From assembly GCA_005503085.1 (NCBI GenBank), contig SCOI01000002.1, positions 248,001 through 312,000 on the forward strand: a DNA stretch of 64,000 nucleotides. Direction: 5' to 3'. This DNA comes from Burkholderiales bacterium C2 (GTDB lineage Bacteria > Pseudomonadota > Gammaproteobacteria > Burkholderiales > Burkholderiaceae_C). The notes beneath the pieces were generated by a model that was not told where the DNA came from, made no database searches, and saw only the letters and a list, made by a program, of their open reading frames with translations. Made by a program: the position numbers and the translations under genes. Of the stretch, positions 1 to 64,000 are shown piece after piece (within the stretch, counting starts at the first letter, position 1; every line of letters starts with the position of its first letter).

Positions 1-400
1 GCACGTCCGAGATGCGCATCACGATGCGGTCCCACCAGCCCTCGTAATAGCCGGCGAGCAGGCCCAGGGCCGTGCCGATCAGGCCGCCAATCGCGACCGA
101 CAGAAAGCCGGTGGCCAGCGAGATGCGCGCGCCCAGCAGGATGCGGCTGAAGATATCGCGTCCCAGCGGGTCCACGCCCAGCCAGTGCACGGCCGACGGG
201 CCTTCGTTGAGCCGCTCGTAGTCGAAGAAGTTCTCGGCGTCGTAAGGCGCGATCCAGGGTGCGAACAGCGCCACCAGGATCAGGAGCGCGACGAAGACCA
301 GCGCGGCCATCGCCACATGCTGCTTGCGGAACTTGCGCCAGAACTCGGTCCAGGGCGTGCGCACGCCTTCGGCGCTGGGGATGGAGGTCGTGGTGCTCAT
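1..400 (-). CDS. gsiD: Peptide/glutathione ABC transporter permease, GsiD/DppC type (partial)
   Basis: Inner-membrane permease of a dipeptide/glutathione importer, pairing with the GsiC-type permease encoded just upstream. The visible N-terminal part (about 133 residues) has a cytoplasmic leader, one membrane segment near residues 30-50, the extracytoplasmic stretch with the motif [15 protein letters not shown] that is typical of DppC/GsiD proteins, and the beginning of the BPD_transp_1 core ([20 protein letters not shown]). The C-terminal half lies beyond the left edge. ATG at 400 follows the gsiC stop after one base, so the two are almost certainly translationally coupled. The Dpp/Opp/Gsi substrate cannot be told from the permease alone. 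Confidence 0.9.
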
Positions 401-401
401 A

Positions 402-1322
402 TCACTTGTAGCGGATGGTCGGATTGATATAGCCATAGAGCAGATCCACGATCAGATTGATCAGGATGAATTCCAGCGAGAACAGCAGCACCAGGGTCTG
501 GATCACCGGGTAGTCGCGCTGGGTCACCGAGTCGACCAGCAGACGGCCCAGGCCCGGCCAGTTGAAGACGGCCTCGACGACGATGGAGCCGCCCAGCAGG
601 AAGCCGAACTGCAGGCCCATCATCGTGACCACCGGGATCAGCGCATTGCGCAGGCAATGCTTGGCGATGACCTTGCGCTCGTTCAGGCCCTTGGCCCGCG
701 CGGTGCGTACAAAGTCTTCCTGGATCACCTCGACAAAGGAGGCGCGGGTGAAGCGCGCCATCACCGCCGCCACCGCCGCGCCCAGGGTCAGCGAGGGCAG
801 GATGTAGTGCTTCCAGCTGTCGGCGCCCACCGTCGGCAGCCAGCCCAGCTGGACCGAGAAGATCTGCATCAAGAGCATGCCCAGGGCGAAGGCCGGGAAG
901 GAGATGCCCGAGACCGCGATGGTCATGCCCAGCCGGTCCGGCCACTGATTGCGATAGACGGCCGAGACGATGCCTATGGTCATGCCGAAGATGACGGCCC
1001 AGGCCATGCTGCTGACGGTCAGCAGCAGCGTGGGCATGAAGCGCTCGGCGATCTCGGTGGCGACCGGGCGGCGCGTGCGCATCGAGGTGCCGAACTCGCC
1101 GGTCAGCATATGGCCGAAGTAGCTGACGAACTGCTCATGCAGCGGCTTGTCCAGGCCCAGCTCCTGGCGCACCAGGGCCACGGTCTGCTCGTCGGCATCC
1201 TGGCCGGCCGCCAGCCGCGCCGGGTCGCCGGGCAGCATGTGCACGAACAGGAAGACCAGCACCGCGACGATCAGCAAGGTGGGGATCAGCCCCAGCAGCC
1301 GTTTCAAGAAATAGTTCAGCAT
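402..1322 (-). CDS. gsiC: Peptide/glutathione ABC transporter permease, GsiC/DppB type
   Basis: First permease of the importer, 306 residues, the usual length for DppB/GsiC. It starts with the characteristic leader [20 protein letters not shown], a first membrane helix, then the family motif [11 protein letters not shown], followed by five more hydrophobic segments in the binding-protein-dependent transport domain. The EAA-type loop facing the ATPase is visible as [21 protein letters not shown]. It sits between gsiB (about 70 bases upstream, with a stem-loop in the gap) and gsiD (1 base downstream). Confidence 0.95.
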
Positions 1323-1348
1323 GATGGCAAAGGCCAGTCAGAGAGAAG

Positions 1349-1380
1349 GCCCGCGCCCCATCACACGATGCGGCGCGGGC
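1349..1380 (-). other. Intercistronic stem-loop between gsiB and gsiC
   Basis: Nine-base arms GCCCGCGCC (1349-1357) and GGCGCGGGC (1372-1380) pair perfectly around a 14-base loop. There is no T-run, so it is not a normal intrinsic terminator. Placed directly after the binding-protein gene of an operon, such hairpins commonly protect the upstream mRNA from 3' decay so that more binding protein than permease is made; that role is inferred here. Confidence 0.5.
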
Positions 1381-1392
1381 AGGGCACGGCGC

Positions 1393-2946
1393 TTACTCGG
1401 AGACCGCGATCTCGGTCGAGTTGATATTGCCGTCAGGCATCACGAAGATGCCGGACAGGCGCTTGGCCGTCGCGTACAGGTTCTTCTCGGTGACCAGGGG
1501 CGCCCAGGGCGCGTCCTTCATCAGCTGCTCCTGGGCGGTGCGATAGAACTGCGCCTTCTCGCCATCGTCCACCGACTTCAGGGCCTTGGCGATGGCCTCA
1601 TCGACCACCGGGCTGCTGTAGTAGGAGGCGTTGTTCAGCTTGGGCGGCCAGGCTTCGGTGGACAGCAGCGGACGCAGGGCCCAGTCGGCCTCGCCGGTCG
1701 ACGAGGACCAGCCGGCGTAATACATGCGCACCTTGGCGGTCTTCGGGTCCGGCGCGTTCTGCACCCACTCGACGCGCTGGCCGGGCTCCAGGGCCTGGAC
1801 CTGCACCTTGATGCCGACCTGGGCCAGCTGCTGCTGCAGGAACTGGATGGTCTTCTGCGCGGTGGTGGTCGTGTAGGCGCTCCAGATCACCGACTCGAAG
1901 CCGTTGGCGTAGCCGGCTTCCTTCAACAGTTCGCGGGCCTTCTTCGGGTCATAGGGCCAGGGGGCCATCTTGTGGGCGTACAGCACGCCATTGGGCACAT
2001 AGCCCTCGGCCGGCACCGCATAGCCGTTGAACGCGACCTTGGCCAGCGCTTCCTTGTTGATCGCGTAGTTGATGGCCTGGCGCACCTTCAGATTGTCGAA
2101 GGGCTTCTGCAGCATATTGAAGCTGAGGTAGCGGGTGATGATGGACGGCGCCGTCGTCACCTTCAGCTTGGCGTTCTTCTCCAGCGCGGCGGCCTGCTCG
2201 TAGGGCAGCGGCGAGGCGAAGTCGGCCTCGCCGGTCTGCAGCATCGCGGCGCGGGTGTTGTTCTCCAGCACCGGCTTCCAGGTGATGCTGTCCACCTTCG
2301 GATAGCCCTTGTTCCAGTAGCCGTCGAACTTCTTGCCCTTGACGAAGTCGGTCTGCTTCCACTCGACAAAGACAAAAGGACCGGTGCCGACCGGGTTGAA
2401 GGCAATGTCCTTGTTGCCGTACTTCTTCAGCGCGGTGGGCGAGATCATCGCGGCCGAGGCATGGGCCAGCGAGTTGATGAAGGGGCCGAAAGGCTCCTTC
2501 AGGGTGATGCGCACGGTGAGCGGGCCGGTGGCCTCGACCTTATCGATGCGGTTGAACTGGTTGAAGCGGGCCAGCTTGTTCTCCGGGTTCATCACCCGGT
2601 CCAAGGTGATCTTGACCGCCTCGGCATTGAAGTCGCTGCCGTCGTGGAACTTGACACCGGGGCGCAGCTTGAACTCATAGACCAGACCGTCCTTGGAGAC
2701 GGTGTGGCTCAGCGCCAGCACATTGCGCACCTTCAGGTCCTTGTCGAACTCGAACAGGCCCTGGTAGAAGGACTTGGTGACCGCCGTGGTCAGCGTGGTG
2801 TTGGTCTGGTAGGGATCCAGGGTCTCGGGCTGGCCGCCGATGGCCAGCACCACATCCTTGGCGGCCAGGGCCGAGGCGCCGGCGCTCAACAGGCCGGCGG
2901 CGAGGAAGCAGCGGCCGAGCGCGCTCATACGGGAGATATTCGTCAT
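1393..2946 (-). CDS. gsiB: Periplasmic peptide/glutathione-binding protein (SBP_bac_5 family)
   Basis: Extracytoplasmic solute-binding component, 517 residues. An N-terminal Sec signal peptide (hydrophobic stretch ending ASALA-A near residue 29) is followed by the SBP_bac_5 fold: VLAIGGQPETLDPYQT, the conserved motif YEFKLRPGVKFHDGSDFNAE, and VRQAINYAINKEAL. Length matches GsiB/DppA. ATG at 2946 is chosen; a TTG one codon upstream (2949) is equally in frame and has slightly better spacing from the AGGAG. Belongs to the gsi operon below RpiR and the isoaspartyl peptidase. Whether it binds glutathione, isoaspartyl peptides or general dipeptides cannot be settled from sequence. Confidence 0.92.
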   Translation of the reverse strand: MTNISRMSALGRCFLAAGLLSAGASALAAKDVVLAIGGQPETLDPYQTNTTLTTAVTKSFYQGLFEFDKDLKVRNVLALSHTVSKDGLVYEFKLRPGVKFHDGSDFNAEAVKITLDRVMNPENKLARFNQFNRIDKVEATGPLTVRITLKEPFGPFINSLAHASAAMISPTALKKYGNKDIAFNPVGTGPFVFVEWKQTDFVKGKKFDGYWNKGYPKVDSITWKPVLENNTRAAMLQTGEADFASPLPYEQAAALEKNAKLKVTTAPSIITRYLSFNMLQKPFDNLKVRQAINYAINKEALAKVAFNGYAVPAEGYVPNGVLYAHKMAPWPYDPKKARELLKEAGYANGFESVIWSAYTTTTAQKTIQFLQQQLAQVGIKVQVQALEPGQRVEWVQNAPDPKTAKVRMYYAGWSSSTGEADWALRPLLSTEAWPPKLNNASYYSSPVVDEAIAKALKSVDDGEKAQFYRTAQEQLMKDAPWAPLVTEKNLYATAKRLSGIFVMPDGNINSTEIAVSE

Positions 2947-2993
2947 CAAGGCAAGACTCCTGTGGGGTAGAGGGGAAGGAAAGTCAATTCGAT

Positions 2994-4886
<1,893 letters not shown>

Positions 4887-4910
4887 AGCAGAAGACTGAC
4901 TCGAGAAGGT

Positions 4911-5870
4911 TCAGCGGAAGATCGCTGTTTGCGGCTCGGCATCGCCGACCCGCATCTGGCCGCGGTACATGCCCTCGGTGTTGAAAGGCAGGCTGACATG
5001 GCCCTGCGCATCGACGGCGATCAGGCCGCCACGGCCCGCTATCGCCGACAGCGACTGCATCACCGCAGCCTCGGCAGCGGCCTCCAGCGACTGGCCGCCA
5101 TAGGCCATGCGGGCGCAGAGCTCGTAGGCGGTGGCGGCACGGATGAACATCTCGCCGGTGCCGGTGCAGGACACGGCGGCCGTGCGGTTGTCGGCATAGG
5201 TGCCGGCGCCGATCAGCGGCGAATCGCCGACGCGGCCGGGCCGCTTGTTGGTCATGCCGCCGGTCGAGGTGGCAGCGGCCAGATTGCCGTGCGTATCCAG
5301 GGCGACGGCGCCGACAGTGCCGAACTTGCGGCTCTCGTCCAGCGGCGCCGCGCTGTCCGCAGCGCCATCATGGTCCAGCACGGTCACCGAACTGGCCTGC
5401 GCGCGGTGCAGCTGCTCGCGGCGCGCGACGGTCGAGAAATAGTCGGGGCTGACCATCTCCAGGCCCAGCCCCTTGGCAAAGGCCTCGGCGCCGGCGCCGA
5501 CCAGCAGCACATGCTCGCTGTGCTCCATCACCGCGCGGGCGGCACGCAGCGGGCGCTTGATATGGCTGACGCAGGCGATGGCGCCGGCCTTCAGCGTGGC
5601 GCCGTCCATCACGGCGGCGTCCAGCTCATGGGTCTCGGCACTGGTGAACACCGCGCCGTGGCCGGCATTGAACAGCGGGCAGTCTTCCAGCAGGTCGACC
5701 GCCACGCTGACCGCGTCCAGCGCCGTGCCGCCCTCGGCCAGCACTTGCTGGCCGGCGCGCAGGATGGCGGCCAGGGCCTCGTGATAGGCGGCCTCCTGGG
5801 CAGGGCTGATGTTGTTGCGGCTCAGGGTGCCGGCACCGCCGTGGATGGCGATGGTGGCTTTCGGGCTCAT
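4911..5870 (-). CDS. iaaA: Isoaspartyl peptidase / plant-type L-asparaginase (Ntn hydrolase)
   Basis: Hydrolyses beta-aspartyl (isoaspartyl) dipeptides and L-asparagine; made as a precursor that cuts itself in front of a threonine. 319 residues, normal for IaaA. N-terminal IAIHGGAGTL is the family start, the autocleavage site is GTVGAVALD (new N-terminal Thr), and downstream are the substrate residues in GDSPLIGAGTYAD and CTGTGEMFIR. ATG 5870 is chosen; a GTG at 5885 that overlaps the upstream RpiR stop as GTGA is a serious alternative (five more residues). It leads the gsiABCD genes, implying that imported beta-linked peptides are cleaved in the cytoplasm. It could also finish cyanophycin degradation by splitting beta-Asp-Arg, but the locus at 30866-38571 is distant. 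Confidence 0.93.
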   Translation of the reverse strand: MSPKATIAIHGGAGTLSRNNISPAQEAAYHEALAAILRAGQQVLAEGGTALDAVSVAVDLLEDCPLFNAGHGAVFTSAETHELDAAVMDGATLKAGAIACVSHIKRPLRAARAVMEHSEHVLLVGAGAEAFAKGLGLEMVSPDYFSTVARREQLHRAQASSVTVLDHDGAADSAAPLDESRKFGTVGAVALDTHGNLAAATSTGGMTNKRPGRVGDSPLIGAGTYADNRTAAVSCTGTGEMFIRAATAYELCARMAYGGQSLEAAAEAAVMQSLSAIAGRGGLIAVDAQGHVSLPFNTEGMYRGQMRVGDAEPQTAIFR

Positions 5871-5881
5871 GGATGCGGTGC

Positions 5882-6814
5882 TCACTTGGCGGCTTTCTTC
5901 TTTGTCTTGATGGGGGCGGAGGCGGTCGCGCGCAGCTTGCTGGCATGGCTGCCTTCCAGCCAGGGCAGCACCGATTCGGTCAGCTGGGTGGCGGCCTGCA
6001 GCGAGCCCTTGGCGCTGTGCGCGACGGCGCTGCACAAGGCCTCGATCAGCACCAGCACGCCGGCCTCGGAGTTGGCGAAATACTGGCTGTGGGTCTGGGC
6101 ATACAGGGCTACCGAGGCCAGCGGCGCCAGCGGCGAGGCCGGGCTGTCGGTCAGTGCCAGCAACGGCACACCAGCGGCGCGGACCCGGCCGGCCAGCATC
6201 ACGGTGTCGGAGAAATAGCGCGGGAAGCTGATCGCGATCACCAGGTCCTCGCTCGTCAGCCGGCCTAGCCGGCGCGCCGCATAGGACGAGCTTTCGATGC
6301 TGGCCAGCAGCTGCACGTTGTCGCAGTACAGCTCCAGGCTGCGCTGCAGCAGGCCGCCCAGCCAGCTGCTGGCGCCGTAGCCGACGATGGCGATGCGGCG
6401 CGCCTTCAGGATTGCCTCGACGGCCTGGGTGCAGCTCTGCACATCGAGGGCCGCGCGTGTGGCCTCGATATTGCCGGCCATATCGGCCAGCGCGCTGTCG
6501 AACACATCGGCCACCGTGGCCGGGCTCTCCAGCCTGCTGCGCAGCTTCTCGACCGGCGCCAGCGCGGTCTCGAAGCCCAGCACCAGCGCGGCCCGGAACT
6601 GCGGATAGCCCTCGAAGGCCAGCGCCCGCGCGAAGCGGTTGGCGGTGGCCACCGACACGCCGACGGTCTCGGCCAGCTCGTCGATCGGCATCGTCGCGAC
6701 CTTCAGCGGATGGGCCAGCACGTACTCGGCCACCCGGGCATGCGAACGCGTCAGCGAGGGCATCGCCCGCGCAATGCGCTGGGCCATCGAGGGATTGCCG
6801 GGGAAGGTCGCCAT
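5882..6814 (-). CDS. MurR/RpiR-family transcriptional regulator
   Basis: 310 residues: N-terminal RpiR-type helix-turn-helix (about residues 10-85, recognition region ELAETVGVSVATANRFARAL) followed by a SIS domain (about 130-270; IAIVGYGASSWLGGL and DLVIAISFPRYFSDTV), which in this family binds phosphosugars or other small ligands. The C-terminus is lysine/alanine-rich. It overlaps the isoaspartyl peptidase and is the first gene of the gsi transcript, so it most likely regulates that operon and itself through the inverted repeats at 6849-6886. The ligand is unknown. Confidence 0.9.
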   Translation of the reverse strand: MATFPGNPSMAQRIARAMPSLTRSHARVAEYVLAHPLKVATMPIDELAETVGVSVATANRFARALAFEGYPQFRAALVLGFETALAPVEKLRSRLESPATVADVFDSALADMAGNIEATRAALDVQSCTQAVEAILKARRIAIVGYGASSWLGGLLQRSLELYCDNVQLLASIESSSYAARRLGRLTSEDLVIAISFPRYFSDTVMLAGRVRAAGVPLLALTDSPASPLAPLASVALYAQTHSQYFANSEAGVLVLIEALCSAVAHSAKGSLQAATQLTESVLPWLEGSHASKLRATASAPIKTKKKAAK

Positions 6815-6848
6815 CTGCCTGCCTGGGAGTCGGGTGGAAGGATCACGG

Positions 6849-6886
6849 ATGAATGCATCACGATTGATCGTGAATTTTCATTCATC
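6849..6886. promoter_or_regulatory. Nested inverted repeats upstream of the RpiR gene (candidate operator)
   Basis: Three nested palindromic elements lie 35-72 bases upstream of the RpiR start: outer arms GATGAATG (6849-6856) and CATTCATC (6879-6886), inner TCACGA-TTGA-TCGTGA (6858-6873), and TGAAT-TTTC-ATTCA (6871-6884). This is the only strongly symmetric sequence in the gap and fits an autoregulatory site for a dimeric or tetrameric RpiR protein. Function is inferred. Confidence 0.55.
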
Positions 6887-6966
6887 GCGATCATAGCGAC
6901 ATTTTTTGATCAAACGCAAATACATGAAGGCTTGATGACGGCGGGCGCTACGGAGCGCACAGACGC

Positions 6967-6990
6967 AAAAAAACCGGCCCTCGGGCCGGT
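6967..6990 (-). terminator. Rho-independent terminator of the OmpA-domain gene
   Basis: Perfect eight-base stem ACCGGCCC/GGGCCGGT with a two-base loop. Read on the minus strand it is followed by a run of seven T residues. It lies about 20 bases past the stop of the gene ending at 7013. Confidence 0.88.
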
Positions 6991-7012
6991 CTGTCGCGGG
7001 CCTGTGCAGCGC

Positions 7013-7504
7013 TCAGCGCAGCAGCACCTCGACCCGGCGCGCCTGGCGCGGGCTGCCGCTGCCGGTGGCCAGCTCGGGCTTGCTCAGCTCGATACGGCCC
7101 TCGGCCACGCCCAGGCTCAGCAGCGCCTCGCGCACGGCCAGCGCGCGCTGCTTGGCCAGCTCGGCATTCAGCGCCGCGTCGCCACTGGCGTCGTGGTAGC
7201 CGCTGACCACCAGCGTCTTGCCTTCAGCCAGTGCCTGGGTCAGCTGAACCAGTGCCTCGTTGGCGCCACCGGCCAGTTCGGCGCTGGCGCTGGCGAAGAA
7301 GAACTTGACGACACCGTTCTCGACCAGGATCGCGGCCACATCCTCTTCGACCAGCACGGCCGCCGGCTGTGGTGCCGGCTTGGCCATGCTGCGGCTCTTG
7401 TGCACGCCGAAGCCGATGACCAGCGCCACCACCAGGGCCACGATGATGCCTACCAGGCGCAGGGCCACGCCCTCGTTCTCGTCAAAAAGCGCGTTCGTCG
7501 TCAT
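7013..7504 (-). CDS. OmpA-family C-terminal domain protein with one membrane anchor
   Basis: 163 residues. A short cytoplasmic N-terminus is followed by one strong membrane helix (about residues 17-35, LVGIIVALVVALVIGFG), a proline/alanine linker, and an OmpA-like peptidoglycan-binding domain (about 60-163): the first strand with VKFFFASASAEL, then the motif VVSGYHDASGDAALNAELAKQR and the terminal RRVEVLL strand. It lacks a beta-barrel, so it would bind peptidoglycan while anchored in the inner membrane. It is transcribed alone and ends at a clear terminator. Confidence 0.82.
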   Translation of the reverse strand: MTTNALFDENEGVALRLVGIIVALVVALVIGFGVHKSRSMAKPAPQPAAVLVEEDVAAILVENGVVKFFFASASAELAGGANEALVQLTQALAEGKTLVVSGYHDASGDAALNAELAKQRALAVREALLSLGVAEGRIELSKPELATGSGSPRQARRVEVLLR

Positions 7505-7534
7505 GGGGTTTCCTCACCGAATGAAGCGAGGATT

Positions 7535-9726
7535 CTAGACGCCTGACCATGACAAGTCCTGACCCCGCAGCGGCAGGCTGCGGATGCGCTTGCCGCAGGC
7601 TGCGAAGATGGCATTGCACAGCGCCGGCGGCAGCGGCGGCAGGGCCGGCTCGCCCAGACCGGTGGGCGGGATGTCGCGCTCGATGAAGTGCACCTCGATG
7701 CGCTCGGGCACCTCGGGCATGCGGATCTGCGGGTTGTCGTCGAAATTGCCCTGCACCACCGCCCCCGCCTCCAGTGTGATGCGCTGGTGCAGGGTGCTGG
7801 AGAGCGCATCGATCACCGAGCCCTGCACCTGCTGCTCGGCGCCGCTGCGGTTGACGATGGGCCCGACGTCGACCGCCGAGACCACGCGCAGCACCTTCAG
7901 CTCGCCGGCCGGGCTGACCGCGACCTCGACCACATGGGCAACATAGCCCCTATGCGCCCAGTAGGCAGCGATCCCCATGCCCCGCCCCTTGGGCAAGACC
8001 TGGCCCCAGCCGGCCTTCTCGGCGGCCAGCCGCAGCACCGCCTTGATGCGGCCGACATCGAAGTCCGGCGCCTTCAGCTCGCGGTCCTCGCCCCATAGCG
8101 CCAATCGAAAGGCCAGCGGGTCCTGCTGGGCCGCATGGGCCAGCTCGTCGACAAAGCTCTCGGTCACGAAGGCCAGACTGTTGGCGCCCGGCGAGCGGTA
8201 GGGGCCGTCGGGCACATGGCTGTCCACCACCGCCGCCTCGACCCGGTAGTTCGGCACGAAGCGGGCCGGAAACAGGCTGGCGCGCAGCTTGGGCGTGACC
8301 GGGTCGCGGAAGGCATGGCGCAGGCTGTAGGTCTCCCAGGCCGTGACGCGGCCCTGGGCATCGAGCCCGGCCCGCATGCGCTGCCAGCCGTGCGGTCGGT
8401 AGAAGTCATGCCGCATATCGTCCTCGCGGCTGTAGAACAGCTTGATGGGCTTGCCCACCCGCAGCGCGATCGCGGCCGCCTCCAGCACGAAGTCCAGCTC
8501 GAAACGCCGGCCGAAGCCGCCGCCCAGGCGCGGAATCGTCACCCGTATCTTGTCGACCGGCACGCCCAGCACCTTGTGCAGCACCACCGGCACCAGGTCG
8601 GGAAACTGGCTGGGCGTGGTTAGCGCCAGGCCGCCATCCGGCAGCGGCTCGGCCAGGCAGCTCATGGGCTCCATCGTGCAGTGGGCCAGCAGCGGGAACT
8701 CGTAGAAGGCCTCGACCCGCCGGGCCGCCTGGGCCAGCGCGGCGGCGCTGTCGCCGTCATTGCGCCAGACCTCGCCGGGCCGCTGCAGCGCGGCCAGCGC
8801 CTGCTCGCGGTAGCCGGCACTGCCGTGCTGTCCATAAGCGCCGGTATCCCAATCGACCTTGAGCGCACGGCGCGCCTTGATGACCGCCCAGCTGCTGCTC
8901 GCGACGATGGCCACAAAAGGCTGCAGCCCATGGTGACTGCGGTCCGCACTGCGGCGCAGCGGCTCGGCACTGCCCTCGACGATGAAGGCATCCCGCACGC
9001 CGGGCAGGCGCTTGATCTCCGCCAGATTGGCGCTGCGCGCCATACCGCCGAACACCGGGCATTTCTCCACCATCGCATAGAGCTGGCCGGCTCGCTGCTG
9101 ATCCATGCAGAACAGCGGCGCGCCGCGCGCGAAGCCTGCGCCGTCCACATTCGCATGGCGCTGGCCCAGCAGCTTGAACTCCGAGCGCGGCTTGAGCTTG
9201 ATGCTGTCGGGCGCCGGCAGCGGCAGGCGCGCCGCCGCATCGGCCAGCTCGCCATAGCCGGCACACCGACCGCTGGCTTCATGCAAGACCTGACCCCGCT
9301 CGGTGCGCAGCTCGGCCGCCGGCACCGCCCAGCGCCGCGCGGCCGCCTGGATCAGCACCAGCCGGGCTGCTGCGCCAGCGCGGCGCAGCGGCTCCCAGGC
9401 GTTCGGGATGGACTCGCTGCCGCCCGAGCCCTGATCGGCCATGCGGGCGTCGTAGCCGGCCTGCACGATGCGCACCTGGTCCAGGCCCACATCCAGCTCC
9501 TCGGCCAGCAACATCGGCAGGCTGGTCTTGACGCCCTGGCCCATGTCGGGGTTCTTGGCCATCAGCGTGATCAGACCGGCCGGCGTGATCGTGATGAAGG
9601 CGTTCGGGGCAAAGCTGTGCGGCGTGGCCGCCTCGGCCTGATCAGAGGCAAAGCCCAGCATCAGCCCGCCGCCGGCCAGCGTCGTCAAGCGCAGGAAGCC
9701 GCGCCGGTCCAGCACCAGTGCGGCGC

Positions 9727-9730
<4 letters not shown>
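7535..9730 (-). CDS. iorB: Molybdopterin-binding aldehyde/heterocycle dehydrogenase large subunit (IorB type)
   Basis: Catalytic subunit of a two-component molybdenum hydroxylase of the xanthine oxidase superfamily, which hydroxylates aldehydes or N-heterocycles using water. 731 residues, typical for isoquinoline 1-oxidoreductase beta-type proteins. The N-terminus has a twin-arginine signal ([15 protein letters not shown]), indicating folded export to the periplasm. Moco-domain motifs include [30 protein letters not shown] and a C-terminal [10 protein letters not shown] with the catalytic glutamate. ATG 9730 overlaps the stop of the iron-sulfur subunit (ATGA) and has a GGGAGG in front. The substrate is unknown; symbol by similarity of architecture only. 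Several copies of the GCAAGACCTGACCCC-like word lie inside this gene. Confidence 0.85.
9283..9297. repeat. Dispersed 15-base word GCAAGACCTGACCCC
   Basis: Exact copy inside iorB. The same 15 bases occur at 37053-37067 (cphA), the first 14 at 52698-52711 (rnpB), the first 12 at 9986-9997 (iorA) and 50289-50300, and near matches at 7993-8007 and 7552-7566. See the separate finding. Confidence 0.55.
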
Positions 9731-10191
<461 letters not shown>

Positions 10192-10336
10192 GGTGTCTCC
10201 TGGCTGGTTTCGAGCTGGGGCGCAGCATAGAAACCGCGCTCCAGGCTGTCACAAGCCGTCGGACGAAACAGCCGGGGCGATGGACGAAACAGGATCCGTA
10301 CCGACGACCTCGCCGCCCGCTTCATCGCCGCCCGCT

Positions 10337-10570
10337 TCAGCCGCCGCGACTGCGGGCGCGGTGATGCAGGGCCAGGGCGGCCTGCTCCATGCCCTCGATA
10401 TGCTCGCGCATCTGGCGCAGCCCCCGGTCGGCAGCGCCGCCTTGCCCCAGCGCGCGCTCGCGTTGCTTCAGGCGCTCGGCCAGCTGGCGGGCCTTGGCCC
10501 GCAGCCGGGCCCGCTGGCGCTCCAGCTCGCCCTGGCTCAGGCGATTCCATTGCGGTCTTTTCTCGGCCAT
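10337..10570 (-). CDS. Small charged coiled-coil protein, unknown function
   Basis: 77 residues, about a third arginine/lysine/glutamate with regularly spaced leucines (LSQGELERQRARLRAKARQL, LKQRERALG), predicted to be one long helix or coiled coil. It has a good AAGGAG ten bases before its ATG, which together with the biased composition argues for a real gene rather than a chance frame. No known domain recognised. It stands alone between iorA and the deaminase cluster with gaps of 145 and 120 bases, in which I see nothing else. Confidence 0.55.
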   Translation of the reverse strand: MAEKRPQWNRLSQGELERQRARLRAKARQLAERLKQRERALGQGGAADRGLRQMREHIEGMEQAALALHHRARSRGG

Positions 10571-10690
10571 ATCGCTGTCACTCCTTGGTGGCCACTGTGC
10601 GGTGGCACGCCGAGTCGGGACAGCGCGATGCGACGAACTGCCAGAAACGCGGCATGGAAACGCCGCGTAGCCCCTGCGAGCGATCAGCGC

Positions 10691-11173
10691 TCAGCGCCGC
10701 CAGAATCCCCGGTGCACCTCGGCCGCCTCATCGCCCAGCAGCGGACCGAAGCATTCGATCGCATGGGGCGAGGCGGCGAACACATCGCGGCAGGACAGCT
10801 CGGCATCGCGCTGCTCGGCCACCTCGCCACGAAACGCGCGCAGCGCCACCGCGTCGATGCCGAACACGACCCGGCGGATGCCGGACCAGAAGATCGCGCC
10901 GGCGCACATCACACAGGGCTCGGCCGAGGAGTACAGCGTCGCCGCCGCCAGGCGCTCGCGCGCGTGCATCGGGCTGGCCCGGCGCAGCGCGTTGACCTCG
11001 GCATGGCCGGTGCAGTCGCCGCTTTCCGAGCTGTCGCACCAGGCCTCGGCCAGCAGCGCGCCGTCGGCCGCGACGATGAGGGCGCCGAAGGGCCGGTTGC
11101 CACGCTCGCGGCCGAGGGCCGAAAGCCGGATCGCCTGGCGCAGGTAGAGAGCATCGTCGAGCGTGCTGCTCAT
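10691..11173 (-). CDS. Nucleoside/guanine deaminase-like zinc enzyme
   Basis: 160 residues of the cytidine/deoxycytidylate deaminase superfamily (guanine deaminase/TadA branch). Zinc and proton-shuttle residues are visible as HAEVNAL (His plus catalytic Glu) and PCVMCAGAI (two Cys). NRPFGALIV is the usual N-terminal motif of bacterial guanine deaminase-like enzymes. The ATG overlaps the stop of the upstream binding-protein gene as ATGA, so it is co-translated with that gene and the Rieske oxygenase. The pairing suggests deamination of an amino-heterocycle, not tRNA editing; inference. Confidence 0.85.
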   Translation of the reverse strand: MSSTLDDALYLRQAIRLSALGRERGNRPFGALIVAADGALLAEAWCDSSESGDCTGHAEVNALRRASPMHARERLAAATLYSSAEPCVMCAGAIFWSGIRRVVFGIDAVALRAFRGEVAEQRDAELSCRDVFAASPHAIECFGPLLGDEAAEVHRGFWRR

Positions 11174-12192
11174 GCCTTGACCTCGCGCTCGCGCTTGGGC
11201 GGCAGAAAGCCCAGGTGGTAGAGCGCATCGGCGCTGGTCGTGCTCTTCAGGCCGTAGACGCCGACCACCTCGTCGACCTGGCGTTCGACCAGCAGCTTGC
11301 GCACATCGCCCAGGCCATGGCCGCGCGTGTCGGCCGCCGCCACATAGCCGGCCGTGATGCGCCAGCGCGCCAGCTCGACGCGCTCGTCGATCATCGGCTC
11401 GCGCTGCTTGACGGCGGCAATCGCCGGCAGCGGGTCGGCCAGGGTCTCGACGATGGCGCGGTTGCAGGCCCGCACAAAGCCGGCCACCAGCTGCGGCCGC
11501 TCGATGATCAGCCGGCTCGATGCCAGCACGGCGTTGCCATAGAGATCGACCCCGGCCTGCGCATAGGACAGCACAGACAGCTGCTCGGCCGGCATGCGCT
11601 GGAACAGCGACACGGCCGAGTCGTGGAAGTAGGTGGCGCCATCGGCGTCGCCGCGCACGATGACGTTGTCGCGCTGGCTGAAGTCGGTCGTGACCCAGTC
11701 GAACAGCTCGTTTCTGACCCCCAGCTTGCGCGCGGCCATCGGCCAGGCGCGGCGTGTGGCCTCGACCGCCGCCGCGGCGATACGCTTGCCGGCCAGGCTG
11801 CGGAAGTCGCTGGTGATGCCGCGGTCCTTGCGGCCGACGATCACGAAGGGCGCGCGGTTGTAGTACTGGTAGACCGCCTGCACCAGCGGCGTGCCGGGGT
11901 TGTTGGCATTGAACTCGATCAGCGCGCTGATGTCGCCGAAGCCCAGGTCGTAGGCACCGCTGGCCACGCGGGTGATCGAGGCCACCGAGCCGGCGCCGAC
12001 ATCGATCTGCACATCCAGGCCCTCATCGCGGAAGTAGCCCTTGCTCTGCGCGAGGAAGAAGGGCGCGGTCTGTCCGCTGATACGGAAATCCAGCGTGAAC
12101 TTGAGCCGGGTCAGTGGCCGGTTCTGGGCACGCACAAACGGTGTGGCCAGCGCGCCGGCGCCAAGGCTCAGCAGGGAGCGTCTTTGCATCAT
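11170..12192 (-). CDS. NMT1/THI5-like ABC transporter substrate-binding protein
   Basis: 340 residues with a twin-arginine-like or Sec leader (MQRRSLLSLGAGALATPFVRAQ) and the NMT1/SsuA-type periplasmic fold: LKFTLDFRISGQTAPFFLAQ, KGYFRDEGLDVQIDVGAGS, SGAYDLGFGDISALIEF. Relatives bind hydroxymethylpyrimidine, sulfonates, nitrate or aromatic compounds. ATG 12192 has GAGAGG seven bases upstream; a TTG at 12207 is in frame but less likely. Follows the Rieske oxygenase closely and overlaps the deaminase. No permease or ATPase gene is adjacent, so its membrane partners must be encoded elsewhere. Confidence 0.85.
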   Translation of the reverse strand: MMQRRSLLSLGAGALATPFVRAQNRPLTRLKFTLDFRISGQTAPFFLAQSKGYFRDEGLDVQIDVGAGSVASITRVASGAYDLGFGDISALIEFNANNPGTPLVQAVYQYYNRAPFVIVGRKDRGITSDFRSLAGKRIAAAAVEATRRAWPMAARKLGVRNELFDWVTTDFSQRDNVIVRGDADGATYFHDSAVSLFQRMPAEQLSVLSYAQAGVDLYGNAVLASSRLIIERPQLVAGFVRACNRAIVETLADPLPAIAAVKQREPMIDERVELARWRITAGYVAAADTRGHGLGDVRKLLVERQVDEVVGVYGLKSTTSADALYHLGFLPPKREREVKA

Positions 12193-12203
12193 GGTGATTC
12201 CTC

Positions 12204-13250
12204 TCAAGCGGGGTGGATGGGAATGGCGCCGCGATGGATTTCCTGCTCGCCGTGGCGGCTCAGCAGTTCCATCAGCTTCTTGCGTATCAGCATGCCGGGG
12301 CGGTCGGACTCCATCGAGTACTCGATGCCGCGCCGGCGCGTGTCGACCAGCGCGTCGGGATCGGTCGATTCGAGGATGTCCTTGTCCTCGCGGGTGATCT
12401 CGGCGTCGAAGTCGATCAGCAGCTGGGCCGGGCAGTCGGCCTCGCTGTCATTGCGGAACAGCCACTGGCACAGCTGGATGTGGCCGTCATCGATCGGCGT
12501 GAAGCTGTTGATGATGATGTGGCGGATGCCCGAGGGGTACTCGATGTCCAGGCGTCGCGCGAAAGGCAGGAAATAGGCATTGCGCATATGGCGCGTCGTC
12601 ACCGCGTCGGCGACGCCGCTGATGCGCCTGAAGCGCTCCGGGTTGGCCGCCGGAATCACGGTCTCGGCATAGAAGCCGGTCTCGGTGTCGACCAGCTCGT
12701 AGCGGCTGGGCCTGGGCTGGTCGGCGACGCCGAAGGTGGCGCGGTGCACAAAGGAAAAGTGCGAGTTGTCGAAGGAGTTTTCCAGCGCCCGCAGCGGGCT
12801 GGTGGCCCAGCGCTCATGGAACTGGAAGATGGTGCGGTAGGCCGGGTCCTCGAACTCGGGCACGGCCGGAATCTCGGCGATCGGGTCCTCCAGCGCCACC
12901 CAGGCATAGCCATAGCGGGCCGTGCAGTGATAGGCCGGCGTGCAATAGTCGGCCGGGATGGTCTTGTCGGCCGGGTACTGCGGGATGCGCACGACGCGGC
13001 CGCTGCGGTCGTAGACCCAGCCGTGGTAGCCGCACTGCAGATGGCCCTCGGGCGTGCACCAGCCCTTGCTGAGCCTGGCCGTGCGGTGGCAGCAGCGGTC
13101 CTTCAGCGCGGCCGGGCGGCCCTGCGCGTCGAGGAAGAGAACGATGTTTTCGCCCAGCAGCGTGAAGGGCCGGGGGCCATCCTGCAGCTCGGCCAGCGGC
13201 ATGCAGGCATGCCAGAAACGGCGGAAGACCGCCTGACGGGTGGTGAGCAC
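12204..13250 (-). CDS. Rieske-type aromatic/heterocycle ring-hydroxylating oxygenase, alpha subunit
   Basis: 348 residues, the size of single-component Rieske oxygenases (vanillate demethylase, phthalate dioxygenase and N-demethylase types). Rieske cluster ligands: CCH at the start and CGYHGW at the end of the binding motif (C-x-H-x17-C-x2-H, about residues 50-75). The mononuclear iron site is NSFDNSHFSFVH (Asp, His, His, about 155-167). GTG 13250 is selected because the Rieske domain begins shortly after (TTRQAVFRRFWHACMP) and a GAGG lies upstream; a longer frame to 13346 adds unconserved sequence. A reductase is not encoded nearby. The substrate is unknown; gene neighbours suggest a nitrogen heterocycle. 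Confidence 0.85.
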   Translation of the reverse strand: MLTTRQAVFRRFWHACMPLAELQDGPRPFTLLGENIVLFLDAQGRPAALKDRCCHRTARLSKGWCTPEGHLQCGYHGWVYDRSGRVVRIPQYPADKTIPADYCTPAYHCTARYGYAWVALEDPIAEIPAVPEFEDPAYRTIFQFHERWATSPLRALENSFDNSHFSFVHRATFGVADQPRPSRYELVDTETGFYAETVIPAANPERFRRISGVADAVTTRHMRNAYFLPFARRLDIEYPSGIRHIIINSFTPIDDGHIQLCQWLFRNDSEADCPAQLLIDFDAEITREDKDILESTDPDALVDTRRRGIEYSMESDRPGMLIRKKLMELLSRHGEQEIHRGAIPIHPA

Positions 13251-13328
13251 AAGCGCCTCGCAACTCGAAGTGACAAACCTCCCCTCGGCGCACGGCCTTG
13301 GGGCACTTCGAGAGCAATTTCCGGCCGC

Positions 13329-13347
13329 TGTGCACCAGGGATGCACA
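13329..13347. promoter_or_regulatory. Inverted repeat TGTGCA-N7-TGCACA (candidate operator)
   Basis: Perfect six-base arms separated by seven bases lie 79-97 bases upstream of the Rieske gene GTG and 121 bases before fumC. Symmetry and spacing fit a dimeric regulator. No regulator gene is adjacent to the Rieske cluster, so the factor is unknown. Confidence 0.4.
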
Positions 13348-13467
13348 GGCGGTGAACGCTTCTACTCTCTATGACAGGGATCAAGCAGCTTGCGTGCCAG
13401 CGGCGGCGGCCGGGCTCTGCGGCCGGGGGTGTAAGGTAGGCGCCTCTGAGCACAAAGGAGTCCAGCG

Positions 13468-14844
13468 GTGAGCCACTTCCGTATCGAGAAAGACAGCATG
13501 GGCGAGATGCAGGTGCCTGCCGACGCCCTCTACGGCGCGCAGACCCAGCGCGCGGTGCAGAACTTCCAGATCAGCGGGCCGATGCCGGCGCGCTTCATCG
13601 CGGCGCTGCTGCAGGTCAAGCTGGCCGCCGCGCGCGCCAATGTCGCGCTGGGCCAGCTGCCGGCCGAGATCGGCGAGGCGATCGAGATGTCGGGCGTCGA
13701 GCTGCTGGCCGATGCCGACCTGATGCGCCATTTCCCGGTCGATGTGTTCCAGACCGGCTCGGGCACCAGCAGCAATATGAACGCCAACGAGGTGTTGGCC
13801 ACGCTGGCCGGGCGCAAGCTCGGCAAGGCGGTCAGCGCGAACGACCATGTCAACGCCGGCCAGAGCAGCAACGACTCGATTCCCTCGGCCCTGCACATCA
13901 GCGCGGCACTGGCGCTGCACAACGAGCTGCTACCGGCGCTGGGCGGCCTGCTCGACGCGCTGCGCGCCAAGAGCGCCAGCGACGGCCACCATATCAAGAC
14001 CGGCCGCACCCATCTGATGGACGCGATGCCGGTGCGCCTGTCCCAGGTGCTGGACGGCTGGGCCGCGCAGATCGAGGCGCAGATCGCCCAGCTGCAAGGC
14101 CTGCAGCCGCGTGTTCAGGCGCTGGCCCAGGGCGGCACGGCGGTGGGCACCGGCATCAACGCCCATCCCGACTTCGCCGCTCGCTTCTGCACCGAGCTCA
14201 GCAGCCTGACCGGCCTGAGCTTCACAACCGCGCCCGACTTCTTCGCCGCGATGGGCTCGCAGGACACGGCCGTGGCCCTGTCCGGCGCGCTCAAGGGCCT
14301 GGCGGTGAGCCTGATGAAGATCGCCAACGACCTGCGCTGGATGAACTCCGGCCCGCTGGCCGGCCTGGCCGAGATCGAACTGGAGGCGCTGCAGCCCGGC
14401 TCGTCCATCATGCCCGGCAAGGTCAACCCGGTGATCCCGGAGGCGGTCGCGATGGCGGCGGCCCAGGTGATCGGCCATGACGCGGCGATCACGATTGCCG
14501 GGCAGAGCGGCAACTTCGAGCTCAATGTGATGCTGCCGCTGGTGGCCCACAATCTGCTGGACAGCCTGCATCTGCTGGCCAAGACCAGCGCGCTGCTGGG
14601 CGAGCGCGCGATCGCCAGCTTCAAGGTCAATGCCCCGGGCCTGCAGCAGGCGCTGTCGCGCAACCCCATCCTGGTCACGGCGCTGAACCCGGTGATCGGC
14701 TATCTGAAGGCCGCCGAGATCGCCAAGCAGGCCTACAAGCAGGGCCGGCCGGTCATCGACGTGGCGGCCGAGCTGACCGAGCTCTCACGCGCCGAGCTGG
14801 AGCAGCTGCTGGACCCGGCCAAGCTGACGCAGGGCGGGCTCTAG
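13468..14844 (+). CDS. fumC: Class II fumarate hydratase
   Basis: TCA-cycle enzyme interconverting fumarate and malate; iron-independent homotetramer. 458 residues, standard length. Motifs: DALYGAQTQRAVQNF near the N-terminus, TGSGTSSNMNANEV (substrate site), HVNAGQSSNDSIPS-like region NAGQSSNDS, GRTHLMDAMPV, and the superfamily signature GSSIMPGKVNP near residues 311-321. GTG start at 13468 preceded by AAAGGAG. Transcribed alone. Its TAG and the TAG of the convergent hydrolase share the palindrome CTAG at 14841-14844. Confidence 0.96.
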   Translation: MSHFRIEKDSMGEMQVPADALYGAQTQRAVQNFQISGPMPARFIAALLQVKLAAARANVALGQLPAEIGEAIEMSGVELLADADLMRHFPVDVFQTGSGTSSNMNANEVLATLAGRKLGKAVSANDHVNAGQSSNDSIPSALHISAALALHNELLPALGGLLDALRAKSASDGHHIKTGRTHLMDAMPVRLSQVLDGWAAQIEAQIAQLQGLQPRVQALAQGGTAVGTGINAHPDFAARFCTELSSLTGLSFTTAPDFFAAMGSQDTAVALSGALKGLAVSLMKIANDLRWMNSGPLAGLAEIELEALQPGSSIMPGKVNPVIPEAVAMAAAQVIGHDAAITIAGQSGNFELNVMLPLVAHNLLDSLHLLAKTSALLGERAIASFKVNAPGLQQALSRNPILVTALNPVIGYLKAAEIAKQAYKQGRPVIDVAAELTELSRAELEQLLDPAKLTQGGL

Positions 14845-15818
14845 CAGCCTGCGGCCAGCAGCGGCGTCGCCGCCTCCACCGGCGCCAGCAGCCGTGGCCA
14901 GATGCGCGGCCCGAGTTCGCGGCGGAAGGCGGCGAAATGGCCCAGGCTTTCCAAGCCCACATCGGCCGGCGCCAGCGTGTGGCGCTGAACCTGGGCGGTG
15001 CTGAAGCGCGCGGCCAGCGCATCGACCGCCGGGGCCGGGCCGAACACCGGGTCGTCGCTGATGTTCCACAGATGCACCGGCCCGGTGAAGCGGTGGTAGC
15101 CCAGCTCGGCCTGCAGGCTGGGGTCGCTGAACATGAAGCCGCGCCGCCGGCCCCAGGCCGCCCACTCCAGCGCCGCCCCCTTGGGCAGGCCCTCGGCGCG
15201 CCGCGCTCCCATCAGCCAGCCGGGCGCGTGGCCCAGCAGATGGCCGGCGGCCGGCAGCATCGCGTGGAAAAACAGCCAGGCCTTGGCCTTGTGGATGCCG
15301 CTCCAGAAGCGCCAGTCGGCCGCCTGTGCCGCCACGCCCAGGATGGCATCGGCCTGCTCGTAGTCGGGCGCCAGCCCGATCGCATTGCCGCCGAAGGAAT
15401 GGCCCACCAGCAGCAGGCCCAGCGCGCGGCCCTGGGCCTCCTGCTCCACCCGGCGGCGGCGCTGCACCGCCCGCAGCGCCGCGCCCATGTCCAGCTGGGC
15501 CCAGTCGCGCAGCCGGGCGCGCTCCTGGCGCAGCGGTCCCTGCAACGAGTCGCCGATGCCGCGGTAGTCATAGCTGAGCACGGCATAGCCGCGCTGCGCC
15601 AGCCACTCGCCGAAGCCGCGATAAAAGCCGCGCGCCACCGCCGTGGCCGGGCTGATCAGCGCGATCGCGCGCGGCGCGCCGGCCGGCTCGAACCAGGTGG
15701 CGGCCAGCAAACGGCCATCGGCGCAGCGCAGCTGCAGCGTGCGTTGGCGCACCGAGGGCTCGGCAGCGGGGGTGGCGGCGGCCAGCGCGGGGGTGTGGAG
15801 CGTGAGGGTTTGAGGCAT
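14841..15818 (-). CDS. Alpha/beta-fold hydrolase
   Basis: 325 residues. The nucleophile elbow GHSFGGNAIGL (Ser in G-x-S-x-G), an oxyanion region around IALISPATAVARGFYRGF and a late DVGLESLGHFAAFR (catalytic His) give a plausible triad; the domain resembles the serine aminopeptidase/monoglyceride-lipase-like hydrolases annotated as alpha/beta hydrolase YbgA-like. No signal peptide. It faces a LysR gene divergently across 63 bases, which suggests regulation by that protein. Natural substrate unknown. Confidence 0.78.
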   Translation of the reverse strand: MPQTLTLHTPALAAATPAAEPSVRQRTLQLRCADGRLLAATWFEPAGAPRAIALISPATAVARGFYRGFGEWLAQRGYAVLSYDYRGIGDSLQGPLRQERARLRDWAQLDMGAALRAVQRRRRVEQEAQGRALGLLLVGHSFGGNAIGLAPDYEQADAILGVAAQAADWRFWSGIHKAKAWLFFHAMLPAAGHLLGHAPGWLMGARRAEGLPKGAALEWAAWGRRRGFMFSDPSLQAELGYHRFTGPVHLWNISDDPVFGPAPAVDALAARFSTAQVQRHTLAPADVGLESLGHFAAFRRELGPRIWPRLLAPVEAATPLLAAGC

Positions 15819-15836
15819 GGATCGAGTCTAGGTTGG

Positions 15837-15849
15837 CAATAATTCATTG
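15837..15849. promoter_or_regulatory. CAAT-N5-ATTG dyad in the hydrolase/LysR gap
   Basis: A short dyad with a T-N11-A core, the usual form of a LysR operator, in the 63-base divergent gap. Small and therefore tentative. Confidence 0.35.
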
Positions 15850-15881
15850 ACTAGATCAGCAAGACTCATCACATTGCTTCC

Positions 15882-16820
15882 ATGAAGTTGACAAAAGACC
15901 GCAACCCGACGTCGATGCGCAAGCCCGGGCGCGAGAGCGCGCTCGATGCCAATGCGCTGGAGCTGTTCGCCCGCATCGTCCATGCCGGCAGCTTTGCCGA
16001 GGCCGCGCGCCAGCTGGGCCTGACGCGGGCGGCGGTCAGCCGCCGGGTCGCGGCGATCGAGGCGGCGGTGGGCGTCGCGCTGTTCGTGCGCAGCACGCGC
16101 AGCCTGGCGCTGACCGATTCCGGCCGGCGCCTGCATGCGCGGGCCAAGGCGGTGCGCGAGGCCGCCGAGGCCGCGCGCATGGCGCTCAAGCATCAGCGTG
16201 GCCAGCTCGGTGGCACCTTGCGCATCAGCGCCACCACCAGCTTCGGCCGCCACCTGCTGGCGCCGCTGCTGGCCCGTTTCCAGGCCCTGCATCCGGCGCT
16301 GCGCTACGAGTTGCTGTTCACCGACCGGCGCGTCGACCTCTTGCGCGAGGGGCTGGACCTGGCTTTTCGCATCACCGACCGCCCGCCCGAGGACTGGGTG
16401 GCGCAGCCGCTGCTGCGCTTTGCGGTGCGGCTCTACGGCCTGCCGCATCTGCGGCTCGAGACGCCCGAGCAGATCGCCGCCCTGCCCTGCCTGCTCTTGG
16501 GCCAGCATGAAGACCCGCGCGCCAGCCTGTGGCTGGGGCCGCAAGGCCAGCGCTGCGAGCCGATGCTGCAGGCCAGTGCCTGGGGCTCGGACATAGAGTC
16601 GCTGCTGGCGCTGGCCCGCCATGGTGCCGGCGTCGTGCCGGCACCGGACTTCTGCGTGCCGGCCGGCGACGCGCTGGTCGACCTGCTGCCGGGCTGGCGC
16701 CTGCTGGTGCCCGAGGGCGAATGGGTGCAGGCGCTGAGCCTGCCGGCGCCCGGTGCGTCGGAGACCGCGCGGGCGCTGGTCAGGTTTGTGCAGGAGGCCT
16801 TGGCCGGCGACGACCGCTGA
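15882..16820 (+). CDS. LysR-family transcriptional regulator
   Basis: 312 residues. Winged HTH at about 22-80 (ALELFARIVHAGSFAEAARQ, TRAAVSRRVAAIEAAVG), then a LysR substrate-binding domain (LRISATTSFGRHLLAPLLAR, DLAFRITDRPPEDWVAQPL). Of the CrgA/DmlR-like group by its effector-domain motifs. The start carries a short basic extension. Divergent from the alpha/beta hydrolase, its likely target; the C-terminal end overlaps the convergent cytochrome gene by 41 bases. Confidence 0.88.
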   Translation: MKLTKDRNPTSMRKPGRESALDANALELFARIVHAGSFAEAARQLGLTRAAVSRRVAAIEAAVGVALFVRSTRSLALTDSGRRLHARAKAVREAAEAARMALKHQRGQLGGTLRISATTSFGRHLLAPLLARFQALHPALRYELLFTDRRVDLLREGLDLAFRITDRPPEDWVAQPLLRFAVRLYGLPHLRLETPEQIAALPCLLLGQHEDPRASLWLGPQGQRCEPMLQASAWGSDIESLLALARHGAGVVPAPDFCVPAGDALVDLLPGWRLLVPEGEWVQALSLPAPGASETARALVRFVQEALAGDDR

Positions 16821-17394
16821 ACGGCCCGCCCAGCATCGACTGCCACACGCCATCACGCCGCAGCAGCAGATGCCAGAAGGCCGCGGCGATATGCAGCGCC
16901 AGCAGCCCCATCAGCAGATTGCCGGCCGCCGCATGACTGTCGAGCGCGATGTTCAGCGCCAGGCTGTCACTGGCGAAGAACAGCGCGGCCGGATCGATCC
17001 GCGCACCCGGGCGCAGCCAGGCGATCGCAAAGCCCGAGGCGATCAGATAGGCCAGCAGGCCGTAGATCGCCCGATGCGCCCAGCGCGCCAACCGCCGCTC
17101 CCAGGCCGGCCCGTCGCCCGGCAGGCGCGAGCCGCCATCGCCCCAGCGATTCCAGGCCAGGCGCGCGCTCAGCAGCAGGCCCAGCAGGCCACCGACCCAG
17201 AGTTCCTCGCGCAGCTCGGCCGGCTTGAACAGCGAGCCGGTGGCGTCGCCGTTGCGTATCAGCGCATAGACCACCAGCGGCACGCTGAGCCCGTGCAGCA
17301 GCCGGCCCGGCCAGGCCTGGGCGCGGGCCGGCGGGCCGCGGTGGCGCAGGCCTTGCAGCCGCCGCCTGATATGGCGCCGCGCGCCCGCAACCAT
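16780..17394 (-). CDS. Cytochrome b561-family membrane protein
   Basis: 204 residues, four hydrophobic segments. Candidate haem ligands are the histidines in RLLHGLSVPLV, RWAHRAIYGLLAYL, NIALDSHAAAGNLLMG and ALHIAAAFWHLLLR, matching the cytochrome b561/b-type electron carrier pattern. ATG 17394 is one base past the stop of the small lipoprotein, so both are probably expressed together. The donor and acceptor are unknown. A basic N-terminus precedes helix 1, and the C-terminus is RRRRPRPPAQT. Confidence 0.75.
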   Translation of the reverse strand: MVAGARRHIRRRLQGLRHRGPPARAQAWPGRLLHGLSVPLVVYALIRNGDATGSLFKPAELREELWVGGLLGLLLSARLAWNRWGDGGSRLPGDGPAWERRLARWAHRAIYGLLAYLIASGFAIAWLRPGARIDPAALFFASDSLALNIALDSHAAAGNLLMGLLALHIAAAFWHLLLRRDGVWQSMLGGPFSGRRRPRPPAQT

Positions 17395-17395
17395 C

Positions 17396-17731
17396 TCAAG
17401 AAACCGCACGCTGCGGCTCCCCACACTGTTTTTGCTGCAGCGTCCTGCCGAGCAGTTCGGCGCGCTCCCCGGCCGCATCGGCGGCATTATCGGCATGGCG
17501 ATAACGCACCACCACAAGAATCGGCAATATCACCTGCCAGGAATTACGACGCGCCTCCTCAGCAATCCTGCGGGTTTCTTCGGCCTGGCTGATTTCGGCG
17601 CGCAGCGCGCTGCAGGACAGCTCGGCAAACTGGGCTTCCGGCACACTGGGCGCCGGAATGCTGGCGCAGCCCCCGAGCCCCAGAAAAACCAGCACGGCGG
17701 CGCTTGACAATGAGGTTTTAGAGAGTTTCAT
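17396..17731 (-). CDS. Small predicted lipoprotein, unknown function
   Basis: 111 residues with a clear lipoprotein signal: basic start, hydrophobic core and lipobox LGGC (Cys near residue 22). The mature part has a helical, charged region (EISQAEETRRIAEEARRN), a second hydrophobic patch (WQVILPILVVV) and a Cys-containing tail. No domain recognised. The surrounding DNA (about 17480-17900) is less GC-rich than its neighbours. Couples to the cytochrome b561 gene by a one-base gap. Confidence 0.62.
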   Translation of the reverse strand: MKLSKTSLSSAAVLVFLGLGGCASIPAPSVPEAQFAELSCSALRAEISQAEETRRIAEEARRNSWQVILPILVVVRYRHADNAADAAGERAELLGRTLQQKQCGEPQRAVS

Positions 17732-17917
17732 AGGATTCACTGAGTAAATATTCAACCGATACCACGGCTGCAAATAAAACAATTGGAAGCGCAGCCGAAA
17801 ACCATCAGCCAAACCACCGCATATATTCGGCACCAATATCTCTCAGCGCCGGTCTTCATACTAGTTTTGCGGCTACCTCGGGTACAGTGCGTTCTTGCTC
17901 ATACCTTGTTGCGCGCC

Positions 17918-18820
17918 ATGCAATCCATCGATCTGAACCTCTTGGTGGCGCTCGACGCCCTGCTCAGCGAGGCCAGCGTGACCCGTGCGGCCGAGCGCAT
18001 GAATCTGAGCCCGCCCGCCATGAGCCGCACGCTGGCGCGCATCCGTCATGTGCTGGGTGATCCGGTGCTGGTGCGGGCCGGCCGCGCGCTGGTGCCGACG
18101 CCGCGCGCCGAGGCCTTGCGGCCGCAGCTGCGCCAGCTGATCGAACAGGCCCAGGGGCTGTTGCACGACGATGCGGCGGCGCTGGCCACGAGCGCGCGCA
18201 GCTTCGGCATCCGCTGCTCGGAGACGGTTGCCGAGCTGTTCGCCGCCCCCTTGCTAGCGGCGATGCGCGCGCAAGCGCCGGGCATCAGCCTGCGCTTCAT
18301 GCCGGAGGGGGCCGAGGATGTCGGCGCGTTGCGCGACGGGGCGGTCGACCTGGACATCGGCCTGCTGGGCCCGAGCGGGCCCGAGATCCGGGTCAGGGCC
18401 TTGTTCAGCGACCGCTTCGTGGTCGTGCTGCGCGAGGGCCATGCCCTGCTCGGCGCCCCGCTGAGCGCGGCCGCCTTCGCCGCCGCGGCGCACATCGCGG
18501 TGTCGCGTCGCGGCCGCGCTCAGGGGCCGGTCGACCGGCTGCTGGCCGAGCAGGGGCTGCGCCGCGAGGTGGTGCTGGTCGTGCCCAGCATGATGCCGGC
18601 GCTGCGGCTGGCGGCCGAATCGGAGCTGCTGGCCACGGTGTCGCTGCGCGCCGCGCGCTGGGCCGCCGCGCGCGGCCTGGCGATCCGGACGCTGGAGCTG
18701 CCCTGGTCGACCGGTCAGGTCCAGATCAGCCAGTCCTGGCATCCGCGCTTCGAGCGCGACCCGGCGCACCGCTGCCTGCGCGACACCGTGCAGCGGGTCT
18801 GCGGCGACGCCGCCGCCTGA
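17918..18820 (+). CDS. LysR-family transcriptional regulator
   Basis: 300 residues from MQSIDLNLLVALDALLSEAS, a typical NodD/SyrM-group LysR start, with HTH RAAERMNLSPPAMSRTLARI and a PBP2-type effector domain. An in-frame extension to 17783 is AT-rich and lacks conservation, so ATG 17918 is used. No obvious target: the gene upstream is the lipoprotein in divergent orientation. Confidence 0.87.
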   Translation: MQSIDLNLLVALDALLSEASVTRAAERMNLSPPAMSRTLARIRHVLGDPVLVRAGRALVPTPRAEALRPQLRQLIEQAQGLLHDDAAALATSARSFGIRCSETVAELFAAPLLAAMRAQAPGISLRFMPEGAEDVGALRDGAVDLDIGLLGPSGPEIRVRALFSDRFVVVLREGHALLGAPLSAAAFAAAAHIAVSRRGRAQGPVDRLLAEQGLRREVVLVVPSMMPALRLAAESELLATVSLRAARWAAARGLAIRTLELPWSTGQVQISQSWHPRFERDPAHRCLRDTVQRVCGDAAA

Positions 18821-18842
18821 GCCCGGGCCGCGAGCCCGGCCT

Positions 18843-18869
18843 CTTGAAAGCCGGGACGGCGCTCCTATG
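18843..18869 (+). promoter_or_regulatory. Sigma-32 (RpoH)-type heat-shock promoter
   Basis: CTTGAA (18843-18848), 15-base spacer, CCTATG (18864-18869): close to the RpoH consensus CTTGAA-N13/17-CCCCAT. It is 71 bases upstream of the first Hsp20 start, exactly where a heat-shock promoter is expected. Confidence 0.65.
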
Positions 18870-18939
18870 TCAGGCAGCGGACCGGTCGCCGACAAGCGCC
18901 GGCCGGTGCCAAGCCACCCATGACAAGGAGGATGTCGCC

Positions 18940-19392
18940 ATGTATGAATCCATGTTGTTGAATCACCCTGCCCACTGGTTCGGCCCGTTCGAGCGGCTGC
19001 GCCGCGATCTTGACGGCGCCACCAGCGCTCTGCCCAGCAGCATCCGCTCGGTCGCCCAGGGTTCGGGACCGGCCATCAATATCGGCCGCACGCCGGGCAG
19101 CATCGAGGTCTACGCCTTCGCGCCGGGGCTGGACGCCCAGCGCATCGAGGTCACGCTGGACCGCGGCGTGCTGCGCATCAGCGGCGAGCGCGCCTCGGGC
19201 GTGCCCGAGGACCGGCCGGCCAAGCTGCATGTCTACACCCGGGAACGGGCGACCGGCCGTTTCAATCGGGCGGTCGCGCTGCCGGACGATGTCGACCCCG
19301 ATCGGGTCAAGGCCAGCTATCGGGACGGTGTGCTGCAGATCAGCATCGCGCGCCGCGAATCGGCGCAGGCCCGCCGCATCACCGTGCAGTAA
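18940..19392 (+). CDS. Hsp20/alpha-crystallin small heat-shock protein
   Basis: ATP-independent holdase that binds unfolding proteins. 150 residues with the alpha-crystallin domain at about 45-145: INIGRTPGSIEVYAFAPGLD, VLRISGER, RFNRAVALPDDVDPDRVKAS and DGVLQISIARRE (the C-terminal I-x-I-type anchor). ATG 18940 follows AAGGAGGA. First of two tandem sHSP genes, 21 bases apart, under the RpoH-type promoter. Confidence 0.92.
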   Translation: MYESMLLNHPAHWFGPFERLRRDLDGATSALPSSIRSVAQGSGPAINIGRTPGSIEVYAFAPGLDAQRIEVTLDRGVLRISGERASGVPEDRPAKLHVYTRERATGRFNRAVALPDDVDPDRVKASYRDGVLQISIARRESAQARRITVQ

Positions 19393-19413
19393 GCAGACAC
19401 AGGAGCCCCCATC

Positions 19414-19791
19414 ATGAGCAAGAACAACACCCCAAGCAGCGCCTCTTCCCAGGAGCAGGAACGCGCGGTGCAACCGGCGGTCGATGTCTTCGAGGACGAG
19501 GCCGGCATCACCCTGCTGGCCGATATGCCGGGCGTGCCGCGCGAGCGGCTCGAGATCCGGGTCGAGGGCGACGCGCTGCTGATCGAAGGCAGCGTGCAGC
19601 CGGCCACGCCCGAGGGTCTGGAGGCCGTCTACGCCGAGCTGCGCGTCCCGCGCTACCGGCGCAGCTTCACACTGAGCCGAGAGCTCGACAGCGCCAAGAT
19701 CGACGCCAGCATCAAGGACGGCGTGCTGACGCTGCGCATCCCCAAGCAGGCCCATGCGCAGCCAAGGCGCATCGAGGTGTCGGCCGGCTGA
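19414..19791 (+). CDS. Hsp20/alpha-crystallin small heat-shock protein (second copy)
   Basis: 125 residues. Alpha-crystallin domain from about 25: PAVDVFEDEAGITLLADMPG, LEIRVEGDALLIEGSV, YRRSFTLSRELDSAKIDAS, DGVLTLRIPKQAHAQPRRI. The two tandem proteins differ enough to be distinct classes, as is usual where pairs form hetero-oligomers. Preceded by ACAGGAG. Downstream 177 bases to the SDR hold no gene. Confidence 0.92.
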   Translation: MSKNNTPSSASSQEQERAVQPAVDVFEDEAGITLLADMPGVPRERLEIRVEGDALLIEGSVQPATPEGLEAVYAELRVPRYRRSFTLSRELDSAKIDASIKDGVLTLRIPKQAHAQPRRIEVSAG

Positions 19792-19968
19792 GCCCAGCGG
19801 GCGTCGGTCAGCGCCGGGCGGCGCGCCGATGCCCACAGCGGATCGAGCGGCCTCGATTGTTCGCTTGCGCCGGACAGCAGTTCCGCGTCCTGGCGGCTTC
19901 TGCAAAAACGGTCCCGCTCCCACACTGTGATCACGGTTCAACACAGCCTCATCACAGGAGCAAACACC

Positions 19969-20733
19969 ATGCATCGCTTGTCAGGAAAAGTCGCCCTCAT
20001 CACCGGCGCCAGCTCGGGCATCGGCCACGCCACCGCCCTGCTCTTCGCCGCAGAAGGCGCCAAGCTGATCGTCGGCGCCCGCCGCCAGGCCGAGCTCGAT
20101 CAGCTCGTCGCGCAGATCATCGCAGCCGGCGGCGAGGCCGTCGCGCTGGCCGGCGATGTGCGCTCGGAAGCCTATGCCCAGGCCCTGGTGGCGCTGGCCG
20201 TCGAGCGCTACGGCAGGCTCGACATCGCCTTCAACAACGCCGGCACCCTCGGCGAGGGCGGCCCCAGCACCGAGGTCTCGGAGCCGGGCTGGACAGACAC
20301 GCTGGCCATCAACCTGAGCGGCGCCTTCCTGGGCGCCAAGCACCAGATCGCGCAGATGCTGAAGAACGGTGGCGGCTCGGTGATCTTCACATCGACCTTC
20401 GTCGGCCATACCTTCGCCTTCCCCGGCATGGCCGCCTATGCGGCCAGCAAGTCCGGCCTGATCGGCCTGACCCAGGCGCTGGCTGCCGAGTACGGACCGC
20501 AGCAGGTGCGGGTCAATGCGGTGCTGCCGGGTGCGGTCGACACCGATATGTACCGCGACAAGAACAGCACAGCTGAGGCGCAGTCCTTCGTGAGCAATCT
20601 GCACGCGCTCAAGCGCGTCGCCACGCCGGAAGAGCTGGCGCGCTCGGTGCTGTACCTGGCCTCGGACGATGCTTCCTTCGTCACCGGCACCGCCTCCCTG
20701 GTCGATGGCGGCGTCTCGATCACCCGCAGCTGA
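19969..20733 (+). CDS. Short-chain dehydrogenase/reductase (classical SDR)
   Basis: 254 residues. Cofactor motif TGASSGIG near 14-21, NNAG motif FNNAGTL, catalytic Ser in FTSTF and YAASK (Tyr/Lys). C-terminal VTGTASLVDGGVSI is typical of 3-oxoacyl-ACP/glucose dehydrogenase-like SDRs. ATG 19969 follows ACAGGAG. Convergent with a LysR gene 6 bases away. Substrate cannot be assigned. Confidence 0.88.
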   Translation: MHRLSGKVALITGASSGIGHATALLFAAEGAKLIVGARRQAELDQLVAQIIAAGGEAVALAGDVRSEAYAQALVALAVERYGRLDIAFNNAGTLGEGGPSTEVSEPGWTDTLAINLSGAFLGAKHQIAQMLKNGGGSVIFTSTFVGHTFAFPGMAAYAASKSGLIGLTQALAAEYGPQQVRVNAVLPGAVDTDMYRDKNSTAEAQSFVSNLHALKRVATPEELARSVLYLASDDASFVTGTASLVDGGVSITRS

Positions 20734-20739
20734 ACGCTC

Positions 20740-21627
20740 TCAGGCCTCCCAGTAGGGCGGGCTGCCGAAGGCTGCCCGCAGGCAGTCGGCCAGCGCGCGC
20801 AGCTTGGCCGAGGCGCGCCGACCCTCGGGATGGGCGATGTACACGGATTCGGCCGCGGCCGGTCGGCCCAGCGCGATCTCGCGCAGCAGGCCAGATTTCA
20901 GCGCCTCGCCGACGATGAAGCCGGGCAGCAGGGCCAGGCCAAGTCCGGCCACGGCGGCGTCGCGCATCATGTCGCCGTTGTTGACGCGCAGCGCCACCAC
21001 GGGCCGCGCATCGCCGCTCTCGAAGCGCCAGTCGGCGATGCCGCGGTTGGTATAGAAGATGCCACGGTGCACGGCCAGCTCGTCCAGGCTGGCCGGCACA
21101 CCGGCGCGTTCCAGATAGGCCGGCGCGGCCACCAAGCGGCGCCGGCTCTGTGCCAGCTGCCAGGCCACCAGGCGAGAGTCCTCCAGCACGCCATGGCGTA
21201 TCACCGCATCGAAGCCATCGGCGGCCGCATCGACGCGCCGATCGTCCAGCTCCAGGCTCAGCTCGATGCCCGGGTGCCGCAGCAAAAAGGGATATAGCGC
21301 CGGCCCCAGGTGCAGGCGGCCAAAGGTCACCGGTGCCGAAATCCGCATCGGCCCGATCAGGCTGCCGCGGCGCTCGGCCATCTCGGCGGCGGCCTCCTCA
21401 ACCTCGCGCATGATGCGCGAGGCCTTGTGCAGAAAGGCCGAGCCGTCCTCGGTCAGGCTCAGCTTGCGGGTGGTGCGATGCAAGAGGCTGGCTCCGAGCT
21501 GGCGCTCCAGCTCGGCCAGGCGCTCGCTGACCACCGACTTGGACAGATGCAGGCGGCGGCCGGCCGCGCTGATCGAGCCCGCCTCGACGACGGCGACAAA
21601 GCTGGCAATGCCATCGAGTTTGAGCAT
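20740..21627 (-). CDS. LysR-family transcriptional regulator
   Basis: 295 residues from MLKLDGIASFVAVVEAGSIS; HTH SAAGRRLHLSKSVVSERLAELERQ and effector domain with GPMRISAPVTFGRLHLGPAL, of the large DmlR/CrgA-like group. It is next to, and convergent with, the SDR; the gene divergent to it is absent (the acyl-CoA dehydrogenase upstream reads the same way). Confidence 0.88.
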   Translation of the reverse strand: MLKLDGIASFVAVVEAGSISAAGRRLHLSKSVVSERLAELERQLGASLLHRTTRKLSLTEDGSAFLHKASRIMREVEEAAAEMAERRGSLIGPMRISAPVTFGRLHLGPALYPFLLRHPGIELSLELDDRRVDAAADGFDAVIRHGVLEDSRLVAWQLAQSRRRLVAAPAYLERAGVPASLDELAVHRGIFYTNRGIADWRFESGDARPVVALRVNNGDMMRDAAVAGLGLALLPGFIVGEALKSGLLREIALGRPAAAESVYIAHPEGRRASAKLRALADCLRAAFGSPPYWEA

Positions 21628-21704
21628 GGGGGACGCCGGCCGCAGAGCTGATCTGCTCGGCACTCTAGCCCAGGCACGGCCGGCTTGCGAAAAACTTCGC
21701 CGCC

Positions 21705-22835
21705 TCAGCCCAATGCGCGCCCGATCAGTATCTTCTGCACCTCGGACGTGCCCTCGTAGATCTGGCAGACCCGCACATCGCGGTAGATGCGCTCGACCGG
21801 GAAGTCGCTGACGTAGCCATAGCCGCCATGCACCTGGATCGCGTCGGAGCAGACCCGCTCGGCCATCTCGGTGGCGAAGAGCTTGGCCATCGCCGCCTCC
21901 TTCAGGCAGGGCTGGCCAGCGTCCTTCAGGCTGGCGGCATGGTGGATCAGCTGGCGCGCGGCCTCGATCTGGGTGGCCATCTCGGCCAGCTTGAACTGGA
22001 TGGCCTGGTGGTTGAAGATGGGCTGGCCGAAGGAGACGCGGTCCTTGCTGTACTTCAGCGCGGCCTCGAAGGCGGCACGCGCCATGCCCACCGCCTGGCT
22101 GGCGATGCCGATGCGGCCGCCCTCCAGGCCCGACAGCGCGATCTTCAGGCCCTGGCCCTCCTCGCCCAGCCGGTTGGTGGCCGGCACGCGGCAGTTCTCG
22201 AACAGGATCTGCGCGGTATCGCTGGCGTGCTGACCCATCTTGTCTTCGATGCGGGCCACCGTGTAGCCGGGCGTGATGGTCGGCACCAGAAAGGCGCTGA
22301 TGCCCTTCTTGCCGGCGGCCTTGTCGGTGACCGCCATCACGATGGCCACATCGCCGTTCTTGCCGCTGGTGATGAACTGCTTGACGCCGTTCAGCACATA
22401 GTCGTCGCCGTCGCGGACGGCCGTGGTCTTCAGCCCGCCGGCCTCCGAGCCGACATGGGGCTCGGTCAGGCAGAAGGCGCCCAGCATCGCGCCGCGCGCC
22501 AGCGGCTTCAGGAAGCGCTGCTTCTGGTCCTCGTTGCCAAAGCCCATCAGGATGGAGCAGACCGGGCAGTTGTTGACGCTGACCACGGTCGAGGTCGCAC
22601 CGTCACCGGCACCGATCTCCTCCAGGATGATGGACAGCGCCAGATAGTCCAGGCCGGCGCCGTCGTACTCGGTCGGTACGGCCACGCCGTAGCAGCCCAG
22701 CTCGGCCAAGCCCTTCAGCTCGGCGGCCGGGAAATGATGGCTCTTGTCCCATTCGGCCGCCTTGGGCGCGATCTGGTCTTGCACATAGGCGCGCACGGCG
22801 TCCTGCACGGCACGGTGGTCTTCGGAGAGGATCAT
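21705..22835 (-). CDS. Acyl-CoA dehydrogenase (short-chain type)
   Basis: FAD-dependent alpha,beta-dehydrogenation of an acyl-CoA. 376 residues, typical. Motifs: [19 protein letters not shown] (signature 1), [46 protein letters not shown] and the catalytic glutamate in [10 protein letters not shown] near the C-terminus, as in butyryl-CoA dehydrogenases. Last gene of the seven-gene minus-strand cluster that begins with isovaleryl-CoA dehydrogenase; five bases after the SDR. Confidence 0.92.
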
Positions 22836-22840
22836 GGGGG

Positions 22841-23509
22841 TCACCAGGCCAGAGGCTGGCCGTCGTAGTTGAAGAAGCTGCCGCTGTCTTGCGACTGCAG
22901 GCCGGCCAGCACCGCGCGCATGCCGGCCACGCTGGTGGCGGCATCGATATCCGCGCCCTCGCCGCCCATCTCGGTGCGCACCCAGCCGGGATGGAAGCTG
23001 CACAGCGTGGCCTTGCCGGCCAAGGCCAGCGAGGCGTCCTTCATCACCGAGTTGAGCGCCGCCTTCGAGGCCCGGTAGAGCCAGCCGGCATGGGCGGTGC
23101 GCAGGCCGATCGAGCCCATGCGCGAGGACAGGAAGCCGATGCGGGCGCCGGGCGCCAGCGCGTCCTGCAACTGCGGCAGCACGCGCATCGCGCCCAGCAC
23201 ATTGGTGTGCATCACCGTGTCGAAATCGGCCTCGCTCGGTGTGTCCAGGCCCAGCTGGCGCGGGCCGTAGACGCCGGCATTGAGCACCACCGTGTCGAAC
23301 TGGTGGCCGTCGATCTGCCAGGCCAGGCCCGAGGCGCTGGCCGTGTCGGCGACATCGAGCTTCAGCGCGGTGGCGCCCAGCTCGCGCAAGGCGGCCAGCG
23401 CCTCCTCGCTGCGCGCGGTGGCCACCACCCGATCACCAGCGGCGCGGTACTGACGGACGAACTCCAGGCCGATGCCGCGCGAGGCCCCGATGATCAGGAT
23501 CTGCGCCAT
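22841..23509 (-). CDS. Short-chain dehydrogenase/reductase (CsgA/sniffer-like)
   Basis: 222 residues; cofactor site IIGASRGIGLEFVRQY, NAGVYGP, active-site YRASKAALN. Short relative to classical SDRs and matching the sniffer/C-factor-like group. Sits between thiolase and acyl-CoA dehydrogenase with gaps of 3 and 5 bases, so is part of the same transcript; a 3-hydroxyacyl-CoA or related reductase role is possible but not shown. Confidence 0.85.
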   Translation of the reverse strand: MAQILIIGASRGIGLEFVRQYRAAGDRVVATARSEEALAALRELGATALKLDVADTASASGLAWQIDGHQFDTVVLNAGVYGPRQLGLDTPSEADFDTVMHTNVLGAMRVLPQLQDALAPGARIGFLSSRMGSIGLRTAHAGWLYRASKAALNSVMKDASLALAGKATLCSFHPGWVRTEMGGEGADIDAATSVAGMRAVLAGLQSQDSGSFFNYDGQPLAW

Positions 23510-23512
23510 GGC

Positions 23513-24691
23513 TTAGATCAGCTCCACGCCGACGGCCGTCGCTTCACCGCCGCCGATGCACAGCGCCGCGACGCCGCGCTTGAGGCCACGATGGCGCAGC
23601 GCGCCCAGCAACGTGACGATGATGCGGGCACCGGAGGCGCCGATCGGGTGGCCCAGCGCGCAGGCGCCGCCGTTGACGTTGACGATCTCGTGCGGCAGCT
23701 TGAACTCGGCCATCGCGGCCATCGTGACGGCGGCAAAGGCCTCGTTGACCTCCCACAGATCGACGCTCTTGGCGTCCCAGCCGTTCTTGACCAGCAGCTT
23801 CTGGATCGCGCCGACCGGCGCGGTGGTGAACCACTCGGGCGCATTGGCATGCACGGCGGTGCCGACGATGCGGGCCACCGGCTTGACGCCCAGGCGGTTG
23901 GCGGTGCTCTCGCGCATCAGCACCAGCGCGGCGGCGCCGTCGGAGATCGACGAGGAGGTGGCGGCGGTGATGGTGCCGTCCTTCTTGAACGCGGGCTTGA
24001 GGCCGGCGATCTTGTCGAGCTTGGCCTTGAAGGGCTGCTCATCGCGGTTGATCACGGTGTCGCCACCCCGGCCGGCTACCGTCACCGGCGCGATTTCCCA
24101 GGCGAAGCTGCCGTCCTCGTTGGCGCGCTTGGCGCGCTCGGTCGAGGCGATCGCGAAGGCGTCCTGGGCCTCGCGGGTGAAGGCGTATTTGTCGACACAC
24201 TGCTCGGCGAACACACCCATGGCCTTGCCGCGCTGGTAGGCGTCTTCCAGGCCGTCCAGCGCCATATGGTCATACATCTGGGCGGCACCGTACTTGACGC
24301 CCTTGCGCGCGAACATCAGGTGCGGCGCGTTGGTCATCGATTCCATGCCGCCGGCGATCAGGATGTCGGCGCTCTCGGCCTTCAGCGTGTCGTGGGCGAA
24401 CATCGTCGCGCGCATGCCGGCGCCGCACATCTTGGACAGCGTGACCGCGCCGACCGACTGCGGCAGGCCGGCCTTCAGCACCGCCTGGCGCGCCGGGGCC
24501 TGGCCCTGGCCCGCCATCAGGCAGTTGCCGATGAAGGCCTCGTTGATCGCGTCGCCGGGCACGCCAGCCCGCTCGACCGCCGCCTGGATCGCGACGGCGG
24601 CCAACTCCCAGGCCTGCAGCGAGGCGAAATCACCCAGCAGGCCACCGATGGGCGTGCGGGCGGCGGAAACGATGACGATGGAATCGGACAT
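23513..24691 (-). CDS. Acetyl-CoA C-acyltransferase (thiolase)
   Basis: Thiolysis or condensation of acetoacetyl-CoA/3-ketoacyl-CoA. 392 residues; active-site Cys89 in LSKMCGAGMRA, NVNGGACALGHPIGASGARI with the catalytic His, and the second Cys in AALCIGGGEATA. Good AAGGAG before the ATG. In the leucine pathway context it would split acetoacetyl-CoA to acetyl-CoA; a PhaA/AtoB role is equally possible from sequence. Confidence 0.93.
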   Translation of the reverse strand: MSDSIVIVSAARTPIGGLLGDFASLQAWELAAVAIQAAVERAGVPGDAINEAFIGNCLMAGQGQAPARQAVLKAGLPQSVGAVTLSKMCGAGMRATMFAHDTLKAESADILIAGGMESMTNAPHLMFARKGVKYGAAQMYDHMALDGLEDAYQRGKAMGVFAEQCVDKYAFTREAQDAFAIASTERAKRANEDGSFAWEIAPVTVAGRGGDTVINRDEQPFKAKLDKIAGLKPAFKKDGTITAATSSSISDGAAALVLMRESTANRLGVKPVARIVGTAVHANAPEWFTTAPVGAIQKLLVKNGWDAKSVDLWEVNEAFAAVTMAAMAEFKLPHEIVNVNGGACALGHPIGASGARIIVTLLGALRHRGLKRGVAALCIGGGEATAVGVELI

Positions 24692-24703
24692 GGTGGGTCT
24701 CCT

Positions 24704-26539
24704 TTACTGAACGGGAAGATCGTGATGGGCGTCGGCCATCAGCGCGGCGCCATCGACGGGGTGAAGCGGGGTGGATGAGGCGGCGCGGGCATAGAAGCGC
24801 TTGTGGGCGTCGTAGGGAAAGACGTCGTGCACATGGCCGGCCTGGATGCGGGCCTTGTGCTGCTGCCAGAACTCGGCGTCCAGCAGATCGGCATGGTGGC
24901 GCATGAAATGCTCGCGCACACCGGGGTGGCCCAGCAGAAAGGGGCCGAAGGTCTCGGGGAAGACATCGCGCGGGCCGACGGAGTACCAGACCTCGCCGGA
25001 CATCTCTTCCTCCTCATTGCGTGGCGCCGGCACAGAGCGGAAGTTGCAATCGCTGAGGTACTCGATCTCGTCGTAGTCGTAGAACACGACCTTGCCATGG
25101 CGGGTCACGCCGAAGTTCTTCCACAGCATGTCGCCAGGGAAGATATTGGCAGCCACCAGGTCCTTGATCGCATGACCATACTCGATCACCGCATGCTCCA
25201 GCTGGGCCGGCGTGGCCTCCTGCAGATAGATATTCAGCGGCACCATGCGGCGCTCGATATAGACATGGCGCAGCACCAGGTCCTCGCCGCTCTCTTCGAT
25301 CAGGCTGGGGCAGAAGTGCTTCAGCTCCTTGAGCAGCTCGTCGTCGAAGCGCTGGCGCGGGAAGGCGACGTTGGAGTATTCCAAGGTGTCGGCCATGCGC
25401 CCAACCCGGTCGTGGGTCTTCACCAGCAGGTATTTGTGCTGGATCAGCTCACGGCTGGTGTTCTCCTTCTGCGGCGGGAAGAAATCCTTGATCAGCTTGA
25501 AGACAAAGGGATAGCTGGGCAGGTCGAACACCAGCATCACCATGCCCTTGATGCCGGGCGCGATGCGGAACTTGTCGCTGGAGTGGCGCAGGTGGTAGAG
25601 GAAGTCGCGGTAGAACAGGTTCTTGCCGTGCTTTTGCAGGCCCAGCGCGCTGTAGATCTCGGCGCGCGGCTTTCTGGGCATCATCGAGCGCAGGAACTGC
25701 ACATAGGCGCTGGGCACTTCCATGTCCACCATGAAATAGGCGCGAGCAAAGCTGAACAGCATCAGCAAATCGTCCTCGCCGAACAGCGCCGCGTCGATAT
25801 AAAGCAAGCCAGATCGCCCTTCCTTGTGCAGGATGGGCAGCGCGAACGGCGTCTCGGTGAAGCCGTTGATGATCTTGCCGACCAGATAGGCGCCCTTGTT
25901 GCGATAGAACAGCGAGCTCAGCACCTGGATCTGGAAATTGGTGCGCCAGCGGAACTCGCCCAGCTCGCGCTGCATCGCGTGCAGGACCCAGTCGATGTCA
26001 CGGCCCAGGTCCTCGAACTCCAGATCGAGCTGGAAGTTGGTGACCACCCGGCACAGGGTCTCGTGCAGCGTCGGCTTGCTCGGGTAGTAGGCGCGGTAGG
26101 TCGGCTTGGCGGCCGGCTCCTCGTTCTCGATGTACTCGGTCGAGACGGCCGGCCGCACGAAGATGAAGTCGTTGTGGAAGTAGGCGTGGTGCAGGATGCG
26201 GGTGCAGACCGAGTTGAAGAAGGTCTCGGCCAGCTCCGGCTGGTGATGGTCGGTCAGCAGGCCGATATAGTGCAGCTTGACCTGCTGCCAGACCTCCATC
26301 GGCAGCGCGCTGGCCTTGAAGCGCTCCTCCAGCAGGCCCACCGCCTCATCGACCCGCTTGTCATAGAACTCGATGCGCTCGCGCTGGGCACGCTGCTGGC
26401 CATGCCAGTCAGCGCGCTCGAAACGCTGCTTGGCCGTGGCGCTGGTGGCGCGGAACAGCCGGTAATGTCGGTTGAAGCCGCCCAACAAGGCCTGCGCGAT
26501 CTCGAACGCGCGGGAGTCGGTCAGCTTCTGCGGGAACAT
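24704..26539 (-). CDS. aceK: Isocitrate dehydrogenase kinase/phosphatase
   Basis: Bifunctional enzyme that phosphorylates isocitrate dehydrogenase, diverting carbon into the glyoxylate bypass when acetyl-CoA is the main carbon source. 611 residues, as expected. Recognisable AceK blocks: [98 protein letters not shown] (kinase metal site). ATG 26539 is chosen; longer frames upstream are carbonic-anhydrase shadows. Unlike E. coli it is not beside aceBA but in a leucine/acyl-CoA cluster. Confidence 0.96.
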
Positions 26540-26550
26540 CGGGCCGCCGC

Positions 26551-27213
26551 CTAGGCCTGGCTGTAGCGCTGCTTGACCGCAGCCAGCGCGCGCTTGTAGG
26601 CCGGGCCGACATCGTCGTGATGGGCGGCCGTGATCTGCAGATCCTCCAGCAGGCCGTTGTGCAGGCCATAGACCCAGCCATGGACAACGATCTCCTGGCC
26701 GCGCGCCCAGGCATCCTGCACCACCGTGGTCTGGCAGGCATTGCGCGCCTGTGCCAGCACATTCAGCTCGCACAGCGCGTCGACGCGGCGGGCCTCGGGC
26801 AGGCTGTCTATCCACTCCTGGTGATCGTTGCGCACATCCTGCACATGGCGTATCCAGTTGGACACCAGGCCCACGCGTGCATCGATCAGTGCGGCCTTGA
26901 CGCCGCCGCAGTTGCTGTGGCCCACCACGATGATGTGCTTGACCTTCAGATGGTCCACCGCGAACTGCATCACCGACAGGCAGTTCAGGTCGGAGTGCAC
27001 GACGACATTGGCGACATTGCGATGCACGAAGAGCTCGCCGGGCAGCAGGTCGACCAGCTCATTGGCTGGCACCCGGCTGTCGGCGCAGCCTATCCACAGG
27101 TATTGCGGCGTCTGCTGCTTCAGCAGCCGCGAGAAAAAGCCCGGTTCGCGCTGTTCCGTCTCGGCGGCCCAGCGCTTGTTATTGCCCAGCAGGTCTTGCA
27201 GATCGTTGTTCAT
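26551..27213 (-). CDS. can: Beta-class carbonic anhydrase
   Basis: Zinc enzyme hydrating CO2 to bicarbonate in the cytoplasm. 220 residues; zinc and catalytic residues in CADSRVP (Cys43, Asp45, Arg47) and GHSNCGG (His99, Cys102), the canonical CynT/Can arrangement. ATG 27213 overlaps the upstream dehydratase stop (ATGA). In this cluster its likely service is to feed bicarbonate to a biotin carboxylase of leucine catabolism (methylcrotonyl-CoA carboxylase), whose genes are not in the window; that link is inference. Confidence 0.95.
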
Positions 27214-28130
27214 ACCGACATTGTCCACGCCTGCAGCTTCTCGAGGCTGACGGCCACGCCGCCACAGACTTCCACCAGGGGTCTCTTGAAACGGGCGAAC
27301 AGCTCGGGGTGCACATCCACCGCCGCCAGCGCCGCACCGCAGGCCGGCTCCACCATCACCCGCATCTGCTCGGCCAGCCGCGCCGCCGCGCCGCAGGCCT
27401 GGGCATCGCTGACCAGCAGGCTGTGGGTGGGATGCAGCTGGGCCAGGCGCAGCGCCTCGTCGGCGACGCGGCGCGCGCCCAGCGAGGTCGCGATCGAGGT
27501 GATGGCCGGCAAGGTCACGGCCTTGCCGGCTTTCAGGCTCTCGTGCAGGCTGGCCGCGCCCTCGGTTTCCACCGCGATCACCGGGATGTCATTCAGGCCG
27601 TGGCGGCGCAGGCCCTGGACGATGCCGGCGAACAGGCCGCCGCCGCCCACCGCGGTGACCACCGCGTCGAAATCCAGACCCTGGTCCAGCACCTCGTCGA
27701 TCAGGCTGGCATGGCCCTCCCACAGCAGCGAGTGGTCGAAGGGATGGACATAGGTGGCGCCACGCTCGGCCGCCAGCGCCTGGGCAAACTCATTGCTCGC
27801 ATCCCAGACCGCGCCATGGCGCAGCACCGTGGCGCCGCGCGCCTCGATCAGGCTTTGCACCGCGGCGCTGCTGGTCTCGGGCAGCACGATGGTGACGGTC
27901 AGCCCCAGGGCCTGACCGGCATAGGCGGCCGCGAAGCCGGCATTGCCGCCCGAGGCACAGACGATTTCCTTGGCACCGTCCTGCGCCGCCTTGCGCACCA
28001 GCCGCCCGACGCCGCGCAGCTTGAAGCTGCCGCTGGGCTGCAGCGCATCCATCTTCAGCCAGACCTCGGGGTGCGAGAACTGGCCCGGCGCGGCGCGCAG
28101 CAGCGGCGTATTCAGGTGCAAAGGCTTCAT
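27210..28130 (-). CDS. PLP-dependent serine/threonine dehydratase-like enzyme
   Basis: Fold type II PLP enzyme, 306 residues. PLP lysine K37 in SGSFKLRG, the phosphate/asparagine loop CASGGNAGFAA, and the glycine loop AVGGGGLFAG. Best fits the short single-domain L-serine dehydratase/threonine deaminase group without the ACT regulatory domain. Starts directly after the isovaleryl-CoA dehydrogenase stop (no gap). Its substrate could be serine, threonine or another beta-hydroxy amino acid. Confidence 0.85.
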   Translation of the reverse strand: MKPLHLNTPLLRAAPGQFSHPEVWLKMDALQPSGSFKLRGVGRLVRKAAQDGAKEIVCASGGNAGFAAAYAGQALGLTVTIVLPETSSAAVQSLIEARGATVLRHGAVWDASNEFAQALAAERGATYVHPFDHSLLWEGHASLIDEVLDQGLDFDAVVTAVGGGGLFAGIVQGLRRHGLNDIPVIAVETEGAASLHESLKAGKAVTLPAITSIATSLGARRVADEALRLAQLHPTHSLLVSDAQACGAAARLAEQMRVMVEPACGAALAAVDVHPELFARFKRPLVEVCGGVAVSLEKLQAWTMSV

Positions 28131-29312
28131 TTACATCGTCTCCGCGAACAGCTCGCGGCCAATCAGCATGCGGCGAATCTCGGAGGTGCCGGCACCGATC
28201 TCGTAGAGCTTGGCATCGCGCCACAACCGGCCCAGCGGGTACTCGTTGATATAGCCATTGCCGCCGAAGATCTGCACGCCCTCGCCGGCCATCCAGGTGG
28301 CCTTCTCGGCGGTCCACAGAATCACCGAGGCGCAGTCCTTGCGGACCTGGCGCACATGCTCGGCGCCCAGGAGGTCGAGGTTCTTGGCCACCGTGTAGGC
28401 GAAGCTGCGGCCGGCCTGCAGCACCGTGTACATATCGGCGACCTTGCCCTGGATCAGCTGGAACTCGCCGATGCTCTGGCCGAACTGCTTGCGGTCGTGG
28501 ATATAGGGAATCACGTTGTCCATCACGCTTTGCATGATGCCCAGCGGGCCGCCGGTCAGCACCGCGCGCTCATAGTCCAGGCCCGACATCAGCACCTTGG
28601 CGCCGCCGTTGACCGCTCCCAGCACGTTCTCGGCCGGCACCTCCACGTTCTGGAACACCAGCTCGCCGGTGTGGCTGCCGCGCATGCCCAGCTTGTCGAG
28701 CTTTTGCGCGATCGAGAAACCGGGCATACCCTTCTCGATCAGGAAGGCGGTCACGCCGCGCGCGCCCAGTTCGGGCTCGCTCTTGGCGTAGACCACCAGG
28801 GTGTCGGCGTCGGGGCCGTTGGTGATCCACATCTTGTTGCCGTTGAGCAGGTAGTAGCCGCCCTTGTCCTCGGCTTTCAACTTCATGCTCAGCACGTCGG
28901 AGCCGGCGCCCGGCTCGCTCATCGCCAGCGCACCGACATGCTCGCCGCTGATCAGCTTGGGCAGGTATTTGGCCTTCTGCGCCGCATTGCCGTTGCGCTT
29001 GATCTGGTTCACGCACAGATTGCTGTGCGCGCCATAGGAGAGACCCACCGAGGCACTGGCGCGGCTGATCTCTTCCATCGCGATCATGTGGGCCAGATAG
29101 CCCATATTCGCGCCGCCATACTCCTCGCCGACGGTGATGCCCAGCACGCCCAGATCGCCCATCTTGCGCCACAGGTCCATCGGAAACTGGTCCGAATGGT
29201 CGATCTCGGCGGCACGCGGAGCGATCTCGGCTTGGGCAAAGTCGCGCACCGCGTCGCGCAGCGCATCGATGTCCTCGCCGAGTTGGAAATTCAGGCCGGG
29301 CAGATTCGTCAT
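28131..29312 (-). CDS. liuA: Isovaleryl-CoA dehydrogenase
   Basis: FAD enzyme oxidising isovaleryl-CoA to 3-methylcrotonyl-CoA in leucine degradation. 393 residues. [37 protein letters not shown], and the diagnostic catalytic glutamate in [16 protein letters not shown] (near residue 247), a position unique to isovaleryl-CoA dehydrogenases, plus [19 protein letters not shown]. Preceded by AAGGAG. First gene of the cluster; promoter at 29384-29412 contains a perfect palindrome. The next liu genes are not in the window. Confidence 0.94.
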
Positions 29313-29383
29313 GGAGGTCTCCTTGGTTTTTCAGTGCTTCGGACCATCAAGCCTGCTGATGGTACGGCCGGCCTTGCAGACCC

Positions 29384-29412
29384 GGCTTAGGTTACGTTTA
29401 CGTAAACGTCAA
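29384..29412 (-). promoter_or_regulatory. Candidate liuA promoter
   Basis: On the minus strand, TTGACG (29412-29407) and TAAGCC (29389-29384) are separated by 17 bases; most of the spacer is the 16-base palindrome at 29394-29409. An operator placed between -35 and -10 is the hallmark of MerR-type regulation. Confidence 0.5.
29394..29409. promoter_or_regulatory. Perfect 16-base palindrome, LiuR-like operator
   Basis: ACGTTTACGTAAACGT is its own reverse complement. Sites of this form (core TTTACGTAAA) precede liu genes in many proteobacteria controlled by the MerR-family regulator LiuR. It lies about 82 bases upstream of liuA. No liuR gene is in the window. Confidence 0.65.
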
Positions 29413-29462
29413 TTCTAGTGAGAATCGGCGCGGCTTGCCCTGTTGCAGCTTTACCTAGGTGC

Positions 29463-30347
29463 TTACCCTTGGCGCGCTGGATGCATCAGCGCGATGAAGC
29501 GCCGCGCGCCCAGGCCCAGCGGCCGGTCGCGGCGCCAGACCACATCGACCCAGAGCCGCACCTCGTTGCTCATGTTCTCGAACTCGATCTGCAACAAGCT
29601 GCCGGCCGCCAGCAGCGGATCCACCATGCGCTGCGGCAAAAAGGCCCAGCCCAGGCCCGCCTGCACCAGGCTCAGCGTGGCCAGATGGCTGTCGGTACGC
29701 CAGAGCCGGCGCGAGACCAGCACCCGCGGGTCGTCGGCTGCGCCGGCGTCACGCCGGGCCACCGCGATCTGGCGCAGCTCGGCCCATTGGTCCTGGCGCA
29801 GGCGCTGGCCGGCCAGCGGATGCTGCGGCGCCATCACCGCGACCAGGCGCTCGCTGCCCAGCTCCTGGAAGCTCTCGCGCTCGTCGAAGCCGACCCGCTC
29901 GAAGACCAGGGCCAGATCGATCTCGCCGGCGTGCAGCATGCGCAGCACCGCCGCCTGCGGCGCCGACAGCACGTCCACCTCCAGCGCCGGAAACTCCTCG
30001 GCCAGCCGGGCCAGGGCCTCGCTCCAGGCCGCCGACAGCAGCTCGGGCGCGATCGCCAGGGTCAGGCGCCGCTCCAGGCCCTGGTGCAGGGCCAGCGCAT
30101 GGGCTTGCAGCTGCGCCAGCCGGGCGACCAGCTGGCGCGCCTGCGGCTCCAGCGCCCTGGCTTCCTCGGTGGGCCGCAGCTCGCGGGTGCTGCGCTCGAA
30201 CAGGCGCAGGTCCAGCTCGGCCTCCATCTGGGCCACCGCCATGCTGACCGCCGACGGCACTCGGCCCAGCGCCCGCGCCGCCGCCGAAAACGAACCCTGG
30301 TCCAGCACGGCCAGGAAGAGCAGCAGGTTGTCGCTATGCAGAGCCAT
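29463..30347 (-). CDS. LysR-family transcriptional regulator
   Basis: 294 residues. HTH at about 5-63 (FLAVLDQGSFSAAARALGRV, PSAVSMAVAQMEAELD), effector domain thereafter. Divergent from the PACE efflux gene across 98 bases, the same layout as aceR-aceI in Acinetobacter, with a strong inverted repeat in the gap. Likely activator of that transporter. Confidence 0.88.
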   Translation of the reverse strand: MALHSDNLLLFLAVLDQGSFSAAARALGRVPSAVSMAVAQMEAELDLRLFERSTRELRPTEEARALEPQARQLVARLAQLQAHALALHQGLERRLTLAIAPELLSAAWSEALARLAEEFPALEVDVLSAPQAAVLRMLHAGEIDLALVFERVGFDERESFQELGSERLVAVMAPQHPLAGQRLRQDQWAELRQIAVARRDAGAADDPRVLVSRRLWRTDSHLATLSLVQAGLGWAFLPQRMVDPLLAAGSLLQIEFENMSNEVRLWVDVVWRRDRPLGLGARRFIALMHPARQG

Positions 30348-30357
30348 GGCCGCAATT

Positions 30358-30374
30358 TGTCAGAAAATCTGACA
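30358..30374. promoter_or_regulatory. LysR operator TGTCAGA-AAA-TCTGACA
   Basis: Perfect seven-base arms with a three-base spacer in the divergent LysR/PACE gap, containing the T-N11-A core of LysR sites. It sits 11 bases upstream of the LysR start and just before the putative PACE -35. Confidence 0.65.
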
Positions 30375-30384
30375 GCTGTCGACT

Positions 30385-30412
30385 TTGTCTATCAGTTCTC
30401 ATTCCATACGAT
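30385..30412 (+). promoter_or_regulatory. Candidate promoter of the PACE efflux gene
   Basis: TTGTCT (30385-30390) and TACGAT (30407-30412) with a 16-base spacer, directly after the LysR-type inverted repeat, as expected for an activated promoter. Confidence 0.45.
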
Positions 30413-30445
30413 GCCGGCAATCCCCGCTTCAGAACAGGATTTTTC

Positions 30446-30865
30446 ATGCAAGGCATCAAGCGCCGGCTGGTCTATGTGTCGCTCTACGAGCTGTTTGCGG
30501 TCGGCCTGACCAGCGCCGGCCTGGCCCTGCTGGCCGGCAGCGCGCTGGCCCATGCCGGTATCGCCGCGCTCGCCTCCTCGGCCATCGCGCTGGCCTGGAA
30601 CCTGGCCTACACGCATCTGTTCGAGGCCTGGGAGGCCCGCCAGACCCGGCGCGGCCGCAGCCTGGCGCGGCGCATCGCCCATGCCCTGGGCTTCGAGGCC
30701 GGCCTGATCGTGATGCTGGTGCCGCTGTTCGCCTGGTGGCTGGAGATCTCGCTGTGGCAGGCCCTGCTGCTGGACTTCGGCCTGATCGTCTTCTTCCTGA
30801 TCTACACCTTCCTCTTCAACCTGGCCTTCGACCGCGTCTTCGGTCTGCCGGCCTCGGCGGCCTGA
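30446..30865 (+). CDS. PACE-family multidrug efflux transporter (AceI-like)
   Basis: Proton-coupled export of biocides/polyamine-like cations. 139 residues with four membrane helices forming two bacterial transmembrane pair (BTP) domains: helix 1 carries Glu15 (RRLVYVSLYELFAVGL), the residue at the position essential for transport in AceI; the second pair has the repeated AWNLAYTHLFEAWE and FNLAFDRVFGLP signatures. Divergent from a LysR regulator. Confidence 0.93.
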   Translation: MQGIKRRLVYVSLYELFAVGLTSAGLALLAGSALAHAGIAALASSAIALAWNLAYTHLFEAWEARQTRRGRSLARRIAHALGFEAGLIVMLVPLFAWWLEISLWQALLLDFGLIVFFLIYTFLFNLAFDRVFGLPASAA

Positions 30866-31333
30866 TCAGAGGAAGCGCTCCAGCATCCGTCTGGAGCCCC
30901 GATCCAGCGCGAAGCGGTCCGGCACCAGGAACTGGATGCCGTGGCTGCTGGCGATCAGCAGCCGGCCCTCGTCGAGGCGGCGGATGTCTTCCTCGGTCTT
31001 CAGGATGAACTGGGTCTGACCGCGCTCGGTCTGCACTGTCCACTGGCTGGGGGTCGAGAAGGTCGAAACCGCCATGATGGCCTGCACCGTCGGCATGAAC
31101 TCGCGGCCGGCGAACTCGGCCTCCAGCAGTTCGCGCTCGGGCGCCGGCAGCGCCGAAAGCCGGTCAATCCAGGCCAGCTCGTGGCCATCGGCGCCCAGCA
31201 GCGACACACCTTCATCGGGTGCAGAGATCGGGTGGGCACGCACCGGGTTGACGCCGACATGCTCGACACCCTCGGCGTCGATCAGCACCAGGCGCCCGAA
31301 GGCATTGCGTAAGAGTTGGCGGTAGCGGCTCAT
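30866..31333 (-). CDS. DUF1854 protein linked to cyanophycin metabolism
   Basis: 155 residues, no membrane segment. Recognisable as the DUF1854 family by VGVNPVRAHPISAPDEGVSL and the conserved TQFILKTEEDIRRL; this family is regularly found beside cphA genes. Its stop region follows the ABC transporter gene with a four-base ATGA overlap, so it is made with the transporter. Biochemical role unknown. Confidence 0.85.
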   Translation of the reverse strand: MSRYRQLLRNAFGRLVLIDAEGVEHVGVNPVRAHPISAPDEGVSLLGADGHELAWIDRLSALPAPERELLEAEFAGREFMPTVQAIMAVSTFSTPSQWTVQTERGQTQFILKTEEDIRRLDEGRLLIASSHGIQFLVPDRFALDRGSRRMLERFL

Positions 31334-33603
31334 GCTTGCACCGTATGGGCATTGGGGTTGGGCAGCAGGGCCGGCTGCTCGTCATCCGCATCGACGCGGC
31401 GCGCCTGGGCCTCGTAGAGACGCCAGTAATAGCCCTGCTTGGCCATCAGCTCCTCGTGCGGCCCGACCTCGACCACCTGGCCGCGGTCCATCACGACCAG
31501 CCGGTCGGCCTTGCGCAGGGTCGAGAGCCGGTGGGCGATGGCGATCGTCGTGCGGCCCTGCACCAGATTGTCCAGCGCCTTCTGGATCTCCTTCTCGGTC
31601 TCGGTATCGACCGAGGAGGTGGCCTCGTCGAGGATCAGGATGCGCGGGTTGATCAGCAAGGCGCGGGCAATCGAGATGCGCTGGCGCTCGCCGCCCGACA
31701 GGCCCTGGCCGCGCTCGCCGACCAGCGAGTCATAGCCCTGGGCCAGGCGCAGGATGAACTCGTGCGCATGGGCGGCGCGGGCGGCCGCGACGATCTCTTC
31801 GCGGCTCGCATCGGGCTTGCCGTAGGCGATGTTCTCGGCGATGGTGCCGAAGAACAGAAAGGGTTCCTGCAGCACCAGACCGATATGGCGGCGGTAGTCG
31901 GCCACGCCGATGCGGCGCAGATCGGTGCCATCGACCTTGATCGCCCCCTCGGTGACATCGTAGAAGCGGCAGATCAGGTTCACCAGGGTGCTCTTGCCCG
32001 AGCCGCTGTGGCCGACCAGACCGATCATCTCGCCGGGCTTGATGTCCAGGCTCAGGCCGCGGATCACCGCACGGTTGCCGTAGCGAAAGCCGATGTCCTC
32101 GATTTGGATGCCGCCCTTGACCGCGCCCAGCGGCTGCGGATTGCTGGGCTCGGGCACGTTGGACTGATGGTCGATGATGTCGAAGATGCGCTTGGCGCCG
32201 GCGGCGGCCTTCTGCGTCACCGAGACGATGCGGCTCATCGAGTCCATGCGGCCGTAGAAGCGGCCGATATAGGCAATGAAGGCGGTCAGCACCCCCACCG
32301 TGATGTCGCCGCCGGCTACCAGATAGATGCCGAAGCCCCAGACCACCAGCAGGCCGATCTCGGTCAGCAGCGAGACGGTCGGGGTGAACAGGCTCCAGGT
32401 CTTGTTGAGCTTGTCATTGACGGCCAGATTGTGGGCATTGGCCTGGTGGAAGCGCTGGGCCTCGCGCTTTTCCTGCGCGAAGGCCTTGACGACGCGGATG
32501 CCGGGAATGGTGTCGGCCAGCACGCTGGTGACCTCGCCCCAGACCCGGTCGATCTTCTCGAAGCCGGTGCGCAGCCGGTCGCGCACCAGATGGATCATCC
32601 AGGCGATGAAGGGCAGCGGCAGCAGGGTCGCCAGCGCCAGCCAGGGGTTGATCGAGAACAGGATGGTGGCCGTCATCACCAGCATCAGCACATCGGTAAT
32701 GAAGTCCAGCGCATGCAGGGACAGGAAGACGCTGAGCCGGTCGGTCTCGCTGCCGATGCGGCTCATCAGGTCGCCGGTGCGCTTGTTGCCGAAGTACTCC
32801 AGCGACAGGCTCAGCAGGTGGTCGAAGGTGGTGGTGCGCAGGTCGGCGGCGATGCGCTCGGACACCAGGGCCAGGATATAGGTCTTGGCCCAGCCCAGCA
32901 GCCAGGACACCAGGCCGGCACCCAGCAGGCCGCTCAGATAGAGGCCGACCACCCAGGGATCGATGCGCTGGCCCTGCTGGAAGGGGATCAGCACCTTGTC
33001 CATCAGCGGCATGGTCAGATAGGGGGCCACCAGGGTCGCGGCGGTCGAGCCCAGCATCAGCGCGAACCCGAGCAAGAGCTGACCCTGGTAGGGCTTGGCG
33101 AAACGCCACAACCGCAGCAGCACCCAGGTCGACGGGGGGGTGTGCAGCTCGCGCGCGCAGGTCGGGCATTCCTCACTCTCGGGCGGCAGCGGCGCCTTGC
33201 AGCTGGGGCAGAAGCTCAGCTCCTCGGCGTCCGGCCGGGCCGGCTCATCGCGGCGCTCGAAAGCCTCGTGCCAGCGCTGCGCCTGCAGATTGATCTGCAG
33301 CGTGAAGCGCCACAGCGCCAGGCGCTGGCTGCCGTCCACCAGCTCCAGGCTGCCGACGCCGGCATGGTCGGAGATGCGCATCGCCAGATCCGGCCGCAGC
33401 GCCCATTCGCTCCAGGCGGCCGTGGCCGGATCCCAGGCCAGCAGGCGGCGCTCGGTCAGGACCAACAGGCCCCGGTTGAAGCGCCCGGCGGAGTCCAGGT
33501 CAACCTCCAGCACCGCCGCCGCGTTCTCAGCGTCTGAAAGACGCGCCTGCAAGGCGGCCCATTGGGGGTGCTCGGGGGCGTCGGCGGGATGATGATGCTG
33601 CAT
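31330..33603 (-). CDS. ABC exporter-type protein of cyanophycin loci, with zinc ribbon
   Basis: 757 residues in one chain. Residues about 1-145 form an unusual soluble N-terminal part (RGLLVLTERRLLAWD resembles a PH/YfiH-like module), then a Cys4 zinc ribbon (CPSCKAPLPPESEECPTC, about 150-168), then a six-helix type 1 ABC exporter domain (about 190-480) and an ATPase: Walker A GHSGSGKST, Q-loop LQEPFLF, signature LSGGERQR, Walker B ILILDEATSSVD, IAHRLST. MsbA/heterodimer-like, but here presumably a homodimer. Divergent from cphA genes. The transported molecule, if any, is unknown. Confidence 0.88.
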   Translation of the reverse strand: MQHHHPADAPEHPQWAALQARLSDAENAAAVLEVDLDSAGRFNRGLLVLTERRLLAWDPATAAWSEWALRPDLAMRISDHAGVGSLELVDGSQRLALWRFTLQINLQAQRWHEAFERRDEPARPDAEELSFCPSCKAPLPPESEECPTCARELHTPPSTWVLLRLWRFAKPYQGQLLLGFALMLGSTAATLVAPYLTMPLMDKVLIPFQQGQRIDPWVVGLYLSGLLGAGLVSWLLGWAKTYILALVSERIAADLRTTTFDHLLSLSLEYFGNKRTGDLMSRIGSETDRLSVFLSLHALDFITDVLMLVMTATILFSINPWLALATLLPLPFIAWMIHLVRDRLRTGFEKIDRVWGEVTSVLADTIPGIRVVKAFAQEKREAQRFHQANAHNLAVNDKLNKTWSLFTPTVSLLTEIGLLVVWGFGIYLVAGGDITVGVLTAFIAYIGRFYGRMDSMSRIVSVTQKAAAGAKRIFDIIDHQSNVPEPSNPQPLGAVKGGIQIEDIGFRYGNRAVIRGLSLDIKPGEMIGLVGHSGSGKSTLVNLICRFYDVTEGAIKVDGTDLRRIGVADYRRHIGLVLQEPFLFFGTIAENIAYGKPDASREEIVAAARAAHAHEFILRLAQGYDSLVGERGQGLSGGERQRISIARALLINPRILILDEATSSVDTETEKEIQKALDNLVQGRTTIAIAHRLSTLRKADRLVVMDRGQVVEVGPHEELMAKQGYYWRLYEAQARRVDADDEQPALLPNPNAHTVQA

Positions 33604-33795
33604 TGTGATGTTTTTCGAGAAGCGCTCTTGAGGCGGCCCGCGCGCTGTATTGAACCCCGAATTCTCGCCGAAAGACAACTGCCGGCATGAAACCCGGTGC
33701 TGGCTGCACGCCACACCGTCCGGTGCGCGCCGGGCGCACAATCTCGCATCGTCACACCCCAGCTACCGCTTTTGGCCGGCCTCGGCCCCGCCCTT

Positions 33796-35964
33796 ATGAG
33801 TCCTAAATCCGATATCAAGCTCCTGCGCGTCAACTATCTGCGCGGCCCGAATATGTGGACCTACCGCCCGGTCCTGGAGGTCTGGCTGGACCTGGGCGAG
33901 CTGGAAGACTACCCCTCCAACCTGCTGCCCGGCTTCACCGAGCGGCTCACCGAGCGGTTGCCGGCCCTGATCGAACACCACTGCGGCGTCGGCGAGCGCG
34001 GCGGCTTTCTGCAGCGCCTGACCGAGGGCACCTGGATGGGCCATGTGCTGGAGCACATCGTCATCGAGCTGCTGAACCTGTCCGGCATGCCGACCGGCTT
34101 CGGCCAGACCCGCAGCACCTCCAAGACCGGGGTCTACCGCATGGTGTTCCGGGCCCGCGACGAGCAGGTCGCCCGCGCCGCGCTGGCCGAGGGTCATGCC
34201 TTGCTGATGGCGACCATCAACGAGCAGCCCTTCGAGGTGCCGGCCGCCGTGGCCCGGGTGCGCGACAAGCTGGACGACTGCTATCTGGGCCCGTCGACCG
34301 CCGCCATCGTCGCCGCCGCCACCGACCGCCGCATCCCGCACATCCGCCTGAACGAGGGCAATCTGGTGCAGCTGGGCCATGGCGCGCGCCAGCGCCGCAT
34401 CTGGACCGCCGAGACCGACATGACCAGCGCGATCGCCGAAGGCATCGCCGGCGACAAGGACCTGACCAAGACCCTGCTGAAGGCGGTCGGCGTGCCGGTG
34501 CCCGAGGGCGCCACCGTCAAGAGCGCCGAGGCCGCCTGGGAAGCGGCCCAGGACATCGGTTTCCCGGTCGTCGTCAAGCCCTCGGACGGCAACCATGGCC
34601 GCGGCGTGACCCTGGACCTGCGCGAGCGCGCCGACATCGAGGCGGCCTTCCACGTCGCCGACAAGGAAGGCTCGGAGGTGCTGGTCGAGCCCTATATCCG
34701 GGGCATGGAGCACCGCCTGCTGGTGGTCGGCGGCCAGGTGGTCGCGGCCGCGCGCGGCGAGGAGGCCTGGATCAGCGGCGACGGCCAGCATACGGTGGTC
34801 GAGCTGATCGATCTGCAGATCAATACGGACCCGCGCCGCGGCCTGACCGAGGACTTCCCGCTCAACCGCATCGACATCAGCGACGACCCGGTCGTGCTGC
34901 TGGACCTGCAGCGCCAGGGCGTCTCGCCCGAGGCGGTGCCGGCGGCCGGCCAGCGGGTGCTGATACAGCGCAACGGCAATGTCGCGATCGACTGCACGGC
35001 CGAGGTCCACCCCGAGGTGGCCCATGCCGTCTCGCTGGCGGCCCGCACCATAGGCCTGGACATCGCCGGCGTCGACCTGGTGACCGAGGACATCGCCAAG
35101 CCGCTGGCCGAGACCGGCGGCGCCATCGTCGAGGTCAATGCCGGCCCGGGCCTGCTGATGCATCTGAAGCCGGCCTCGGGCAGCCCGCAGCCGGTCGGAC
35201 AGGCCATCATCGACCATCTGTTCGCAGCCGAAGAGAACGGCCGCATCCCCATCATCGGCGTGGCCGGCTCGCGCGGTGGCGCCCAGATCGCCCGACTGGT
35301 GGCCTGGCTGCTGCACCTGAACGGGCGCTCGGTCGGCCTGGCCTGCGGCCAGGGCCTGTTCCTCGGCAACCGCCGCGTCGAGAAGTCCGACTCGGCCCAT
35401 TGGAGCGCCGCCCACCGCCTGCTGATGAACCGCGGCGTCGACGCGGTGGTGATCGAGAACAATGCCGCCGCCATCCTGCGCGACGGCCTGGCCTATGACC
35501 GCTGCCAGGTCGGCCTGGTCACCGATATGGGTGGCCTGGGCAGCCTCGACGACTTCGATGTGCGCGACGAGGACCAGCTCTTCAAGGTGCTGCGCACCCA
35601 GGTCGATGTGGTGCTGTCCGACGGTGTCGCGGTGCTCAATGCCGACGAGCCCAGGCTGCTCGATATGGCCCGCCTCAGCGACGGCGATGTGCTGTTCTAT
35701 GCGCTGGACGCCGCCACGCTGGCCGAGCAGCGCGCCGCCGGCAGCCGCACCGTGTTCCTGCGCGACGGCGCCGCGATGCTGGCCCAAGGCCTGTCGGAAA
35801 CCGCCGGCGCCAATGTCGAGGCCTTGCTGGCGCGCTTTGCGGCCGCCGGCCAGCCGCTGGACGCGGCCACCGCGCTGGCCGCCGTCGCCACCGCCTGGGC
35901 GCTGAACATCTCGCCCGAACTGATCTCGGCCGGCCTGGACACTTTCGTGCCCGAGTCGGTCTAA
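33796..35964 (+). CDS. cphA': Cyanophycin synthetase paralogue with degenerate Mur-ligase half (CphA'/CphA2-like)
   Basis: 722 residues. N-terminal region (LRVNYLRGPNMWTYRPVLEV) and the ATP-grasp half are intact: PVVVKPSDGNHGRGVTL, EVNAGPGLLMHL. The Mur-ligase half is not: where CphA has GTNGKTT this protein reads GSRGGAQ (about residue 490), the ETARGG motif is ENNAAA (about 555), and the C-terminal Mur subdomain is missing, making it roughly 137 residues shorter than its neighbour. It could therefore extend chains only through the ATP-grasp site, as reported for CphA2, which polymerises beta-Asp-Arg dipeptides. Betaproteobacterial CphA' may differ; function is inferred. Confidence 0.85.
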   Translation: MSPKSDIKLLRVNYLRGPNMWTYRPVLEVWLDLGELEDYPSNLLPGFTERLTERLPALIEHHCGVGERGGFLQRLTEGTWMGHVLEHIVIELLNLSGMPTGFGQTRSTSKTGVYRMVFRARDEQVARAALAEGHALLMATINEQPFEVPAAVARVRDKLDDCYLGPSTAAIVAAATDRRIPHIRLNEGNLVQLGHGARQRRIWTAETDMTSAIAEGIAGDKDLTKTLLKAVGVPVPEGATVKSAEAAWEAAQDIGFPVVVKPSDGNHGRGVTLDLRERADIEAAFHVADKEGSEVLVEPYIRGMEHRLLVVGGQVVAAARGEEAWISGDGQHTVVELIDLQINTDPRRGLTEDFPLNRIDISDDPVVLLDLQRQGVSPEAVPAAGQRVLIQRNGNVAIDCTAEVHPEVAHAVSLAARTIGLDIAGVDLVTEDIAKPLAETGGAIVEVNAGPGLLMHLKPASGSPQPVGQAIIDHLFAAEENGRIPIIGVAGSRGGAQIARLVAWLLHLNGRSVGLACGQGLFLGNRRVEKSDSAHWSAAHRLLMNRGVDAVVIENNAAAILRDGLAYDRCQVGLVTDMGGLGSLDDFDVRDEDQLFKVLRTQVDVVLSDGVAVLNADEPRLLDMARLSDGDVLFYALDAATLAEQRAAGSRTVFLRDGAAMLAQGLSETAGANVEALLARFAAAGQPLDAATALAAVATAWALNISPELISAGLDTFVPESV

Positions 35965-35991
35965 CAGCACTCCAGAAGCAAGAAGCCCCCT

Positions 35992-38571
35992 ATGGAAGTC
36001 TCTCGCATCCGCGCCCTGCGCGGCCCGAATATGTGGAGCCGTCACACGGCCATCGAAGCCGTGGTCAGCTGCGGCGACGCCGAACGGCAGATCGCCGACC
36101 AGGCCGGCTTCGAGGCGCGCCTGCGCGCCTTGTTCCCCGGCATCGGCGCGCTGCGCTCGCGCGGCGCGCCCGAGCTGCCGCTGCCGCTGGCCCAGCTGCT
36201 GGAGCAGGCGGCGCTGGCGCTGCAGGCCCAGGCCGGCTGCCCGGTGACCTTCAGCCACACCCATGCCACCGGCGAGCCCGGCACCTACCAGGTGGTGGTC
36301 GAGTACAGCGAGGAGGATGTCGGCCGCATGGCTTTCGACGCCGCCGTCCGGCTGCTGCAGGCCGCGCTGGCCAACACTGGCTTTGACATCGATGCGACGC
36401 TGGCCCAGTTGCGCGAACTCGACGAGGAAGTGCGCCTGGGCCCGTCGACTGGCTCCATCGTCGATGCGGCGGTGGCCCGTGGCATCCCCTACCGCCGCCT
36501 GACCCAGGGCAGCCTGGTGCAGTTCGGCTGGGGCGCCAAGCAGCGCCGCATCTGGGCCGCCGAGGTCGACGCGACCAGCGCCGTCTCCGAATCGATCGCG
36601 CAGGACAAGGACCTCAGCAAGCGCCTGCTGCAATCGGCCGGCGTGCCGGTGCCGATCGGCCGCCCGGTCGACAGCGTCGACGACGCCTGGGCCGCCGCGC
36701 TGGAGGTCGGGCTGCCGGTGGTGGTCAAGCCCCAGGACGGCAACCAGGGCAAGGGCGTGACGGTCAACGTCGCCAGCCGCGAGCATATGGAGATCGCCTA
36801 CAAGGCCGCCGACGAGATCGGCCAGGTGATGGTCGAGAAATTCCTGCCCGGCAGCGACTACCGCCTGCTGGTGATCGGCGACAAGCTGATCGCCGCCGCG
36901 CGCCGCGACCCGCCACATGTGATCGGCGACGGGGTGCTGACCGTCAAGCAGCTGGTCGACAAGGTCAACGCCGACCCCAAGCGCGGCGACGGCCATGCCA
37001 CCTCGCTGACCAAGATCCGCTTCGATGACATCGCGGTCGCGCGCCTGGCGCTGCAAGACCTGACCCCCGAGTCGGTGCCCGAGAAGGGCCGCCGCGTGAT
37101 CCTGCGCAACAACGCCAATCTGTCGACCGGCGGCACCGCCACCGATGTCACCGATGACGTGCATCCCGAGGTGGCGGCGCGCGCGGTGGCCGCAGCCCAG
37201 GTCGTCGGCCTGCATGTCTGCGGCGTCGATGTGGTGGCCGAGAGCGTGCTGCAGCCGCTGGAGGAGCAAAGCGGCGGCGTCGTCGAGGTCAATGCCGCGC
37301 CGGGTCTGCGCATGCATCTGAGCCCCAGCTACGGCAAGGGCCGCCCGGTCGGCGAGGCCATCATCGCCCACCTCTACGGTCATGGCCACAAGAGCGAGGA
37401 CGGCCGTATCCCGGTGGTCGCCGTCACCGGCACCAATGGCAAGACCACGGTAACGCGGCTGATCGCCCATCTGTTCGCGACCTGCGGGCTGAAGGTCGGC
37501 ATGACCAATACCGACGGCGTCTATGTCGACGGCCGCCAGATCGACAGCGGCGACTGCTCGGGCCCGAAGAGCGCCCGCAATGTGCTGATGCATCCGGACG
37601 TCGAGGCGGCGGTGTTCGAGACCGCGCGCGGCGGTGTGCTGCGCGAGGGCCTGGGTTTCGACCGCTGCCAGGTGGCGGTGGTCACCAATCTCGGCGAGGG
37701 CGACCACCTGGGCATGAACTTCCTCAACACCGTCGAGGAGCTGGCCCTGGTCAAGCGCGTGATCGTGCAGAACGTCGCGCCCAGCGGCTATGCGGTGCTG
37801 AACGCGGCCGACCCGGTGGTGGCCGCGATGGCCCCGGTCTGCCCGGGCCAGATCATCTTCTTCGCGGCCGACCGCCATCACCCGCTGATGGCCACGCACC
37901 GTGCCCAGGGCAAGCGCTGCGTCTATCTGGACGGCGACCAGCTGGTCGCGGCCCAGGGCTCCTGGCGCGAGACCCTGCCGCTGCGCGACATTCCCTTCAC
38001 CCGCGGCGGCACCATCCCCTTCCAGGTCGAGAACGCAATGGCGGCCGTGGCGGCCGGCTGGGGCGTCGGCCTGGACTGGGACACGATACGGCGCGGCGTC
38101 GCCAGCTTCAGCAACGATGCCGACAATGTGCCGGGGCGCTTCAATGTGATGGACTATCGCGGTGCCACCGTTGTGGCCGACTATGGCCACAACGCCGACG
38201 CGATGCGCGCGCTGGTGGCGGCCGTCGATGCGCTGCCGGCCAAGACCCGCTCGGTCGTGATCAGCGGCGCCGGTGACCGGCGCGACGAGGACATCCGCGC
38301 CCAGACCCAGATCCTCGGCCAGGCCTTCGATGAGGTGCTGCTGTTCCAGGACGCCTGCCAGCGCGGCCGCGAAGACGGCGAGGTGCTGGCGCTGCTGCGC
38401 CAGGGCCTGGAGGGCGCGACCCGCACCCGCCATGTGCAGGAGATCCGCGGCGAGTTCGTCGCGATCGACACCGCGCTGGCGCGGCTGCAGCCGGGTGATC
38501 TGTGCCTGGTGCTGGTCGATCAGGTCGAGGAGGCGCTGGCCCATTTGAGCCAGCGAATCAGCGCCGGCTGA
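35992..38571 (+). CDS. cphA: Cyanophycin synthetase
   Basis: Non-ribosomal synthesis of the Asp-Arg storage polymer cyanophycin from aspartate, arginine and ATP. 859 residues, full length. Order: N-terminal domain (about 1-160, starting MEVSRIRALRGPNMWSRHT), ATP-grasp (about 190-470; VVVKPQDGNQGKGVTVN, VVEVNAAPGLRMHL), Mur ligase (about 480-859) with intact P-loop AVTGTNGKTTVTRLIA, ETARGGVLREGLGFDRC and ADYGHNADAM. Starts 28 bases after the cphA' stop, so the pair is co-transcribed. A strong hairpin follows. Confidence 0.96.
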   Translation: MEVSRIRALRGPNMWSRHTAIEAVVSCGDAERQIADQAGFEARLRALFPGIGALRSRGAPELPLPLAQLLEQAALALQAQAGCPVTFSHTHATGEPGTYQVVVEYSEEDVGRMAFDAAVRLLQAALANTGFDIDATLAQLRELDEEVRLGPSTGSIVDAAVARGIPYRRLTQGSLVQFGWGAKQRRIWAAEVDATSAVSESIAQDKDLSKRLLQSAGVPVPIGRPVDSVDDAWAAALEVGLPVVVKPQDGNQGKGVTVNVASREHMEIAYKAADEIGQVMVEKFLPGSDYRLLVIGDKLIAAARRDPPHVIGDGVLTVKQLVDKVNADPKRGDGHATSLTKIRFDDIAVARLALQDLTPESVPEKGRRVILRNNANLSTGGTATDVTDDVHPEVAARAVAAAQVVGLHVCGVDVVAESVLQPLEEQSGGVVEVNAAPGLRMHLSPSYGKGRPVGEAIIAHLYGHGHKSEDGRIPVVAVTGTNGKTTVTRLIAHLFATCGLKVGMTNTDGVYVDGRQIDSGDCSGPKSARNVLMHPDVEAAVFETARGGVLREGLGFDRCQVAVVTNLGEGDHLGMNFLNTVEELALVKRVIVQNVAPSGYAVLNAADPVVAAMAPVCPGQIIFFAADRHHPLMATHRAQGKRCVYLDGDQLVAAQGSWRETLPLRDIPFTRGGTIPFQVENAMAAVAAGWGVGLDWDTIRRGVASFSNDADNVPGRFNVMDYRGATVVADYGHNADAMRALVAAVDALPAKTRSVVISGAGDRRDEDIRAQTQILGQAFDEVLLFQDACQRGREDGEVLALLRQGLEGATRTRHVQEIRGEFVAIDTALARLQPGDLCLVLVDQVEEALAHLSQRISAG

Positions 38572-38573
38572 AC

Positions 38574-38597
38574 GCGACCTCCCCCTTTGGAGGTCGC
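38574..38597 (+). terminator. Stem-loop downstream of cphA
   Basis: GCGACCTCC (38574-38582) and GGAGGTCGC (38589-38597) pair perfectly across a six-base loop, beginning 3 bases after the cphA stop. There is no T-run, so it may act as a Rho-assisted end or mRNA-stabilising structure rather than a standard terminator. Confidence 0.5.
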
Positions 38598-38687
38598 CAG
38601 AGGCGGCATAAATGCGCAGTTTGGCCGGCCGGGGCCGCCCAGCCCCGGCCTAAGATGTAACCATCTTCGCGACCTGTCGCTGGCCCC

Positions 38688-40967
38688 GTGCAAGCGCCCC
38701 CGCCCTTCGTGATCTACGCGCTCGCGTTCAACCTCTCGGTCAATCTGATACTCGGCCTCGCGCTGTGGCTGGCCTGGTCGCGTGAACGCAGTCAGGGCTT
38801 CAACCGGCTGCTGGGCGCGAGCTTTCTGGCCCAGGGCCTGGCCACGCCGGCCTATCTGCTGTGGCGCCAGGGCGAGGGCCTGATCCACAGCCTCGGCGGC
38901 CTCGGCCTCGCGGCGTCGGGCGCGCTGAGCATGCTGATGATGGTGGCCGGTCTGCGCGACCTGGTTGGCCGCCCGCTGAGCTGGCGGCAGGCCACGGTGC
39001 TGGGCCTGGGCCTGCTGGGCCTGCTCGGTGCACTGCTGGACCAGAGCATCGCGGTGGCCCAGGGCAGCGGCGCCACGCTGAACACCTTGCTGGGTCTGGC
39101 CGCACTGCGCTGGCTCTGGCCGCATGGCAAGGCCGAGCGCCTGGCCGGCCTGAGCCTGGTACTGATCGGCCTGAACCAGTTCAATTTCGCGCTCGGCGGC
39201 GAGGCCGCCTTGGGCCTGCAGTCCAGCATAGGCGCGGCGCTGCGCATGTTGCTGGGCATCAGCCTGCTGCATGCGGCGCTGCGGCGCAGCAGCCTGGAGT
39301 CGCGCGGCCTGCGCACCCAGCTGCATTACATGACCGAGCATTCGCACCAGGGCGTGCTGGTGGCCCGCGAGGACGAGCCGCTCTATGCCAACGCGGCCCT
39401 GCTCGAGCTCTACGGCGTCGCCAGCCTGGCCGAATTCAAGCGCTACCAGCAGCAGCAGCCGGCAAGCCTGCGTGCGGCGGCTCTGCAGCGCCGGCGCGCC
39501 ATCATCAGCGGCGAGCTGCCCCATGCGCACTGGGAAGGCGAGCGCCGGCGCAGCGACGGCAGCCTGATGCGGCTGATGTTCTCGTCCTGGCGCATCGACT
39601 GGGCCGACGGGCCGGCCGAGCATCTGGTGATCAGCGACGACACCGAGCGCTACAACGCCACCCAGGCCCTGCTGCACCAGGCCACCCACGACCCGGTCAC
39701 CGGCCTGCCCAATCGCAGCGCGCTGCAGCAGCGCCTGCGCGAGCTGTGCGCCGAGGGCCGCCCCTTCGGCCTGATCTGGCTGGACCTGGACCGTTTCACG
39801 CTGCTCAACGAGGCCTATGGCCATGCCACCGGCGATGCGCTGCTGCGCGAGTTCGGCGCGCTGCTGCAGGCCGAGTTCGCGCCGCAGGCCCAGACCATGC
39901 ATCTGGGCGAGGACGAGTTCGCGCTGCTGGTCACGGCCGGCGCCGAGCCGGCCCTGCTGCACGAGCTGACACGGCGCCTGCGCGCGCGGCTGGCGCGGCC
40001 CTTCGCGGTCGACGCTCGCGAGATCTATATCGACGCCTCGATCGGCGTGGCCCGCTTCCCGCACACCGCCGGCGACCCCGAGGGCCTGCTGCGCGAGGCC
40101 AGCGCCGCGATGCACGAGGCCAAGCAGGAGCCCGGCAGCGCCGAACGCTGGGCCGACGAGGCCAGCAGCAGGCGCAGCAGCAGCGCGACCATGCTGGCCG
40201 AGCAGGCGATGCGCGCCGGGCTGAAGAATGCCGAGTTCGAGCTGGTCTACCAGCCCAAGATCGCCGCCGCCGGCGGCGAGCTGCTGAGCTTCGAGGCCCT
40301 GGTGCGCTGGCACCGACCCGGCCATGGCGTGGTCAGCCCGGCCGATTTCATTCCGGCGGCCGAGCGCACCGGCCTGATCGTGCCGCTGGGCGCGATGCTG
40401 CTGCAGCAGGCCTGCCGTCAGCTCCGCGACTGGCGCGCCGACGGGCGGCTGGTCCTGCCGGTGGCCGTCAATGTCTCGCCGCTGCAGCTGCACGACCCGA
40501 GCTTCCCGGCCTTTGTCGCCCGCACCTTGCAGGCCTTCGATCTGCCGGCCGCGCTGCTGACCTTGGAGATCACCGAGACCGCCGCGGTGCGCGACGCCGA
40601 CCAGGCCCGCGAGCGCATCAGCCGGCTCAACGAGCTGGGCATCAAGGTCGCGCTGGATGACTTCGGCACCGGCTTCTCCTCGCTGAACCTGCTGCGCAGC
40701 ATGCCGCTGGACGCGGTCAAGATCGACCGCAGCCTGATCGAGCCGATGCCGCAGCGCACCGCCAGCGCGGTGGTGCGAGCGATCTGCCAGCTGGCCGCCG
40801 TGCTGGACCTCAAGGTGGTGGCCGAGGGCATCGAAACCCAGGCCCAGGCCGAGGCCGCACGCGCCGCCGGCTGCAACGAGCTGCAGGGCTTTCTGTTCAG
40901 CAAACCACTGTCGGCCGCCGCGGCGGGCGACTGGCTGGCGCGCCAGGCGGAGCCGGCGCTCGGCTGA
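38688..40967 (+). CDS. Membrane GGDEF-EAL protein, degenerate GGDEF (probable c-di-GMP phosphodiesterase)
   Basis: 759 residues. About 1-205: six or seven membrane helices forming a sensor; about 215-320: PAS-like region (VARDEDEPLYANAALLELYG-type); about 330-490: GGDEF domain starting THDPVTGLPNRSAL, but the signature loop is GEDEF, so the second glycine is lost; about 505-755: EAL domain with FEALVRW, NVSPLQL, LEITET, DDFGTGFSSL, KIDRSLI and VAEGIET, all catalytic blocks present. Probably degrades c-di-GMP, with the GGDEF half as a GTP-sensing regulator. GTG start, no obvious ribosome site. Confidence 0.88.
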   Translation: MQAPPPFVIYALAFNLSVNLILGLALWLAWSRERSQGFNRLLGASFLAQGLATPAYLLWRQGEGLIHSLGGLGLAASGALSMLMMVAGLRDLVGRPLSWRQATVLGLGLLGLLGALLDQSIAVAQGSGATLNTLLGLAALRWLWPHGKAERLAGLSLVLIGLNQFNFALGGEAALGLQSSIGAALRMLLGISLLHAALRRSSLESRGLRTQLHYMTEHSHQGVLVAREDEPLYANAALLELYGVASLAEFKRYQQQQPASLRAAALQRRRAIISGELPHAHWEGERRRSDGSLMRLMFSSWRIDWADGPAEHLVISDDTERYNATQALLHQATHDPVTGLPNRSALQQRLRELCAEGRPFGLIWLDLDRFTLLNEAYGHATGDALLREFGALLQAEFAPQAQTMHLGEDEFALLVTAGAEPALLHELTRRLRARLARPFAVDAREIYIDASIGVARFPHTAGDPEGLLREASAAMHEAKQEPGSAERWADEASSRRSSSATMLAEQAMRAGLKNAEFELVYQPKIAAAGGELLSFEALVRWHRPGHGVVSPADFIPAAERTGLIVPLGAMLLQQACRQLRDWRADGRLVLPVAVNVSPLQLHDPSFPAFVARTLQAFDLPAALLTLEITETAAVRDADQARERISRLNELGIKVALDDFGTGFSSLNLLRSMPLDAVKIDRSLIEPMPQRTASAVVRAICQLAAVLDLKVVAEGIETQAQAEAARAAGCNELQGFLFSKPLSAAAAGDWLARQAEPALG

Positions 40968-40974
40968 CGCGGCC

Positions 40975-42783
40975 TCAGGCCGGCTGCGCGCTGACCTTGA
41001 AGGCGGCGACGATCTCGGCCAGCTTGTTGGCCTGCTCCTTCAGGCTCTCGGCCGCGGCGGCGGACTCCTCGACCAGCGATGCGTTCTGCTGCGTCATCTG
41101 GTCGAGCTGGGCGACGGCGGTGTTGACCTGCTCGATGCCCTGGCTCTGCTCGCGCGTCGCGCCGCTGATCTCGGCCATGATGGACGTGACCTGGCCGACG
41201 CTGGCGACGATCTCGCCCATCGTGCCGCCGGCCTCGCTGACCAGGCGCGAGCCGGCCTCGACCTGCTCGACGCTGGCGCCGATCAGGGTCTTGATCTCGC
41301 GCGCGGCGCCGGCCGAGCGCTGCGCCAGCGCCCGCACCTCGCTGGCCACGACCGCGAAGCCACGGCCCTGCTCGCCGGCACGCGCCGCCTCGACCGCCGC
41401 ATTCAACGCCAGGATATTTGTCTGGAAGGCGATGCCATCGATGGTGCCGATGATGTCGGCGATGCGGCGGCTGGCGCCGTTGATCTGCTCCATCGTGCTG
41501 ACCACCTGGCCCACCACGGCGCCGCCGCGCTGGGCCACGCCCGAGGCGGTGGCGGCCAGCTGGTTGGCGCTGGCGGCGGCATCGGCGCTGTGGCGCACGG
41601 TGCTGGTCAGCTCCTCCATCGAGCTGGCGGTCTGCTGCAGATTGCTGGCGGTCTCCTCGGTGCGCTGGCTCAGGTCCTGGTTGCCCGAGGCGATCTGGCG
41701 CGCCGCCACCGCCATGTCTTCGCTGGTGGCGCGCACCTCGCGCATCACCGTGTCGATCTTGGCGACAAAGAGATTGAAGGAGCGGGCGATGTCGGCGATC
41801 TCGTCCTCGCCGCGGGCGAGCAGACGCTGGGTCAGGTCGCCATTGCCGGAGCCGATCTCGTCCATCGCATCGCGCACGCCGGCCAGGCCCTTGAGCATCA
41901 CGCCGATGGCCAGCGCCGACAGCAGCGCCGCGACCACCGCCACCGCGACCAGGGCCACACCGGCGGTGGCCAGCAGATCGCTCAGCGCGGCCAGCGCCTC
42001 GCCGCGCTCGGCAGCGGTCACCAGGGTCCAGTCGGTGCCGGGCACGCGGGTGGCCTTCAGGAAGAAGTCCTGTGCGCCGATTTCGGCCTCGACCAGCTCG
42101 GCGCCGGCAGCGCGGGCCAGCAGGGCCGGGCTCAGCGCGGCCGACAGCTCGGCCACCGGCTTGAGCGTCAGCGCGGCGTCCGGGTGGGCGACGATCTTGC
42201 CGCCCGGCTCGACCAGGAAGGCAAAGCCGCTGGGCGTCGGCTTGATCGACTTCAGGGTCGCGATCACATCGTCCAGTGCCACATCGGTGCCGGCCACCGC
42301 GCGGGTGCTGCCACCGGCCTTGATGGCCATCGCGAAGCTGACCACCAGCTTCTTGCTCGACGAGGCGATATAGGGCGCGGTGATCACCGCCGCGTCGCTG
42401 GCCTCGGCCAGCTTGTACCAGGGACGCGCGGTCGGGTCGTACTCGGCCGGGCGCTGGCGATCCGGCACCGAGACCATGCGCTTGTCGGCGCTGCCCAGAT
42501 AGGCCAGGTCCAGGCGGCCGGACTTCAAGGCCTGCTCCAGCATGGGCTGGGGGCTGTCCAGCGCGGCGGCCGGCGTCAGCGCACTGACGATGTCCTTCTG
42601 CGCCTTGACCCAGGCTCCCATCGTGCCGGCATGGGCCTCGCCAAGATCGTTCAGCTGGGCCAACACCTGGCGCTGAGCATGGCCGCTGACACTCAGATAA
42701 CTGGCCAGGGTCGCCACGCCGATGGCGGCAATCACGATCAGGATGCAGATCGCGATCAGGCGGCTTTTGATGGTCTTCAGCAT
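40975..42783 (-). CDS. Methyl-accepting chemotaxis protein
   Basis: 602 residues: membrane helix 1 (about 10-30), periplasmic Cache-type sensor (about 35-275; [19 protein letters not shown] is a dCache signature), helix 2 (about 285-310), HAMP (about 310-365), and signalling domain with methylation helices around the hairpin tip ([20 protein letters not shown]). Four-helix bundle length fits the 36-heptad class. The C-terminus (FKVSAQPA) lacks a CheR-binding pentapeptide. Adjacent to, but convergent with, the EAL protein. Ligand unknown; dCache domains often sense amino acids. Confidence 0.92.
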
Positions 42784-42888
42784 GGGGCTCCGGGGGCTGG
42801 GCGCAAAGCGCACGAGTGTAGGCAGGCCAGGCCCCGGAACCAAGGGTAAACACCAGTTAGCGCGTGAACTCGGTCACGCGCCCCGCCT

Positions 42889-43320
42889 TCAGACCTTGTG
42901 CGTGGACAAGAGGATGCTGGTCTCGGTGTGCGCGATGCCCTCGATCAGGCGCACGCCGCTGAGCACCCGGTCGAACTCTTCCAAGGTGTCGGAGCGCAGC
43001 TCGGCGACCAGATCCCAGCGCCCGTTGGTGCTGTGCAGGGCCGCCACATTGGGATGGCCGCGCAGCTCGCGCAGCACCTCGGCGGCGCGGTTGCCCTCGA
43101 CCGCGATGCTCATCAGCGCGCGGATGCGCTGGGCCTCGGCGGCGGGCCGCAGGCGCACGCTGTAGCCGACGATCACCCCCTCGCGCTCCAGCCGGGCGAT
43201 GCGGTTCTGGACCGTCGCCCGCGCCACCCGCAGCTGGCGGGCCAGCGCGACGACAGGCAGGCGGGCGTTGTCGCGCAGCAAGGCGATCAATTCGCGGTCG
43301 GTGTCATCGATATTGGCCAT
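42889..43320 (-). CDS. Lrp/AsnC-family transcriptional regulator
   Basis: 143 residues. AsnC-type HTH at the N-terminus (DRELIALLRDNARLPVVALA, RVARATVQNRIARLEREGVI) followed by a RAM ligand-binding domain (about 65-140). Divergent from ornithine cyclodeaminase across about 139 bases, so very likely its regulator, responding to an amino acid such as ornithine or arginine (inference). Confidence 0.9.
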   Translation of the reverse strand: MANIDDTDRELIALLRDNARLPVVALARQLRVARATVQNRIARLEREGVIVGYSVRLRPAAEAQRIRALMSIAVEGNRAAEVLRELRGHPNVAALHSTNGRWDLVAELRSDTLEEFDRVLSGVRLIEGIAHTETSILLSTHKV

Positions 43321-43342
43321 AACGCCAATTTTATGCTGACAC

Positions 43343-43364
43343 TTTGTCTAGCAAACCGGACAAA
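43343..43364. promoter_or_regulatory. Inverted repeat TTTGTC-N10-GACAAA in the lrp/ocd gap
   Basis: Six-base arms in the divergent gap, in the AT-rich stretch just upstream of the Lrp gene, consistent with an Lrp-type dimer site. No further copies were seen in the window. Confidence 0.45.
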
Positions 43365-43459
43365 TTGGTCGCTTTGCCATCTTTTCGTTAGCTGCACTCC
43401 TCTTCAGAATTTGCGCAAAGCGGCCAGCAAAAACGCCAGCCCGCGCCCGGAGACTTTCG

Positions 43460-44503
43460 ATGACACGCTTTGTAGACGTACCCGCCCTGACCCAGCTGTT
43501 GCAACGACGTGGCGTCGCCGCGCTGATGGCCGAGCTCAGCGAGGCCTTGCGCGAAGACTTTCTGCGCTGGGAGGATTTCGACAAGTCGGCCCGCGTGGCC
43601 AGCCATTCCGCCCAGGGCGTGATCGAGCTGATGCCGGTGGCCGATGCCCATCGCTATGCCTTCAAATACGTCAACGGTCATCCGGTCAACACCAGCCGCG
43701 GCATGTACACGGTGATGGCCTTCGGCGTGCTGGCCGATGTGGCCAGCGGCTATCCGCTGCTGCTGTCCGAGCTGACGCTGACCACGGCGCTGCGCACCGC
43801 CGCCACCTCGGCGATGGCCGCCAAGGCGCTGGCCCGGCCCGACTCGCGCCGCATGGCCCTGATCGGCAACGGCGCGCAAAGCGAGTTCCAGGCCCTGGCC
43901 TTCCACACCCAGCTGGGCATCAGCGAGATCGTCGCCTACGACATCGACCCGGCCGCCACCGCCAAGCTGGAGCGCAATCTGGCCGCCTTCCCGGCGCTGA
44001 AGGTCCGCCGTGCGGCCTCGGTGGCCGAGGCGGTGCGCGGCGCCGACATCGTCACGACGGTGACGGCCGACAAGACCCGCGCCACCATCATCAGCCCCGA
44101 GATGATCGAGCCCGGCATGCACATCAACGGCGTCGGCGGCGACTGCCCCGGCAAGACCGAGCTGCATGCCGATGTGCTGCGCGCGGCGCGCATCTTCGTC
44201 GAGTACGAGCCGCAGACCCGCATCGAAGGCGATATCCAGCAGCTGCCGGCCGAGCATCCGGTGGTCGATCTGTGGCGGGTGCTGGCCGGCAGTGCCGAAG
44301 GGCGCCAGAGTCGCGAGCAGGTGACGGTGTTCGACTCGGTGGGCTTCGCGCTGGAGGACTACACGGCGCTGCGCCTGGTCTACCGCCTGGCCCAGGAGCT
44401 CGGCATCGGCCAGGAGGTCGAGCTGGTGCCGCCGGCCGACGATCCCAAGGACCTGTTCCGCCACACCCGGGGCGGGCGCGCCCAGCTCAGGCGCGCCGCC
44501 TGA
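43460..44503 (+). CDS. Ornithine cyclodeaminase
   Basis: Converts L-ornithine to L-proline and ammonia using bound NAD+; mu-crystallin family. 347 residues, expected length. N-terminal VDVPALTQLLQRRGVAALM, substrate/NAD blocks RYAFKYVNGHPVNTSRGM, LTTALRTAATSAMAAKALA, IGNGAQSEFQALAF (Rossmann) and INGVGGDCPGKTEL. Divergent from Lrp regulator. A link to arginine released from cyanophycin through ornithine is possible but no arginase is present here. Confidence 0.92.
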   Translation: MTRFVDVPALTQLLQRRGVAALMAELSEALREDFLRWEDFDKSARVASHSAQGVIELMPVADAHRYAFKYVNGHPVNTSRGMYTVMAFGVLADVASGYPLLLSELTLTTALRTAATSAMAAKALARPDSRRMALIGNGAQSEFQALAFHTQLGISEIVAYDIDPAATAKLERNLAAFPALKVRRAASVAEAVRGADIVTTVTADKTRATIISPEMIEPGMHINGVGGDCPGKTELHADVLRAARIFVEYEPQTRIEGDIQQLPAEHPVVDLWRVLAGSAEGRQSREQVTVFDSVGFALEDYTALRLVYRLAQELGIGQEVELVPPADDPKDLFRHTRGGRAQLRRAA

Positions 44504-44612
44504 AACGGGCGTCGGCCGCAGCCGATGTGCAGTTTGTAGCGTTTTGCCGGTCCAGATCCGGCTATCGCGCGCTTGAGCCGGGGTTACAGTCGGACGCATC
44601 CCTGCACAGGAC

Positions 44613-46940
44613 GTGTCCGAGGTCATATTGAGCCGCAAAGCTTCCAGCTCGCTGTTTGTCGCCATTGCAACGGGCGCCAGCATCGGCCTGCTGCTGCCGG
44701 CGCTGATCATCGGCGGCATCCTGATCGGCCTGCGCGAACCGCAGCAGGCCGAGCAGATCCAGCAGCGCGAGTTGCAGGCCAAGCTCGATGTGCTGGCCTC
44801 CAGCCTGCCCGAGCTGCTGTGGAACCTGGATGCGGTGGCCGCCCGCGAAGTGGTGTCGGCCATCATGAAGTCGCCCGAGGTGGTGCGGGTGCGGGTCAGC
44901 GATGCCTCGCAGGGCGTGCCCTTCATCGAGATGCGCTTCCCGGAGCGCCAGAAGGGCCAGCTCTACCAGGGCGAGCGCGAGATCTATCGCGGCAGCGCCC
45001 GCATCGGCCATATCCAGATCGAGCTGGACGACCATCTGGCCAGCGCCGCGCTGGCGCGCCAGCGCTGGCTCTACGGCGCCACCGTCGGCGGCCAGCTGCT
45101 GATCTCGCTGGCCCTGATCCTGGCGCTCTTGAACTCCCGCGTGATGCGGCCGCTGCGCGAGCTCGGAGGCTTCGCCAATGATCTGGCGGCCGGGCGTTTC
45201 GCGGCCCGGCTCAAGCGCGAGCGCGATGACGAGATCGGCCGCCTGGGCGGTCATCTGGAACATATGCGCGACGCGCTGCAGCAGCAGTTCGAGTCGCAGC
45301 GCGACCTGATCAACCGGCTGCGCGGCATGGCCGAAACCGTGCCGGGCGTGGTCTACCAGCTGCGCCTGCGCGGCAACGGCGAGTTCGCGTTCGCCTATGT
45401 CAGCGAGGCGGTCAAGGACTACTTCCGCCTCAGCGCCAACGAACTGGCCGAGGACGCCAGCGCCTGGTTCGAGCAGCTCCATGCCGAAGACCGCAAGCCG
45501 GTGATGGACTCGCTGCTGGCCTCGGCCCGCCACCTGACGCCCTGGCAGCAGGAGTTCCGCACCCACCACCCCGACGGCAGCGAGCGCTGGCTCTACGGCA
45601 ATGCGATCGCGCAGCGCGAAGAAGGCCAGGACGGCTCCGGCGTGCTCTGGCACGGCTTTCTGACCGATATCTCGCGCCAGCGCCGCGATGCGCTGGAGCT
45701 GGAGCGCTACCGCCATCATCTGGAAGAGCTGGTGCAGGCGCGCACCGCCGAGCTGGCCGAGGCCACCCAGGCCGCCCAGGCGGCCAGCCTGGCCAAGAGC
45801 GCCTTCCTGGCCAATATGAGCCACGAGATCCGCACGCCGATGAATGCCATCATCGGCCTGACCTATCTGGTGCGGCGCGATGTCGTCGAGCCCGAGCAGC
45901 AGGAGCGGCTGCGCAAGGTGGCCGACGCCGCCGAGCATCTGCTCAGCGTCATCAACAATGTGCTGGACTTCTCCAAGATCGAGGCCGGCAAGCTGCAGCT
46001 GGACCGCGCCGAGTTCACGGTCGGCCAGGTGATGGACGGCATCTCCAGCATGCTGGCGCAGCGCGCGGCCGAGAAACGGTTGAAGGTCGAGCTCGAGCTC
46101 GACCCGGCGCTGGCGGCCCGCCCGCTGCTGGGCGATGCGCAGCGCATCGCCGAAGTGCTGCTGAACTTTGCCGGCAATGCGGTCAAGTTCACCGACCAGG
46201 GCTTTGTGCGCCTGAGTGCCAAGGTGGCCCAGGAGTCCGGCAACTCGGTGCAGCTGCGCTTCGAGGTGCGTGACAGCGGCATCGGCATCGCCGAGGACGT
46301 GCAGCAGCGCCTGTTCCAGGACTTCGAGCAGGCCGACAGCTCGACCACGCGCCGCTATGGCGGCACCGGCCTGGGCCTGGCGATCTGTCGGCGCCTGGCC
46401 CGGCTGATGCATGGCGAGGTCGGGGTCGAGAGCGCGCCGGGGGCCGGCAGCCTGTTCTGGTTCACCGTGCTGGTCGAGAAGTTCGAGGGCCGGGTCCGGC
46501 TGCCGCTGCCGCTGAGCCGCAACCAGGTGGCGCAGGAGCTGCAGAAGTCCTTTGCCGGCACCCGCGTGCTGCTGGCCGAGGACAACGCGGTCAATCAGGA
46601 GGTCGCGGTGGCCCTGCTGTCCAGCGCCGGTCTGCAGGTCGATGTGGCCGAGGACGGCCAGCAGGCGGTGGACATGGTGGAGCGGCAGGACTATGCGCTG
46701 GTGCTGATGGATGTGCAGATGCCCGTGATGGACGGGCTGGACGCGACCCGCACGATACGCCGCAGCGCCCGCGGCCGCGATCTGCCCATCCTGGCGATGA
46801 CGGCCAATGCCTTTGCCGAGGAGCGCCAGCGCTGCCTGGACGCCGGCATGAACGACCATGTGGCCAAGCCGGTGGTGGCCGAGCAGCTGTTCGCCACCTT
46901 GCGGCTGTGGCTCAGCAGGCAGGCCACGCCGACGAACTGA
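44613..46940 (+). CDS. Hybrid sensor histidine kinase/response regulator
   Basis: 775 residues. Membrane helix near 15-40, periplasmic region to about 150, helix 2 (about 155-175), HAMP (about 176-230), PAS (about 240-360), HisKA with the phospho-His in [16 protein letters not shown], HATPase_c ([23 protein letters not shown]), and a receiver domain with phospho-Asp in [14 protein letters not shown] and TANAFAEER. No HPt, so phosphate passes to an unlinked protein. GTG 44613 is listed; TTG 44628 with GAGG five bases upstream is a strong alternative start. Signal unknown. Confidence 0.9.
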
Positions 46941-46943
46941 GGG

Positions 46944-47918
46944 CTAGCGGCTCTGCTTGATCAGCCGGCCCGAATCCTTTTGCAGCGGGCGGGCATTCAT
47001 CGGGTAGAGCTTGGCAAAGATCTCGATCTGCTCGCCCGACAGCTGCACCGGCTGGCGCATCACCATCCACAGCACGCCCTCGCTGCAGGGCGGCGTCGTC
47101 AGCGAGCCCATATAGGTGTAGTAGGCGCGATCCTCGGGCAGCAGCTGCAGCAGGTCCAGCATGCCCGGCCCCGGCTGTGCCTCATGTTTTTCCAGCGGCA
47201 GATTGTTCCAGACGGTCTGCACCAGCGCCTGATGGATGGGGCCGCGCTCCAGCAGCACGGCCAGCACCGCGAGCCGGTCCTCGGCGTCCTTGTGCACCAG
47301 ATGGGCCACCATATCGAACTGGCGGCCATTGATGCGTTCCTCGCTGGGCCGGTGGAAATGGAACTGCTGCAGCTCGAAGCGCCGCCCCATCACCTGCAGG
47401 AAGTTGCCCGGCGCGATATTGACCTGCACCGTGTGGCCGGTGTCCAGCACCGCGAAGCCGCTGGGCTTGTAGTCGAACTGGATGGGTTCCAGATCGACGC
47501 GGATGCCGTCGCGGATGTCGATCGGGCTCTGGCGCGTGCCGATGGCGCAGAGGCGGTACTCGGGCTTGAGCCCGCCCCAATGCTCGGGCGCACCTTCGCC
47601 GCCATAGGCCCAGTGGATCTGCGCGGCCGGCTTGGCCGGCGCGGGCCTGCTGCCACGTTCGTCGACCCGGCTGCGTGCCTTGGGCGGGGCGATGGGCTCG
47701 GTCTTCGACGTCAGGCGTTCGGCCAGTCGCTGGCGCAGCACCTCGGCCGACTCGTCGCCGGCCGCCGGCTCGACCACGGCCGCCGCCACCGGCGGCTTCG
47801 GCGCTTTGCTGGTGCTCATGGCCGCCGGCCTGCCCTGGGCCACGGCGGCCGAGGCGACGAACAGCAGCATCAACAGACAGGCATGGCCGGGCGAAAGCGC
47901 CCGTATCGATGACAACAT
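46944..47918 (-). CDS. Exported alpha-class carbonic anhydrase
   Basis: 324 residues. Signal peptide (about 1-28, LLMLLFVASAAVAQG), a long charged, proline/alanine linker (to about 95), then the alpha-CA domain: HWAYGGEGAPEHWGGL, QSPIDIRDG, zinc histidines in QFHFHRPSEE and MVAHLVH, and GSLTTPPCSEGVLWMV. The linker is longer than in most bacterial alpha-CAs. Periplasmic CO2/bicarbonate interconversion, complementing the cytoplasmic beta-enzyme at 26551. Convergent with the histidine kinase, 3 bases apart. Confidence 0.93.
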   Translation of the reverse strand: MLSSIRALSPGHACLLMLLFVASAAVAQGRPAAMSTSKAPKPPVAAAVVEPAAGDESAEVLRQRLAERLTSKTEPIAPPKARSRVDERGSRPAPAKPAAQIHWAYGGEGAPEHWGGLKPEYRLCAIGTRQSPIDIRDGIRVDLEPIQFDYKPSGFAVLDTGHTVQVNIAPGNFLQVMGRRFELQQFHFHRPSEERINGRQFDMVAHLVHKDAEDRLAVLAVLLERGPIHQALVQTVWNNLPLEKHEAQPGPGMLDLLQLLPEDRAYYTYMGSLTTPPCSEGVLWMVMRQPVQLSGEQIEIFAKLYPMNARPLQKDSGRLIKQSR

Positions 47919-47992
47919 GATTTCTTCCGGCGCCGCCCATGCGGCCCCCTACCCCGTCATCATCGGCCGAGCGACGCGGCTCTTGAGCCGCG

Positions 47993-49198
47993 TCAGTACA
48001 TTTGCGGCTTGACCTTGATCCAGGCCACCAGGCCTATGCCCATCATGCACATCGAGGCCAGCGCCAGCGCCACGGTCGAGTGCATCACCAGCGGCACGAC
48101 GACACCGGCCACCAGGCCGTTGGCCGCGCTGCCGATGCAGGCCTGCAGCGAGGAAGCCATGCCGCGCCGGTCCGGCGCCTGGTCCAGCACCATCAGCGTC
48201 ACGACCGGCACCATCAGCGCCCAGCCGAAGGCAAAGACCGCGATCACCGGCAGAGCCCAGAAGGGGCTGGGCTTCAGCAGCAGGTTCAGCGTCACGTTCA
48301 GCACCGAAACCAGCAGCATGATGACGAAGCCATGGCGGATCTGGTGGCGCGGCTTGATCTTGCCGGCCAGCCGGCCGCTCATCCAGGCCCCGCCCATGAT
48401 GCCGCCGATCGAGAAGCAGAAGAACCAGAAGAACTGGGTCGGCGCCAGATGCAGATGTTCGCCGAGAAAGACCGGGGCCGCCAGCACATAGAGAAACATG
48501 CCGTTGAACGGAATGCCGCTGGCCAGGGCCAGGAGCAGAAAGCGCCGGTTGGTGCACATCTGCCGGTAGCCGCGCATCAGCGAGCCGACATGGAAAGGCT
48601 GCTTCTGGTCCTGATGCAGGGTCTCGGGCAGCAGCCGCCAGTTCGCCACCACCAGGGCCGCGCCGATCAGCACCAGGAACCAGAAGATCGAGTGCCAGTC
48701 GGCGTGGACAAACAGGAAGCCGCCCACCATCGGCGCGATCGCCGGCGCGATGCCGAAGAAGATCGTCACCTGGGACATCACCCGCTGCGCCTCTGAGGGC
48801 GGGAACATATCGCGGATGATGGCCCGCGAGACCACCACGCCGGCACCGGCGGACATGCCCTGCACGGTGCGCCAGAACACCAGCTGGCCTATCGTGCCGG
48901 CCAGCGCACAGCCCAGCGAGGCCAGGGTGAACACCACCATGCCCCACAGCACCACCGGGCGGCGGCCGAAGCTGTCGGACAGCGCGCCATGGAACAGATT
49001 CATCACCGCAAAGCCCAGCAGATAGCTGGACAGGGTCTGCTGCATCTCGACCGGCGTCGCATTCAGCGCCTGCGCGATGCCGGAGAAGGCCGGCAGATAG
49101 GTGTCGATCGAGAACGGCCCCACCATGCCCAGACAGGCCAGCAGGACGGCAAGAGCCCAGCGCGGTGCGCGCCAAAGGGTGCTGGCATCGGGATTCAT
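47993..49198 (-). CDS. Bcr/CflA-family drug-efflux MFS transporter
   Basis: 401 residues, twelve predicted membrane helices. LGMVGPFSIDTYLPAFSGIA is the Bcr/CflA start motif, HGALSDSFGRRPVVLWG the MFS motif A, and GISAGAGVVVSRAIIRDM-like segment (GMSAGAGVVVSRAIIRD) motif C region. Proton-driven export of chloramphenicol/bicyclomycin-type compounds is the family role; substrate not determined. No regulator adjacent. Confidence 0.92.
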   Translation of the reverse strand: MNPDASTLWRAPRWALAVLLACLGMVGPFSIDTYLPAFSGIAQALNATPVEMQQTLSSYLLGFAVMNLFHGALSDSFGRRPVVLWGMVVFTLASLGCALAGTIGQLVFWRTVQGMSAGAGVVVSRAIIRDMFPPSEAQRVMSQVTIFFGIAPAIAPMVGGFLFVHADWHSIFWFLVLIGAALVVANWRLLPETLHQDQKQPFHVGSLMRGYRQMCTNRRFLLLALASGIPFNGMFLYVLAAPVFLGEHLHLAPTQFFWFFCFSIGGIMGGAWMSGRLAGKIKPRHQIRHGFVIMLLVSVLNVTLNLLLKPSPFWALPVIAVFAFGWALMVPVVTLMVLDQAPDRRGMASSLQACIGSAANGLVAGVVVPLVMHSTVALALASMCMMGIGLVAWIKVKPQMY

Positions 49199-49309
49199 CG
49201 GGGTTTTGTGCGCTACACGCCCGCTCGGTCGGCAGGTCTGATGGGCAGTGCCGCAGTGTAGCGGCGCCCTCTAAACTCGGCACTCCTGTGGCTATGGCAT
49301 GACGGAACA

Positions 49310-50299
49310 ATGACGGAACCCTTGAACATCGGCATCATCGGCCTGGGCGTGATGGGCCAGCGCATGCTGGCCCGTCTGGCCACCCACCAGCGGCTGCGCG
49401 CCGCCTGGGTCTGGGATGCCAATCCGGCGGCCGTGGCCCAGACCCTGGCCGCCTACCCGCAGCTACAGGCTGCGGCCAGTGCGGAGCAGCTGATCGCCAC
49501 ACCCGGCCTGCACAGCCTCTATATCGCGACACCGCCCGCTGCGCACATGAGCCTGTCGCATCTGGCCTTCGATGCCGGCCTGGCGGTGTTCTGCGAGAAG
49601 CCGCTGACGGTGGACTTCCCCGCCGCACAGGAGGCCATCGCCCGCATCGCCCGCGAGAAGCAGCGCGCTGCGGTGAATTTCTCGCTGGCTTCGGCGCCGG
49701 GCCTGGGCGCGCTGCAACTGGCCTTCGGCGCGGCCTCCAGGCTGCCGCTGGGCCCGCTGAGCTCGGTCGAACTCGAGGTGGCCTTCGCCGCCTGGCCGCG
49801 TCCCTGGCAGGCCGGTGCCGGCGCCTGGCTGGCCGAGCGCGAGGAAGGCGGCTTCACCCGCGAGGTGCTGTCGCACTTCGTCTTCGTGCTGCAGCGCGTG
49901 CTGGGCCATGCCGAGGTGCTGGACAGCCACGTCGATTACCCCGCCGACGGCCGCAGCGCCGAGACCGCCTTGAACGCCCGGCTCGAAGCGGCCGGCGTGC
50001 CCATCCGCATCGCCGCCCGGGTGGCCAGCGACGTGCCGGTGCCCGATCACAACCGCATGCTGTGGCGCGCCAGCGAGGGCGAGATCGAGCTGCGCGAGTG
50101 GTTCGGCGTGACCCAGCAGCGCCGCAGCGAGGGCTGGCAGCCGCTGGGTTCGTCCGACGCGCTGCGAGCCAGCAGCCAGGCCGACCAGCTGGACCAATGG
50201 GTGGCGCTGATCGAGGGCCGCTCGCACAGCCTGCCCGGCTATGCCGAGGCGCTGGCCGTGCAGCAGACCATCGAGGCGCTGCTGACCAGCAAGACCTGA
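49310..50299 (+). CDS. Gfo/Idh/MocA-family oxidoreductase
   Basis: 329 residues. N-terminal Rossmann NAD(P) site GIIGLGVMGQRMLARLA, the conserved CEKPLTVDF (catalytic Lys), and a C-terminal alpha/beta domain. Typical of sugar/inositol dehydrogenases; substrate unknown. Last typical GC-rich gene before the AT-richer pair. Confidence 0.88.
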   Translation: MTEPLNIGIIGLGVMGQRMLARLATHQRLRAAWVWDANPAAVAQTLAAYPQLQAAASAEQLIATPGLHSLYIATPPAAHMSLSHLAFDAGLAVFCEKPLTVDFPAAQEAIARIAREKQRAAVNFSLASAPGLGALQLAFGAASRLPLGPLSSVELEVAFAAWPRPWQAGAGAWLAEREEGGFTREVLSHFVFVLQRVLGHAEVLDSHVDYPADGRSAETALNARLEAAGVPIRIAARVASDVPVPDHNRMLWRASEGEIELREWFGVTQQRRSEGWQPLGSSDALRASSQADQLDQWVALIEGRSHSLPGYAEALAVQQTIEALLTSKT

Positions 50300-50485
50300 C
50301 TGGCCCCTTCAATTGACGTTCTCGGCCGCGATCTGCGGCCTACGTTCCTGCGTCGCGAAGTGCCCGATGTACTAGGACACTGGCAGCAGCGGAAATTATT
50401 CACCGAAACTCTGAGCCGACGCGTCACCGCTCCCCGCATTCGGCCTACATTGGCCATGCCCGCGACGAACACAGGATGACAAGAC

Positions 50486-51550
50486 ATGAGCAAGGTCATG
50501 GCCGCGCCGCCGCTGACGGCAGGGTGGCTGGAAAATCGAACCTTTGACCTGGGCTTGGTCGTCGGTATCACCCTGGTCGCCGCTTTGGTCGCTATTTGTG
50601 CGGGGCTGGACCCTGCGTACCTTCAGATGCTGGTCATGGCCGATCTGTGGCTGCTTGGTTATCACCATGTGATTGCAACCTTTACCAAGCTGGCCGGCAC
50701 AGCCAGTGATCGGCGTCACAACTTCGCGTTGATCTGGTTGTTGTTTCCCGGCGTGTTAATCGCCACTGCTTTGCTCGGCAAGCTCCATGGCGTGATCGCC
50801 ATCGTGACGCTCTATTTTTTCTGGCAATGGTTTCATTATGTTCGTCAAAGCTGGGGTATTGCGCAGCGCTACCGCCATCGCGCCGGAACCATGCCCTGGG
50901 ACAATCAACGTGTAGCAGAAATCACGCTATGGTCGGTACCTATCTGGGGAATCCTGCACCGCTGCCACCAAAACTCAGACACTTTTCTATGGATGCCTGT
51001 TTGGATGCCAGCAGTGTCTCTTTGGGTCGTCCAACTAGCTGGCCTCGCTAGTGCAACCCTTGTGTGCCACTGGATACTCACTCGACTGCGGGCTTGGCGG
51101 CGCGGCGAACTGCCAGTCGGTCACACACTGTATATGGCGTCACACTTCATCGTATTTGCTTGCGCCTATATTTTGATCGACGATATCACCCTTGGCTGGC
51201 TGATGGTCAACGTTTGGCACAACGCCCAATACTTGACCTTTGTATGGATGCATAACCGTCAGCGTTTCAGTGCTGGAGTGACGCCAGACGGTCCGATCAT
51301 CTCCTGGCTGTCGCAACCAGGTCTGACTCGCGCCAGCATCTATTTCGGCTTGTGCTTGCTGATCACGACCGCCGTTTACACCGCTATCATCGATGGGTCG
51401 GCGCTGATTGAAAATGAACTCAAGCTCTTAGGCACCGATGCAGGCACACAGGCAATTGCATTGGTGATCTTATTCTCGATGACCATCAACTTCCATCACT
51501 ACATCGTGGACAGTATTATTTGGAAGCGTAAGAACGCGGCCAAGAGCTGA
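50486..51550 (+). CDS. Polytopic membrane protein with conserved histidine motifs, unknown function
   Basis: 354 residues, about eight or nine membrane helices. Histidines recur at helix ends: LLGYHHVIATFTKL, FFWQWFHYVRQSWG, ASHFIVFACAYILI, NVWHNAQYLTFVW and TINFHHYIVDSIIW. Such spacing resembles membrane di-iron or metal-binding enzymes (desaturase/hydroxylase type), but no known family matched in memory. The last codon overlaps the acyltransferase start (TGATG), so they are coupled. The DNA is clearly less GC-rich than the flanking genes. Function not assigned. Confidence 0.72.
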   Translation: MSKVMAAPPLTAGWLENRTFDLGLVVGITLVAALVAICAGLDPAYLQMLVMADLWLLGYHHVIATFTKLAGTASDRRHNFALIWLLFPGVLIATALLGKLHGVIAIVTLYFFWQWFHYVRQSWGIAQRYRHRAGTMPWDNQRVAEITLWSVPIWGILHRCHQNSDTFLWMPVWMPAVSLWVVQLAGLASATLVCHWILTRLRAWRRGELPVGHTLYMASHFIVFACAYILIDDITLGWLMVNVWHNAQYLTFVWMHNRQRFSAGVTPDGPIISWLSQPGLTRASIYFGLCLLITTAVYTAIIDGSALIENELKLLGTDAGTQAIALVILFSMTINFHHYIVDSIIWKRKNAAKS

Positions 51551-52620
51551 TGCGGCAGATACCTGCACTGGATGGACTCCGTGGGCTTGCCATCACGCTG
51601 GTTGTATTGCGCCACGCGGCCTACCTCGGAGAACAGGTTGGCGACCTCCCTACTGCTGCAGCCGTATTCATGCTCAATGGTTGGATCGGAGTCGATCTGT
51701 TTTTTATTCTCTCTGGATTCCTGATTGCTCGGCCATTTTTTTCCAACCAAGTTTTCTCATGGCGTACATATCTGACACGCCGCTCACTGCGCATCCTGCC
51801 AGTTTATATATTTTCTCTAGCACTTGCTTTTTTTATTCCATTCTATGATGTCAGCAACACAAACATGGGGTGGCGGATTTTCTATCATTTGCTGTTCCTA
51901 CAGGACTATTTACCATCAGACATAGTGATTGCATTTTGGTCACTAGGTGTGGAAGAAAAATTCTATCTTCTCGCACCGATTGTCTTGCCTTTTGCAATCA
52001 AATACCGCCGCATTGAAACCCAAGTACTGATACTGATCGCCATATTAATTCTCGGGCCGGTCGCACGTTTTTTGACGGTACTTGTCAGCGATCCAGCAAG
52101 CAGCTATCCGGAGTTCTTCAAGCTCTACCGAAGTCCATTTCACGCTTGTCTGGATGGTCTGTTCTTCGGCGTACTGCTGGCACGGCTCGAAGCGCTGCGT
52201 GTCGATTGGCTAACCCCTGATCGCGCACGTATCTGGTTTTGGATTGGCGCCCTGACCCTGCTCGCACTCATGCTCTCCCATGAGCTTCTGGATCATCTCG
52301 GCATGATTGCGGCGGTACTGCGACCCGTCGGCATCGGGTTGGTGATGGCCTTGCTCGTCGGTGCAGCCATCTTCAACGGCGCGCCTCGCGTTCTCGGGTC
52401 AGCAGTACCGCGCTGGCTGGGGCGCATTTCCTACAGCCTGTACCTGATCCACATTCCACTGATTGGACTGTCGATCGAACTGACCAGACCTCTAGGCGGG
52501 AAGTTCTTCGTCTTCCTGCCTATCTACGTGGCAATTTCGCTGGCCATGGCGCAGCTGATGCATATGCTGATTGAGCGCCCGTTTCTCGACCTCAAAAAAC
52601 GACTGGCCCCATCGTCATAG
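51550..52620 (+). CDS. OafA/YrhL-type membrane acyltransferase (acyltransferase 3)
   Basis: 356 residues, about ten membrane helices. Starts with the family motif PALDGLRGLAITLVVLRHAA (catalytic His with the preceding Arg), followed by GVDLFFILSGFLI and LGVEEKFYLL; SYSLYLIHIPLIGLS near the end. Transfers acyl groups to lipids, lipopolysaccharide, exopolysaccharide or antibiotics. Low GC like its partner, suggesting joint acquisition. It may modify the product of, or be cosubstrate for, the upstream protein (inference). Confidence 0.9.
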   Translation: MRQIPALDGLRGLAITLVVLRHAAYLGEQVGDLPTAAAVFMLNGWIGVDLFFILSGFLIARPFFSNQVFSWRTYLTRRSLRILPVYIFSLALAFFIPFYDVSNTNMGWRIFYHLLFLQDYLPSDIVIAFWSLGVEEKFYLLAPIVLPFAIKYRRIETQVLILIAILILGPVARFLTVLVSDPASSYPEFFKLYRSPFHACLDGLFFGVLLARLEALRVDWLTPDRARIWFWIGALTLLALMLSHELLDHLGMIAAVLRPVGIGLVMALLVGAAIFNGAPRVLGSAVPRWLGRISYSLYLIHIPLIGLSIELTRPLGGKFFVFLPIYVAISLAMAQLMHMLIERPFLDLKKRLAPSS

Positions 52621-52665
52621 CGCTGCCACTGCTGCAAGGATTCAACTTGCCTGCAGCCAAGCAAA

Positions 52666-53044
52666 AGAGTGAAGCAAGCCGATAGGCCGGATTCTGTGCA
52701 AGACCTGACCCTTGCGGGCTTTGGTCCTGTGACCGCCATTCCTCTGGGCCGGGCATCACTGCCCGGCTCGGTGCCACCTACCCGCCAGCTCAGCGAGCCG
52801 CCTCGATACTGGCCTACTTGGTGTTGCTGCGCGTAGAGATTGCCCGTTTCACCCGATCCCATGGGCTGCGCTCATGGTCCCGCAGGGCTTAGCACCCCGC
52901 ACGTTTGATCGACTCGTCTCTGTTGCTCTGATCCTCGGCTCACGCCGGACAGCCGTTAGCTGCTACGCCGCTCTATGCAGTCCGGACCTTCCTCCAGCCC
53001 CAGGTTTCCCTGATCGGGCCAGCGGCGGTCTGGCTTGCTTCACG
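52666..53044 (-). ncRNA. rnpB: RNase P RNA, class A
   Basis: Catalytic RNA that matures tRNA 5' ends. Read on the minus strand it opens with GAAGCAAGCCAGACCGCCGC, has the invariant GAGGAAGGTCCGGAC, CAGAGCAACAGAGA-like and GGGTGAAACGGGC blocks, AGAGGAATGGCGGTCACAG, and closes with CAGAATCCGGCCTATCGGCT and GCTTC. The first and last about ten bases pair (P1 stem GAAGCAAGCC/GGCTTGCTTC). End positions are good to a few bases. It separates the acquired pair from the EamA transporter. Confidence 0.95.
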
Positions 53045-53049
53045 ACCGC

Positions 53050-53055
53050 ATTATC
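53050..53055 (-). promoter_or_regulatory. -10 box of rnpB
   Basis: GATAAT on the minus strand, about seven bases before the 5' end of the RNA. No clear -35 box was found at the usual spacing. Confidence 0.5.
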
Positions 53056-53057
53056 GT

Positions 53058-53948
53058 TCATCGCTTCAGGCTCGCGATCGCGCCCGCCATCATCGCGACG
53101 CCCAGCAGCTGCAACGGGCTCAAGGCGCGTCCGTAGACGGCGCAGTCGACCAGCACCGCCGCCGCCGGATAGACGAACTGCAGCAGCGCGATGCGGCCGG
53201 CCGGCAGCCGGTTGATGCCGGCATAGAGCAGCACATAGGCCAGGCCGGTGTGTATCAGGCCCAGACCGGCCAGCCAGCCCCAGGCCGCACCCCAGGCCGG
53301 CCAGCCCTGCGTCAGCGGCCAGGCCAGCAGCACCACGCTGCCGACCGCGCACTGCCACCAGGCCAGCGCGAAAGAACTGACCCCGCGCACCGATTTCGCG
53401 ATCAGGGTCACGGCGGCATAGCTGAACGAGCCGCCGAAGCACATCAGCAGGCCCCAGCCATAGGCGGAGTCAATCTCCCGCCATTGGTCCAGCAGGCCGG
53501 TGGCCAGCGCCAGCCCCAGCAGCGCGATGAGCGCGGCCGCGCCCTGGCGGCGGCTGAAGGGCTCGCGCAGGAACAGCACGCCAAAGGCCATCACCAGCAG
53601 CGGCTGCACATGGAAGACCACGGTGGCCACCGCGATCGAGCTGCGCTCGATCGCCGCGAAGAACAGCCCCCAGTTGACCTGCATCAGCAGGCCGGCCGCG
53701 ACGGCGGCCAGCAGGCCGCGCCGCGCCAGCCGCAGCTCGCCCAGGCGAGCGCTGGCCAGACCCCAGACCAGCAGCGCCAGGACGCCGAAGGCACAGCGGA
53801 ACCAGACCGCCGTCAGCGGATCCTGGCCGGCCTCCTCCAGAAACACGCCCAGCGTGCCCAGCAGCAGGCCGCCGGCCAGCATCAGGGCCTGGCCCTGGCG
53901 TTCTTCGCTGGAGGCCGTCGGTGCGGGAGCGAATGTCGATGCAGGCAT
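53058..53948 (-). CDS. EamA/DMT-family transporter
   Basis: 296 residues with ten predicted membrane helices in two five-helix EamA repeats (ALMLAGGLLLGTLGVFLEEA first, GLLMCFGGSFSYAAVTLIAK second). Metabolite exporter of the RhaT/YdcZ-like superfamily; substrate unknown. Divergent from a LysR regulator with a small dyad in the gap. Its 3' end lies directly next to the rnpB promoter. Confidence 0.88.
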   Translation of the reverse strand: MPASTFAPAPTASSEERQGQALMLAGGLLLGTLGVFLEEAGQDPLTAVWFRCAFGVLALLVWGLASARLGELRLARRGLLAAVAAGLLMQVNWGLFFAAIERSSIAVATVVFHVQPLLVMAFGVLFLREPFSRRQGAAALIALLGLALATGLLDQWREIDSAYGWGLLMCFGGSFSYAAVTLIAKSVRGVSSFALAWWQCAVGSVVLLAWPLTQGWPAWGAAWGWLAGLGLIHTGLAYVLLYAGINRLPAGRIALLQFVYPAAAVLVDCAVYGRALSPLQLLGVAMMAGAIASLKR

Positions 53949-54005
53949 GCCGCGATGCTCGGCCAGCCGGGAAATCCTGTGAAGCGGATAGTTTTGCTGG
54001 CTACC

Positions 54006-54020
54006 ATTCGCTTATCGAAT
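54006..54020. promoter_or_regulatory. ATTCG-N5-CGAAT dyad between EamA and LysR genes
   Basis: Symmetric 15-base site in the 86-base divergent gap, containing a T-N11-A core as expected of LysR operators, 14 bases upstream of the LysR start. Confidence 0.45.
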
Positions 54021-54034
54021 AGCTGGAGCGAGCG

Positions 54035-54883
54035 ATGCGGGATCTGCAACTGGACTGGCTGCGCGCCTTCGTCGCGGTGGTCGATGCTGGCTCGCTATCG
54101 GCCGCCGCACCGCTGCTGCACCGCTCGCAATCGGCCGTCAGCATGCAGCTGCAGAAGCTGGAAGAGGCCGTCGGTCGGCCGGTGCTGCTGCGCGGCCCGC
54201 GCCATTTGGAACTGACTCCGAGCGGCCAGGAGCTGCTGGGTTTTGCGCGCCGCATGCTGGAGCTGCATAGCGAGGCACTGACCGCGCTGAACGGCCCGCA
54301 GCTGGGCGGACGGCTGCGCTTCGGCGTCCCCGACGACTATGCGGCTGGCTATCTGACGCCGCTGCTGCGCAGCTTCGCGAACCGCCATGCCGGGGTCGAG
54401 ATCGAGCTGGTCTGCGAGCAGTCGACCGCGCTGATCCCGCAAGTGCAGCGCGGCGAGCTCGATCTGGCCCTGGTCTCGCAGGACAAGCCCGGCCGCGGCA
54501 CCCATCTGTTCGACGAACCCCTGGTCTGGGTCGGGGCCGCGCAGCACGAGGCCTGGCGGCGCGAGCCGCTGCCGGTGGCCGTCTATGAAAGCGGCAGCAT
54601 GGCGCGCCGCGATGCGCTGGCGGCACTGAACGCGCAGCGGCGCGGCTACCGCATCGTCTATCACAGCGCCAGCCTGGCGGGCCAGCTGGCGGCGGTCGAG
54701 AGCGGGCTGGCGGTGGCCGTGCTGACGCGCTGCAGCGTGCCGCCGGGCCTGCAGATCCTCGGCGACAAACAGGGCCTGCCGCCGCTGCCCACGATGGCCG
54801 TGGCCCTGCTGCGCAGCCGGGCCTCGCGCGCATCGGCGGCGGCCGATGCGATGCAGGAGCTGGCGCTGCGCACGCTGGCCTGA
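54035..54883 (+). CDS. LysR-family transcriptional regulator
   Basis: 282 residues. HTH QLDWLRAFVAVVDAGSLSAA and RSQSAVSMQLQKLEEAVG, effector domain with FGVPDDYAAGYLTPLLRSFA. The last residues (MQELALRTLA) are typical of the DsdC/PerR-related group. Divergent from the EamA transporter, its probable target; convergent with the FHA gene. Confidence 0.88.
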   Translation: MRDLQLDWLRAFVAVVDAGSLSAAAPLLHRSQSAVSMQLQKLEEAVGRPVLLRGPRHLELTPSGQELLGFARRMLELHSEALTALNGPQLGGRLRFGVPDDYAAGYLTPLLRSFANRHAGVEIELVCEQSTALIPQVQRGELDLALVSQDKPGRGTHLFDEPLVWVGAAQHEAWRREPLPVAVYESGSMARRDALAALNAQRRGYRIVYHSASLAGQLAAVESGLAVAVLTRCSVPPGLQILGDKQGLPPLPTMAVALLRSRASRASAAADAMQELALRTLA

Positions 54884-54898
54884 AAGGCTGCGCGCGTT

Positions 54899-55882
54899 TC
54901 AGTCCTCGCCGTCTTCGGCCAGCTCCTCGTCGTCCTTCTTGGCCTGGCGGGCCAGCTCGGCCTCCAGCGGACGCAGCGAATCGATCAGCGCTTCGGGCGG
55001 CTTGGGCGCGACCAGGCGCAGCGCCGGCGGCGGCAGCGCGCTCAAGTACGGCGGGCCGAACCAGTGCTGCTGATCCAGCCGTCTGGCCACCAGCAGGGCC
55101 TGCGAGCAGACCAGAAAACCCATCACCCCCCAGGCCAGCGCACGCCGACCGCGCGGCCAGACTAGGCTGCCATGCCAGTACACAAGGCCTGCCAGCCCCA
55201 GCGGCAGGATCAGCCCTTCCAGCGGCAGCAGTTGGCGCAGCGAGAAGGCATAGGCCAGCAGCGGCAGCAGCGCGCCCACCAGGCTCATCAGCGCCACGCC
55301 GACCAGGGCCCGCCACAGATGGCTGGCGAAGGGGAAGCGGTGCTGGAACAGCTGGGTCACCAAGGCCCAGAGCGCGGCCCAGCTCAGCAGCAGACCCAGC
55401 GGCATCAGCACGGCGGCGGCATAGTCGATCCACGGCGAGCTCGGGTTCAGCGAGCTCCACTGGTCCAGCCACAACGCGCCCAGCCACAGCAGCATCAGCC
55501 CCGCCAGCCAGCGCAGCGGCGGCGCGCCGGCGGCCAGCAGCAGCGGCTGCTCAGGCGCCAGCGCGTCACTGCTGCGGCGCAGGCGCAGCTGGGTGGCGCC
55601 GAGCTGGAATACCGCGCCGGCCCCCAGGGCTACCGACTCGCCGGCCGCCAGCCGACTCCGGCCGAGCTGGCCGCCGTTGAGGCTGGGCAGCAGGGCCAGC
55701 TGCGGACCACCGGCCTCGTCCAGGCTCAGCCGGGCATGGGTGGCGGCCAGATGGCTGTCGTCCAGCACGATGTCGCAGTCCGGCGAGCGGCCGATCGAGA
55801 CCGGCCAGGCCTGCAGCTTGTGCGTGGCGCGTACCTGGCCATCGCGGCCCAGCACCTCGATCACTGCTGCGCGCGCGTCCAT
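54899..55882 (-). CDS. FHA-domain membrane protein
   Basis: 327 residues. N-terminal FHA domain (about 5-105) with the phosphothreonine-binding core SIGRSPDCDIVLDDSHLAATHARL-type residues (GRS...S..H), followed by five or six membrane helices and a charged C-terminus (LRPLEAELARQAKKDDEELA). Its first codons overlap the end of the S1C protease gene by 22 bases, so the two are translated together and probably act together at the inner membrane. Partner kinase not in the window. Confidence 0.82.
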   Translation of the reverse strand: MDARAAVIEVLGRDGQVRATHKLQAWPVSIGRSPDCDIVLDDSHLAATHARLSLDEAGGPQLALLPSLNGGQLGRSRLAAGESVALGAGAVFQLGATQLRLRRSSDALAPEQPLLLAAGAPPLRWLAGLMLLWLGALWLDQWSSLNPSSPWIDYAAAVLMPLGLLLSWAALWALVTQLFQHRFPFASHLWRALVGVALMSLVGALLPLLAYAFSLRQLLPLEGLILPLGLAGLVYWHGSLVWPRGRRALAWGVMGFLVCSQALLVARRLDQQHWFGPPYLSALPPPALRLVAPKPPEALIDSLRPLEAELARQAKKDDEELAEDGED

Positions 55883-57213
55883 CCGAAGCCTCCGAGGTAA
55901 TGGGCGCTCAGCTTGAGCGCGTTGTCAAAGCTGATGCCGCGGGCATCGAAACGGCCCAGCGCGCCCTCGGTGGCGCCATCCACCGTGGTCACCAGCACGC
56001 TCAAATCATGCAGGCCGGCCAGCTTGCGGTAGGCGCTCAGGCAGATCACCGCGCGCAGCGGCGGTCCCTCCTTGACGTCCTTCTGGATGAACTCCTCGCG
56101 GCAATGCGGCGCGGTGCGCTGCTTGTTGGAGCGGCCCAGGTTCTCGTTGCGAAAGCTGCCCGAGTACTGCTTGGCAAAACGCAGCGCACCGAGCTTGGCG
56201 CCGTCGTAGGCCTCGTGCGAGATGTCCAGGTAGCCGGTCTGCAGCGCGCCATTGATGAAGACCGCATGCTCCATCCGGCATTGCGAGCGCTGGAAGTCCA
56301 GGCCCTTGCTGTCGGCCGGCGTGCCCCGCCCCCAGCAGCGCATGAACTGCTCCTGAGGCACCGGCAGGCGGTAGCGTGCATGGTCGGCGCCGCGCCAGGG
56401 CTGGGCGATGAAGCGGGTCACCAGCTCGTCCTGATAGGCCATCAGCTGCTCGCGCAAGCGCGGCCAGGCCGGGCCGGCCAGCGGCTTGCTCGCACGGCTG
56501 CGCTCGAACAGGCGCAGCGCGAACTCGGCCGGCACCAGAAAGCTCATCTGCTGGGCGAAGAACATCGCCGAGACATTGATGCCGACGACCCGGCCCTCCT
56601 CGTCCAGCACCGGGCCGCCGCTCATGCCCGAGTTGATGCTGCCCGAGTAGTAAATCAGCGCATCGAAGCTGCGCTCGACCAGGCCGTTGTAGGTGCCCTC
56701 GACGACAGCGAAGGCCACGTCGTGCGGGTTGCCCATCGAGTAGATGCGGTCGCCCTTGGACAGCGGCTGGTCCAGCGGGCGAAAGCGCAGCGCGCCGGCA
56801 TTCTTCAGCCCGGCGCCGACCACGCGCAGCAGCGCCAGGTCGCGCCGCACATCGAAGTCCAGCAGCTCCAGCTCGCCCGCCTGGCCCTCCGTGCCGGCAT
56901 AGCGCAGGCGGTAGCGCTCGGGCTCCAGCGCGGCCTGGCTGATCACATGGTAGTTGGTGATCACATGGCCGTCCTCGCTGACCAGAAAGCCCGAGCCGAC
57001 CGAGGCCTGGCTGTCCTGATTCTTCAGCAGGGTGCGGATCTGCAGCAGCTGGCCACGGGCCCGCTCGTAGATGCGCCGGGCGGTGGCCGAGACCGCCGCG
57101 GCCGGCGCGCTGGCGGCCGCTGCCGGAGCTGCGGGCACCGGCTGCGGCTGGGCCAGCAGCGGCTGGGCCAGGGTCTGCAGCAGCAGTCCGGCCACGATCA
57201 AGAGTTTGCGCAA
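55861..57213 (-). CDS. Secreted S1C/trypsin-like serine protease
   Basis: 450 residues: signal peptide (about 1-21), alanine/proline-rich linker, protease domain (about 60-270) with His in HVITNYHVIS, Asp in FDVRRDLALLRV and Ser in NSGMSGGPVLDEEGRVVGIN, and a C-terminal region of about 180 residues with several cysteines (FMRCWGRGT, RSQCRMEH) that is not a PDZ domain. Unlike DegP/HtrA there is no PDZ, so it is a stand-alone periplasmic or membrane-associated protease. Overlaps the FHA gene downstream. Target unknown. Confidence 0.85.
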   Translation of the reverse strand: MRKLLIVAGLLLQTLAQPLLAQPQPVPAAPAAAASAPAAAVSATARRIYERARGQLLQIRTLLKNQDSQASVGSGFLVSEDGHVITNYHVISQAALEPERYRLRYAGTEGQAGELELLDFDVRRDLALLRVVGAGLKNAGALRFRPLDQPLSKGDRIYSMGNPHDVAFAVVEGTYNGLVERSFDALIYYSGSINSGMSGGPVLDEEGRVVGINVSAMFFAQQMSFLVPAEFALRLFERSRASKPLAGPAWPRLREQLMAYQDELVTRFIAQPWRGADHARYRLPVPQEQFMRCWGRGTPADSKGLDFQRSQCRMEHAVFINGALQTGYLDISHEAYDGAKLGALRFAKQYSGSFRNENLGRSNKQRTAPHCREEFIQKDVKEGPPLRAVICLSAYRKLAGLHDLSVLVTTVDGATEGALGRFDARGISFDNALKLSAHYLGGFGWTRAQQ

Positions 57214-57277
57214 GTCTGTTCCCTCCTCGTTGCGTCGCCGGCCATGCTAGCCGGTTTGCAGCCAGGAGGCCGCGCGG

Positions 57278-58321
57278 TCAGAGCAGTTTCCAGCCCAGCG
57301 CCTCGCCGCCGCGCAGCGGCTTGAGCCGCGCCTCGCCGAAGGGCACGCTGTCGGGCAGGGTCCAGTCCTGCTTGAGCAGCGTGACGCGCTCGGTATTGCG
57401 CGGCAGGCCGTAGAAGTCGGCGCCATTGAAGCTGGCGAAGGCCTCCAGCTTGTCGAGCGCGCCCATCGCCTCGAAGGCCTCGGCATAAAGCTCCAGCGCG
57501 CTCATCGCGGTGAAGCAGCCGGCGCCGCAGACCGAGTTCTCCTTCATCACCGAGGCGTGCGGCGCGCTGTCGGTGCCGAGGAAGAACTTCGTGCTGCCCG
57601 AGGTCGCGGCCCGTATCAGGGCCAGGCGGTGCTCCTCGCGCTTGAGCACCGGCAGGCAGTAGTAGTGCGGGCGCAGGCCGCCGGTGAAGATGGCATTGCG
57701 GTTGTAGAGCAGATGCTGGGGCGTCAGGGTCGCGGCCGTGTAGGCATCGGCGCTGTGCACGTACTGTGCGGCCTCCTTGGTCGTGATGTGCTCGAACACC
57801 ACCTTCAGCTCGGGCATGTCGGCCCGCAGCGGCGTCATCACGCGGTCGATGAAGACGGCCTCGCGGTCGAACACATCGATGTCCGGGTCGGTCACCTCGC
57901 CGTGCACCAGCAGCAGGAGGCCCTCGCGCTGCATCGCCTCCAGCGTCTTGTAGGTCTTCTTGATGTCGGTGACACCGGCATCGCTATTGGTCGTGGCGCC
58001 GGCCGGGTAGAGCTTGAGCGCGACCACGCCGGCGTCCTTGGCGCGCTTGATCTCGTCGACCGGGGTCAGGTCGGTCAGGTACAGCGTCATCAGCGGCTCG
58101 AACTTCAGGCCCTCGGGCACGGCCGCGAGGATGCGCTCTCGGTAGGCCTGGGCCTGGGCGGCCGTCGTGATCGGCGGGCGCAGATTGGGCATCACGATGG
58201 CACGGGCGAACTGGCGCGCGGTGTGCGGCACGACGCTCTGCATCGCGGCCTCATCGCGCAGGTGCACATGCCAGTCGTCGGGGCGAATCAGGCTCAGCTG
58301 GGTGGGGGTGGCGGTACTCAT
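57278..58321 (-). CDS. pyrC: Dihydroorotase (class II)
   Basis: Cyclises carbamoyl-aspartate to dihydroorotate in pyrimidine synthesis. 347 residues as in E. coli PyrC. Zinc ligands in DDWHVHLRD, carbamylated lysine in [30 protein letters not shown] and [10 protein letters not shown] 58321 fits the E. coli start; the longer frame upstream adds unconserved residues. Confidence 0.96.
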
Positions 58322-58439
58322 GGGCCGGCATTGTCGCACCCGTGGCCCGGTGGAATTCCCGCATGAAGCCCCCGCAATTCCCTGGACAGCGGCGCCGGCG
58401 CTCACCAACAATCGATGACCCTCACAGCACGGAGAAGCC

Positions 58440-59306
58440 ATGTCCCGTCACGCCCTGTCCCTGATCGCCGCCGCCCTGCTGGCCGCCTGCGCCAGCACCG
58501 AAACCATCGGGCCGCCGGCCAAGGAGATGATTTATGCGGTGACCGCGAGCAACAAGCTGATCCAGTTCAACGCCGGCCAGCCGCAGAAGATCCTCAGCAG
58601 CAAGGCACTGAGCGGCCTGGCCGCCGAGGAGCGGCTGCTGGGCATTGACTACCGGGTCGCCAAGGGCCAGCTGTTCGCGCTGGGCGACAGCGGCCAGCTC
58701 TACCGCATCAACACCGCCGACGGCAGCGCCAGCCGCATCGGCACGCCGGTGGCCCTGCCGCGCGAGGGGGCCACCGAATGGGGCTTCGACTTCAACCCGA
58801 CGGTGGACCGCATCCGCGTCGTCAACGACGCCGGCTTCAATCTGCGCCTGCACCCGGACACCGGCGCGGTGGTCGACGGCAATGCGGACCAGCCGGGCCT
58901 GCAGTTCGACGGCCGGCTGGCCTATGACGCCGCCGACGCGAACGCCGGCAAGGCGGCCGCCCTGGTCGCGGCCGGCTACACCTACAACAAGGACAACGAG
59001 AAGATCACGACCAACTACGCGCTGGACGGCAAGCTGGGCACGCTGGTGCACCAGGGCACGAAGGAAGGCGTGACGCCGATGGTGTCACCCAATAGTGGCC
59101 GGCTCTACACGGTCGGCTCGCTGGGCCTGGGCACCTTCGAGCGGGCGACGCTGGACATCTCGGATGTATCGAACGCCGCCTACTCGGCCGTCACGCGCGG
59201 CAAGCTGTCGAGCTGGTACCGGGTCGATCTGGCCAGCGGCCGCGCGACGCTGATCGGTACGGTGGCCGGCGGCGAGGCGGTGGTCGGGGCTGCGATCGAG
59301 CCCTGA
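58440..59306 (+). CDS. DUF4394 lipoprotein
   Basis: 288 residues. Lipobox LLAAC near residue 17, then a repetitive beta-rich domain typical of DUF4394: [45 protein letters not shown] and [16 protein letters not shown]. Predicted outer-membrane-anchored beta-propeller-like protein of unknown role. Monocistronic, ended by the hairpin at 59315. Confidence 0.85.
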
Positions 59307-59314
59307 GCTCATGC

Positions 59315-59345
59315 AACAAGGGGCGCTTCGAGCGCCCCTTGTTTT
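59315..59345 (+). terminator. Bidirectional rho-independent terminator
   Basis: Thirteen-base perfect stem AACAAGGGGCGCT/AGCGCCCCTTGTT with loop TCG, followed by TTTT on the plus strand and TTG on the minus strand. It separates the DUF4394 gene from the 3' end of gltL, whose stop codon it abuts, so it serves both transcripts. Confidence 0.9.
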
Positions 59346-60079
59346 CAGTGCTGAAGTATCTTCGCCAGGAAGTCCTTGGCGCGCGGCGAGCGCTCCTCGG
59401 GCTTGCCGAAGAAATCGTCCTTGCTGCAGTCCTCGACGATCTTGCCGGCATCCATGAAGATCACGCGATCGCTGACCTTCTTGGCAAAACCCATCTCATG
59501 GGTCACGCACATCATCGTCATGCCCTCGTTGGCCAGCTGCACCATCACGTCCAGCACCTCGCCGACCATCTCGGGGTCCAGCGCCGAGGTCGGCTCGTCG
59601 AACAGCATCACGATAGGGTCCATGGACAGCGCGCGCGCGATCGCGACCCGCTGTTGCTGACCGCCCGACAGCTGGCCGGGGTGCTTGTCCTTCTGGGCGA
59701 TCAGGCCCACGCGGTCCAGCATCTTCAGGCCGCGGGCCTTGGCGTCGTCGAGGCTGCGGCCCAGCACCTTGATCTGCGCAATGGTGAGGTTCTCGGTGAT
59801 CGACAGGTGCGGGAACAGCTCGAAATTCTGAAACACCATGCCGACCCGGGCCCGCAGCTTGGGCAGGTCGGTCTTGGGGTCGGAGATCGAGATGCCGTCG
59901 ACGACGATGTCGCCCTTCTGGATAGGCTCCAGCGCGTTGACGGTCTTGATCAGCGTGGACTTGCCCGAGCCCGAAGGGCCGCAGACCACGACCACATCGC
60001 CCTTCTTGATCGTCGTGCTGCAGTCGGTCAGCACCTGGAAGGGGCCGTACCACTTGGAGATGTTCTTGATATCAATCAT
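59345..60079 (-). CDS. gltL: Glutamate/aspartate ABC transporter ATPase
   Basis: 244 residues. Walker [11 protein letters not shown]-loop FQNFELFPH, signature LSGGQQQRV, Walker [25 protein letters not shown]; single-domain polar amino acid ATPase typical of GltL/GlnQ. ATG 60079 is preferred; a TTG two codons upstream is in frame. Terminal gene of gltIJKL. Confidence 0.94.
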
Positions 60080-60091
60080 GGCCAAAGCTTT

Positions 60092-60781
60092 CTAGCGAAT
60101 GATGGCGATCTTCTTCTGCAGGCGACGCACCAGCATCGACAGGCTGAAACAGATCACGAAGTAGACGACGGCAGCCACCAGATAGGTCTCGACGGGCCGG
60201 TTGAAGTTCTTGCCGGCGATCTCGAAGCCCTTCAGTAGATCGTAGGCGCCGATTGCATAGACCAGCGAGGTGTCCTGGAACAGGATGATGGTCTGTGTCA
60301 TCAGCACCGGCAGCATATTGCGGAAGGCCTGGGGCAGCACCACCAGTTGCATGGTCTGGCGATAGCTCATGCCCATCGCATAGCCGGCATACACCTGCCC
60401 CTTGGGGACGCTCTGGATGCCGGCGCGCATGATCTCCGAGAAGTAGGCGGCCTCGAACACCGTGAAGGTGATGATGGCCGACAGCTCGGCGCGGTTGCTG
60501 GAACCCCACTCGCCGCCGACCGCAGCATAGAAGGCCGCAGGGATCAGCAGGAAGAACCACAGGATCACCATCACCAACGGGATCGAGCGCAGCGTGTTGA
60601 CATAGAAGGCGGCCGGCAGCACCAGCCACTTCTTGCCCGACAAGCGCATCAGCGCCAGCAAGGTGCCCAGCACGATGCCGCCAAAGGTGGCGATCAGCGT
60701 CAGCTCGACGCTGAAGATCAGGCCCTTGAGGATGAAGCTGGAGACGACGCTCCAGTCGAGGAAGGAAAAGTCGAGATTCAT
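60092..60781 (-). CDS. gltK: Glutamate/aspartate ABC transporter permease
   Basis: 229 residues, typical HisMQ-type permease: about five helices and the EAA loop YAMGMSYRQTMQLVVLPQAF. GLIFSVELTLIATFGGIVLG and RSIPLVMVILWFFLLIP match GltK. Preceded by an unusual G/C-rich nested-repeat element in the gap from gltJ. Confidence 0.93.
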   Translation of the reverse strand: MNLDFSFLDWSVVSSFILKGLIFSVELTLIATFGGIVLGTLLALMRLSGKKWLVLPAAFYVNTLRSIPLVMVILWFFLLIPAAFYAAVGGEWGSSNRAELSAIITFTVFEAAYFSEIMRAGIQSVPKGQVYAGYAMGMSYRQTMQLVVLPQAFRNMLPVLMTQTIILFQDTSLVYAIGAYDLLKGFEIAGKNFNRPVETYLVAAVVYFVICFSLSMLVRRLQKKIAIIR

Positions 60782-60784
60782 TGA

Positions 60785-60856
60785 GCCTCCCGCAGGGCCG
60801 CCCCAAGGGAGGCGAGCGCCCCCTCGGGGGGCAGGAACGAAGTGACGTGGGGGCTA
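60785..60856. repeat. Nested palindromic intergenic repeat between gltJ and gltK
   Basis: GCCTCCC/GGGAGGC (60785-60791, 60807-60813) and GCCCCC/GGGGGC (60818-60823, 60827-60832) form two hairpins; further alternative pairing involves the flanking AGCGCC/GGGGGCT. The form (CCCCTCGGGGGG followed by GAAGTGACGTGGGGGC) resembles the REP-like elements dispersed in Burkholderiales genomes. It lies inside an operon. Confidence 0.7.
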
Positions 60857-60863
60857 ACAGTTC

Positions 60864-61607
60864 TCATCGGCCACCTCCGAGGATGCCGGGCACCTGAACG
60901 CGCTGCTCGATGAAGAGCGCGATGCGGTTGATGGCGAAGGCCGAGACGAAGTACAGGCCGGTCACGGCCAGATAGACCTCGATGCCGCGCGAGGTTTCCT
61001 CCTGAGCCTGCATCGCGAACATGGTCAGCTCGGCGATCGACACCGCGAAGGCCACCGAGGAGTTCTTGACGATATTCATGCTCTCGCTGGTCAGCGGCGG
61101 AATGACGATGCGAAACGCCATCGGCAGCAGCACATAGCGGTAGGTCTGCGGCAGCGTGAAGCCCATTGCCAGGCCGGCATAGCGCTGGCCGGTGGGCAGG
61201 CTCTGGATGCCGGCCTTGACCTGCTCGGCGATCCGCGCCGAGGTGAAAAAGCCCAGCGCGAACACCACCAGGATGAAACTGGGCACCTCACGCAGCGGTG
61301 TGAACAGCGAAGGCAGCACGTGGTACCAGAGAAAGACCTGGACCAGCAGCGGGATGTTGCGGAACAGCTCGGTCCAGGCATTGCCCAGAGCCACCAGTCC
61401 TTTGCTCGGCGTGGTGCGCAGAATGCCCATCAGCGAGCCGACCACCAGAGCCACGATCAGGGCCAGCACGGCCACGCTGAGCGTCCATCCCCAGGCCGAC
61501 AACAGCCAGTCCAGGTAGGTGATGCTGCCGCCGCTGCCGAAGCAGCGCGGCACCATTTCCCCATCAATGGTGTCCTTGCAGAACACCTGCCAATCCCATG
61601 TAGCCAC
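60864..61607 (-). CDS. gltJ: Glutamate/aspartate ABC transporter permease
   Basis: 247 residues; HisMQ permease with YLDWLLSAWGWTLSVAVLAL, RNIPLLVQVFLWYHVLPSL and EAA-loop LAMGFTLPQTYRYVLLPMAF. GTG 61607 has GGAGG five bases upstream and gives the E. coli-like start (ATWDWQVF); a TTG at 61622 would add five residues. Between gltI and gltK. Confidence 0.92.
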   Translation of the reverse strand: MATWDWQVFCKDTIDGEMVPRCFGSGGSITYLDWLLSAWGWTLSVAVLALIVALVVGSLMGILRTTPSKGLVALGNAWTELFRNIPLLVQVFLWYHVLPSLFTPLREVPSFILVVFALGFFTSARIAEQVKAGIQSLPTGQRYAGLAMGFTLPQTYRYVLLPMAFRIVIPPLTSESMNIVKNSSVAFAVSIAELTMFAMQAQEETSRGIEVYLAVTGLYFVSAFAINRIALFIEQRVQVPGILGGGR

Positions 61608-61683
61608 CGCTACCTCCGTCAAAAAATCGAGGCCGCCCGAACTGCGCCGAGCGGCCCCGTGTTGATGCCCTCAGGCCTTGCGT

Positions 61684-62577
61684 TTACTTCTTCGCGTAGT
61701 CTTCCATCGGCTTGTCATTGGGGTTGGCCCAGGCCGCCTTGGTGTTGTCATTGACCGGCATGCCGACCTTGGTGTTGGACGGCGGGATCGGTTGCTCGAA
61801 CCACTTGGTCCACAGCTTGGCCAGCTCGCCGGACTTCATCATCGCCTTGATGCTGTCGTCCACCGCCTTCTTGAAGGCCGGGTCATCCTTGCGGATCATG
61901 ATCGCGATCGGCTCGACCGACAGCACATCGCCGACCAGCTTGAAGTCGGCCGGGTTCTTGGCCTTGGCAATATTGCCGGCCAGGATGGCGCCGTCCATCA
62001 CGAAGGCGTCGGCACGGCCCGACTCCAGCAGCAGGAAGCTGTCGGCGTGGTCCTTGCCGAACACTTCCTTGAAGTCCACACCGGTGGCGCGCTCGTTCTT
62101 GCGCAGGGTCTGGACCGAGGTGGTGCCGGTGGTGGTGGCGACGTTCTTGCCATTGAGCTGGGCGATCGAGTTGATGCCCGAATTGGCCTTGACGGCGATG
62201 CGCACTTCCTCGACGAAGGTGGTGACGGCGAAGGCCACATCCTTCTGGCGCGCCGCGTTATTGGTGGTCGAGCCGCACTCGATGTCGACGGTGCCGTTCT
62301 GCACCAGCGGGATGCGGTTTTGCGAGGTCACCGGCTGGTACTTGACGTCCAGCTTGGCCAGGCCCAGGGACTTCTGCACATCGGCCAGCACCTTGTGGCA
62401 GATCTCGACGTGGTAGCCGACAAACTTGCCATCGCCCAGCGTGTAGGACAGCGCGCCGGAGGACTCGCGCACACCCATCGTGACGGCGCCACTGTCCTTG
62501 ATCTTCTTCAGCGTATCGGCCTGGGCCGACAGGGAAAAACCGGCAACGACGGCCAACACAAGCAATGTCTTTTTCAT
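61684..62577 (-). CDS. gltI: Glutamate/aspartate-binding protein
   Basis: 297 residues; signal peptide (about 1-20, LLVLAVVAGFSLSAQA) and SBP_bac_3 fold: GAVTMGVRESSGALSYTLGD, IECGSTTNNAARQKDVAF, GTTSVQTLRKNERATGVDF, DAFVMDGAILAG. Characteristic of GltI/AatJ. Excellent AGAGGAG Shine-Dalgarno. First gene of gltIJKL; the 250-base region upstream contains a sigma-54-like promoter. Confidence 0.95.
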   Translation of the reverse strand: MKKTLLVLAVVAGFSLSAQADTLKKIKDSGAVTMGVRESSGALSYTLGDGKFVGYHVEICHKVLADVQKSLGLAKLDVKYQPVTSQNRIPLVQNGTVDIECGSTTNNAARQKDVAFAVTTFVEEVRIAVKANSGINSIAQLNGKNVATTTGTTSVQTLRKNERATGVDFKEVFGKDHADSFLLLESGRADAFVMDGAILAGNIAKAKNPADFKLVGDVLSVEPIAIMIRKDDPAFKKAVDDSIKAMMKSGELAKLWTKWFEQPIPPSNTKVGMPVNDNTKAAWANPNDKPMEDYAKK

Positions 62578-62682
62578 GGAAGCTCCTCTTTCAGAATCAT
62601 TACGAGAACGCCAAGCAGATCACGGACCGGCCGAGCGCCGGGTACGGAGTTTCACGCATATCCGCCCTCCTGCCGCATTTGC

Positions 62683-62698
62683 AGCAAGATTTGAGCCA
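62683..62698 (-). promoter_or_regulatory. Sigma-54-type promoter of gltI
   Basis: Minus-strand TGGCTC-AAATC-TTGCT matches TGGCAC-N5-TTGCW with the invariant GG and GC exactly ten bases apart. It lies about 106 bases upstream of gltI. Glutamate/aspartate uptake operons in relatives are often RpoN-dependent; no enhancer-binding activator is in the window. Confidence 0.6.
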
Positions 62699-62826
62699 CT
62701 ATTTGCCGAGCACGCTGATGAAGGGCCGGACTCTAACGGTGCGTTCGCTGATCGCCCAATGCCGAATGCACGCACGGTTATGCAGCACACACATGAGGCT
62801 TCAGGGTTTTTCCTAGTTCCTTGCCC

Positions 62827-63744
62827 TCAGCTCCGCTGCGTCAGGTAATCCCACAGCGCCAGCGCCACCGGCTTGCTGCGCCGCGCCGCCTCGGGCCGTT
62901 CGCGGTAGATGCGCAGCTCCATGCTCAGCTCATACGAGCCCGGCGCGGTGGCCTGCACCAGACGTTTGGCTTTGAGTTCCTTCTTGACCGAGCTGGCCGG
63001 CAGGAAAGCCATGCCATGGCCTTCCAGCGCCATCGCCTTCAGGCCCTCGGCCATATCGGTCTCGTAAATCGAATCGAGGTTCAGTGCCGTCGGCGAGTCC
63101 TTGACGACCAGCTCGACCAGCCGGCCCAGATAGGCCCCGGAGGCATAGCTGAGGAACGGGATCTTCTGACCCGGATGCCCGGGCAGCGCAAACAGCGGCC
63201 GCCCCTGGGCATCGGCCTTGGCATAGGCGGCCAGGGTCTCGTGCCCCAGCGAGGCCATCTCGTAGCGCTCGGGGTCGAGCTGCAGCGGCTGGCTGGGGTG
63301 GTGATAGACGATCAGCAGATCGCAGTTGCCCTCGCTGAGCTGCATCATCGCGTCGTGCACATTCAGCGCATTGAGCCGGCTCTTGACCGCGCCAAAGCGC
63401 TGGCGCAAGTCCATCAGCCAATGCGGAAAGAAGCTGAAGGCCAGCGAGTGCGGCACCGCGAACTCGATCATGTCCTGCCCCACCGCCTGGTGGCTGCGCA
63501 GCATATTGCGGGTGGCCTGCAGGCTGCCCAGCATCTCGACGGCCTGGCCCAGCAAGGTCTCGCCGGCGGCGGTCAGCCGGGTCGGGTAGGAGCTGCGGTC
63601 CACCAGGTCGACCCCGGCCCAGGCCTCCAGCGCCTGGATGCGGCGCGAGAACGCCGGTTGAGTCACATGCCTGTGCTGAGCCGAGCGCGAAAAGCTGCGG
63701 GTCTCGGCCAGACTGACGAAATCTTCAAGCCATTTGGTTTCCAC
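62827..63744 (-). CDS. LysR-family transcriptional regulator
   Basis: 305 residues. HTH FVSLAETRSFSRSAQHRHV and QPAFSRRIQALEAWAGVDL; effector domain with IEFAVPHSLAFSFFPHWL. Reads toward gltI and lies 250 bases upstream of it on the same strand, so may control glt uptake, or the divergent secreted protein gene at 63904. Confidence 0.88.
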   Translation of the reverse strand: METKWLEDFVSLAETRSFSRSAQHRHVTQPAFSRRIQALEAWAGVDLVDRSSYPTRLTAAGETLLGQAVEMLGSLQATRNMLRSHQAVGQDMIEFAVPHSLAFSFFPHWLMDLRQRFGAVKSRLNALNVHDAMMQLSEGNCDLLIVYHHPSQPLQLDPERYEMASLGHETLAAYAKADAQGRPLFALPGHPGQKIPFLSYASGAYLGRLVELVVKDSPTALNLDSIYETDMAEGLKAMALEGHGMAFLPASSVKKELKAKRLVQATAPGSYELSMELRIYRERPEAARRSKPVALALWDYLTQRS

Positions 63745-63790
63745 ACTGCCCAGTGTAGCCCTGCGTCGCAGGCCCCCCGTTTGAGGTTCT

Positions 63791-63814
63791 CACCCCCCTA
63801 GGTAAAGGGGGGTG
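63791..63814. promoter_or_regulatory. CACCCCCCT/AGGGGGGTG inverted repeat before a secreted-protein gene
   Basis: Perfect nine-base arms with six-base loop (AGGTAA) 90 bases upstream of the partial gene at 63904 and 47 bases from the LysR start. Two-base composition and symmetry suggest a regulator site of the LuxR/FixJ or similar type; not established. Confidence 0.5.
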
Positions 63815-63903
63815 TGACGACACAATGTAACAAGGCTTGAGTACATTCGGGCGCGTAGTCCTCGAAGCTTGGCGTCCCCAACACCATCGAAGCGGAGCAC
63901 CCC

Positions 63904-64000
63904 ATGAGGCTCATCAAAGCACTGGCGGCAATTTCCCTGGTCGCGAGCGCGGCAGGCGCGGCCGCCGGCCCCATCAAGCTCACGTTCGATGGCCTGGGCC
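63904..64000 (+). CDS. Start of a secreted protein, PEP-CTERM-like (partial)
   Basis: Only 32 residues are inside the window: a signal peptide (MRLIKALAAISLVASAAG, cleavage near AAA) followed by GPIKLTFDGLG. Such leaders are typical of PEP-CTERM exported proteins, whose sorting domain would lie at the missing C-terminus. GGAG is 7 bases before the ATG. Family assignment is tentative. Confidence 0.55.
   Translation, partial: MRLIKALAAISLVASAAGAAAGPIKLTFDGLG

Follow-up and report, generated by a model that had tools for sequence, protein, structure and literature searches.

A two-gene islet inserted beside the RNase P RNA gene of Burkholderiales bacterium C2 encodes a membrane protein, ORF1, and a second protein, ORF2, which by its sequence is an AT3 (OafA-type) acyltransferase. 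According to the profile searches, ORF1 is a member of a widespread family that carries no name in the Pfam and NCBIfam libraries searched, and the four-histidine core of this family is firm as judged from residue counts. Tentatively, ORF1 is proposed to be a four-histidine membrane oxygenase, probably an iron enzyme, that readies a lipid or lipid-linked acceptor, which is then decorated by an exchangeable partner. The window denotes the whole stretch of 64,000 nucleotides that was analysed. Its relevant features are:

50486–51550, plus strand: ORF1, 354 aa, membrane protein
51550–52620, plus strand: ORF2, 356 aa, AT3 (OafA-type) O-acyltransferase, PF01757
51548–51552, plus strand: TGATG stop/start overlap of ORF1 and ORF2
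50293–52662, no strand: inserted islet of ~2.37 kb, from blastn against the same-genus genome G001
50289–50300, plus strand: 12-nt direct repeat GCAAGACCTGAC, left copy, lying at the edge of the insertion
52698–52709, plus strand: 12-nt direct repeat GCAAGACCTGAC, right copy, within rnpB near its 3' end
52667–53041, minus strand: rnpB (RNase P RNA, class A), RF00010, 200 bits; its 3' end borders the islet
49310–50299, plus strand: Gfo/Idh/MocA oxidoreductase gene, left flank; homology to G001 stops in its last codons

The TGA stop codon of ORF1 (51548–51550) has one base in common with the ATG start codon of ORF2 at 51550, and the TGATG overlap described in the initial annotation is thereby present. 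Its description of the pair as GC-poor also holds. The GC content is 0.543 for ORF1 and 0.522 for ORF2 compared with 0.678 for the whole window (54% and 52% versus 68%), and third-position GC is 0.65 and 0.57, respectively, compared with 0.91 in the upstream gene. Along the window, the GC profile reaches a local minimum of 0.47 at about 51500–52250. Since rnpB lies on the minus strand, its 3' end faces the pair.

The islet was delimited by blastn of window positions 46501–57500 against G001, a genome of the same genus (locus L129). G001 aligns with 93.2% identity to 46501–50292 and with 92.6% to 52663–56706, and these two blocks are only 2 bp apart in G001—a clean empty site from which the pair is absent. 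With homology interrupted after 50292 and resumed at 52663, the islet corresponds to 50293–52662. It sits between the 3' ends of the Gfo/Idh gene and rnpB, its edges being the last codons of the former and a short T-run after the latter. The insertion beside rnpB that had been suggested from the sequence is thus supported by the comparison with a close relative, in which 2 bp occupy the place of 2.37 kb; rather than being syntenic and GC-normal in the sister species, the pair is missing there. It is also missing in three further relatives with an alignable left flank: G014 and G012 carry an MFS gene immediately before rnpB, and in G008 what appears from its sequence to be a methyl-accepting chemotaxis-type gene lies on the opposite strand at the rnpB flank. 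In G011 and G004, rnpB alone was aligned. A protein search found ORF1 in none of 59 other relatives, and a profile search found it in three of 299 family members, the window's own genome among them. The other two copies (G1219 and G1307) are divergent, and no AT3 gene occurs in the 18 kb read. The simplest reading would be a gain of the islet in the lineage of the window, and we propose that the pair may have been acquired horizontally, carried on a 2.4 kb cargo islet that settled at the 3' end of rnpB. The two open reading frames nearly fill the islet, and no recombinase gene was seen in it. The 12-nt direct repeat is found at the left islet edge and inside rnpB; since an equally good 12-mer match occurs in 301 of 20,000 random placements, it is only a hint.

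Single-protein searches with ORF1 gave no significant match in Pfam, NCBIfam, or the sequences of the PDB, in agreement with the earlier impression of a histidine-motif membrane protein of no recognisable family. Likewise, no match was obtained in plasmids or phages by tblastn, nor in viral contigs. Homologues were collected by stepwise whole-genome searches followed by one scan of a species collection. The scan yielded 87 relatives, of which the best 80 by similarity to ORF1 were kept; partner fractions derived from them therefore lean toward near relatives. The titles of these 80 loci are mostly Alphaproteobacteria or families in that class, and the remaining loci come from Gammaproteobacteria, Myxococcota, Planctomycetota, Acidobacteriota, Actinomycetota, Bacteroidota, Chloroflexota, and Omnitrophota. 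Many are metagenome-assembled genomes (MAGs), and some contigs are possibly misbinned. A match occurs in 16 of 240 genomes of the class of Pelagibius (G708), which we take to be Alphaproteobacteria. At the level of phyla, the spread of ORF1 takes in Pseudomonadota, Planctomycetota, Acidobacteriota, Actinomycetota, and Myxococcota, among others.

The histidine sites named in the initial annotation are present in ORF1 as H60/61, H117, H220, H245, and H337/338, and its refuting condition, a lack of histidine conservation in homologues, is contradicted by the residue counts. The close set consists of 80 rows, meaning the window and 79 loci (L091 was omitted because its frame is split). Herein, H61, H117, H220, H245, D21, and D342 are kept in 80/80 rows, H338 in 79/80, H337 in 78/80, and H60 in 75/80. 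The scan motifs covered only the stretches around H60/H61 or H117, so that the other conserved residues were not selected by the scan. The deep set consists of 97 distinct members (104 rows minus seven duplicates at 99% identity, fragments L168 and L169 not included). H61, H117, Q121, G124, H245, Q248, Y249, and W346 occur in 97/97 of them, H338 (one gap), D342, and D21 in 96/97, H337 in 92/97, H220 in 82/97, and H60 in 76/97. These counts reduce the core of ORF1 to four histidines and one acidic residue; since the deep members came from profiles containing the conserved columns, they are biased toward keeping those columns. Six to seven histidines are conserved within the close subfamily.

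The likeness to a di-metal enzyme, as first worded, is not supported by this count. The membrane fatty acid desaturase/AlkB superfamily resembles ORF1 in combining histidine motifs with a membrane enzyme in a lipid-like context, and a di-iron hydroxylase or desaturase of this type would also suit the six to seven histidines of the close subfamily. However, passages of PMC10110569 describe nine histidines as the iron ligands of the AlkB di-iron site, for which the four universal histidines of ORF1 (seven at the most within the close subfamily) are too few, and no desaturase or hydroxylase Pfam match was obtained for any of 74 family members. We consider the di-iron explanation very improbable. 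Compared with a di-metal site, a mononuclear site of Blh type with four histidines appears to be the better fit to the conservation pattern.

For comparison, a set of 18 BCD (PF15461) proteins was compiled from 21 loci (L135–L155); L147 was omitted as truncated, L150 and L153 were missed by the motif filter, and L156 fell below the cut-off. They originate from one of 20 genomes and from 21 of 100 genomes (20 above the cut-off), and a first search in 36 genomes of the class had returned none. Brp/Blh proteins are, like ORF1, polytopic membrane proteins with four histidines in the same order, which are invariant in all 18. The histidine contexts are also shared: GxxH is found in all BCD rows, and H-aromatic-x-x-Q and WH[SN] in most. 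In contrast, ORF1 has the extra H220 and H337 and the invariant Y249, is ~60 residues longer than the Blh protein L138, neighbours acyltransferase or glycan-type genes, and reaches no significant sequence score. In line with the latter, a PF15461 match is absent for ORF1 and the 74 members at E 0.1, and the window's own genome is likewise without a match.

Profile alignment of ORF1 with the 18 BCD/Blh proteins by hhalign gives E 0.015–0.024 at a probability of 2–3%. By default, the alignment covers only the C-terminal 89 columns, in which BCD histidines three and four are paired with H245 and H338; a forced full-length path pairs H61, H117, H245, and H338 with all four invariant ones. Global-mode hhalign produced no useful alignment. 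In the score controls, three of 100 locally shuffled templates and none of 60 reversed rotations scored as high, and against Blh an unrelated AT3 profile reaches 20.7, compared with 25.4 for ORF1. A 15-row profile gives E 0.067; in a separate comparison that includes the deep members, E stays at 0.017, which is no gain. For the distant ORF1 rows alone, the alignment shifts to a different register (E 0.21), and a different register is also the best one for the deep member L172. An E value of about 0.015 does not establish membership, and kinship of ORF1 with Blh is hence not established at the level of sequence. A structure of Blh was not found in the PDB by sequence search. For Blh 66A03, passages of PMC9227343 state that replacing His21, His78, His188, or His192 leaves <5% of the activity. 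By analogy, it is a reasonable hypothesis that ORF1 works like Blh at its four-histidine site.

ORF1 could also be an outlying true member of Brp/Blh that cleaves a carotenoid, ORF2 then acylating the apocarotenoid or a carotenoid glycoside. The matching order of the four histidines would agree with this, as would squalene/phytoene synthase genes, which are present in the genome of the window and in 15 of 20 other ORF1 genomes (17 of 22 when G001, which has no ORF1, is counted). From their frequency, a carotenoid or hopanoid substrate is possible. A carotenoid as the required substrate was rejected because five of the 20 other ORF1 genomes, some of them incomplete MAGs, have no squalene/phytoene synthase match. 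Also speaking against carotenoid cleavage, the profile score is not significant, no BCD-like open reading frame is found in any of 81 ORF1 loci, and a bona fide BCD gene occurs in only one of 20 genomes (G711, Yoonia), where it lies outside the 21 kb around ORF1. We regard true membership as highly unlikely, the faintest of the explanations considered.

An AlphaFold2 model of ORF1, computed from 74 aligned members, has a mean pLDDT of 93.4, a pTM of 0.90, and ten long helices. Following the positive-inside rule, both ends would be cytoplasmic, and D21, H61, H117, H220, H245, H338, and D342 would be located in the middle or the inner half of the membrane. H61 is found just past helix 2 of the model. 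In our own reading of the ten model helices of ORF1 and of the hydropathy of Blh, each of the two proteins would have its four histidines at or near segments 2, 4, 8, and 10; this numbering is a reading because the hydropathy maxima are inconsistent, varying with the averaging length (9 or 10 for ORF1, 11 or 9 for Blh). Foldseek returned no PDB or viral match to the model at E ≤ 0.001. The best matches of VIA-align are to sensory rhodopsin II (Z 7.0, rmsd 4.5–5.1, 165–173 aligned), a likeness that was set aside as a common helical arrangement; the notes of VIA-align itself describe a Z of 7.0 as possibly just that. Proteins of the desaturase/AlkB superfamily are absent among the Foldseek and VIA-align matches listed, and Blh among those listed by VIA-align, which leaves room for a shared fold with either.

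The assignment of ORF2 to the OafA-type acyltransferases, as first annotated, is confirmed by a match to PF01757 across nearly its full length (E 8.6e-28, residues 5–336; 97.8 bits versus a gathering score of 31). R11, H22, H301, and most of the motif GVDxFFxLSG are kept in at least 29 of 30 ORF1–ORF2 pairs. In OafB, R14 and H25 are called essential in passages of PMC9833829; R11 and H22 of ORF2 are equally 11 residues apart, the correspondence being by spacing only. ORF2 differs from AT3/OafA-type acyltransferases in that Pfam finds no SGNH domain in it and in that it belongs to a subfamily often travelling with ORF1. According to PMC12423673, AT3 proteins give acyl-CoA entry to the membrane, the transfer being to an acceptor on the outer side.

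The coupling of the two genes, and their co-occurrence elsewhere, can be traced in the homologous loci. Single-linkage clustering had merged AT3 proteins with flippase-like LPG_synthase_TM proteins (of 36 chosen downstream proteins, 21 match PF01757 and six LPG_synthase_TM), so that the acyltransferase cluster was rejected as a single family and the loci were recounted with an AT3-only profile. An AT3 gene then comes next downstream, in the same orientation, in 33/80 loci, with gaps of up to 265 bp and odd frames in L085 and L091; two of the 80 loci end ≤150 bp downstream. It lies directly upstream in three (L054, L058, and L086, the last a fragment at a contig edge), divergent and adjacent in L098, and within 1.4 kb in L023 and L039. 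AT3 adjoins the ORF1 homologue in 36/80 loci and lies within 5 kb in 38/80. The pair exceeds chance: it recurs in adjacency elsewhere and is absent from G001. Among the titles and abstract openings listed by a literature search, no pair of the ORF1–AT3 type is named; absence from the literature is not claimed.

Partner genes were counted within 5 kb of 81 loci (the 80 and the window), with AT3 called at E ≤ 1e-10. AT3 is found in 39 of them, glycosyltransferase-type genes in 17, flippase-like genes in eight, and a Dlt-like set in five; at least one counted module is present in 62/81 and none in 19/81. The glycosyltransferase call stands for a GT2 match plus PMT_2 in one of seven scanned members of the larger protein, and the Dlt-like call for DltA-/DltB-type NCBIfam matches below cut-offs in L047 plus a weak AlgX match in one of four scanned. 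AT3 and glycosyltransferase share a single locus (L066), compared with ~8 expected from the frequencies if kinship is disregarded; AT3 shares one locus with a flippase-like gene (L023) and none with a Dlt-like set, and flippase-like genes and glycosyltransferases occur together in five. The five loci with DltA-, AlgX-, and DltB-like matches, all below cut-offs, resemble DltABD-type D-alanylation and MBOAT-SGNH systems, from which the window differs by having AT3 as the partner. No Dlt system is known to have ORF1 among its components.

The distances among ORF1 and ORF2 proteins correlate with r 0.66 over 30 of 34 AT3 pairs (L042, L080, L085, and L091, whose frames are truncated or odd, were omitted), and the highest value among 2000 permutations is 0.32; shared descent would also give such a mirror-tree correlation, as would co-function. 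On the ORF1 tree, from which L091 is absent, the AT3 label (33 rows) needs seven changes versus 10.8 for shuffles, with four of 500 shuffles as low, counted over the grouped rows only. When AT3 is counted against every other row and L034 and L095 are omitted, 20 changes are needed. The ORF1 of the window belongs, on a long branch, to a supported seven-member clade, in which AT3 is adjacent in five members and nearby in one. The partner pattern of the ORF1 loci is informative. Two further explanations of ORF1 were weighed.

In the first, ORF1 would be a haem protein that spans the membrane and passes electrons, its b-type haems being bound by paired histidines from different helices; the partners would be incidental. 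Membrane cytochromes b use intramembrane histidines on several helices, and the four universal histidines together with the invariant Q121 would be compatible with such an arrangement. However, no membrane cytochrome b family is among the nine Pfam families listed for the 74 members. The commonest match is CydS-like (6/74, best E 0.0066), which is not significant and is taken for chance. In the 62 loci given above, moreover, the partners that were counted are genes of acyl-, glycosyl-, and aminoacyl-transfer type. A haem protein therefore seems improbable to us. In the second, ORF1 would assist the acyltransferase without any redox chemistry, as a binder of the acceptor lipid, a flippase, or an acyl-relay protein, and its histidines would serve as acid-base residues. 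The exchange among AT3, Dlt-like, and glycosyltransferase-type modules would suit a general carrier or flippase equally, as would the flippase-like proteins (TIGR00374 in L055) near eight of the 81 loci. Against this, L046, L048, and L055 already hold a separate flippase-like gene, and many invariant histidines are unusual for a flippase membrane protein. A carrier function is judged unlikely, though to be taken seriously.

In the favoured oxygenase reading, the four histidines of ORF1, at or near helices 2, 4, 8, and 10, would bind a metal, probably a single Fe, in the middle or the inner part of the membrane, in an arrangement resembling that of the Brp/Blh beta-carotene dioxygenases. ORF1 would oxidise, meaning hydroxylate or otherwise activate, a membrane lipid or a lipid-linked glycan. 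ORF2, translated from the overlapping start codon, would then move an acyl group across the membrane onto the product of ORF1. The second step looks exchangeable, since the first enzyme is found elsewhere beside glycosyltransferase/flippase-like or Dlt-like genes, which would there replace AT3. The commonest partners are enzymes that add acyl, sugar, or aminoacyl groups, usually outside the cytoplasm, and the simplest account of a constant ORF1 with such variable partners is that it makes or activates the acceptor, a role that an oxygenase introducing a hydroxyl would fill. We infer the metal, the redox chemistry, the substrate, and the order of steps; from the gene context, a lipid or glycolipid modification unit, as had been suggested at first, is plausible. 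More speculative, and on balance doubtful, is the wider proposal of an undescribed superfamily of four-histidine metal oxygenases, integral to the membrane, that write an oxidised handle on a membrane lipid or lipid-linked sugar, which interchangeable acyl, glycosyl, and aminoacyl writers then decorate. Such a modular two-step system of envelope modification would be able to pass from genome to genome as a minimal islet of cargo at the 3' end of an RNA gene.

With a widespread family, unnamed in Pfam and NCBIfam, whose invariant histidines are tied to envelope-decorating enzymes, this chemistry becomes testable by deletions and lipid profiling. The near-exclusive partner modules provide a genetic handle on the product of the first enzyme. 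If the resemblance to Blh is real, the retinal-forming dioxygenases would become part of a far larger group of lipid oxygenases. The recurrence of the gene pair in many distant bacteria points to what may be a new way of decorating membrane lipids or surface sugars.

At its left edge, the islet, meaning the insertion that bears the four-histidine membrane protein gene ORF1 and the AT3 acyltransferase gene ORF2, carries a short sequence that recurs exactly inside the neighboring rnpB. This repeat is listed here together with a separate RNA element of the window.

50289-50300, left copy of a 12-nt direct repeat (exact), at the islet's left edge
52698-52709, right copy of this repeat, within rnpB
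13307-13372, aptamer of a xanthine (NMT1) riboswitch on the minus strand (46.9 bits)

The repeat is at most a hint of an att-like or microhomology trace, as an equally good shared 12-mer occurred in 301 of 20,000 random placements.

The rnpB 3′ site differs between genera because G008, a relative without the pair, has a putative chemotaxis-type gene at that same site (L131 4300-6060), which resembles a methyl-accepting chemotaxis protein by sequence reading. In G1307, a member of the same family, a divergent ORF1 (L178 8158-9210) terminates beside a stable RNA gene, at that gene's 3′ end, as in the window. The adjoining RNA gene is a tRNA gene with a seryl-tRNA synthetase gene beside it.

L178 (G1307) 9271-9357, minus strand, tRNA gene

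The four core histidines of ORF1 are kept in its deep relatives L167, L170, L171, and L172. In some deep relatives, the histidine motifs are apparently nearer to those of Blh, with WHFGRQ and HGLQY in L171 versus YHFGEQ and HSLRH in Blh. Yoonia vestfoldensis (G711) contains both a bona fide BCD gene (L135), adjoining a putative lycopene cyclase-like gene, and an ORF1–AT3 pair (L089); no BCD-like ORF was found within the 21 kb of this pair.

One Rickettsiales MAG bears two diverged ORF1 copies (L054 and L092) on a single contig, and a weaker AT3 gene lies immediately upstream of one of them. In L091 (9878-11188), the homologue is broken into two open frames, and the downstream AT3 gene is still open. 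The ORF1 gene of L065 lies on a 71% GC contig titled Bifidobacterium breve, which is probably misbinned.

Two divergent ORF1 copies are preceded by another gene that overlaps ORF1 by ATGA.

L177 6972-8117, gene upstream of divergent ORF1
L178 6761-8161, gene upstream of divergent ORF1

The encoded proteins have no Pfam match and show Cys motifs in pairs and an apparent signal peptide. The Cys-motif protein is a different kind of ORF1 partner.
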